Assembly: GCA_903854195.1 (NCBI GenBank)
Contig: CAINVO010000004.1
Location: 1-41,734, forward strand
Direction of reading: 5' to 3'
Length of the DNA: 41,734 nucleotides
DNA from: an uncultured bacterium
GTDB taxonomy: Bacteria; Patescibacteriota; Minisyncoccia; Phycocordibacterales; CAINVO01
Shown piece by piece: positions 1 through 41,734 of the stretch (the stretch's first letter is position 1; each line of letters opens with the position of its first letter). The notes under the pieces were generated by a model, which worked only from the letters and a program-made list of their open reading frames with translations, was not told where the DNA came from and ran no database searches. Position numbers and translations under genes: made by a program.

Positions 1-2
1 TA

Positions 3-116
3 CAAGATCCAGACCTTACCTCACAGTGGAACAAGTTTGTTGCAAGTAAAGACAGCAAGACTGCACAGGATGGAGCTGTTAAACTCATGTCCTTGCTTAG
101 TGCGAAGATGATTTAG
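3..116 (+). CDS. C-terminal fragment of a CDS truncated at the window start
   Basis: Open frame 3 reads QDPDLTSQWNKFVASKDSKTAQDGAVKLMSLLSAKMI-stop; no start in window. Confidence 0.5.
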   Translation, partial: QDPDLTSQWNKFVASKDSKTAQDGAVKLMSLLSAKMI

Positions 117-204
117 GGCCTCGTGTTTGAAAAGAGGCTGTGAGAGGTGGGGAAGTTGGAGATATAGAAAATTTGCAGTAAAAACATAAACAGTAAATAA
201 AAAA

Positions 205-232
205 CAGGGTCGCATCAATATGATGGACCCTG
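205..232. terminator. Hairpin between convergent genes
   Basis: CAGGGTC gCATC aatat GATG GACCCTG inverted repeat, T-rich downstream. Confidence 0.55.
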
Positions 233-259
233 TTGTGTTTTGAATAGAATTTTTTCAGT

Positions 260-1714
260 TCAGATTTCTTTATTGATAGCTGCGAGTGTTCCTTCAATCA
301 CAGCACATGGATTGCGATAGTTTCCAATATCTCCATTGTGGTATTTTACGCCACCATCAGAGAATTTTATTCCTGATGCTGTAGATATAGATACAATTGT
401 ATCATCCTCCATGACCCATCCATTTTCACGACCCTGCAGTACACCATGAAGTGCCACCGCTGATTGGGGACAAATGCCGGCCCCTGCTCTTGTGAATTTG
501 GCCCAGGTGTCATTGATTTCATTTTCTTCAACTCTCACAAAGTGTAGGTCGAATTTTTCATACAATGACTTGATACGAGGGAAGCTGACAGGGTCATTGA
601 TGTTCATAGCTGATGCTACAGTATCTTTGAATTTTCCTGGCTTGTAGTTTGCAAACGAACTTTCCTCCCAGCGACACAAGGTGTCAGCTGCAGATGCTTG
701 TGCGGCGATGATACCAGGCAAATGATCGATCAATCCGTGCTCTTTTGCACGAAGTAGTCCGATCATGAGTGCCGATAGATTGCCGCCATTTCCGACAGGA
801 ATAGAAATCCAATCAGGAACCTTCCATTCGAAGTCTTGAATGATTTCAAGAACGATGGTTTCTTGGCCAACAAGTCGCATGTCGTTTTTGCTATTAACCA
901 AAACGTATTCCGGATGGTTTAAGCTAAACTCTTGAATCAGTTTCATGCACCCATCAAAACCATCCTCATGCTGAAGAGCAATGACTTTGGCTCCATGAGC
1001 TTGCGCTTGAAAGAGCTGACTCGCTGCAATTTTTTCTTTCGGCAGAAGCACGACACATGAAAGACGGTCTCTAACGTATGCCGCATAAATTGCAGCAGAC
1101 GCCGAAGTGTCGCCAGTTGATGCGCAAGCTACACCTTTGATACCGAGCTCTGGATGTTCAAGTTGTAAGCGAAGAGCATCAGAAATCGCAACAGGCATGC
1201 CACGATCTTTAAAGCTTTCACTTGGGCCTTGACCCTCCATTTTTATGTAGAGGTTTTTGAGGCCAATTTCTTTTTTCATCCAGTCTGGAATTTCAAACAT
1301 GTCAGTCTGACCCTCACTCAGAGAAACAATAGCTTCTTCTGGAAATCCCGGAAGAAGTAAGTCTCTCCAAAGCCAGATACCTGAATTGTTCGGGTATGTC
1401 TTGCGTTGAGGACCATACCGGAGGCCATCAAAGTGTCTTTGCATTTTGACACCCGAACCTAGATTTTGGCGAATGTATTCCTCGTCACGTTTGACGAGTA
1501 AAATTTCACCAGTTTTTGGATCGGTGTAGATGAAGCGGTCGGGAGAATGAATATTCCCTGTAACTACTCCTTCGTGCCAAAAACGGTAGGGGTCACCTTT
1601 GGGGTTGTTGCCCACTATCATTGCACGACCACTTGATAAGTGGGTATCTGATTTTTTTCTCATAATTGTCAATAACTCTGTTTCCGATATTAGCATAAGG
1701 TTGGGGTATTGCAA
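260..1714 (-). CDS. thrC: Threonine synthase-like PLP-dependent enzyme (start may be ATG at 1663)
   Basis: 484 aa; ESFKDRGMPVAISDA PLP-lysine region, ACASTGDTSASAAIYAAY and SIPVGNGGNLSA motifs. Confidence 0.8.
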   Translation of the reverse strand: MQYPNLMLISETELLTIMRKKSDTHLSSGRAMIVGNNPKGDPYRFWHEGVVTGNIHSPDRFIYTDPKTGEILLVKRDEEYIRQNLGSGVKMQRHFDGLRYGPQRKTYPNNSGIWLWRDLLLPGFPEEAIVSLSEGQTDMFEIPDWMKKEIGLKNLYIKMEGQGPSESFKDRGMPVAISDALRLQLEHPELGIKGVACASTGDTSASAAIYAAYVRDRLSCVVLLPKEKIAASQLFQAQAHGAKVIALQHEDGFDGCMKLIQEFSLNHPEYVLVNSKNDMRLVGQETIVLEIIQDFEWKVPDWISIPVGNGGNLSALMIGLLRAKEHGLIDHLPGIIAAQASAADTLCRWEESSFANYKPGKFKDTVASAMNINDPVSFPRIKSLYEKFDLHFVRVEENEINDTWAKFTRAGAGICPQSAVALHGVLQGRENGWVMEDDTIVSISTASGIKFSDGGVKYHNGDIGNYRNPCAVIEGTLAAINKEI

Positions 1715-1830
1715 TAGATAAAAAATGTGTTATTAAAAAATTTGCAATAAATCCAGTCTCGGACAATAATTGTGAGGCTGTTGAAAAAGAGAAAGAAAAG
1801 AAATTTTTTTAGTTAAGCAAAATGTAAAAA

Positions 1831-1920
1831 GGAGAGATGCCAGAGCGGTTGAATGGGCTACCCTGGAAAGGTAGTATGTCCGAAAGGGCATCGAGGGTTC
1901 GAATCCCTCTCTCTCCGCCA
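1831..1920 (+). tRNA. tRNA-Ser(GGA), CCA encoded
   Basis: GGAGAGA...TCTCTCC acceptor, anticodon loop CTGGAAA in stem CTACC/GGTAG, long variable arm, GGTTCGAATCC T-arm. Confidence 0.95.
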
Positions 1921-2013
1921 GGAAAACTTAGTATCGGCATGACCCACAGGCTTAGGTTTGTAGGGCAACCCATTCGCCTTCGCTATACAAATAAACAAAT
2001 GTAATCTATTATA

Positions 2014-2613
2014 ATGTGTATGAAAAAAATTATTATTTTAATAATACTGCTCTTAGTAGGAGGCGCTCTTTTTTGGCTATTCAATAATCAGTTAGCAATT
2101 AAAAATGAATTTGGAAAAAGGGCTTTTCAGGATCAAAAATATCAGAATGCCATAAATATCTTTACTGAAGTTTTGTCTAAAGACAAAAATAATCAAGATG
2201 CATATTTCTTTCGAGGTGCGACATATTCTGCAAGACAGGAATGGGAAAAATGTATCAGTGATTTTTCTACGGTGATAAGTTTAAATAGCAAATATTCAAA
2301 TTATTCGAATGCTTACTGGAGCAGAGGATATTGCTATGCGAACTCCGGCGTACTTTCTGAGGCCATTGATGACTATACTCGATCATTAGAGCTAGGTACT
2401 AATTTTACTGCCCTTGTTTATGAAAACAGAGCTAAGGCATATCTCAATAACTTGCAGATTGACGAAGCTGAGAAAGATTGGCGTACAGTGCTTCAACTAG
2501 ATCCAAATAACACAATGGCAAGGGAAGCACTTGAGGCTATCACACAAGCTAAAACAGATCCTAATTATGACCCTAAATTATTTTTAGACTCCACTAAAAA
2601 CAAAAAGTATTAA
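2014..2613 (+). CDS. Membrane-anchored TPR-repeat protein
   Basis: N-terminal hydrophobic helix, then TPR-like repeats (AFQDQKYQNAINIFTEVLSKDKNNQDAYFFRGATY, AIDDYTRSLELG). Confidence 0.75.
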   Translation: MCMKKIIILIILLLVGGALFWLFNNQLAIKNEFGKRAFQDQKYQNAINIFTEVLSKDKNNQDAYFFRGATYSARQEWEKCISDFSTVISLNSKYSNYSNAYWSRGYCYANSGVLSEAIDDYTRSLELGTNFTALVYENRAKAYLNNLQIDEAEKDWRTVLQLDPNNTMAREALEAITQAKTDPNYDPKLFLDSTKNKKY

Positions 2614-2689
2614 ATAGATACCTCCTGCAGCACAGCCAAACATGCTGTAAAGTTCTATAATAAAGTTTTAAATAAATATCCCCGACCCA

Positions 2690-2957
2690 CACACCTCAAA
2701 TTGGTCGATTGAAATATGCTAAAATATCCTTACAAGGTCTTACCCGTTGGGTACTGAACCTACGATGCCCCGCAGTGAACGAACGTAGTGAGTGAACAAG
2801 GAGAGAAGAAAAGCCCTGAGGGCTTTTCGTGAGGGATTCGAAAAGGATGAATATATCGCACGGAGCGCAGCGAGTACGATATGAAGCCTGTACCGAAGCC
2901 GTAAGCTTCGAATCCCTTAGGATCACGGAATTTTTCAGCAGAAAAATATCCGTGACC
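2690..2957. repeat. Dense structured intergenic element of nested inverted repeats
   Basis: GAAAAGCCC/GGGCTTTTC (2808-2828), GGGATTCGAA/TTCGAATCCC (2833-2842/2907-2916) enclosing ATATCG/CGATAT, TCACGGA..TTTTTC/GAAAAATATCCGTGA (2923-2955). Confidence 0.5.
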
Positions 2958-3014
2958 GAATCCATCTCTGTTCTAAAATTTTGTCATCTATTTTTCTAAT
3001 GCTACAATCTCATT

Positions 3015-3881
3015 ATGGCAGATAAATATTCAGCAGTTTGGGTCTCACACTCTTCAATGGGAGATTTTTTGAAATGTCCTCGTCTTTACTACTTGCATAA
3101 TGTTTATAAAAATCCAAAAACTGGAAAAAAGATTAATCTAGTTTCTCCAGCTCTTTCCCTAGGATCCGCAGTTCATGAAGTTGTTGAAGGTTTGGCCGAC
3201 TATCCCGCTGAAAAAAGATTTGAAAACCCAACGGAGCTTCTTGAAAGATTTGAGAAAGTTTGGGAAAAATTTTCTGGAAAAAAGGGTGGGTTTAAAACGG
3301 AGGATGAAGAAACGGAAGCTAAAGCCCGCGGTATCCAAATGATAAAAAGGGTAATCGAAAATCCTGGACCACTCAAAGAAAAGATAATAAAGCTTAAAGA
3401 TGGTTCAAATGGAATGTTGCCAAATTTTTATCTTTCTGAAAAGGATAATATTATTTTGTGCGGAAGAATTGACTGGTTAGAGTATAAAACGGAAGATGAC
3501 AGTATTCATATTTTGGATTTTAAAACAGGAAAAAATGGAGAGAAAGAAGAGTCTCTTCAATTGCCAATCTACCAACTACTTTTAAATAAGTTACAGAAAA
3601 GAAAAGTTTCAGGCGCTTCATATTGGTATTTGGATTCTGAGAATGAACCAAAAGAAGTTTCGTTACCAAATTTAGAGGAATCATACGATAGGGTATATAA
3701 AGTTGCGAAAGAGGTTTCCGATGCTAGAGCCCGCGCCTTAAAAGAAGGCGCTGAAAAAGTTTTTATATGTCCTCGGGGTGAGGCGGGCTGCTTCGGTTGT
3801 GCACCTTTTGAAAAGATTCTTCGGGGTGAAGCGGAGTCACTTGGAACAGGTGAATGGGGTCAGGAGATGTATTTGGTATAG
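3015..3881 (+). CDS. PD-(D/E)XK nuclease family protein (RecB/Cas4-like)
   Basis: SHSSMGDFLKCPRLYYL, ALSLGSAVHEV, ILDFKTGK (motif III-like), C-terminal Cys cluster CPRGEAGCFGCAPF. Confidence 0.8.
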   Translation: MADKYSAVWVSHSSMGDFLKCPRLYYLHNVYKNPKTGKKINLVSPALSLGSAVHEVVEGLADYPAEKRFENPTELLERFEKVWEKFSGKKGGFKTEDEETEAKARGIQMIKRVIENPGPLKEKIIKLKDGSNGMLPNFYLSEKDNIILCGRIDWLEYKTEDDSIHILDFKTGKNGEKEESLQLPIYQLLLNKLQKRKVSGASYWYLDSENEPKEVSLPNLEESYDRVYKVAKEVSDARARALKEGAEKVFICPRGEAGCFGCAPFEKILRGEAESLGTGEWGQEMYLV

Positions 3882-3956
3882 TGATTTAAAATTGAACCCC
3901 TTTATCTATAATCTGTTTTCGGTTATTATGACTTTCTAGATAATTTTTTATCTAAT

Positions 3957-4043
3957 GGAGAGATGGGTGAGTGGTTTAAACCAGCGGTTTACTAAACCGC
4001 CGGGCTCTAATCGGCCCCGGGAGTTCGAATCTCCCTCTCTCCG
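3957..4043 (+). tRNA. tRNA-Ser with anticodon ACT; CCA not encoded
   Basis: GGAGAGA...TCTCTCC acceptor; anticodon arm GCGGT-TTACTAA-ACCGC; long variable arm; T arm GGGAG TTCGAAT CTCCC. Confidence 0.88.
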
Positions 4044-4115
4044 CAGACCATATTTTTTATCGAGGGACTGACTCACTGGAGGCAGTTGAGCGACCGAGAT
4101 AGATAAATATTTGAA

Positions 4116-4147
4116 GAAAAAATCTCACATTTTCGTGAGGTTTTTTC
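4116..4147. terminator. Intrinsic terminator-like hairpin
   Basis: AAAAAATCTCAC attttc GTGAGGTTTTTT. Confidence 0.6.
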
Positions 4148-4159
4148 TTTGCGTTTAGA

Positions 4160-5515
4160 TTATTTCTGCAACGTCAGTATCTTCTGCGTCAGCACCATCT
4201 TCGTCTTGATGCATGCCATCAACTCCCGTTTTTCAATCGTTGATCCCTCTTTCAGGAGATACTTCGCATATCCTCGAAGGTCTAATTCTTTGACTACCTC
4301 CGTCTTATTGCTCGTCATAAAATTCCTTTGAAATTTGTTTAGTCGCTCTACCTCTTCCTCGAACTTGTGCCGCATCCCAATCTCATTGATATCGAGGTCG
4401 TCTATTATTTTGACTAGCTGGTCGATGAGATCCTCCTCTCGCATATATCCACCTTTGCAGTTCAGGTCTCTTGCTCGTGAGCATCCGTAGTAGACGTACC
4501 TTGCTGTAGTGCCATCTTTCAATTGCTTGTATTTCTCATCCGCCGATATGCCTGATCCGCAGTGCCCACAGTTGAGTAGCTTTGTGAAGGCAAATTCCTT
4601 CATTTCGGATTTCACGATATGGTCACGCTTCAGTTGGGTCTGCACCGCTTCGAATAATTCCTTCGGTATAAGCGGTTCATGTTTTCCGGTATACCAGTTG
4701 CCACTTTTCTCTGGGTATTCGAATACTCCGTAATAGAATGGATTTTGCAGGATCAGATATATGTTTCCAAGAGCCAGATTCTTATTTCCCTTCGACTTGA
4801 AGTTCAGCTCGAACTTCAGCCATTGATGCACTTTTCTGCCTGACCATTTTTCATTCGCCACCTTGTTGAACATCTGCTTGATTATCGGCCCACGCTCAGG
4901 ATCGATGATTGCGTGGCATCTCTTGTCTACATTCTTGCTATTTAGATATCCTGTCGGTGCTACTCCTGGTCGCAATCCCATCTCGCATCTTGTCCTCAAG
5001 CCTCGCTTCACGTTGATTGCTCGGTTGTCGTTCTCCAACTTCGCTTGCGATCCAAGAATCATCAGCAGAAATTTCTCATTTGGATTGTTGGTAAATGTCT
5101 GACTGAATGTTCGCACCTCGACGAGTAATTTTGCATCTATCAAGTCCACGATTCTTCCTAGGTCTCCTGCGTTTCTTGATATACGGTCAGCTGCCCACGT
5201 CAGTATTCCATTGAACTTGCCTTGCCGTATCTCATCCACGATCTCATTGAAGATCGGTCGCTTGCCTGTTTCTTTTGCTGAGTGAGATTCTCGCTTGATA
5301 ACTACTATTTCCAGCCCCTCCCGATCAGCCAGTTGGAGCATCTCCTTGATCTGGCTGTCTATGGAGAGGACTTGGCGTTCCTCGCTTTCTGTCGACTTAC
5401 GTGCGTAAAGGCAGTATTTAACCTTTACGGGGATTGCTACTTTGGCCTCAACCCCATCTGGCCTTTGTGTTTGTATATTTGTCATACAATACAAGGGATG
5501 ACGCAACTCGTCCAA
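4160..5515 (-). CDS. Large serine recombinase (likely start ATG at 5485)
   Basis: YCLYARKSTESEERQVLSIDSQI resolvase N-terminus, GILTWAADRISRN, Recombinase domain, zinc ribbon LNCGHCGSGIS...YYGCSRARDLNCKG. Confidence 0.92.
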   Translation of the reverse strand: MDELRHPLYCMTNIQTQRPDGVEAKVAIPVKVKYCLYARKSTESEERQVLSIDSQIKEMLQLADREGLEIVVIKRESHSAKETGKRPIFNEIVDEIRQGKFNGILTWAADRISRNAGDLGRIVDLIDAKLLVEVRTFSQTFTNNPNEKFLLMILGSQAKLENDNRAINVKRGLRTRCEMGLRPGVAPTGYLNSKNVDKRCHAIIDPERGPIIKQMFNKVANEKWSGRKVHQWLKFELNFKSKGNKNLALGNIYLILQNPFYYGVFEYPEKSGNWYTGKHEPLIPKELFEAVQTQLKRDHIVKSEMKEFAFTKLLNCGHCGSGISADEKYKQLKDGTTARYVYYGCSRARDLNCKGGYMREEDLIDQLVKIIDDLDINEIGMRHKFEEEVERLNKFQRNFMTSNKTEVVKELDLRGYAKYLLKEGSTIEKRELMACIKTKMVLTQKILTLQK

Positions 5516-5611
5516 GGAGTCCAGAGCGTCCTAGGGTCTTGAAGTTGGTAACTAAATACGCCTGAAATGACTACACTTATAAGTTAATTTATGGTATAGT
5601 ATTTTTCAATT

Positions 5612-6733
5612 ATGTTAAACCAACCACAAAATTCAGGTTTAGATATTCTTAAAGCCGATATTAAATTCTCAGATTTTATCGGTCAGGAAAAGCTAATGAC
5701 AGATTTAAAAAACCGAATATCTTTTGCAAAATCAAATAAAAAGAATCTACCACACATCATGCTAAGTGCTTCGCCTGAAATGGGAAAAGTTACCTTAGCT
5801 AAAGCCGTAGCAGATGAGATTGGTGTCAAAGCAGTATCTCTATCATCTCAGAAAATTAAATTAGTTGGTGATTTGGCCTCTGTTCTCACAAACCTATCAC
5901 CAGGAGATATTCTTGTTGTCGAAGATATTTCTGGTTTTAATAAATCAATCGACAATCTTCTTTATCAAGCCATTGAATCTGGTTTAATAGATATAGTAAT
6001 TGGCAAGGGATCTTCTGCTAGAACGGTGCAACTCGAACTCCCTCCTTTCACAGTTATTACTACCACTTCCAAACCTTGGCAAATTGATGAAAAAATCCGT
6101 AGATGGTTCGTTGTGTATGATTTTGCTCCATATACGAAAGAAAATGTTAGAGATATTTTTATAAAGTTAGCTAAAAAACAAGGGTTTGAGATTGATAAAG
6201 AAGCAGCAGGTGCGCTTGTTGGTTTTTGTAACGGATCTCCTGGAAATATTGCTGTGTTTGTAAAAAGAATTTCTCATTACATTAACGATATTTCTTCTGA
6301 TATGAAGATTGGTTTGCAACACATTCCCAAAATTCTTGGTCATCTTGGTTATGGAGAGAGCTACCCTCAATCCTTGAGTACCGCAGATAAATTTTCTCAT
6401 ATGTCCGGATTAGATTTTGAAAGATGGACCGCTGATCATTTTCGTCACGAAGGATATAAAGTTGAAATGACAAAAGCAACAGGAGACCACGGTATAGACC
6501 TTTTACTCTATAAGGAAAACAATTTAGTTGCCGCTGTTCAGTGCAAATGTTGGGATGGTTCAATTGGAGAACCTGTGGTCAGAGACTTTTACGGAGCATT
6601 AATGAGCAGTAAAGCACCGAAGGGATATATTTATGCAACCACCACCTTCACTCAACAAGCAGTTGATTTTATACAAGACAAGCAAATTGAGCTTGTGGAT
6701 CTTGAAAAGTTAATAACAATTTCTAAAATATGA
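5612..6733 (+). CDS. RuvB-like AAA+ domain (degenerate) fused to C-terminal Mrr-type restriction endonuclease domain
   Basis: N-term FSDFIGQEKLMTDLKNRI, GDLASVLTNLSPGDILVVEDI, DIVIGKGSSARTVQLELPPFTVI match RuvB; C-term SGLDFERWTADHF..GDHGIDLLLY..AAVQCKCW matches Mrr_cat. Confidence 0.88.
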   Translation: MLNQPQNSGLDILKADIKFSDFIGQEKLMTDLKNRISFAKSNKKNLPHIMLSASPEMGKVTLAKAVADEIGVKAVSLSSQKIKLVGDLASVLTNLSPGDILVVEDISGFNKSIDNLLYQAIESGLIDIVIGKGSSARTVQLELPPFTVITTTSKPWQIDEKIRRWFVVYDFAPYTKENVRDIFIKLAKKQGFEIDKEAAGALVGFCNGSPGNIAVFVKRISHYINDISSDMKIGLQHIPKILGHLGYGESYPQSLSTADKFSHMSGLDFERWTADHFRHEGYKVEMTKATGDHGIDLLLYKENNLVAAVQCKCWDGSIGEPVVRDFYGALMSSKAPKGYIYATTTFTQQAVDFIQDKQIELVDLEKLITISKI

Positions 6734-7293
6734 ACCAAGGGGACACGGAACACGTTTTAAAATCTCTTGATGCCCGATTTGAGGAATGGCTCAAAAACCA
6801 CGGCGACCTCTGGACGAAGCTGATTTTTGAGTCAAGAAAATTCTATGACAGCGTTCTAGCCTTAAGTGTTGCAATCGTCGGTATAATTATACCGATCACA
6901 CTTAATTCATCGGCAGAAATTAATCGTACCACCCTTCTTTTATCCGCCGTTATTTTTCTGGTAGAGATTTTAGTTGGTATTTTCGGTAGATTTTTTGTTA
7001 TACGAAAAGACATAAAAACATGGCCAGACGAACTTAGAAAAATGGAAGCTAGCTACAAAGCATCCAAAGCTATTATTCGTGACGAAGGCATTAACGATGA
7101 TAGTCTCACAAAAATAGAAAAAATATTTTCAACTGAAAAAAGACATATTTTCGATATTTTTAAATGGATATTCATGCCATTATTTGCAGTAGGCCTTATA
7201 CTTCTTACATCTTCTTTTATTTTTCATAGCTCAAAAATACATAGACCACATAGGTCATTCTCCGACTATTCTCGGAATGTAGAGTTTAGATAA
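6730..7293 (+). CDS. Small membrane protein with 3 predicted TM helices, start overlaps upstream stop (ATGA)
   Basis: 187 aa; hydrophobic segments VLALSVAIVGIIIPITL, LLLSAVIFLVEILVGIF, WIFMPLFAVGLILLTSSFIF. Confidence 0.75.
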   Translation: MNQGDTEHVLKSLDARFEEWLKNHGDLWTKLIFESRKFYDSVLALSVAIVGIIIPITLNSSAEINRTTLLLSAVIFLVEILVGIFGRFFVIRKDIKTWPDELRKMEASYKASKAIIRDEGINDDSLTKIEKIFSTEKRHIFDIFKWIFMPLFAVGLILLTSSFIFHSSKIHRPHRSFSDYSRNVEFR

Positions 7294-7440
7294 ATACGGC
7301 AAAAAGTGACAAAGGTCTTCTCGTGTCACATTTGTAACATTTTTCCCAAAATATCCTTATTCTCCTTCATTTGGTGGTTTGAATAGCACAGTGCCTTTCC
7401 GTGTGCTAAGTGTGCCATTTGGTCAAGAAATCCGAAAGTA

Positions 7441-7471
7441 AATGGGACGCTGATTTTCTTGGCGTCCCATT
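7441..7471. repeat. Perfect 10-bp inverted repeat
   Basis: AATGGGACGC tgattttcttg GCGTCCCATT. Confidence 0.6.
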
Positions 7472-7840
7472 CAAAAATTCCTATTTCCATCCTTACACTG
7501 CTTGGTCATTTTAAAATCACTTATCAAATATCTACACTTTTGAAACTATCGTATACGAGTCCCAAATGTCCCATTTACCAAAATGAAATTGGCACACTAT
7601 TTCGTAGACTGTGCCATGTTCCAACATTCTGAAATATCCTTGTGGTGCTTGATAAGTATCCCTCGAAACTGACGAAAAGTGCCATTTTGCTACACCCCCT
7701 ATCTGTGTGCCAAATTGTGCCAATTTGAGTAAAAAATATAGCGACCTACTCCCATCAAAACGCAGATTGGAATTTTCTCCAAAGAACCCTTATACTGCTT
7801 GGTATTGGTTAGTTCGCAACTGACTCACACCGCAAGATCG

Positions 7841-7870
7841 AAAAACCCGAGATTCTTTCTCGGGTTTTTT
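7841..7870. terminator. Intrinsic terminator
   Basis: AAAAACCCGAG attcttt CTCGGGTTTTTT. Confidence 0.85.
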
Positions 7871-7996
7871 GATTTCTGTGGGTAGAGAGAGGATGTGAGA
7901 TTGATAGAATCTTTATACTCCTCGACATATTTTCAAAAGTTGCACCCATATGTTATTGTGCCATCAGTAACTAAAATTTGAACAAGAAAGGAAAAT

Positions 7997-8188
7997 GTGA
8001 AAAAGAAAGCCGAATTCCTACCTGAACCGGGGGACTATGAAGGAAAGTGCCCCAAGTGCAATACTGTCATCAAGACAACTGAAAAGGATATTGTTCTCAG
8101 TGGCAGTCCTCCCGAATTTCCTACCCACATCCGGGGTCATTGTCATTTTGCTGTCCCAATGACTCTCGTCAAACCAAAAAAGTCCTGA
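7997..8188 (+). CDS. Small putative zinc-binding protein (GTG start)
   Basis: GAAAGGAAAAT-GTG; 63 aa with CPKC...HIRGHCHF. Confidence 0.6.
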   Translation: MKKKAEFLPEPGDYEGKCPKCNTVIKTTEKDIVLSGSPPEFPTHIRGHCHFAVPMTLVKPKKS

Positions 8189-8357
8189 CTTGGAGCAGAA
8201 TCTCACAGAGGTTCTGATTTCGGTCAGGACTTTCTGTTAAATATTAAGGGGTGTTTTTACTATCCACACTTTTTTCTTTTTTAAATCTCAGTATAAATAA
8301 ATAGTGTATAATATAAGCAATTATTTTATTATTAATGCGGTTATTTTATTTAAGAAA

Positions 8358-10766
8358 ATGAAAAAAATACTTATTGGTTTGGTAGCGCTCACACTTGTTT
8401 TGTCTGCAGGACAAACATTTGCAAGTGCAACAGCGGCAACTCCTCAGTGTTATACGTTCAACAATGAACTTTATTATAAACAGGATGTTCTTTTTGGTTA
8501 CAATCAGGACATTGCCTTTAATCCTGCTAATGATGTTAAAAATCTTCAGCAGATTTTGATTTCAAAAGAAGGGGCAACAATTAGCGATAAGGCCGGAGCT
8601 TTTCGTGAAGGCACAGCTGCTGCAGTTATTGCTTTTCAGACTAAGTACAATCTGGTTAAAACAGGCGTAGTTAGTTTGGATACAAAAACTCAATTAAACC
8701 AATTGTATGGTTGTATTTCAGCATCAAAAATTACTCTTGATACACAGAAAAAAGATGTAAATGTGACACAGGGTTCTTCAGTTCAGATAAAGTGGACTGC
8801 TTCAAAAATTCCTGCATCTGCAACTTTGAAAATTGCTCTTGTTAATACAAGTTCAAGTACAATATCTGTATCAGCTACAACAACTATTCAAACAGGGGTA
8901 GCTTCAACAACTTTGACTTTACCTTCAACTCTTGCGATCGGTACATACAAAGTTCAACTTTCAATCACTAATGGTGCATCAACAGAAGGAAAGGGTCTTA
9001 TAAACTTAGTAGCTTCAAATCCATCAATCAGTATTAGCTCTCCAGTAAGCGGTTCGTCATTTATTCCTGGTAAGGATGTGTCAATCGGTTGGACAGTCGG
9101 AGGTCTTGTAAATAAAGTAGATGTATCTGTTGTTAATGCAGCTGGTACTTCTTCTGTAACCTTGAAAAACAACATTGCAGTTGTTTCAGGACAATTAAAC
9201 TCTCTAACATGGAAGATTCCAAAAACTTTTGCTTTTGATACCTACAAGATTTTGTTTAAGGGTGTGGATGCTTCTAGTCCAATTTCAGCATCAACAACTA
9301 TTTCTGTTATAGCTGATAGTACTTTGGTTCCAACAAAACCAATTTCAGTATCTGCAACAAAAGGTGCGGTGTGTGGAGGTCAAGTTTCTCTAACATGGGC
9401 AACAACTACAGGCGCAACAAGTTACAATATTTATCGTTTGTCTGGTGGAACTTATGTAACTGTTAAAACTGGAGCTACTTCAACAAACTTTACTGATACG
9501 GTTGTTCCAGGATCAAAAGCTTATTATAAGGTTTCTGCAGTCAACGCAAACGGCGAATCAGTTTTGAGTGCTGATACTTCAACTGTATCTTCAGCTGTTT
9601 GTACAGTTCTTGCTATAACTGCTGCTCCAGCAAAACCAGTAGTCACAACAAGTTCAGTTTGTGGAGGAAACACTACTGTCTCTTGGTCACCTGTAACTGG
9701 AGCTGCAACTTATAACCTATACCGCTCAACAGCTGCGAACGTAGCGGCTACTCTTGTTAAGTCTTCGATTTCAGATACAAATGTAAACGATAATCCAGGA
9801 CAAGGAAATTTCTATTATTACGTTAGTGCGGTTAATTCAGTGGGAGAGTCCGCAAGAAGTGTTGCTGACGCCGCAAAAGGATCATCTGCATGTTTGACAC
9901 CTTCTATTACAAAGCTATCACCGTTGCCTGGTATTATTGGAACTCAAGAGACAATCAATGGTGCTTCGTTTTCAGTAACAGGTAACACTGTTGTTCTTGG
10001 AGGCATAAGTATTCCAAATCTAATATCTGTTGATGGTAAAACAATTCTGTTCACTGTTCCTTCACAGGTTTCATTAGGTTCTCAACAAATATCTGTCGGT
10101 AATGTTAATGGAACAAGTTCAGCTAGTTCCCTTACTATTGTTTCTTCAACTGTTACATCTGTTCCACCAAAACCTGTTGTAACAGCAACAACAGGCTCAG
10201 CATGTGGAGGACAGATTTCTGTATCTTGGTCAACAAGTACAAGTGCAACAAGTTATAATATTTATTCTTCAAATTCATCAAGCGCTTCAACTTTCCGCTT
10301 GGTCAAATCAAATTCAACAAGTACAAGTTACTCTGATCTAGCAAGCCCAGGAGCAACAGTTTATTACAAGGTTTCTGGTGTTAATGCAGTTGGTGAGTCA
10401 GTTGTAAGTGCTGTTGATTCTGCAAAGGCTTCAGCTGTTTGTACACTTCCTGCAATTACTGCTGCTCCAGCAAAACCAGTAGTCACAACAAGTTCAGTTT
10501 GTGGAGGTAATGTAAACGTAGCGTGGACTGCAGTTACTGGTGCAACAAGTTACAATGTCTACCGTTCAACTGCAACAAACGTAGCAGCAACTCTTGCTAA
10601 GTCAGCAGTAGTAGGAACAAGTACTGTAGATAAACCTGGTAGTTTACTTGGAAATTTCTATTACTACATCAGTGCAGTTAATTCTGTGGGTGAGTCTGCA
10701 AGAAGTACCGTTGGTTACGGTAAGGCATCTGGTCTATGTGTGAATTCATCTTCAACAACAATTTAG
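8358..10766 (+). CDS. Secreted surface protein: peptidoglycan-binding-like N-terminus, multiple fibronectin type III domains, IPT/TIG-like domain
   Basis: Signal peptide MKKILIGLVALTLVLSAGQTFASA; repeated KPVVT..S.CGG...VSWS..TGATSYNIYRS...YYYVSAVNSVGES; ORF track start 8304 lies upstream of the signal peptide. Confidence 0.8.
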   Translation: MKKILIGLVALTLVLSAGQTFASATAATPQCYTFNNELYYKQDVLFGYNQDIAFNPANDVKNLQQILISKEGATISDKAGAFREGTAAAVIAFQTKYNLVKTGVVSLDTKTQLNQLYGCISASKITLDTQKKDVNVTQGSSVQIKWTASKIPASATLKIALVNTSSSTISVSATTTIQTGVASTTLTLPSTLAIGTYKVQLSITNGASTEGKGLINLVASNPSISISSPVSGSSFIPGKDVSIGWTVGGLVNKVDVSVVNAAGTSSVTLKNNIAVVSGQLNSLTWKIPKTFAFDTYKILFKGVDASSPISASTTISVIADSTLVPTKPISVSATKGAVCGGQVSLTWATTTGATSYNIYRLSGGTYVTVKTGATSTNFTDTVVPGSKAYYKVSAVNANGESVLSADTSTVSSAVCTVLAITAAPAKPVVTTSSVCGGNTTVSWSPVTGAATYNLYRSTAANVAATLVKSSISDTNVNDNPGQGNFYYYVSAVNSVGESARSVADAAKGSSACLTPSITKLSPLPGIIGTQETINGASFSVTGNTVVLGGISIPNLISVDGKTILFTVPSQVSLGSQQISVGNVNGTSSASSLTIVSSTVTSVPPKPVVTATTGSACGGQISVSWSTSTSATSYNIYSSNSSSASTFRLVKSNSTSTSYSDLASPGATVYYKVSGVNAVGESVVSAVDSAKASAVCTLPAITAAPAKPVVTTSSVCGGNVNVAWTAVTGATSYNVYRSTATNVAATLAKSAVVGTSTVDKPGSLLGNFYYYISAVNSVGESARSTVGYGKASGLCVNSSSTTI

Positions 10767-10801
10767 GAAATTGACCAGATTTTTGGATTAATTCCAAATT
10801 T

Positions 10802-10840
10802 AAAAAACAGCCAGATTGAAGTCCAATCTGGCTGTTTTTT
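10802..10840. terminator. Intrinsic (bidirectional) terminator
   Basis: AAAAACAGCCAGATTG aagtc CAATCTGGCTGTTTTTTT. Confidence 0.9.
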
Positions 10841-10860
10841 TGCTATACTGGACACCTGAC

Positions 10861-12597
10861 ATGCAAAACAATAATAAAGATAAAACAAACAGTCTGTTTA
10901 CACTTTTAAAACCATACACCATATGGGTTGGCTTAATTGTTGTTCTGACAGTTCTTAGTAACGGACTTAACTTAGCCGTCCCTAAAATCATGGCAAATGC
11001 TATTGATTCGTACACGAAAGGTAGTTTTGTTTTAAATAATATGATGATTGAGTTCTCTTTGGTTGCCTTGGGTATTTTTATTTTTACGTATCTTCAAAGT
11101 ATTGTTCAGACATATACCTCAGAAAAGGTGGCTAAAGATTTGAGATCCAATCTTACAGAAAAAATTTCTATACAGGATTACTCCTATATTCAAAAAGTTA
11201 CACCAGCAAAGCTCTTAACAAATCTAACATCTGACGTTGATGCTATAAAAACTTTTGTCTCACAAGCAATCGCGTCTATTATTTCATCCTTCTTTCTTAT
11301 TATTGGAGCTAGTGTTCTACTACTTATCATAGATTGGAAACTTGCATTGGCAGTACTTGGGGTTGTTCCAATCATTGGTTTTACATTTTATTTTGTACTC
11401 GCAAAAGTTCGCAAACTTTTTACAAAATCTCAGGAGGCAATAGATTGGCTTAATAAAGTAATAAATGAGAGTATTTTAGGTTCTGGTTTGATACGACTGT
11501 TAAACTCACAAGAGTATGAATACCAGAAATTTCTAGCCGCAAACGATGAAGCTAAAAATGTAAGTTTGAAGATTTTAGGTATGTTTGCTAGTTTAATTCC
11601 AGCTATCACATTTTGTACAAATATTTCCACTCTAATTATTCTCGGACTTGGAGGACATTTTGTTATTACAGGAAGTATGAGTCTTGGAAATTTTTCAGCA
11701 TTCTATAGTTATATTGCAATTTTGATTTTCCCAATTCTTATTATTGGTTTTATGACAAACGTAATTGCTCAGGCTTCTGCATCATATGGCCGCATTTCAG
11801 AGGTTTTGTATGCAGAGCATAGAAAGGATGTTGGAACTATTGTAGAAAATTTACAAGGAAATATCGACATTAAAAATATTTCTGTAATGTTTGGTCAAAA
11901 ATGTGTTTTAAATGACATTACTTTTTCAATAAAAGCTGGCACAAAAAATGCGATTATTGGACCAACTGCAGCGGGGAAGACTCAACTCCTCTATCTCCTT
12001 ACTGGTCTTCTTGAGCCAACATCTGGTGTTATTGAATACGATGGAAAAAATATTGATTCATATCAAAAGCAGTCGTTGCATCAGCAGGTTGGATTTGTTT
12101 TTCAAGATAGTATTATTTTCAATTTAACCTTACGTGAAAACATTGCGTTTAGTAATACAGCAAAAGATGAGGATGTTAGAAAGGCGATTGAAACAGCTGA
12201 ACTTTCAGATTTTATTGATGCACTTCCAGAAAAATTAGATACGATTGTTTCAGAACGAGGAACAAGTCTTTCTGGTGGTCAAAAGCAGAGAATAATGCTT
12301 GCTCGTGCACTAGCACTCAATCCAAAAGTTCTTTTGTTGGATGATTTTACTGCACGGGTTGATACGAACACTGAGCAGAAAATTTTGAAAAATGTTGAAA
12401 AAAATTATCCAGGCATGACACTGTTGTCGGTGACTCAAAAAGTTTCTTCCATTGAACATTATGATCAAGTGATTCTTCTTATGGAAGGGGAGGTGTTAGC
12501 TAAAGGAACGCATAAAGAGCTTATGGATACGTCACCGGAATATGTTCAGATTTTTGATTCACAAAAAAGTACAAATAATTATGAAAAAAAAGCCTAA
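10861..12597 (+). CDS. ABC exporter subunit 1 (degenerate catalytic Glu/His)
   Basis: Six-TM domain; GPTAAGKT Walker A, LSGGQKQR signature, VLLLDDFTARVD Walker B, SVTQKVSSI H-loop. Start 10861 chosen because the upstream codons overlap the terminator. Confidence 0.92.
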   Translation: MQNNNKDKTNSLFTLLKPYTIWVGLIVVLTVLSNGLNLAVPKIMANAIDSYTKGSFVLNNMMIEFSLVALGIFIFTYLQSIVQTYTSEKVAKDLRSNLTEKISIQDYSYIQKVTPAKLLTNLTSDVDAIKTFVSQAIASIISSFFLIIGASVLLLIIDWKLALAVLGVVPIIGFTFYFVLAKVRKLFTKSQEAIDWLNKVINESILGSGLIRLLNSQEYEYQKFLAANDEAKNVSLKILGMFASLIPAITFCTNISTLIILGLGGHFVITGSMSLGNFSAFYSYIAILIFPILIIGFMTNVIAQASASYGRISEVLYAEHRKDVGTIVENLQGNIDIKNISVMFGQKCVLNDITFSIKAGTKNAIIGPTAAGKTQLLYLLTGLLEPTSGVIEYDGKNIDSYQKQSLHQQVGFVFQDSIIFNLTLRENIAFSNTAKDEDVRKAIETAELSDFIDALPEKLDTIVSERGTSLSGGQKQRIMLARALALNPKVLLLDDFTARVDTNTEQKILKNVEKNYPGMTLLSVTQKVSSIEHYDQVILLMEGEVLAKGTHKELMDTSPEYVQIFDSQKSTNNYEKKA

Positions 12598-14377
12598 CTA
12601 TTTAGCAAAATTATTTATGAACTACACACTTAACAAATCTGAAGAAAGCGAGCGTAAGACAAGCCTTCTTGATGCTTTGAAAAAAATGGTGCCTTTTATG
12701 GCGGGTGAGAAAAAAAATATTATTATCGCCCTGATTGCGATTTTGATAACATCCGCTTCAAGTTTGGTGGGGCCTATTATAATTGGAAGGGTTATTGATA
12801 CCTCTATCCGAAATAAAGACTATTATGGTGTACTTGTTTCCGCAGGAATACTTCTTGGTATATATATCATAAGCCTTTTTTCAAACTATATTCAAATAAA
12901 AAGAATGGGAGGTGTTGGGCGAAGAATCCTTTTTAATTTAAGAAATACTATTTTTAATAAGCTTCAGGAACTACCGGTGGCTTTTTTTAATCAAAATAAA
13001 GCGGGGGATTTAATTTCACGTATCAACAATGATACAGACCAGCTCAACCAATTTTTCTCACAGGCCTTGATGCAATTTGTCGGAAACTTTTTTCTTATTC
13101 TTGGGGCAGGAGTATTTCTACTTATCTTAAATGTTAGATTGGGCGCTGCATCTTTAGCTCCAGCTTTGATCGTATTACTTTTAACTCAGTTAGTGTCTAG
13201 TTTTGTTAAGAGAAAAAATCTTAAAAACCTACAGAGTCTTGGGGGTATGAGTGCTGAAATTCAGGAGAGTATAAATAATTTTAGAGTGATTATTGCCTTC
13301 AACCGTTTGGATTATTTCCGTAAAAAATTTGAAAGTGTAAATGAACAAAATTTTAAATCTGCAGTTGGGGCAGGTCTTGCAAACAGTATTTTTATACCTA
13401 TATATGGTTTTGCTTCCAACCTTGCGCAGATTATCGTTCTTTCGTACGGTATATATCTTATAGGTGTTGGACAGTTAACACTCGGCCTGCTCATTGGTTT
13501 CTTGTTGTATGTAAATAGTTTCTATACTCCACTTAGACAACTTGCGTCAGTGTGGTCATCACTTCAACAGGCTCTTGCTGGGCTCGATCGTATTTCTGAG
13601 GTTCTTGCACTATCTTCAAATCTTCAGATTGTTGAGGATAAAAACTCATCTACTTCAGACTATCTTCTTGAATTTAAAAATGTATCTTTTGGATATCCAG
13701 ATGGTGACAAGCTCTTGCAAAATATTAATCTTAAATTTGAGAAAGGAAAAACGTATGCATTAGTCGGTCCAACTGGGGGAGGAAAAACAACCACTGCTTC
13801 CTTGATGGCTAGATTGTATGATCCAACTGAAGGCCAAATATTTCTTGGTGGAAAAGATATTAGGAGTTACAAATCAAGTGAAAGAACTCAAAAAATTGGA
13901 TTTATTTTGCAGGAACCTTTTTTGTTTACAGGCACTGTAAGAGATAATCTTGTTTATGGAAATGATGAGTTCAAAAATTATTCCAATGAGGAGTTGAGAG
14001 ATGTTTTAGAAAAAGCTAATCTTTCAAATTTACTTGCACGTTTTGAACAAGGTCTTGAGACTTTAATAACTGCGGGTGGTGATGCAATTAGTTTGGGACA
14101 GAAACAACTCATTGCTTTTATTCGTGCAGTTTTACGTAATCCAGATATTCTTATCCTAGATGAAGCTACGGCAAATATTGATACAGTGACAGAACAGCTA
14201 CTAGAAGATATTTTGGCCAAGCTTCCAAATAAAACAACAAAAGTTATTATTGCTCATCGCTTAAATACAATAAATAACGCTGATGAAATATTTTTTGTAA
14301 ACGGAGGAAGTGTTACTAATGCTGGATCTATAGAGTCAGCCATTGAGATGCTTCTTCATGGAAAGAGAGAAAGTTAA
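12581..14377 (+). CDS. ABC exporter subunit 2
   Basis: GPTGGGKTT Walker A, ISLGQKQ signature, ILILDEATANIDT Walker B, IIAHRLNTI H-loop; start overlaps end of subunit 1. Confidence 0.92.
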   Translation: MKKKPNYLAKLFMNYTLNKSEESERKTSLLDALKKMVPFMAGEKKNIIIALIAILITSASSLVGPIIIGRVIDTSIRNKDYYGVLVSAGILLGIYIISLFSNYIQIKRMGGVGRRILFNLRNTIFNKLQELPVAFFNQNKAGDLISRINNDTDQLNQFFSQALMQFVGNFFLILGAGVFLLILNVRLGAASLAPALIVLLLTQLVSSFVKRKNLKNLQSLGGMSAEIQESINNFRVIIAFNRLDYFRKKFESVNEQNFKSAVGAGLANSIFIPIYGFASNLAQIIVLSYGIYLIGVGQLTLGLLIGFLLYVNSFYTPLRQLASVWSSLQQALAGLDRISEVLALSSNLQIVEDKNSSTSDYLLEFKNVSFGYPDGDKLLQNINLKFEKGKTYALVGPTGGGKTTTASLMARLYDPTEGQIFLGGKDIRSYKSSERTQKIGFILQEPFLFTGTVRDNLVYGNDEFKNYSNEELRDVLEKANLSNLLARFEQGLETLITAGGDAISLGQKQLIAFIRAVLRNPDILILDEATANIDTVTEQLLEDILAKLPNKTTKVIIAHRLNTINNADEIFFVNGGSVTNAGSIESAIEMLLHGKRES

Positions 14378-14400
14378 TCTTACAATGCTATAATAATATT

Positions 14401-15027
14401 ATGAAACTTATACTTACATCAGCCGGTTTTGTTAATAAGGAGATTTTACAGGTTTTTACTGAACAAATTTCAACACCAATTGTGGAAAGTAAAATTCTTG
14501 TGATCTCGTGTGCCCAAAGTCCAGAGGAAGAATTTTATGTAAATAAATCAAAAGAAGAAATTGTTCAAATTGGTTTTGAAAATATTACATTAGTAAACCT
14601 AATTACTGTTGATGAATCTTTTGTTTCAAATCTTTCAGCTACAGAAAATTTTGATGTAATCTATGTCTGTGGTGGAAACACTTTTACTATTTTGGGTAAG
14701 CTCGTCGAGTCTGGTTTGGATAAATTTATTATTGAGCAACTAATGTTAGGTACTATATATGTAGGTGTTTCGGCTGGAAGTATTATCGCTGGACCAAGTA
14801 TTGAAGTTGCCGGCTGGGGAAGCGAGGGGGATAAAAATGAAGTTGGATTGCAAGATCTTTCTGGTTTTAATTTTACCGACATTGCAGTTTATCCTCACTA
14901 TCATGTGGAATTGCAGGGAGAGGTTGAAGAGTTCAGAAAGAAGGTGTCATATAGGGTTGTGGAACTTACAAACAATCAGGCAGTTTTTGTAGATGGTCAT
15001 GATGTTAAAATGATTGGAACTGCATAA
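14401..15027 (+). CDS. Peptidase S51 / dipeptidase E-like protein
   Basis: VIYVCGGNTFTILGKL, IYVGVSAGSIIAGPSI nucleophile Ser motif. Confidence 0.8.
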   Translation: MKLILTSAGFVNKEILQVFTEQISTPIVESKILVISCAQSPEEEFYVNKSKEEIVQIGFENITLVNLITVDESFVSNLSATENFDVIYVCGGNTFTILGKLVESGLDKFIIEQLMLGTIYVGVSAGSIIAGPSIEVAGWGSEGDKNEVGLQDLSGFNFTDIAVYPHYHVELQGEVEEFRKKVSYRVVELTNNQAVFVDGHDVKMIGTA

Positions 15028-15048
15028 GATTTGAGCTATTATATACAT

Positions 15049-15603
15049 ATGAAAATTAAAAATCTGCCACTTATAGTGGGTATTGCATTACCAGTATTGT
15101 TTATTTTAATTGTCTCTATTGTTATTTTTGCCCCATCATTTTTTATAAATCCTCAATATAATTTTGTTTACACTTATCAAAACAATTATTATCAAGATGG
15201 CCAGATATACAAAAATAATTATAAAGTGGAGGACGGTCATATTGTTTTAGATCCAAACATTTTGGCTGCAGTAAATAATGCACTAAATAATTCTACTACC
15301 GTAAAATATCAAGCTGATGCTCCAAATTTGTATCTATATGATGTAAAGACAAATTCTTCCCATCAGATCAGCTTTGATGATGCAAAAAAACTTTCTGTTG
15401 ATCCAGGACCATCATCTCCAGATGGATACACAGTTTCATATGAATATAGTAATAATGGCATTTTTGATGTTTTTGGCTCAAACAATAATAACGGTGACGG
15501 ATACTTTATTTCTAAAGGGGATGGTAGAAAGAAATTAGGAAACCTGGTTGATTTTGATGGTTGGAACCGCGGGAGTTTTAGACTTATTGGTTGGATAAAA
15601 TAA
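15049..15603 (+). CDS. Hypothetical membrane-anchored protein
   Basis: N-terminal TM helix LPLIVGIALPVLFILIVSIVIFAPSFF, extracellular-like remainder. Confidence 0.6.
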   Translation: MKIKNLPLIVGIALPVLFILIVSIVIFAPSFFINPQYNFVYTYQNNYYQDGQIYKNNYKVEDGHIVLDPNILAAVNNALNNSTTVKYQADAPNLYLYDVKTNSSHQISFDDAKKLSVDPGPSSPDGYTVSYEYSNNGIFDVFGSNNNNGDGYFISKGDGRKKLGNLVDFDGWNRGSFRLIGWIK

Positions 15604-15607
15604 ATTT

Positions 15608-16642
15608 ATGGACAAACAACAAATAATATCACTAATAAAAGGGAAGTTATCTTCAGGAGCTATCTCTAAGGATGATTTGCTGAATATTGTAAATGAAGGT
15701 GCTTCAAATCAAAATGATTCTATTCGGCAGATGGTGAGTCATACTGATACGAATGTAGTTAAAGATGTTGAAACAGAGGATACTTCAAAAAATTTAATAC
15801 ATACTTTTTATGGCATTGGGGCAATTATTGCTATTGTAGGTGTGGTTATTTTAGTTGCTCAAAATTGGAACGAAATTGGTTTTGGAGGAAGATTGTTGGT
15901 TACATTAGGAATTTCTTTTGCTACTTATGTATCAGGTTTGCTTCTCAGAAAGGCAGAGCAAAATACTATCTCTCAGGTTATGTTTACTATTTCTGCAGCG
16001 CTTGCACCACTTGGTGTATATGTACTTCTAAGTGAGGCGTCAGTAAACTTTACATCAGGAACACAATTTTTAATTGCTTCAGCATTGTTTATTTTGTACG
16101 GTTCAGCTTTTGTTATAAGTAAGAAGAATATTTTATTTTTGATTACTGTAGCCTTTGCGACATGGGCGTACTTTGCACTTTTTGTAAATATATTTTCACA
16201 AAATTTTATTTATGATGGTAACCTGTTAAAATGGGCAACAATATTGCTAGGAGTGGCTTATATTTTTATTTCGTATGGATATAAATTTATTTTTTCATCT
16301 ACAGAGCATTCTGGCCTTAAAGAGAAGAAATCAACACAAGATGTCTTGTATGGACTAGGAACTTTGGCAATTCTTGGAGCAGGGATAATGTTAAATGGAA
16401 TTTATGATCTATTGTTTATTGCTCTAATCTTTGCTGCTTTTTATGGAAGTGTTTATCTTAGAAGTCGATCGATGCTTATTTTTGGAGCGATATTTCTCAT
16501 GGCACATATTATGAAATTAACTTCACAATATTTTGTAGATTCGATTGGCTGGCCAGTCGCTCTAATTTTTGTTGGATTTTTTGTGATCGGGGTAGGTTAC
16601 ATGACGTTCTATCTAAACAATAAATTTATATCAGGAAAATAG
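15608..16642 (+). CDS. Multi-TM protein, DUF2157-like
   Basis: GIGAIIAIVGVVILVAQNWNEIGFGGRLLVTLGISFATYVSGLLLR followed by repeated TM helices. Confidence 0.65.
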   Translation: MDKQQIISLIKGKLSSGAISKDDLLNIVNEGASNQNDSIRQMVSHTDTNVVKDVETEDTSKNLIHTFYGIGAIIAIVGVVILVAQNWNEIGFGGRLLVTLGISFATYVSGLLLRKAEQNTISQVMFTISAALAPLGVYVLLSEASVNFTSGTQFLIASALFILYGSAFVISKKNILFLITVAFATWAYFALFVNIFSQNFIYDGNLLKWATILLGVAYIFISYGYKFIFSSTEHSGLKEKKSTQDVLYGLGTLAILGAGIMLNGIYDLLFIALIFAAFYGSVYLRSRSMLIFGAIFLMAHIMKLTSQYFVDSIGWPVALIFVGFFVIGVGYMTFYLNNKFISGK

Positions 16643-16682
16643 CATCCTGTAATAAAACTGATTCTAAATTGTAATAATAAAG

Positions 16683-17459
16683 ATGCCTGAAAACAAAAGA
16701 GATTGGAGTGTTTTTATAAGCAGTATATTTTTTGTTTTGGGCTTTTCTATTATCTTTTCACTAGTCGGAATACTTTTGCAAACTGCGCTTTCTCATTCAG
16801 GCCCCGTCGTAGGTGTGTGGCTTGGACGAATAGGAGGTGTGATAATCATTTTTTTTGGTCTATTTCTTCTTGGTCTTATCTCTCCAAGTTTTTTACAACA
16901 AAAGCATGGTTTTCTTGTAAAAAGAAAATTTAAGTCTTATTACGTAACTTCTTTTGTTTTCGGTGCCGCTTTTGCTGTAGGTTGGACACCTTGCGTTAGT
17001 GCAGCCCTTGGAGCTATCCTAGCTTTGGCAGCAACGCAAGCCGCAAGTGCTTTTATTCTTTTATTTTCTTATACTCTTGGTATTGGCGTACCATTTCTAC
17101 TTGTTGGTCTTTTTACTAATCAGGCCCAAAATCTTATTGATAGAGCGGGAAAATGGATTTCATATTTTCAGTATATTTTTGGGGCGCTACTCGTGCTTAT
17201 GGGAATTTTTATATTTACGGGAGATCTTAGTAAAATTGCCAACTTTCAATTTTTAACTAGTATCTTAACTTCACTAAATTTTGGAACAAGTGTAGGGGGA
17301 GATATTCATTCACTTAATATTATAAACATACTAGTAGCTTTTTTTGCAGGCCTAGGTTCATTTTTAAGTCCATGTATTTTACCAATTATCCCAGGATTCT
17401 TGACGTACCTTGCTTCAACATCTGTTAAGAATTCTGAGATAAATAATTTGCAAAAATAA
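16683..17459 (+). CDS. CcdA-like transmembrane thiol-disulfide transporter with permuted motif order
   Basis: FVLGFSIIFSLVG ... AVGWTPCVSAALGAILALAAT ... (C-terminal) AFFAGLGSFLSPCILPIIPGFLTYLAS. Confidence 0.8.
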   Translation: MPENKRDWSVFISSIFFVLGFSIIFSLVGILLQTALSHSGPVVGVWLGRIGGVIIIFFGLFLLGLISPSFLQQKHGFLVKRKFKSYYVTSFVFGAAFAVGWTPCVSAALGAILALAATQAASAFILLFSYTLGIGVPFLLVGLFTNQAQNLIDRAGKWISYFQYIFGALLVLMGIFIFTGDLSKIANFQFLTSILTSLNFGTSVGGDIHSLNIINILVAFFAGLGSFLSPCILPIIPGFLTYLASTSVKNSEINNLQK

Positions 17460-17460
17460 A

Positions 17461-18636
17461 ATGATTAAATCAAATCCAAAAACAAAAAATATTATTCTCG
17501 GACTTGTAGTTCTGATTATTGTTTTTTTGATCTGGTATTTGGAATCAAAAAAGCCAGTCGTTTTAGGTGGAGGGTTGTCGACGGGAAAGGATCTTTTGAT
17601 AAATACGGCAAGTTCATCAAAAAACACCCTAGGTTTTGTTTCAGATCGCTCTTCAATTGTGGAGCAAAAAAACACAAAGTATTCAAAAGCAAAGGAGATT
17701 CAGGATCCACAAGGGTTTGTGAACTCAGCACCATTTACACTTTCTAATATCGCTGGAAAAAAAGTTATTCTTTTGGATTTTTGGACATATAGCTGTATAA
17801 ATTGTCAGCGGACGATCCCATATCTAAATGCCTGGTATAAAAAATACAAGGATCTCGGTCTAGAAATTGTTGGAATTCATACTCCAGAATTTGATTTTGA
17901 GAAAGACTATAACAATGTTTCAAAAGCCGTTTCGGATCTTGGAATAAGATATCCTGTTGTTCTTGATAGTAACCAAGGTACATGGAATGCTTATGCCAAT
18001 TTATATTGGCCACATGAATATCTTGTAGACATTGATGGATTTATTGTCCATGATCATATTGGAGAGGGTTCATATAGTGACACGGAACAAGCAATCCAAA
18101 ATGCACTAAAAGAAAGAAGTGATGCTTTGGGACTTGGGTTGAATATTCCAACATCAATAGTCAGTCCGTCTGACGCTATTAGTTTGAATCAGTCGCGAGT
18201 GGGAAGTCAGGAAACTTATTTTGGATCGGACAGAAATGTTTATCTTGAAAATGGAAAACAGGGAACCACAGGATCCCAAAGTTTGTTGTTGCCTACAAAT
18301 CAATCAGGTTTAAAATATGGAGCATTGTATCTTGGTGGTGTGTGGAATTTTACTGGTGAGTATGCAGAAAATACTAGCGCTACTGCAAAAATTTTATATC
18401 ACTATGATGCAAAAAATGTTTATTTTGTAGCAAGCGGAGACAGTTCGATTTTAAGTGGAACTTCTTCTGCCGGGGTACCAATAAAAATATTTCAGGATGG
18501 TAAACTGATAAATACAATGATAATTAAAAGTAATAAACTTTATACTCTTATTCAGGGGTCAGATTATGGGCAACACGATTTAGAAATTGAAGTTGATGGC
18601 TCTGGGCTTCAGGCGTTCACATTTACTTTTGGATAA
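17461..18636 (+). CDS. DipZ-like redoxin: TlpA/thioredoxin domain plus C-terminal beta-rich domain
   Basis: LLDFWTYSCINCQRTIPYLNAWYKKYKDLGLEIVGIHTPEF; C-terminal GSQETYFGSDRN..VYFVASG..HDLEIEVDGSGLQAFTFTFG. Confidence 0.85.
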   Translation: MIKSNPKTKNIILGLVVLIIVFLIWYLESKKPVVLGGGLSTGKDLLINTASSSKNTLGFVSDRSSIVEQKNTKYSKAKEIQDPQGFVNSAPFTLSNIAGKKVILLDFWTYSCINCQRTIPYLNAWYKKYKDLGLEIVGIHTPEFDFEKDYNNVSKAVSDLGIRYPVVLDSNQGTWNAYANLYWPHEYLVDIDGFIVHDHIGEGSYSDTEQAIQNALKERSDALGLGLNIPTSIVSPSDAISLNQSRVGSQETYFGSDRNVYLENGKQGTTGSQSLLLPTNQSGLKYGALYLGGVWNFTGEYAENTSATAKILYHYDAKNVYFVASGDSSILSGTSSAGVPIKIFQDGKLINTMIIKSNKLYTLIQGSDYGQHDLEIEVDGSGLQAFTFTFG

Positions 18637-18653
18637 TTATTTTGTTTTTAGAT

Positions 18654-18812
18654 ACTTTACTCCCATCATTTTTTAAGCTAGTCTTGCCTCAGAGTCAGAT
18701 AAAACTGACATTATTAGTTTGGAATACTCACAAGGTATTTCAACAAGCCTATACCGCGCGGCTTTAAAGCGTGACAATCGAACATTGAAATCAAATTAAA
18801 GGAGGATTTCTA
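18654..18812 (+). promoter_or_regulatory. Structured 5' leader A upstream of pyrD-pyrC (homologous to leader B)
   Basis: GTCAG ataaaa CTGAC hairpin (18694-18709); pseudoknot AAGCC/GGCTT with CGCGC/GCGTG (18745-18773); CAATcgaacATTG; strong identity to 20940-21101. Confidence 0.7.
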
Positions 18813-19766
18813 ATGATAAAGCTATCTAACGGCCATGAGTTTGAATACATGGTCGCATCTGGAGCCTTAGCTTTTGATGGCAAAGGCTGGCTTTGGGAAC
18901 GGCCACTTGTGTGGCTAGGATTGATCAAACCAGAGCTTTTTACTGTCGTGATTAAAACCCTAACGCTTCATCCGCGTAAAGGGAATTTGCGATGGTGGAA
19001 ACCTTGGGAATGTGTCAGTTTAATTCCCGGAGGATCGGTCAACAAAATCGGTTTAACCAACAAGGGTATTCGTTGGTGGTGTGAAAACATCGGATGGAAT
19101 ATTGATTATCAAAAATACCCTACAGTGGGTTCAATTTTTGGTGATCAAGATGAATTGGTGGAAATGGCAGAAATTTTGAATAGTTTTGATTTTGTTGCAC
19201 TAGAGGTTAATCCTTCATGTCCAAACACAGGTCATTCTTTTCAAACAACTGAAGATATTATCAAAATGGTTAAGGCTGTTAAGAAAATATCGTTCCATCC
19301 CATCATCGTCAAAGTCTCCGTTGATCAGGACATCGTGGCGATCGCAAACGGTCTCGAAGGTGTTGCTGAAGCTGTATCACTAAACAGTGTGCCCTGGAAG
19401 ACGGCATATAAAAATGGCGAAATAACACCACTATGGAAACTTGAAGAAAAAGTTGGTGGTGGAGGTGGCGGTGTGTCAGGAAAGCCTGCGCAAAAATTCA
19501 ACTGGGCAGCGGTAAATAAGCTCGCTGTTCATAGCCACTCAATGCCAATCATTGGACCAAGTGTTATGAAGTACGAAGACATGGAGACTGTTCGCCGTGC
19601 CGGTGCACGGGCCGTTAGTTTTGGAGCGATCCATCTTGCGGAATATCCAGTCTGGCTTAGGCCTTGGTCCATTTTCACCCAACCATGCAAACCGACAAGG
19701 TTTGTCCAAAGAGAAAAAGAAGAGCAAAAGAAAAGGAAAGAAAAGCATGAACCAAAAACAAATTGA
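18813..19766 (+). CDS. pyrD: Dihydroorotate dehydrogenase
   Basis: KTLTLHPRKGN, GLTNKGIRWW, ALEVNPSCPNTG, PIIVKVSVD, PIIGPSVMKYEDM; adjacent pyr genes. Confidence 0.82.
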   Translation: MIKLSNGHEFEYMVASGALAFDGKGWLWERPLVWLGLIKPELFTVVIKTLTLHPRKGNLRWWKPWECVSLIPGGSVNKIGLTNKGIRWWCENIGWNIDYQKYPTVGSIFGDQDELVEMAEILNSFDFVALEVNPSCPNTGHSFQTTEDIIKMVKAVKKISFHPIIVKVSVDQDIVAIANGLEGVAEAVSLNSVPWKTAYKNGEITPLWKLEEKVGGGGGGVSGKPAQKFNWAAVNKLAVHSHSMPIIGPSVMKYEDMETVRRAGARAVSFGAIHLAEYPVWLRPWSIFTQPCKPTRFVQREKEEQKKRKEKHEPKTN

Positions 19767-20823
19767 ATCGATAACAATTCCTCGGTGGTTTGATCGCCAT
19801 CTACACATTCGCGACGGCGACATGATGAGAAAGGTTCTTCCGTCTACGCTCAACCAGCGTGCGACAGGAGCGGTCATTATGCCGAACTTGATTGATCCGA
19901 TTTCGACGGTCGAGAAAGCTATGGATTACCGGCAACGGATCCAGTTTGCAATCAATGCCGTCTTTACAGGACAAACAGCCAACAGTGACTTCTTGCCATG
20001 TATGACGCTCTATCTCACGGACCAAATAAGTCCCGAAGAAGTGGTCCGTGGTTTTGACCAAGGGGCCTGGAGCGGTGTTAAGTTGTACATGGCTGATCAA
20101 CAAGGTCAGGGTGGTACAACAGGATCACATAGTGGAGTAAAAAATCTCCTCGGCCGATATCGTGTGTTTGAGGCTATGGAAAAGCACGGCATTCCACTTC
20201 TCGGGCACTTCGAAGCTGTGGAAAGAGTGGTTGATGAGTTCGATCGAGAGGTTGTTTCTCTCGAGCGAGATTTGATGCCAATCCTAAAATCGTTCCCTAA
20301 TCTGGAAGTGGTATTTGAACATATCACAGACGGTCGGGCAGCTGATTTTGTGGCCGAAGCCGATCATAAAATTAACGCAACGGTGACTGTTCAACACATG
20401 ACACTAAACCGGAATGAAATGTTTTGGGGTGGAATGAATCCTGTGAACTATTGCAAGCCAGTCCCGAAGCGTGAAGAACATCGGCAAAAGGTAAGACGGT
20501 ATGTGACATCCGGACACCCCCGTTTTGGAGCAGGTACAGACTCGGCTCCGCATGACGTTAGTGCGAAGTCTCGCTGCTCTGGGTGTGCTGCTGGTATCTT
20601 TACTGCTGACTCAGCAGTTGAAAGGTACACAGCTATATTCGAGGAAGATGATGCTTTGCAGCATCTTGGTCCATTCTTATCCGAAAACTTTCTCCATATC
20701 TATGGTCGAAAGGTTAGTGATGAGATGATGACCATCGAGCACAAAACTTCTGTCATTCCTGAATACATTGGAGGTGTGAAAGTTTTCCAAGCAGGGTCAA
20801 CCTTGCAATGGAAGCTTGTATAA
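19747..20823 (+). CDS. pyrC: Dihydroorotase; start overlaps pyrD end
   Basis: RWFDRHLHIRDGDMM, GVKLYMADQQGQ, LLGHFEAV, VFEHITDGRAADFV, FGAGTDSAPH; preceding 50 codons of the long ORF overlap pyrD. Confidence 0.9.
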   Translation: MNQKQIESITIPRWFDRHLHIRDGDMMRKVLPSTLNQRATGAVIMPNLIDPISTVEKAMDYRQRIQFAINAVFTGQTANSDFLPCMTLYLTDQISPEEVVRGFDQGAWSGVKLYMADQQGQGGTTGSHSGVKNLLGRYRVFEAMEKHGIPLLGHFEAVERVVDEFDREVVSLERDLMPILKSFPNLEVVFEHITDGRAADFVAEADHKINATVTVQHMTLNRNEMFWGGMNPVNYCKPVPKREEHRQKVRRYVTSGHPRFGAGTDSAPHDVSAKSRCSGCAAGIFTADSAVERYTAIFEEDDALQHLGPFLSENFLHIYGRKVSDEMMTIEHKTSVIPEYIGGVKVFQAGSTLQWKLV

Positions 20824-20867
20824 AACTCAAGTAATTCGAAAAACAAAAAAAGCTAATTAAAACAAAC

Positions 20868-20903
20868 ACAGCCCCACACTCAAAAAGTGTGTGGGCTGTT
20901 TTC
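20868..20903 (+). terminator. Intrinsic terminator after pyrC
   Basis: ACAGCCCCACACT caaaa AGTGTGTGGGCTGTTTTC. Confidence 0.9.
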
Positions 20904-20939
20904 TTATGCTTTCCAATTATTCATTATTCCTGTTTTGTA

Positions 20940-21101
20940 GACTTTACTCATTTCCATTTTTAAGTTAGTCTTGCCCCAGAGCCAGGTAGTCTGGCGTTTT
21001 ATAGTTGAAATATCTAACAAGGTGTTTTGACAAGCCTGAAACACACGGCTTTAAAGTGTGGCAATCGAACATTGAAATCAAGTTAAGAAGGAAAATATTC
21101 T
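20940..21101 (+). promoter_or_regulatory. Structured 5' leader B upstream of pyrE-pyrF (homologous to leader A)
   Basis: GCCAG gtagt CTGGC (20981-20995); pseudoknot AAGCC/GGCTT with CACAC/GTGTG (21032-21060); CAATcgaacATTG. Confidence 0.7.
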
Positions 21102-21790
21102 ATGAATAATTGTACCGAACGCTGGATTAAGGAATACAAGAAAAGGGGAGCGCTCTGGCTTCACGACAACAACCCTGTTCGCCCGCACGCATTGCTTACT
21201 TCTGGTAAACACAGTGGCGGTTTTTTTAACAGCGGGCTTGTGCTCGAAGATCCATTTCTTTTGGATAAGGCATGCCAAGATCTGTTGGTCCTCCTTACGG
21301 GGGCGGGATGTACGGTCTATAAGGATGTTCATCGTGTGGTCGGTCCCGCAATGGGGGCTATCACTCTTGCACATTCCTTGGCATATCGGATTGCAGGGGT
21401 AACTTTTTCTAGTCAGTGCTTCTGCTCATACACTGAAAAAGAAGTTCTCGACGGGGAAAATACCATGGTGTTCAAGAGAACAAGTGTCAAAGACGGAGAG
21501 TCCGTTCTTGCCGTTGAAGACGTTTTGACCACAGGGGGAAGCGTTGACCTTACAACAACAGCAATCGAAAAAAAGGCGGAATCGTCTTGCCTTACGTTGT
21601 CGTTCTTGTGAACCGTTCTGGTCTCACGGAAATCAATGGTAAAAAAATTATTGCCTTGATCGATCGGCCCATGCCAATGTGGGCGCCAGATGACTGTCCG
21701 CTTTGTGCGGCGGGATCCGAAGCGATTCGCCCAAAAGGCGCGGAAAGCTGGGAACGCTTGAATGCAGACTATTTGAGTCTCCAAGTTTGA
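21102..21790 (+). CDS. pyrE: Orotate phosphoribosyltransferase encoded in two frames (0 frame 21102-21611; -1 frame from 21575 to 21790)
   Basis: 0 frame HALLTSGKHSGGFFNSG, VEDVLTTGGSV; -1 frame continues EKK|GGIVLPYVVVLVNRSG...DDCPLCAAGSEAIRPKG; junction is A_AAA_AAG at 21569-21575. Confidence 0.85.
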
Positions 21791-21833
21791 GTCACAGTTC
21801 AACAAGTCAAAGAGAATAAAGGAAAAATAGAAA

Positions 21834-22592
21834 ATGGCGAAAAAAAAGAAACTAACTCCAGCGGAACGTTTGATTGTTGCAGCTGATTTTAAGCCGCAAC
21901 GTTCATCAAGTAATTCTGGTTCACTACTGGCTCAAATTTACATGATGGGGCTTTGTAACCATTTGAGAGGAACGGGTGTTTATATCAAAGTAAATTCAGC
22001 CCTGCGTGCTGTAGGTTACCCCTTGATTGACATCATTCATGATAATGGGCTCAAGTGTTTTGCAGATTTAAAGCTGTATGACATCAGCGAGACCCTTGCG
22101 ACAGATGGTGAGCTTTTGTTTGATAAAAAACCTGAGCTTTTAACAACCGTGTGTTCTTGTGGCTCCAAAGCCATTTCGGCACTCAAGAAAGTTCTGCCGG
22201 AAACGGAAGTTCTCGGTGTGACAGTTCTTACTAGTCTAACCGAAGAAGATTCCATGATGATCCACGGAGTATCAATATCAAGAGCGGTTCTATCGATGGC
22301 AAAAATTGGATTAGAATCTAGTCTTGATGGTTTTATTTCTTCGCCAGCTGAGGCGGATATGCTTCGTAGGTTGGTAGGTGAAAACAAAACCATCAACACC
22401 CCAGGTATTCGCCCGACATGGGCGATTGTCAAAGGTGACGATCAAAATCCAGATCGTATTATGACACCGGCAAAAGCTATCAAAGCTGGCGCTGACAGAA
22501 TTGTGGTGGGACGTCCTATTGTCCAAGCTGGCAATCCTCTCGATGCCGTAAAACGAACAATCGATGAGATTGCTCAGGCGCTAGAGATGTAA
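21834..22592 (+). CDS. pyrF: Orotidine 5'-phosphate decarboxylase
   Basis: LIVAADFKPQ, CFADLKLYDISET, TVLTSL, NTPGIRP, AGADRIVVGRPIVQA. Confidence 0.93.
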   Translation: MAKKKKLTPAERLIVAADFKPQRSSSNSGSLLAQIYMMGLCNHLRGTGVYIKVNSALRAVGYPLIDIIHDNGLKCFADLKLYDISETLATDGELLFDKKPELLTTVCSCGSKAISALKKVLPETEVLGVTVLTSLTEEDSMMIHGVSISRAVLSMAKIGLESSLDGFISSPAEADMLRRLVGENKTINTPGIRPTWAIVKGDDQNPDRIMTPAKAIKAGADRIVVGRPIVQAGNPLDAVKRTIDEIAQALEM

Positions 22593-22644
22593 TAAATCTT
22601 AATACCTATAGTCACTAGAAATAAAATTGATTCAAAAAACAAAC

Positions 22645-22680
22645 ACAGCCCCGCACTCAAAAAGTGTGTGGGCTGTTTTC
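22645..22680 (+). terminator. Intrinsic terminator after pyrF, near-identical to the one after pyrC
   Basis: ACAGCCCCGCACT caaaa AGTGTGTGGGCTGTTTTC. Confidence 0.9.
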
Positions 22681-22772
22681 TTGTGTTTATTAAATAATAT
22701 CAAGCTTTGTATACCTTTTGCGCCTGTTTATGTTATCATTAATGAATAATAATAAGCTAAAATTTAAATAAA

Positions 22773-23984
22773 ATGAACCCAATAAGTGACCTACAACAAC
22801 AGTACCCTCTCAGTTCAAGAAAGTTTTTGAAGAAAATTTTAACAAGTGTCGTAGGTATTTTTATTTTAGATATTTTTCTTGGTAGTTTTTTTGGGTTTTT
22901 TCTAATACTTGCGTTGATAGGTTTTTCAATTATTCCAGATCATACTGACAATAATATTGCAGTCGTAGTAGCTGTATTGGTTTACTATATTTTGTTTTTT
23001 GCTATTCACATAAGTTTATATGCTTGGTATATAAAAGTTTATATAAAAAGATATTACTATGCTGGGGAGGAACATTTTATAACTATTAAAAAGGGAGTTT
23101 TTGCTCCAGCAGAAATACATGTTCAATGGCTAAAAATTCAGGACGTGTATGTAGATCAGGATATTATTGATAGGATTTTAGGTTTATATGATGTTCATAT
23201 CGCAAGTGCCACAGCTCAGTCAGGTATAGAAGCTCATATTGATGGGGTAGATCAACAATCTGCCGATGGTTTGAAGAAGTTCTTACTTGATAAAGTTTCA
23301 GGTAGAAACAATGTTCAAAGTGCTCCTACAGCTCAACCTGCAGGTGGTCAGGGTCAAGATCAGGGCACTTCAGCTCAACCTGTTTCGGGGCCTATTCATT
23401 CTCAGCCTATAAAGATTAATTTATCAGAAGAAATATCAAGTAAAAAATATCCATTATCTGATAAATGGTTTACATTGGCCATTGTAAGTAGAATTGCAAG
23501 TTCATTTGGTTTTGTTGCGGCTTTTATTATATTTTTCATGTTAAAAGCAAACAGTGATCTACAAAATTTTAGTGGATCTGGGTTTTATGCATTTGCAATT
23601 TGGATTGCTGTCGGTAGCGTTTCTATGGTTTGGAGTGTTATTGCTTTGTTTTTATGGAGAAAAAATTATGCCTTCAATTTTACAGAGGAAAATATCTATT
23701 ACAGAGAAGGTGTTATTAGTTTATCGGAAAAAAACATGCCTTATTCTTCAATACAGGATGTTACTGTTAGACAGGGCGTTTTGGAGAGATTTTTTGGTCT
23801 CGGAAAGGTTGTTATTGAGAATGCTGCCCAGCAGCAGATGGTAGTTGGAAGAGCTGGCGCCCAGCAGCTTGGCGGTTTTGGGGGTGTGATGATACAAGGT
23901 GTTTCAATTGAGGATGCAAATAAAATTACCAATATTTTAAAAAGTACAGTTTTAGGTAGAAATAGCTCACAGTATGGTTTATAA
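22773..23984 (+). CDS. Membrane protein with two bacterial PH-like domains (YdbT/bPH2 type)
   Basis: Two copies of TM pair followed by YYYAGEEHFITIKKGVFAPAEIHVQWLKIQDVYV / FTEENIYYREGVISLSEKNMPYSSIQDVTVRQGVLERFFGLG. Confidence 0.8.
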   Translation: MNPISDLQQQYPLSSRKFLKKILTSVVGIFILDIFLGSFFGFFLILALIGFSIIPDHTDNNIAVVVAVLVYYILFFAIHISLYAWYIKVYIKRYYYAGEEHFITIKKGVFAPAEIHVQWLKIQDVYVDQDIIDRILGLYDVHIASATAQSGIEAHIDGVDQQSADGLKKFLLDKVSGRNNVQSAPTAQPAGGQGQDQGTSAQPVSGPIHSQPIKINLSEEISSKKYPLSDKWFTLAIVSRIASSFGFVAAFIIFFMLKANSDLQNFSGSGFYAFAIWIAVGSVSMVWSVIALFLWRKNYAFNFTEENIYYREGVISLSEKNMPYSSIQDVTVRQGVLERFFGLGKVVIENAAQQQMVVGRAGAQQLGGFGGVMIQGVSIEDANKITNILKSTVLGRNSSQYGL

Positions 23985-24009
23985 AATTGCTTTAAATTAA
24001 TTTAAAAAA

Positions 24010-25059
24010 ATGATCAATCCACAATTATTTGAATATGTTAAACAACAACTATCTCAGGGAATAAATAAGGAAAATATTATAAACAATCTTAAAACAACCG
24101 GCGGGTGGAAACAGGCAGATATTGATGAAGTTTTTGAAACTCTGGCTGTAGACCCCAATTTTGTTCCAGTTGTGCCAATCGCTATTCCTGTTGATGAGGC
24201 TAATGTGCTTAAATATGCGGGTTTTTGGGTTCGTTTCGCTGCTGCAATTGTTGATGGCTTTATAATAAACATATCAACTTTAATATTAAATATTATTTTG
24301 ATGTTAGCTTTAGGATCAAAGAACCAAGGCTATTCCATACTGTCACTAGTTTGTTCGTTTGGTGTTTTGTGGGGGTATAATATTTGGCTAATAAATTCAT
24401 ATCAGGCGACACTCGGTAAAAAATGGATGGGCATTAAGGTTGTTTCTGAAAGTGATGGAGAAAAGTTGCCACTTGGAAAAATTATTATTAGAGAGACAAT
24501 AGGTAAATTTGTTTCCACAATAATATTTGGAATAGGGTATTTCATGGCTGCTTTTACAAAGAAAAAACAAGCCTTGCATGATGAATTCGCAGGAAGTGTT
24601 GTTGTTTATACTTATCCAAGTAAAAAAAATACAGCAACAATTGTAATTGCTGTTATCTGTGTATTATTATTTTGCGCAGTTATATTTGGAATATTATCGG
24701 CTGTTGTCCTTGCAAGCTTAAGTTCAGCAAAAGTCAAAGCTGTAGATGCCTCAACAAGAGCAAATATCACATCGTATATTATTCAAGCGCGGGTTTTTGC
24801 TGCTACAAAGAATTCTCTAAATGGTTTTGTTGCAAATTCGCCCGTCCCTACAAGCATTTCTGTATCCGGTTGTGATAATTCTATTGAATCAAAAATATCA
24901 CCTGATTTTCAGAAGATAGCTGTTTTTGGAGGATCTTGTCTGAAACCAGGGACTTTTTTATGTCAGAGTTTTGACCTAGGGTCATCTACATCTAGTCTGT
25001 CTGTAGTAGAAGTGTCCTCAACTTCAAAAGACCAAATTAACTATGATTGCAGTCTCTAG
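24010..25059 (+). CDS. RDD-family membrane protein with C-terminal pseudopilin-like segment
   Basis: YAGFWVRFAAAIVDGFII, LGKKWMGIKVVSESDGEKLPLGKIIIRE (RDD); then FGILSAVVLASLSSAKVKAVDASTRANI (pilin-like). Confidence 0.75.
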   Translation: MINPQLFEYVKQQLSQGINKENIINNLKTTGGWKQADIDEVFETLAVDPNFVPVVPIAIPVDEANVLKYAGFWVRFAAAIVDGFIINISTLILNIILMLALGSKNQGYSILSLVCSFGVLWGYNIWLINSYQATLGKKWMGIKVVSESDGEKLPLGKIIIRETIGKFVSTIIFGIGYFMAAFTKKKQALHDEFAGSVVVYTYPSKKNTATIVIAVICVLLFCAVIFGILSAVVLASLSSAKVKAVDASTRANITSYIIQARVFAATKNSLNGFVANSPVPTSISVSGCDNSIESKISPDFQKIAVFGGSCLKPGTFLCQSFDLGSSTSSLSVVEVSSTSKDQINYDCSL

Positions 25060-25077
25060 TCGTAATACAATTATTAA

Positions 25078-25578
25078 ATGAAAAATACCACTCTAGTTTT
25101 CTTAATAAAAAAAGATCAAAAAGAAAATAATATCACTGAAATTTTGCTTGCAATGAAAAAGCGAGGTTTTGGTGTAGGTAGATGGAACGGCGTTGGTGGA
25201 AAACAAGCAGAAAATGAATCTATTGAGGATGCTGCAGTACGAGAAACAAAAGAGGAGATTGAAGTTGATTTATCTGCAGCAGAGTTGCCCAACTTGAAAG
25301 TTGCAGAACTTATATTTACTTTTCCAAATAACCCTACATGGGATCAACTTGTGCATGTTTATTTTTCTGATAAATGGCAAGGAGAACCAGCTGAAAGTGA
25401 AGAAATGGCTCCAAAATGGTTTTTAATTTCAAATATTCCTTTTTCAGATATGTGGCCAGATGATATTTTCTGGTTGCCTCTAGTTATGGAGGGTAAATTT
25501 GTTAAGGCCAGTTTTTCTTTCGGTGAAGGGGATATAATTTTGAATAAAAACATAGAGGTGGTTTCGTCACTAGCTTAG
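25078..25578 (+). CDS. Nudix hydrolase (8-oxo-dGTPase-like)
   Basis: GVGRWNGVGGKQAENESIEDAAVRETKEEIEVD Nudix box. Confidence 0.9.
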   Translation: MKNTTLVFLIKKDQKENNITEILLAMKKRGFGVGRWNGVGGKQAENESIEDAAVRETKEEIEVDLSAAELPNLKVAELIFTFPNNPTWDQLVHVYFSDKWQGEPAESEEMAPKWFLISNIPFSDMWPDDIFWLPLVMEGKFVKASFSFGEGDIILNKNIEVVSSLA

Positions 25579-25637
25579 TAATTTTAACTTTTAAAATAGC
25601 TATATTTTTATCATTAAAATGATACAATGTTGGTATT

Positions 25638-26462
25638 ATGTCACGATTAAATAATAAAGTTGTTTTCATTACTGGAGCTGCAAATGGTATAGGTAAGTCA
25701 ATTGCAACTCATTTTTCACAAGAAGGTGCGACAGTGGTCATCTCTGATTTGAACGATCAAGTTGGTCAGGCTACCGCTGCAGAAATAAACCAAAAAACTG
25801 GTCAAAAGACAGATTTCATTCATCTTGACGTTTCAAAGGAAGATGAATGGAAAATGGCTGTTGATAAGATAGTGTCTGATCATGGAAGGCTTGATGTTTT
25901 GGTAAATAATGCAGGGATAGATGGTTTAGAAAATCCAAAATGGGGTCCACAAGATCCAGAAAATGCCTCACTTGAGAGTTGGAAAGTGGTACATGCAGTC
26001 AACAGTGAAGGAACATTTTTAGGTTGTAAATATGCTATTCAGGCTATGAAGGAAAATGATCCAAAAATAGGAAGTATTATAAATATGTCATCACGATCGG
26101 GTCTTGTTGGTGTGCCAACAATGGCAGCATATGCTTCTAGTAAGGCATCAATACGTAATCACACAAAAAGTGTAGCTCTCTACTGTGCTGAAAAGGGTTA
26201 TAATATAAGATGTAACTCTTTGCACCCAGCAAATATTTCTACTCATATGTGGGACGTTATGCTTGGTGATGGTGCAAATCATGACGAAAACAAGAAGAAT
26301 CTAGCTACCCATATACCACTAGGACGAATGGGAAGTCCTGACGATGTGGCTCTGGCGGCTGTTTATCTCGCGTCTGACGAGTCTTCGTATGTTACTGGGG
26401 CTGAGTTTGTTATCGATGGAGGGGTATTGGCTGGGTCTGCATCTTCTCCAAAAAAGGAGTAA
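25638..26462 (+). CDS. Short-chain dehydrogenase/reductase (SDR)
   Basis: [40 protein letters not shown]. Confidence 0.93.
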
Positions 26463-26528
26463 AATGGAATAGAAGTAAATAATTATAAATTAACCGCAAT
26501 TTTATGCGGAATAAATATTAAAAATAAC

Positions 26529-27149
26529 ATGAAAAAATATATAGCAGAGCTTATCGGAACATTTATATTAGCGCTTACTGTGGTAGTCGCTTTTGATAAA
26601 GGTTTTGGATTTTTGATTACTTTTTTTGCAGCAATTGTTGTCGGTCTTTTTGTATACACAGTTGGACATATTAGTGGTGCTCATTTGAATCCTGCTATTA
26701 CTCTTGGCGCTTTGTCTATTAAAAAAATTGAATGGAAGGATGCAATTTTCTATATAATTGCTCAATTTGCAGGTGCAGCTCTAGCTATTATTATTGTAAG
26801 TATATATAAATTGACTCCAGGTCAAAATATTCCCCCTTTGGATGTCTCAAATACATGGCAGGTTGGAGTTGCGGAGGCAATAGGTGCTTTCTTTTTTGCG
26901 TTTGGAATTGCCTCAGTTATTTATCACAGAGCAAATGCTGCTATGAGTGGAATTGTAATAGGCGGTTCTCTTTTTATAGGCTTGGTAATTGCTACAGCTC
27001 TTGGTTCTAATGCGATTGTTAATCCTGCTGTTGCCTTTACTCTACATTCATTTAGTTGGGTTTATGCTCTTGGTCCTATTGTTGGAGCAGTTCTTGGTAT
27101 GTGGGCTTATGCTGCTGTTTCTGAGACTTTGCCTAGCTTCAAAAAATAA
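26529..27149 (+). CDS. MIP/aquaporin family channel
   Basis: SGAHLNPAITLG and NAIVNPAVAF dual NPA motifs, 6 TM. Confidence 0.9.
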   Translation: MKKYIAELIGTFILALTVVVAFDKGFGFLITFFAAIVVGLFVYTVGHISGAHLNPAITLGALSIKKIEWKDAIFYIIAQFAGAALAIIIVSIYKLTPGQNIPPLDVSNTWQVGVAEAIGAFFFAFGIASVIYHRANAAMSGIVIGGSLFIGLVIATALGSNAIVNPAVAFTLHSFSWVYALGPIVGAVLGMWAYAAVSETLPSFKK

Positions 27150-27285
27150 AACTCCTTATTTTCGGTTAAATTTAGAGCAATAAGAGTGTGAAAAAATGGT
27201 GTAAACGTGTAAATGCGGTATTGGTCTAGATTTTTATTGATATTTTGTTGAGCGATATTTCATGGTGCTTTAGTATGCTTGGTTC

Positions 27286-28491
27286 ATGAAATACAAAAAT
27301 AAAATCATCCTAGGATTTTTAGTTCTGACTTCTTTGTTGTTTTCCGGGTTGACTGATGTTTTTTCTTCGAGTATATCAGGAGGAACTTCTGGTAATAATT
27401 TGGGAGTGTCTTTTGATCAATTTATTGCATCTCCTCCGATACATGCTTTACAAAATATCTATGTAACGCCACACGGTCTTAGCCCAGAAAAAATAAAGTC
27501 AGCCTACAATTTACCTATATCTGGAGGAACAGGAACTATTGCTGTTATTGTTGCATATAGTAATCCTAATATTTTAGGCGATCTTGCGGTTTTTGATCGT
27601 ACCTTTAATATTCCTCCTTGCACCTTATCAAATAGCTGTTTTGAAGAGCATTCAATGTCTGACCATTTAAAATCAGACACAAAATGGTCTCTTGAAACTG
27701 CGCTAGATGTCGAGTGGACTCATTCCATAGCTCCAAACGCCAAAATATTACTTGTAGAGGGCGTGAGTCCTAAGGGTGTGGATTTGGTGAAAGCTGTAGA
27801 TTATGCGCGTAGCAGGCCAGACGTGGTCGCTATCTCAATGAGTTGGGGAGGTCCTGAGTTTCCAAGCGAAATAAATTTTGAGGGTAATTTTAAACAAAGT
27901 CAGTCATCAAAAAGTATAAGAAAACATGATCTAGCATTTTTTGCCGCAGCAGGGGATAGTGGAGCTGGTACTAGTTGGCCAGCTGTCTCTCCAAATGTTA
28001 TTTCGGTTGGTGGAACAAAACTTAATTTTTTATCATCTGGTAAATTTTTAAAAGAAACTGCTTGGACAGGTAGTGGTGGAGGTATAAGCAAATATGAAAA
28101 AGCACCAGATTTTCAAAATGGTTATGCATTAGATAGAGCCAAGAATATGAGGGCAATTCCGGATGTGTCATACAATGCAGACCCATCCTCAGGATTTTCA
28201 GTATATAGGGGCGGGTGGCATGTTGTCGGAGGAACGAGTGCAGGCTCTCCACAGTGGGCGGCAATATACTCATTAAGCTTATCTGGATCTGAAAACTTAC
28301 AACAATCTTCTAAAAATTTTGAAAACTACTTTCTGCAGAAACTTTATCAAGATAAATCTTCAGACACATACTCAAAATATTTCCGCGATATTGTCAGTGG
28401 AAAGAACGGTTCGTGTAAATATTTTTGTCAGGCTCGTAAGCACTACGATTATGTTACAGGTCTGGGTAGCCCAGTAACAATTAATTTTTAG
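27286..28491 (+). CDS. Sedolisin-type (S53) serine-carboxyl peptidase
   Basis: WSLETALDVEWTHSIAPNAKILLVEG, AAAGDSGAG, GGTSAGSPQWAAI, YDYVTGLGSP; signal peptide, no evident long pro-domain. Confidence 0.85.
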   Translation: MKYKNKIILGFLVLTSLLFSGLTDVFSSSISGGTSGNNLGVSFDQFIASPPIHALQNIYVTPHGLSPEKIKSAYNLPISGGTGTIAVIVAYSNPNILGDLAVFDRTFNIPPCTLSNSCFEEHSMSDHLKSDTKWSLETALDVEWTHSIAPNAKILLVEGVSPKGVDLVKAVDYARSRPDVVAISMSWGGPEFPSEINFEGNFKQSQSSKSIRKHDLAFFAAAGDSGAGTSWPAVSPNVISVGGTKLNFLSSGKFLKETAWTGSGGGISKYEKAPDFQNGYALDRAKNMRAIPDVSYNADPSSGFSVYRGGWHVVGGTSAGSPQWAAIYSLSLSGSENLQQSSKNFENYFLQKLYQDKSSDTYSKYFRDIVSGKNGSCKYFCQARKHYDYVTGLGSPVTINF

Positions 28492-28536
28492 AAATTAATG
28501 ATTAACTTATGCCTAAATATGTATTAAACTTGGTAT

Positions 28537-29112
28537 ATGATTTTTAATACTAATAATAATTTCTTTTCAAAGTTTTCGATAAGGAATAAAGTTGCTCGCA
28601 CAATTTATCTTGTCCTTTTGATTTTATTAATAATTTTTATTGTCCTTTATCCTAAAGCCAGTGCGTCTTTTAAAGGACAGACTAACCATTCAATAGATTC
28701 AGGCCTTAATTCTAATTTAGATCCAGGAATACTCTCTGGTAACGGACCTATTGTGTTGGCAGGAATAGGCTCTCATTCCTATAGCCTTGAAATTGCAAAT
28801 ACGGAAGCTAAGAGAGAAAAAGGCTTAGGAGATAGATTATCCCTTGGAGGAAGCCAGGGTATGCTTTTCGTTTTTGATACTCCAGGTAAATATGGTTTTT
28901 GGATGAAGGACACTTACATTCCTCTTGATATGATTTGGCTAGATCAAAATGGTGTAGTTGTTTATGTAAAAAAGAATGCACTACCGGAAAGTTTTCCACA
29001 GGTTTTTCAACCAGAAAAAAATTCTACTTATGTCATTGAGCTTAATTCAGGCAAAATAGATGCTGAAAATGTAAAAATTGGTGATAAAATTTTTTTTCAA
29101 AAAAATAACTAA
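28537..29112 (+). CDS. DUF192 family secreted protein
   Basis: EIANTEAKREKGLGDRLSLGGSQGMLFVFDTPGKYGFWMKDTYIPLDMIWLD. Confidence 0.85.
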   Translation: MIFNTNNNFFSKFSIRNKVARTIYLVLLILLIIFIVLYPKASASFKGQTNHSIDSGLNSNLDPGILSGNGPIVLAGIGSHSYSLEIANTEAKREKGLGDRLSLGGSQGMLFVFDTPGKYGFWMKDTYIPLDMIWLDQNGVVVYVKKNALPESFPQVFQPEKNSTYVIELNSGKIDAENVKIGDKIFFQKNN

Positions 29113-29272
29113 AAAAGTAAGCTATAGGGGCTTGTTTCTGACCCCATCTTCACAGCTCGCTTTTTTTATTTTCATGTACTGATTTCATGTGTTTTTCACT
29201 TTTTGTCCAGAACGTTTTGAAGTAAAATAGACAAACAAAAGTAAAAAAATTATTAAAGGATAACCTAAAAAT

Positions 29273-31711
29273 ATGGCCCTAAAAAAATCTTCACCAAAAA
29301 AGAATAGCCCAGTTGCGAAGGACGCAAAAAAAACTGACGTAAGGTCAGAAAAAAGTGTAAAACCTATTGCCAAGATTATAAAAACAGTCGCGGTTGAAAA
29401 AACTCAAAAACCTGAGGTTAAAAAAGCAAAATTGCAGTTTGTGAAGAATGTACAAAAAAGAAATGGGTCTGTTGTTGAATTTGATATTGATCGTGTCGTA
29501 AATGCAATCAATAAGGCTATGATTTCTGCAGGTGAGGGCTCACCAGAAGAGGCAGAACTTGTCGCTAATAAAGTCTATGCTGATATTGTTAGGATTGTAA
29601 AAAAATACACAACCTTTGTTCCGACAGTTGAAGGTATTCAGGATTCAGTAGAGAAAGAGCTTATTTTGAGTGAATATGTAAACACAGCAAAGTCATACAT
29701 TCTATATCGCGCAGAGCATGCAAAAATTCGTGAGCGTCAGATTGAGGTTCCTGAAAAAGTTAAAAAACTTGCAGCTGAATCAAAGAAATCTTTCAAAAAT
29801 CCTCTCGGAGAATTTATTTACTACAGAACATACTCACGTTGGATTGAAGATGAAAATCGTCGTGAAACTTGGGTTGAGACAGTTGAGCGCTATATGTCAT
29901 TCATGAAGGAAAATCTCGGAGATAAACTTTCTGAAAAAGAATACAAAGAAGTGCGTGAAGCTATTTTCAAACACGAAGCAATGCCATCAATGAGACTTTT
30001 ACAGTTTGCTGGTCCTGCTGCACGTCGCAACCATGCTTGTGCTTACAACTGTTCGTTTACAGCACCTCAGTCGTTTCAAGATTTTGCAGAAGTAATGTTC
30101 CTTTCTATGTCAGGTTGTGGGGTAGGATTTTCTGCAGAAAGTTATAATGCTCAATCATTGCCACAAATTAAATTTCAAACAGGAAAAGTTGTCGATTATA
30201 AGATTGAAGACAGTCGTGAAGGATGGTCGGATTCATTTTCGTTTGGAATGGAACAATGGTTTGCAGGTAACGAAGTAAGATTTGATTATTCAGGTCTTAG
30301 ACCAGCAGGTGCCCGCCTTAAAACTACAGGTGGAAAGAGTTCTGGTCCTGCACCTTTGATGCAGATTCATGATTTTGCTCGAGCTAAGATCATTTCTCGC
30401 CAAGGGCAACATCTTTCAAATCTAGATGTTCATGACATTATTTGTCAGATTGGTATGGGTGTTGTGTCTGGTGGTGTTCGTAGAACAGCCCTTATTTCAT
30501 TATCTGATCTAACAGATGCCGGTATTCGTGATTGTAAAAAAGGACAATTTTATCTATCAGAGCCTCAAAGATCTCTTTCAAACAACTCAGCTGTTTATGC
30601 AAATAAACCATCAAATACAGACTTTCTAGAAGAATGGATGGCTCTTATAAAAAGTGGGGCAGGAGAGAGAGGGATTTTCAATAGAGGAAATTTATCAACA
30701 TCTATGCCGGAGAGGCGTGTGGCTATCGCTGGTGACTATATGAAAAAGTTTGGTACAAACCCTTGTGGTGAAATTGTTTTACGACCAAAACAGTTTTGTA
30801 ACCTTACAGAGGTGGTGGCACGAAGTGCTGATACGGTAAAAGACTTGCAAAGAAAAATTCGTATTGCAACTATTCTCGGTACATATCAAGCAACATTTAC
30901 AGATTTTATTTACCTTTCACCGGAATGGAAACAAAATTGTCAGGAGGAAGCATTGCTAGGAGTATCTGTTACTGGTATTTGGGATTGTCCTGCCGTGCGT
31001 GATGCAAAAAATCTACAGGCCCTAAAAGCAGAGGCAATCAAAACAAACAAGATTTACGCAAAGAAATTTGGTATCAATCCTTCAGTTTCTATCACAACAG
31101 TAAAGCCTTCAGGAAATCTTTCACAAACTGTGGATTGTTCATCTGGTATGCACCCTCGTCATTCAGAGTATTACATACGACGTGTGCGCATTTCATCAAC
31201 GGATGCACTTTTCAAAATGATGAAAGATCAAGGAGTTCCATATCATCCTGAAGTTGGACAGACAATGGAAAACGCTACTACATTTGTTATAGATTTTCCT
31301 GTAAAATCTCCAAACGGTTCTATTTTCTCAAATGATATGAGTGCTATTGAACAGCTTGAATTTTGGAAGTTGGTTAAAGTAAATTATACAGAGCATAATC
31401 CTTCAGTTACTATTTCTATAGGAGATGATGAATGGATCGCCGTTGCTAATTGGCTATATGAAAACTGGGATATTATTGGAGGTCTTTCATTCCTTCCTAG
31501 ATCAAACCATGTTTATCAGCTTGCCCCTTATGAGTCAATTGATAAGAAAAAATATGAGGATTTGTTGAAAAAATATGAAAATCTTGATTTCTCAAAAATT
31601 GTGATTTATGAAAGAGTTGACACTACTGACGTTAAAAAAGAGCTTGCATGCGCTGGTGGAGTTTGTGAAATAGAGGATGCAGCAGTGGTGGCCATGGATT
31701 CACAGAAATAA
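29273..31711 (+). CDS. nrdJ: Class II (adenosylcobalamin-dependent) ribonucleotide reductase with ATP-cone
   Basis: VQKRNGSVVEFDIDRVVNAINKA ATP cone; NPCGEIVLRPKQFCNLTEV; TVKPSGNLSQTVDCSSGMHPRHSEYYIRRVRIS; C-terminal CAGGVC. Confidence 0.85.
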   Translation: MALKKSSPKKNSPVAKDAKKTDVRSEKSVKPIAKIIKTVAVEKTQKPEVKKAKLQFVKNVQKRNGSVVEFDIDRVVNAINKAMISAGEGSPEEAELVANKVYADIVRIVKKYTTFVPTVEGIQDSVEKELILSEYVNTAKSYILYRAEHAKIRERQIEVPEKVKKLAAESKKSFKNPLGEFIYYRTYSRWIEDENRRETWVETVERYMSFMKENLGDKLSEKEYKEVREAIFKHEAMPSMRLLQFAGPAARRNHACAYNCSFTAPQSFQDFAEVMFLSMSGCGVGFSAESYNAQSLPQIKFQTGKVVDYKIEDSREGWSDSFSFGMEQWFAGNEVRFDYSGLRPAGARLKTTGGKSSGPAPLMQIHDFARAKIISRQGQHLSNLDVHDIICQIGMGVVSGGVRRTALISLSDLTDAGIRDCKKGQFYLSEPQRSLSNNSAVYANKPSNTDFLEEWMALIKSGAGERGIFNRGNLSTSMPERRVAIAGDYMKKFGTNPCGEIVLRPKQFCNLTEVVARSADTVKDLQRKIRIATILGTYQATFTDFIYLSPEWKQNCQEEALLGVSVTGIWDCPAVRDAKNLQALKAEAIKTNKIYAKKFGINPSVSITTVKPSGNLSQTVDCSSGMHPRHSEYYIRRVRISSTDALFKMMKDQGVPYHPEVGQTMENATTFVIDFPVKSPNGSIFSNDMSAIEQLEFWKLVKVNYTEHNPSVTISIGDDEWIAVANWLYENWDIIGGLSFLPRSNHVYQLAPYESIDKKKYEDLLKKYENLDFSKIVIYERVDTTDVKKELACAGGVCEIEDAAVVAMDSQK

Positions 31712-31826
31712 AATAATAAAAAAGACCTTTTTAAGGGTACAGGTAAAAAGTCTGCTGACTTTTTCCTTCACACTCGGCCCGTCGGCCTCCGTGAGCCCCT
31801 TGAAAAGGTCATTTTTATTATTTTAT
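31712..31826. terminator. Long multi-branched inverted repeat between nrdJ and rnpB
   Basis: Outer arms AAATAATAAAAAAGACCTTTTTAAGGG / CCCTTGAAAAGGTCATTTTTATTATTTT; inner AAAAAGTC tgct GACTTTTT. Confidence 0.6.
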
Positions 31827-31851
31827 TTCTTTAGTTTGAATAGCAGATAGC

Positions 31852-31926
31852 AAAATAGCCGGAAGTATTTGACGATGCCTTGCTCATTCCGACGGGTTGA
31901 GCAGCGCAAAATACTTCCGGCTATTT
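31852..31926. terminator. 19-bp-stem hairpin with nested stem, 3' of rnpB
   Basis: AAAATAGCCGGAAGTATTT ... GCTCA/TGAGC ... AAATACTTCCGGCTATTTT. Confidence 0.6.
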
Positions 31927-31933
31927 TGATGTG

Positions 31934-32350
31934 CTGTATACCGATAAGCCGAATTCTGTATGTGGGTCTTACGACTCACACGACAGTCATTTATCTGTGC
32001 ATCTGATTACTCAGTGCATCAAGCGGCACTCTTGAAATCGTAGGTCGTAAAACCAAACGTTTTCAAGCACGACCTTGCACCTAGGTAAGGATTTAGCCGT
32101 TTCACCTCTAATTTTATTTTTGGAAAACCAAAAAATTATTATAGAGCTCACCCAAAGATTGCTCCATGGATGCCACTTTCTTTCGATTGTGGCGTCTCTG
32201 CTCGCACCTCGCGGATTACTCCGTACGGGCGTTACCCGTTACCTTTCTCCACCTACCGAGGTAAGTGGAGGTGTTCGGACTTTCCTCCCGTAATCCTTTT
32301 GAAAAGTTTTTAGCTGATCAAGTAACTACGAGCGACTGTCTGGTATGCAG
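31934..32350 (-). ncRNA. rnpB: RNase P RNA
   Basis: Minus strand contains GGGAGGAAAGTCCGAACACC (CR-I like) and ACAGAATTCGGCTTAT 3' end; P1 CTGCATACC/GGTATACAG. Confidence 0.92.
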
Positions 32351-32488
32351 TCCTTCCATATAAACACATTTTTATGAAAAAATCAACATAAAATTGGCAA
32401 CAAACGTAATAAAATTGTGTTAAAATAAGCATCAAATACATATAAATGTAGTCAGAATGCGGTCTAAAAGCCCAAAATAAAAGATAAA

Positions 32489-34216
32489 ATGGTTAGCAGA
32501 ATAATAAATAAAATTAGTAAGGAAATAAGTGGAGTTCATCATGCCGCTTTTCTCTTGGGTTTTTTTGCCTTAGCTTCGCAACTCCTTGCGCTTGTTAGAG
32601 ACAGGATGTTGGCTCACCAGTTTGGTGCTGGAGAAATGCTTGATATTTATTACGCATCATTTCGTGTACCAGATCTTATCTATTTGTCGATTGCATCATT
32701 GGTCTCTATATCGGTATTGATTCCGTTTTTTAGTGGGATGATAGATAAAAATAAAAAAGAATCTAAAGACTTTTTTGATGCCCTTTTTTCAGGGTTTATG
32801 ATTTTGATTGTAATTGTTAGTGCGATTGCTTTCATTTTGCTACCTAAAATAACAAGTATACTTTTGCCTGGTTCGTCGTATGTTGATCAAATGCAGGTGG
32901 CAAATCTTTCTAGATTGCTTTTAATACAACCGATTTGTCTAGGGATATCAAACTTACTTGGTATTGTGACACAGCTTCACCGAAGATTTTTTATCTATGC
33001 ACTTAGCCCCGTTTTTTATAATGCTTTTATTATTTTTGGCGTAGTATTTTTGGCACCATGGTGGGGAATAAAAGGGGTTGTTGCGGGTGTTGTTCTTGGA
33101 GGTATTGCACATTTTCTGATCCAAGTACCTTTTGTTTTCAAAGAAGGTTTTTTGCCAAGGTTTACATTAAATTTTGATAGAGTGAAATTGTTCAAGGTAA
33201 TGATGATGTCTATTCCAAGAACTATTACATTGTCAGCTGTAAGTATAGAGTCAATATTTATCACATCTTTTGCCTCGACAATGACTCAGGGATCTATTTC
33301 TATTTTCAATTTCTCTTTAAATCTTCAGTCAGTCCCGCTTGCTATTATTGGTGTGAGTTATGCCTCGGCTGCATTTCCAACACTGAGTGCCTATTTTGCA
33401 AATGGTCAAAAAGAAAAATTTGTTGAACATATGTTGGTTGCAGCTCGACAAATTATTTTTCTATCATTACCTGTAACTGCTCTTTTTGTAGTTCTACGTG
33501 CCCAAATTGTGCGTGTAATCCTGGGTTCAGGTCAGTTCAATTGGAATGATACTCGTTTGACAGCAGCCTGTCTTGCCTTGTTTGTAATTTCTTTGGTGGC
33601 ACAAGGTTTGGAAATTTTATTTATACGAGCATATTATGCGACAGGGGAGATGAAAAAACCTTTGGTTATCAATCTGATATCGTCAGTTTTTACTATTTTG
33701 TTGCCATTCTTTTTTATGCAACTTTTTAGAACAGTGCCAACCTTCGCTTACTTTATCGAAAGTTTATTTAAGCTTGATGGGGTATCAGGTGCTATTGTGT
33801 TAATGTTGCCACTTGGTTTTACTATAGGCACAACTATAAATGCTGTTATTTTCTGGTGGGCATTTTCTAGAGATTTCAGATCTTCGGCACGACCTTTAGC
33901 TATAACTTTTTTCCATAGTTTTTCTGGGGCTGTAATAATGGGATTTGCTACATATCTCGGGCTTCTTGTTACTGAAAAATGGTATGTCACGCAAACATTA
34001 TTCGGTATTTTTGCTCAAGGATTTTCCGCTGGTATTTTTGGTATTTTTGTTGGAATAATTGTCCTTAAGGCATTAAAAAATCCAGAATTAGATGAACTAA
34101 TTGCATCCATAAGGACTAAATATGATAAATTTACAGGAAAGGGTGTTGGTTTAGAGTCTCCAGACTTATCTGGTAAGGATCGTTTGGTTGTTCCTGAACC
34201 AGAAAAACTCGAATAA
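32489..34216 (+). CDS. murJ: MurJ/MviN-type lipid II flippase
   Basis: LVRDRMLAHQFGAGEMLDIYYASFRVPDLIYLSIA, multi-TM, ARAYYATGEMKKPL-like region. Confidence 0.88.
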   Translation: MVSRIINKISKEISGVHHAAFLLGFFALASQLLALVRDRMLAHQFGAGEMLDIYYASFRVPDLIYLSIASLVSISVLIPFFSGMIDKNKKESKDFFDALFSGFMILIVIVSAIAFILLPKITSILLPGSSYVDQMQVANLSRLLLIQPICLGISNLLGIVTQLHRRFFIYALSPVFYNAFIIFGVVFLAPWWGIKGVVAGVVLGGIAHFLIQVPFVFKEGFLPRFTLNFDRVKLFKVMMMSIPRTITLSAVSIESIFITSFASTMTQGSISIFNFSLNLQSVPLAIIGVSYASAAFPTLSAYFANGQKEKFVEHMLVAARQIIFLSLPVTALFVVLRAQIVRVILGSGQFNWNDTRLTAACLALFVISLVAQGLEILFIRAYYATGEMKKPLVINLISSVFTILLPFFFMQLFRTVPTFAYFIESLFKLDGVSGAIVLMLPLGFTIGTTINAVIFWWAFSRDFRSSARPLAITFFHSFSGAVIMGFATYLGLLVTEKWYVTQTLFGIFAQGFSAGIFGIFVGIIVLKALKNPELDELIASIRTKYDKFTGKGVGLESPDLSGKDRLVVPEPEKLE

Positions 34217-34275
34217 GGTAAAAACTTTTTTATTGTTTGACCACCGGAGTGTTATTTGTTTTTTAAAAGACTTCT

Positions 34276-34878
34276 TTAATTACGACTTCTTCGAATTTCT
34301 AACAAAACAGGTATGAAGGATATAACTATAATAAGTAAAATTATTGGAATCAGGTAACTGTCTATGTGTGGAATATATTTACCTAAAAAGTATCCAAGAA
34401 TCGATACGGTACCTGCCCAGCCAATACCTCCAATAATGTTGTACGTTAAAAATTTTCTATATGGCATTTTTCCGATGCCTGCAACTGTAGGTGTTAATGT
34501 TCGGATGATTGGAATGAAACGGGCAAATATAACAGCTCGTGTTCCGTGTTTTTCAAAAAAACTTTTAGCTCTGTCTGCATATTCTCTTTTAAAAAAAATA
34601 GACTCATCCCTTTTAAAAAAAACATCCCCAGATTTTTTACCAATTGCATATCCAACGGAGTCACCAATAATCGCTGCAAGAATGCTACCAACTACAAGAT
34701 ATTTAATACTAAAAAACCCCTGAGATGATAATAGTCCAGCCGTGAATAGTAAGGAGTCTCCCGGGAGTACTATTCCTATGAGTATTCCAGATTCAGCAAA
34801 GATTGCAGACCATACTCCAATTAGGCCAAAATGAATTATGAGGTATTCTGGGTTTAAAAAACTTGTTATCGTATGCAT
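34276..34878 (-). CDS. DedA family membrane protein
   Basis: IFAESGILIGIVLPGDSLLFTAGLL, GDSVGYAIGKKSG, FARFIPIIRTLTPTVAGIGKMPYRKF. Confidence 0.9.
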   Translation of the reverse strand: MHTITSFLNPEYLIIHFGLIGVWSAIFAESGILIGIVLPGDSLLFTAGLLSSQGFFSIKYLVVGSILAAIIGDSVGYAIGKKSGDVFFKRDESIFFKREYADRAKSFFEKHGTRAVIFARFIPIIRTLTPTVAGIGKMPYRKFLTYNIIGGIGWAGTVSILGYFLGKYIPHIDSYLIPIILLIIVISFIPVLLEIRRSRN

Positions 34879-34907
34879 ATTTTTATCAGTGTAGTATACT
34901 ATATTTC

Positions 34908-35246
34908 ATGAAGAAAATGACCAAATTGATGGTTTTAGTTTTAATCGTTTTGTTTACTGTAGGCCCAACAAATGCTCTTGCTTCCACTTCGACAAAGTCT
35001 AATAAAAGTGTGTCGACAAAAAAGACTATAGTAAAAAAGGCAGTCAAAGTAGGTGCTAAGTCTGCAAAAAACACAAAGAATATTGTAAAGTCAAAAACTC
35101 TAAAAAATACAAAAACTAAAAAAATAACTAAGTCAAAAAAGATTTACAAGAATGGAACTAGTCCACTTTCATCAGCCCCACTTCTTAAGGGTGATATTAT
35201 TCCAACAGCAATGGGAACATCAACAGCCACTAGTTCTCAAAGCTAA
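34908..35246 (+). CDS. Secreted Lys/Thr/Ser-rich low-complexity protein
   Basis: MKKMTKLMVLVLIVLFTVGPTNALAST signal, then KNTKTKKITKSKKIYKNG. Confidence 0.6.
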   Translation: MKKMTKLMVLVLIVLFTVGPTNALASTSTKSNKSVSTKKTIVKKAVKVGAKSAKNTKNIVKSKTLKNTKTKKITKSKKIYKNGTSPLSSAPLLKGDIIPTAMGTSTATSSQS

Positions 35247-35272
35247 AAATGAAATCAAACTAGTCTTAATAT

Positions 35273-35300
35273 AAAAGGCATCCCTTGCGGGATGCCTTTT
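35273..35300. terminator. Intrinsic terminator
   Basis: AAAAGGCATCCC ttgc GGGATGCCTTTT. Confidence 0.9.
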
Positions 35301-35326
35301 ATATTTAGCCTATTTAGACGCAGGAT

Positions 35327-36148
35327 CTATTTCTTTGCAAGCTCAGCGTCAATTAGGGAACTTAGACTTTCAAAGCTCATTGCTCCAGTTGTTAGATTTC
35401 CATCTATAAATAGAGTTGGTGTTCGGTCCAAGCCAAGTGTCTGACCATCTTGGATGTCATTCTGAACTATTTTAGGTGAAGAACTAGCTAGAAGATCTTG
35501 ATCAAATTTTGACAAATCTAGACCCAATGCTTGTGCATAGCTATCAAATATTTTTTTCTGATCGACACCAAATGCTGTCCATTCATCCTGTTTGTCAAAA
35601 AGCATCTCTGTCATCTCCCAGAATTTTCCTTGGTTCTGAGCTGCTACCTGAACAAGTGCATCTTTTGGAGCGTTTTCGTGAATCGCAAATGTTCTATAAA
35701 TCAAACGAACTTTATCTCCATAAGTTTCAGTGATTTTTTGTAAAATTGGACTGTAAGCTTTACATGATGGGCACTCTAGGTCTGCAAATTCCACTAGGGT
35801 TACTTGGTCAGCTTTTATTCTTCCAAATGCTCGATTTGTTGATGTTCCATTTAGTTCAGGTGATGATGTGGAAGCTTCACCGGTTGGAGAAAAAGACATT
35901 GCGTTTGAAGAAGATGAAGTAAGGTTGCTTGTGAATGCTTTTACCTCATCAGCAGTTACAAATGATGTACTAGTTCCTATTTTCTGAGGGAGACCCTCCT
36001 TTATTAAAACTGATGGGTTTGAAACTGCAACGGGTGTGTTGGGTGTTGTGCTTGGTTTACTTTGTGATCCAGCAATTACTACTCCAACCACCAAAATTAC
36101 TAATGTGGATAACACTATTCCGATCAACACTTTAATTTCTTGTTTCAT
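35327..36148 (-). CDS. DsbA-family thioredoxin-fold protein, membrane anchored
   Basis: VEFADLECPSCKAYSPILQKI, DRTPTLFIDGN. Confidence 0.9.
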   Translation of the reverse strand: MKQEIKVLIGIVLSTLVILVVGVVIAGSQSKPSTTPNTPVAVSNPSVLIKEGLPQKIGTSTSFVTADEVKAFTSNLTSSSSNAMSFSPTGEASTSSPELNGTSTNRAFGRIKADQVTLVEFADLECPSCKAYSPILQKITETYGDKVRLIYRTFAIHENAPKDALVQVAAQNQGKFWEMTEMLFDKQDEWTAFGVDQKKIFDSYAQALGLDLSKFDQDLLASSSPKIVQNDIQDGQTLGLDRTPTLFIDGNLTTGAMSFESLSSLIDAELAKK

Positions 36149-36230
36149 TTTATTATTTGGTTAGTTGTATTTTTAAATTTATTAAAATCAGTGAAATTTG
36201 GTTCGCATATTGATTCACTTGATCCACCAA

Positions 36231-36665
36231 TTATTTTTCCTTGTGAAATATCAGTGCCACAATAATACCAATAAAGGCCAATAAAGCCAAAAAGGGTATT
36301 GTGATAAAGCCAAAATATGAAATATATTTTGTTGTGCAAGATACTCCTGCTATACAAGGGGCTATTGCTTCAGGAATTATTCCCCAAATAAGTAGGTTTT
36401 GGTATATGGAAAATGCAAAACCAATAATAGCTAATGGCAGGGCGTAATCCTTGGCATTTCGATCTCTTTTTATTATTCCAAGTCCTAAAATAATAACTAA
36501 TGGATACATGGCAATACGCTGGTACCAACAGAGTGTGCACGGTGCAAATTTCAATATTTCACTAAAAAATAGACTGCCAATCATTCCAATAAGGCTGAAT
36601 GCCCAAGCTACATATAGATAATGTGGCGCTAATTTTTCATGTAAATTTTGTATTTTTTTAAGCAT
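36231..36665 (-). CDS. DsbB-like disulfide bond formation protein
   Basis: 4 TM, APCTLCWYQRIAMYPL, second Cys pair PCIAGVSC. Confidence 0.88.
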   Translation of the reverse strand: MLKKIQNLHEKLAPHYLYVAWAFSLIGMIGSLFFSEILKFAPCTLCWYQRIAMYPLVIILGLGIIKRDRNAKDYALPLAIIGFAFSIYQNLLIWGIIPEAIAPCIAGVSCTTKYISYFGFITIPFLALLAFIGIIVALIFHKEK

Positions 36666-36672
36666 CCCTACA

Positions 36673-38595
36673 TTATAGGGTATGTTTTATTTGTGTGCTA
36701 TCCGTATTCGTGTTGTAGTTTTTCGGGTAGTATGCCTCAAAAAATTTCCGGTTGTTGGCCTTTTCGCTCCTGGCATTTTTAATCCCATTAATGAGGGGAA
36801 AAAGCAGCTTTTCTAAATGAAGTATTCGTTCATCTTTTATTGATCTTTTTGCTGCATTTATGTATTTTTCTATATTATTTGTTAAATTTTGAAAAACGTT
36901 AGTTTCGTTTTCACTTTTTATATCGTGTGCATCGTCGCAAAGCTGGCGTGCTACTAGATAGTTTTTGAAAAAAACTTTTATTTCATCAATGATAAAATGT
37001 GGAGCTTTAAGATGTTTGCAAATTAGAACAGCGGAAAGGCTATGTCCGATCGATTTTCTAAATAGGATAGATTTGTTTTGAGTTGCTATTTTGTTTTCAG
37101 GTTTAGGTTCAAATTCAGACTCAGATTCGAAACCAGAATTAGGGATAGAATCAAGGTTAAGATTATTATTTTCTGAAATATTTTTTTCCATTAGGTCGGA
37201 AATTATCATTTCATTTAAATATTTATCATATAAAGGGTTGTTAAAATACTTTCTTGAAAATGATTCAGCGATACGTGCAAGGGGTAGGGGATGTTTTGTC
37301 TTGTGTCCGTCAGTGTAATCATCAAATATTCTAGATGCGATCCAGCCGTGCAAGGATGCTTTACCTAAAGTTAGGCATTTTCTAATGTCTCTTTTTTGAG
37401 GTTTTCTATTTGAGAACTTCATAACTAGGTCATAGGCCATTAGAGTAATACTTTTTTCTGGATCGTTCTTTAGAATTTTTCTTATTATCTCACTTACGTC
37501 AGTACCGTTGTCAGATATTTGTAAGTCTGATATCACACTAGAAATTATATTTCTGTGTATTGATTCTCTTTTTGACATATTGAGTCTGTACAAATACAGT
37601 GTTTCCAGTAGGGCTGATATTTCGACAGCTTCAGATTTTGCGCATTCAAAAACTTCGGTATTGTTTTTATCAAAATATATTTTTTCAATATACAATTCTG
37701 TCGGTGCAGGTTGGATACCTTCTAATTTTTGTTTACATATGTCAATAATAAATTTTTCAGGAATATCATCAACTTTGCCTAATTTAATTAGGCTAGATGT
37801 GATTAGACATTTCCAAAATAAATAATTGTCATTTTTTAAATTCTCTTTTGGAAGGGTGTCTGCTGTATTTGCTACTACTCCAAAGATTAAAGGATCAATT
37901 TTAATAAATTCATTTTTTAGACATTTAATCAGTATGTTTAATTTTTCTCCAGTATACCAGCGCGACATGCTCCAAAGAAAGAAAACTGGTTGATGGTAGT
38001 ATTTAGATTCAAATTTTCCAGTTAGGTGATATTTTACTAAAACATTTTCTAAGTAAGTTGTTAGTTGTTGTGTTTCTGTCTGTATGATCGAAAGAGTTTC
38101 TGCAATCACACTATTTACAACTGGATCAATATCCTCCCAAATTTCCTTGCCTTTTAAAACTTTATAGTTTAGCCATGTCGAATAAGGTCCACCAATTTTT
38201 TGCTCATTATTTAATAGATCGTTGATAAATTTTGCCCAAGCCTCAACAGGAATATCTTTGTCGTTACTTTTGAGACCTAGAGTTGCACGGCAGGTGTCGT
38301 CAAAGTCATCAGGAAGAATGGGTGTTTGGTTAAAATCCATTCCTTTTTCCGCGTGCATTTTAGAGTAATAATTCCATGACCATCCTGTGCTTTTGTTGCT
38401 TATTAAAAAATTGCATGCTTTGTTTTTTAAATTTTTTATAGAGGGTGAATCAGTGAGTTTGTCTAAAAAATTTAATACAAGGGAGGTAAAAAAGGTGATT
38501 TGACCAAAAGACCCATCATCTTCTTGAATTTGTAAAAGTCTGTTTTGTAAATTATTTATTGCTTTATCGATGATTTGTTTTGAGTTTTTATGCAT
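36673..38595 (-). CDS. Terpene cyclase/prenyltransferase-like protein with class II (DxDD) and class I (DDxxD x2) motifs
   Basis: LQIQEDDGSFG, PDDFDDTCRA (aa 96-104), DIDPVVNSVIAETL; SLHGWIASRIFDDYTDG (aa 415-430), VARQLCDDAHDIKSE (aa 548-562). Confidence 0.6.
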   Translation of the reverse strand: MHKNSKQIIDKAINNLQNRLLQIQEDDGSFGQITFFTSLVLNFLDKLTDSPSIKNLKNKACNFLISNKSTGWSWNYYSKMHAEKGMDFNQTPILPDDFDDTCRATLGLKSNDKDIPVEAWAKFINDLLNNEQKIGGPYSTWLNYKVLKGKEIWEDIDPVVNSVIAETLSIIQTETQQLTTYLENVLVKYHLTGKFESKYYHQPVFFLWSMSRWYTGEKLNILIKCLKNEFIKIDPLIFGVVANTADTLPKENLKNDNYLFWKCLITSSLIKLGKVDDIPEKFIIDICKQKLEGIQPAPTELYIEKIYFDKNNTEVFECAKSEAVEISALLETLYLYRLNMSKRESIHRNIISSVISDLQISDNGTDVSEIIRKILKNDPEKSITLMAYDLVMKFSNRKPQKRDIRKCLTLGKASLHGWIASRIFDDYTDGHKTKHPLPLARIAESFSRKYFNNPLYDKYLNEMIISDLMEKNISENNNLNLDSIPNSGFESESEFEPKPENKIATQNKSILFRKSIGHSLSAVLICKHLKAPHFIIDEIKVFFKNYLVARQLCDDAHDIKSENETNVFQNLTNNIEKYINAAKRSIKDERILHLEKLLFPLINGIKNARSEKANNRKFFEAYYPKNYNTNTDSTQIKHTL

Positions 38596-38618
38596 TGAAA
38601 GCCAGGGCGATTAGATGA

Positions 38619-40127
38619 TTAAGTGTTTTTGCTTTTAATTGGAATTGTTATTTTGAATATGGCACCAGTGTACGTTTCAGTTTCTTGGTTGAATGCAGAA
38701 ATTTTTCCACGAAAATCTTTTTCAACTATATGTTTAACACTAGCAAGTCCTATTCCACAGCCTCCATAATTTGAGTTTAAATTATCTTTTGTTGTAAAGA
38801 AGGGCTCAAAAATTTTATCAATAATATCTTTTTTAATGCCCGCACCATTGTCAGATACATTTATTTCTATTGCCTCTCCGTGATTTTTTGATATTTTAAT
38901 TTCTACTTTTCCTAAGTATTTTTCTGTCGAGGGGTTTTGAGAACTTGCAATGTTTTCCTTCTGTTTGTTATCCACACAACTTTCTATGGCGTTAGATATT
39001 AAATTTGTAATAATTTGGTTAAATTTAATAGGATTTCCATAAAAGAAAATATCCGCTTCTGGTTTTTTAAAAACAAGCATAATTTTTTCTTGTAATGCCC
39101 GGTGTTGTGAAAGTAATATGACTTTTTCTGTTTCAATGCTGAGGCTAAAGTTTGCAAGATGATCACTATTTTGAATCTTTCTTTTGGTCGCATCAATAAA
39201 TGCTTGTATTCTTTTTCCTGTATTTTGTGCATGTTCTAGATAAACAGATAGGCTTTTTTCTTTGATAACTCCAACCTTTTCGAGTTTCTGAACACTTATG
39301 CATAGTGCCATTAATGGGCTCATCATGTCGTGAAATAAACCTGAAGACAATCTTCCAAATTCAATTAATTTGTATATACCAGCTAATTTTTCACTTTGAA
39401 GATCTTTTATTTCTTGAGTTCTTTTCCGTACAATTTTTTCAAGATTATCCCTTTCATCTTTAAGTTCTTTTTCCGAATCCCTTGCTCTGTTTAATGAGTA
39501 TTGAATTTCACGATTTGATAGCCATGAAAGTACACCCATAATTGCCAACGTTACTCCATATTCAATTCTGTCATCCAAACTAAATAAGTCGTCTTTCCAG
39601 TCTAAATTTGGAACGATAATATTGTTTTCCTGTAAATGACCTATAGTGAATATAGACACAACTATTAAAACGCTCACAGATAGTCCAAATGAAGGATCAA
39701 TTATTATGCTTGAAATAAAAATGATAAGTGCATAATTCAGAAGTACTGATGGTAAGTCTGCTCCCCACATAAACGCGCCATATGTTATTGCTGAAAAATA
39801 AATTGTGATAAACAGATAGGGAACAACCTTTAGATTTTTCCTTGATAGTACGTACATGGAAATAAAAATAATGACTATTCCCAAGAATACCAATGGAGGT
39901 ATTCCTATAAAATGATTTTTTTCTATAAGATACGTATATATGTCTAGTAGGTAAAGAACAATGAGAAATAATGATATTGTAAAAAGAATTATTGCTAAAA
40001 TAAATTCTTTGCGAGCATCATCCTCGTTTTTAGATTTAGGCATTATAAAGATACGATAAAATAAACGGGCGCATTTTGACACCCATTCAAGCACTTGTAT
40101 TATTTTTTGCTTGTTTGTTTTGTTCAT
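38619..40127 (-). CDS. Membrane sensor histidine kinase
   Basis: 6 TM N-term; FGRLSSGLFHDMMSPLMAL H-box; NLISNAIESC, DNGAGI, GGCGIGLASVKHIVE. Confidence 0.92.
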   Translation of the reverse strand: MNKTNKQKIIQVLEWVSKCARLFYRIFIMPKSKNEDDARKEFILAIILFTISLFLIVLYLLDIYTYLIEKNHFIGIPPLVFLGIVIIFISMYVLSRKNLKVVPYLFITIYFSAITYGAFMWGADLPSVLLNYALIIFISSIIIDPSFGLSVSVLIVVSIFTIGHLQENNIIVPNLDWKDDLFSLDDRIEYGVTLAIMGVLSWLSNREIQYSLNRARDSEKELKDERDNLEKIVRKRTQEIKDLQSEKLAGIYKLIEFGRLSSGLFHDMMSPLMALCISVQKLEKVGVIKEKSLSVYLEHAQNTGKRIQAFIDATKRKIQNSDHLANFSLSIETEKVILLSQHRALQEKIMLVFKKPEADIFFYGNPIKFNQIITNLISNAIESCVDNKQKENIASSQNPSTEKYLGKVEIKISKNHGEAIEINVSDNGAGIKKDIIDKIFEPFFTTKDNLNSNYGGCGIGLASVKHIVEKDFRGKISAFNQETETYTGAIFKITIPIKSKNT

Positions 40128-40410
40128 CGCACCAATTTATTATCGTAAATCTTCAAAAAAGAAAAATTAATTCCAAGGAGTTAAATTTTCTTCTGGCCGA
40201 GAAATTGCCAGTTTTTCAGGGCTTGTCCTCGTCGAAGTATCAGTCAACAATTGTTTAATGATATATGACATTTTATTTTTTAAAAATAATCTTTATCCAC
40301 ACAATAAAGTTTGAGACTAAGGTCGACATAACTCAGGCTCGATTAGTATCATAAACAATGGGTACTTAAATATCGCAAAATAAAATATAAAATTTTAATA
40401 AAGATGATAT

Positions 40411-41088
40411 TTATTTCCTTCCGTCAATTTTGTAACCTCTGCCCGGCACGGTGTGAATAAGTTTATTTTTTGAATTTCCTGTGTCAATCTTCTTTCTTAA
40501 ATTTCTTATGTGAGCCTCGATAGTGTTTGAAAAAGGGTCACCATTTATATCCCAAACATTTTCCATAATAATTCCACGAGAAAGTACTCTGCCTGGAGTT
40601 TTCATGAGACATTCAAGTAATAAAAATTCTTTTCTTGTTAGGTAAACATCTTTTTTCCCGCGAGTGACTTTTTGTTCCATTGGGTTAATTGTGAGATCGT
40701 CAATTGTCATAATCGTATCCTTCAGTATGTATGGTCTTCGTGAGAGCGCTTTTATTCTTGCGGCAAGTTCAATAAATGAAAAGGGCTTAGTTAAATAATC
40801 ATCCGCACCATAATCTAACAGGGAAACTTTGTCAGTTGTCTCGGATAACGCAGAAGTAATTATGATGGGAGTGTTGATACCAGCTTTTCTAATTTCTTGG
40901 CAAACTTCTGCTCCATTCTTTTTCGGCAACACGTTGTCTAATATTATCAGGCTATAAGGGTTGCTCCTTGCTAAAAATGAACCTCGATCGCCGTCAGGAC
41001 AAGTATCAATTTCATGACCCTCGTCTTTTAGAGCAATTGATAACATTTGACTGAGTTCATTGTCGTCCTCAATTAATAAAATACGCAT
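40411..41088 (-). CDS. OmpR/PhoB-type response regulator
   Basis: LLIEDDNELS, LIILDNVLPKKNG, ADDYLTKPF receiver; C-terminal winged helix LTRKEFLLLECL..VWD..FSNTIEAHIRNLRKKI. Confidence 0.95.
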   Translation of the reverse strand: MRILLIEDDNELSQMLSIALKDEGHEIDTCPDGDRGSFLARSNPYSLIILDNVLPKKNGAEVCQEIRKAGINTPIIITSALSETTDKVSLLDYGADDYLTKPFSFIELAARIKALSRRPYILKDTIMTIDDLTINPMEQKVTRGKKDVYLTRKEFLLLECLMKTPGRVLSRGIIMENVWDINGDPFSNTIEAHIRNLRKKIDTGNSKNKLIHTVPGRGYKIDGRK

Positions 41089-41211
41089 ATTCTTTATATT
41101 ATAATCTAATAAAATTACCTAAGTAAATTCTATTAGATATCCAATAAACAAAATAATAATAAAATATAAAGAAAGTATGAAGAAGAAGAAATTTGAATTT
41201 TAAACAATTAA

Positions 41212-41227
41212 CCACATGTTTATGTGG
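41212..41227. terminator. Short hairpin followed by T-run
   Basis: CCACAT gttt ATGTGG atattttttatt. Confidence 0.5.
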
Positions 41228-41261
41228 ATATTTTTTATTTATATCGTGATATAATTGTGAC

Positions 41262-41600
41262 ATGAGTTTTGAACATAAACCTTCCTCAAAAAAGAAGTTA
41301 CTTCTTTCGTTAGCATTATTAGCCATCATTATTATTTTAACGACAATTGGATTAAGTGTGTATTTTAAATATTTAGAATCAAAAAAAATAAAATCAGAAA
41401 ATGTTTCTCCTTATGTTTTAACTGATCAGGATAGAGTCAATCTTATTTATGAAAGTTCAGCACCAACCTCATCTCCCACTATGAGTTCCAAGACTCTTAA
41501 AAAGTTTATTAATTTAAGTAGTGCATCGAGTACGAATAGTCAAGGTATAAGTCAGGACCAAAAAGAAGCTATTATTAGAGCAATGAGTGCTAATCAATAA
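41262..41600 (+). CDS. Hypothetical single-TM protein
   Basis: N-terminal basic stretch then LLLSLALLAIIIILTTIGLSVYF; Ser/Thr-rich tail. Confidence 0.5.
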   Translation: MSFEHKPSSKKKLLLSLALLAIIIILTTIGLSVYFKYLESKKIKSENVSPYVLTDQDRVNLIYESSAPTSSPTMSSKTLKKFINLSSASSTNSQGISQDQKEAIIRAMSANQ

Positions 41601-41619
41601 ATTTTGTAAATCAAAAAAA

Positions 41620-41734
41620 ATGAAACCCCTAACCCCCACCCACCTCCAATCAATCAAATTAACAATGTATTTGATAGCATTAACAATCTTCGCATTCACT
41701 ACAGCAGCATATACTCTAGCCTGGACAGGTCCAA
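41620..41734 (+). CDS. N-terminal fragment of a secreted/TM protein truncated at window end
   Basis: ATG then MKPLTPTHLQSIKLTMYLIALTIFAFTTAAYTLAWTGP, open to window edge. Confidence 0.45.
   Translation, partial: MKPLTPTHLQSIKLTMYLIALTIFAFTTAAYTLAWTGP

Follow-up and report, generated by a model that had tools for sequence, protein, structure and literature searches.

Structured 5' leaders with a covarying hairpin and an H-type pseudoknot upstream of pyrDC and pyrEF: a candidate regulatory RNA family

Known pyrimidine leaders and pseudoknot RNAs

In Escherichia coli, pyrC and pyrD are under translational control by start-site choice, and in the translational operators of T4 gene 32 and of ribosomal proteins pseudoknots serve as landing sites for the regulator. 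The leader presented here resembles the former in its orthologous genes, its 5' hairpin and a control that would operate at the level of translation, but its start-site letters are unconserved and it carries a pseudoknot rather than a simple hairpin masking the Shine-Dalgarno sequence; with the latter it shares a pseudoknot upstream of the ribosome-binding site, yet it stands on several unlinked metabolic operons, beyond the gene of its own regulator. Like the PyrR-binding site of pyr attenuators it is a leader RNA upstream of pyr operons, whereas it matches no Rfam family, contains no credible terminator and occurs in genomes in which a PyrR gene was not found. Compact H-type pseudoknots next to a hairpin are further known from the preQ1-I riboswitches (PMC11625349). 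The likeness to that family (RF00522) is that both place a small H-type pseudoknot, whose L3 contains an A, within a 5' leader and close to the ribosome-binding site, but here there is no Rfam match, pyr genes take the place of queuosine genes, a separate hairpin (P1) precedes the pseudoknot, conserved pocket bases are lacking and the Shine-Dalgarno sequence lies outside the pseudoknot.

Comparison with Rfam 15 returned no family matching the leader, neither for the window (the whole 41,734-nt stretch of DNA analysed) at the gathering score, nor for the leader region with E allowed to reach 10, nor on any leader among 13 homologous loci with E allowed to reach 1, in agreement with the original prediction's impression that this does not look like the PyrR-binding loop. 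PyrR was sought with a single model out of several, one that scores above its cut-off in 6 of 14 control genomes; nothing in the 14 motif genomes passed that cut-off, and the weaker matches there fall, as read from their sequences, in ComF-like genes. Because PyrR is absent from the 14 motif genomes by this measure and aspartate carbamoyltransferase is detectable in the window's genome only, classic PyrR control does not account for the leader. A credible terminator (a hairpin with a U-run before the first gene) was likewise seen in none of the leaders read, making attenuation unlikely; a terminator scan picks out P1 followed by GTTTTATAGT and ATTATTAGTT in the window's own leaders, such hits being no more numerous than among shuffled sequences. 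We found no paper describing the leader element, nor one joining Patescibacteria, pyrimidine and riboswitch, and consider the kind, a cis-regulatory leader with an H-type pseudoknot, as known and the family as new as far as these tools reach.

Two leaders in front of pyrDC and pyrEF

The twin leaders described in the original prediction are both present, A at 18654-18812 before pyrD-pyrC and B at 20940-21101 before pyrE-pyrF, and align with about 79% identity over about 150 nt; Pfam and NCBIfam matches bear out the pyrimidine genes claimed downstream. The features, all on the plus strand, are as follows.

18656-18684, +, predicted promoter of leader A: TTTACT (18656-18661), 17 nt, TAGTCT (18679-18684), from geometry
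18691-18812, +, predicted leader RNA A, AGAG to the pyrD start codon (homologues, covariation)
18694-18709, +, P1 hairpin A, GUCAG/CUGAC (covariation, 5/5 pairs, 14 sequences)
18719-18743, +, P2 hairpin A, 10 bp (window-genome copies only; absent in L006)
18745-18773, +, H-type pseudoknot A: S1 18745-18749/18760-18764, S2 18755-18759/18769-18773, L1 UAUAC, L3 UAAA (covariation, 12 genomes)
18800-18805, +, Shine-Dalgarno sequence AGGAGG of pyrD (read in sequence)
18813-19766, +, pyrD, dihydroorotate dehydrogenase (Pfam DHO_dh 3e-18, NCBIfam)
19747-20823, +, pyrC, dihydroorotase, dimeric type (TIGR00856 above cut-off)
20870-20899, +, intrinsic-terminator-like hairpin 3' of pyrC (read in sequence)
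20943-20971, +, predicted promoter of leader B: TTTACT (20943-20948), 17 nt, TAGTCT (20966-20971), from geometry
20978-21101, +, predicted leader RNA B, AGAG to the pyrE start codon (homologues, covariation)
20981-20995, +, P1 hairpin B, GCCAG/CUGGC (covariation, 14 sequences)
21004-21031, +, P2 hairpin B, 12 bp (two-copy alignment)
21032-21060, +, H-type pseudoknot B: S1 21032-21036/21047-21051, S2 21042-21046/21056-21060, L1 UGAAA, L3 UAAA (covariation)
21087-21092, +, Shine-Dalgarno-like GAAGGA of pyrE (read in sequence)
21102-21611, +, pyrE, orotate phosphoribosyltransferase, frame broken at the A7 run 21568-21574 (Pfam Pribosyltran, sequence)
21834-22592, +, pyrF, OMP decarboxylase (Pfam OMPdecase 3e-29)

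The terminator-like hairpin after pyrC suggests that pyrEF is probably a transcription unit separate from pyrDC. The source genome is 0.81 Mb in size and the closest named relative of the window's PyrE is from a Parcubacteria MAG; BLAST found no third copy of the leader in the genome, and its pyrB (G000:C13) lacks one. As a separate observation, the pyrE frame breaks at window positions 21567-21575 (GAA AAA AAG GCG), where the heptamer A AAA AAG resembles the dnaX -1 slippery site and past which the -1 frame matches the C-terminus of intact relatives (GGIVLPYVVVLVNRSG...); this could be either a homopolymer sequencing error or expression by slippage and frameshifting.

The conserved 5' third of the aligned leaders is probably promoter. 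A promoter-like TTnAnT-N17-TAnnnT pair, with small departures, lies 5-7 nt upstream of an AGAG in 14 of 15 leaders, such that the RNA most likely starts at this AGAG, just 5' of P1, and the shared stretch actttactc ... tagtct, originally counted as RNA, is instead read as promoter. The sequence immediately 5' of AGAG is variable (e.g. TGCCTC, AGTGCC, AGCGAC, GGGCCAC, TTGTC). The resulting predicted 5' UTRs are 67-91 nt long, or 122-124 nt where P2 is present.

Every convincing copy consists of the 5' hairpin P1, then 0-2 nt or, in the window copies, an extra hairpin, then an H-type pseudoknot built from S1 and S2, whose 3' end lies 22-50 nt upstream of the start codon in the 14 counted leaders. 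The compensatory change first noticed in P1, GUCAG/CUGAC in A and GCCAG/CUGGC in B, extends to the wider set, with all five P1 pairs covarying across 14 sequences; the commonest form is GUCGA-loop-UCGAC, with a loop of 3-6 nt in the curated set. The proposed pseudoknot, with S1 AAGCC/GGCUU in both leaders and S2 CGCGC/GCGUG in A and CACAC/GUGUG in B, is likewise upheld by covariation of S1 and S2 across 12 genomes. S1 is usually A-R-G-C-Y and 4-5 bp long (forms seen: AAGCC/GGCUU, AAGCU/AGCUU, AGGC/GCCU, AGGU/ACCU and AUCG/CGGU), S2 is 5-6 bp long and freely variable, L1 has 2-5 nt with no conserved base, and L3 has 2-4 nt and mostly ends in A. Conservation of unpaired bases is limited to an adenine at the third position of L3 (12 of 13) and AGA before P1. 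The hairpin between P1 and the pseudoknot, P2, which had been overlooked, shows six one-sided compatible changes between A and B; the leader of G099 keeps P1 and the pseudoknot and lacks P2, suggesting that P2 is a local addition special to the window's genome. A further hairpin proposed before the Shine-Dalgarno sequence, CAAU-cgaac-AUUG (P4), does not covary and is not preserved among relatives, in which just a sequence of roughly UUGAAC.UUGAAA recurs between the pseudoknot and the Shine-Dalgarno sequence. RNAfold does not handle pseudoknots; its predicted folds contain P1 in almost every leader and S2 in the majority.

Homologues and covariation

The searches spanned about 400 genomes of the window's order and yielded 12 further convincing copies in 11 other genomes, for a total of 14 copies in 12 genomes. 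Ten of the 12 stand upstream of pyrD, pyrE or pyrF, or of a weak orotate-phosphoribosyltransferase-like gene followed by pyrF, and two (G057, G384) precede unrelated genes; the association with pyrimidine genes noted in the original prediction is thus seen for 12 of the 14 convincing copies. A covariance model of the two window sequences, the check proposed at the outset, was run on 297 genomes of the same order and gave one clear match outside the window, directly before pyrE-pyrF (G099, E 4e-5). The three-sequence model matched a site in G256 that precedes pyrF and one in G057 that precedes an alanyl-tRNA-synthetase-like gene, and the six-sequence model added copies in G214, G318, G003, G180 and G384 as well as a second G024 leader; the homologues thereby recovered covary in P1, S1 and S2. 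Independently of the models, a PyrD protein search of 397 genomes found seven close PyrD relatives, three of which (G133, G024, G337) have the leader; these were found via the protein and so were not selected by fold, and in G337 the helices read AUCG/CGGU (S1) and CUGUA/UACGG (S2). Leaders before pyrE or the phosphoribosyltransferase-pyrF pair occur in G003, G180, G214, G318 and G024, and the window's genome (G000) and G024 each have two separate pyr operons headed by the element. The gene downstream of the G384 copy encodes an uncharacterised 155-aa protein, and OMP decarboxylase was not found in G057 or G384. The element is absent from the sole other genome of the window's genus, and in L004, the named Parcubacteria relative of pyrE, no P1 plus pseudoknot precedes that gene.

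Several candidates were set aside. Matches of the three-sequence model in the wider class were rejected, among them G508 (L047; E 0.006 per genome, 384 genomes), where L047 lacks a proper pseudoknot. L007, L022, L023, L046, L048-L052 and L096 look like promoter or AT-rich matches. L097:1501-1596 (G239), before a 385-aa protein of unassigned family, has good P1 and S2 and a weak S1; no copies were found in 12 other genomes of its genus, and it is kept as tentative and excluded from the counts. In G249, the leaders L089 (pyrEF) and L078 (pyrD) have a promoter and a P1-like hairpin without an H-type pseudoknot, in place of which L089 has a UACACA-GAGA-UGUGUA hairpin. Elsewhere in G384, the minus strand of L095:2680-3025 matches the cspA thermoregulator RNA below threshold (48.6 bits against a gathering score of 78, E 1.6e-9).

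The curated set (14 sequences, 12 genomes) has only standard combinations among its letter pairs, with two-sided changes at 14 of 15 pairs, and its covariation score of 0.874 compares with 0.260 for shuffles, none of 1000 being as high (shared descent uncorrected). It is important to note that this alignment was assembled visually with knowledge of the structure and hand-padded with N to hold the register, such that the pair counts favour the structure, and that for members found by a model the model itself biases the P1 and S2 counts. Independent evidence for the fold comes from the three PyrD-found leaders and from S1, a helix included in no search model, where two-sided changes occur at four of five pairs and the score of 0.538 compares with 0.164 when shuffled. 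Pairing fills 98% of pair cells in the two-copy alignment and falls to 27-42% once partners are displaced by 1-3 columns, and the same displacement lowers pairing in the six-sequence alignment from 99% to 26-38%; by shuffling, the two copies alone are weak (115 of 500). A generic P1-plus-pseudoknot pattern, composed after the first members were known, occurs about once per 34 kb of shuffled DNA (24 in 809 kb), and its real occurrences fall on leaders. Judged from these comparisons of sequence, the leader is a real structured RNA whose fold lies far above chance.

Candidate modes of control

With a fold conserved across the 5' UTRs of genes linked by function, mostly those of pyrimidine synthesis, the leader is, on sequence grounds, of the cis-regulatory kind. 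Of the control element first proposed, the structured RNA, its pseudoknot, the covarying hairpin and the preference for pyr genes stand, and the P4 hairpin and the promoter taken as RNA do not. Of the outcomes that the original prediction named as refuting it, a lack of further covarying homologues and an Rfam match were both checked, and neither occurred. On balance we favour a new cis-acting 5' leader RNA family that would tune pyrimidine enzymes after transcription initiation via a shared diffusible effector. Transcription would start at AGAG, a few bases before the 5-bp P1, and the pseudoknot would be placed at the upstream edge of the ribosome landing site; an effector, either a nucleotide-type metabolite or an RNA-binding protein sensing one, would stabilise or disrupt it and alter ribosome access, with pyrimidine enzyme levels following pyrimidine status. 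Since no leader has a credible terminator, control is likely exerted after transcription start, on translation initiation or on mRNA stability, where a decay variant would act through the 5'-terminal hairpin; and since in G000 and in G024 two unlinked pyr operons have the element in common, and it precedes genes for different proteins, we propose a shared effector rather than autocontrol of each enzyme. Against this explanation stand the two copies with no visible pyrimidine link (alanyl-tRNA-synthetase-like gene in G057, 155-aa protein in G384), the poor conservation of unpaired bases, unlike most riboswitch pockets, the pyrB of the same genome without a leader, and G249, which keeps P1 without the pseudoknot. 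The 3' strand of S1 (GCYU) may also pair alternatively with the 5' strand of S1 or with the Shine-Dalgarno sequence, a possible platform whose dual pairing could explain why S1 is kept in sequence while S2 varies freely. Complementarity between the S1 3' strand and the Shine-Dalgarno sequence is seen in most leaders, but matching within leaders is no better than between leaders (permutation p 0.35), and this pairing was rejected as a switch.

As to what is sensed, two readings are weighed nearly equal. The pseudoknot may itself be the binding site for a compound of the pyrimidine pathway (UMP, UTP, CTP, orotate, dihydroorotate or PRPP), controlling translation as a metabolite riboswitch, a possibility we hold tentatively: the compact H-type pseudoknot by a hairpin is the fold used by preQ1-I (PMC11625349), one metabolic pathway lies behind genes of differing protein families and the L3 adenine is kept, but L1 lacks any conserved base, conservation among unpaired bases is sparse overall, two targets are non-pyr and the Shine-Dalgarno sequence is outside the pseudoknot. 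Loop bases that vary around a preserved helix shape and P1/S1 sequence (GUCGA/UCGAC, ARGC/GCYU) would suit about as well a translational operator, recognised by an RNA-binding protein that represses or activates in trans and could thus serve unrelated first genes and non-pyr targets; we regard this too as possible; against it, no candidate protein emerged and PyrR was not found in the 14 motif genomes. That the hairpin and pseudoknot merely protect the mRNA or aid ribosome loading, without regulation, would fit a P1 at the predicted 5' end and copies before non-pyr genes, but seems unlikely given the clear preference for pyr operons in genomes with just one or two copies.

Two further explanations are highly improbable. 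The inverted repeat GTCGA-N-TCGAC just past the predicted start site, near +4 to +19, might bind a transcriptional repressor as DNA, with the RNA fold incidental, but a spacer ranging between 3 and 6 nt across the curated set is more in keeping with an RNA hairpin, and P1 alone would leave the covariation of S1 and S2 unexplained. Start-site switching as at E. coli pyrC/pyrD draws on the same genes and a 5'-end hairpin, and is opposed by the lack of conservation just before AGAG.

It is somewhat doubtful, though conceivable, that the leader, a 5' hairpin and H-type pseudoknot setting pyr-gene translation in Patescibacteria-like ultrasmall bacteria, is a new riboswitch class and the first known that senses a compound of the pyrimidine pathway. 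In one review on the ligands of riboswitches PRPP is covered, and the terms pyrimidine, UTP, CTP, uridine and cytidine do not occur (PMC9971707). Translation regulation is, according to a review, likely key in this group of ultrasmall bacteria (PMC11665869), and a covarying pyrD/pyrE/pyrF leader offers a testable handle on control of their nucleotide supply, in organisms that often keep a partial pyrimidine pathway only: the OTCase/ATCase N-terminal family was detected in 1 of 14 motif genomes, that of the window (pyrB, G000:C13). Most of the 14 retain just part of the pathway. In G133, a 437-aa protein encoded after pyrD and pyrC, downstream of one leader (L102:2736-4049), has an OMP decarboxylase C-terminal half and about 210 preceding residues that may be a fused orotate phosphoribosyltransferase.
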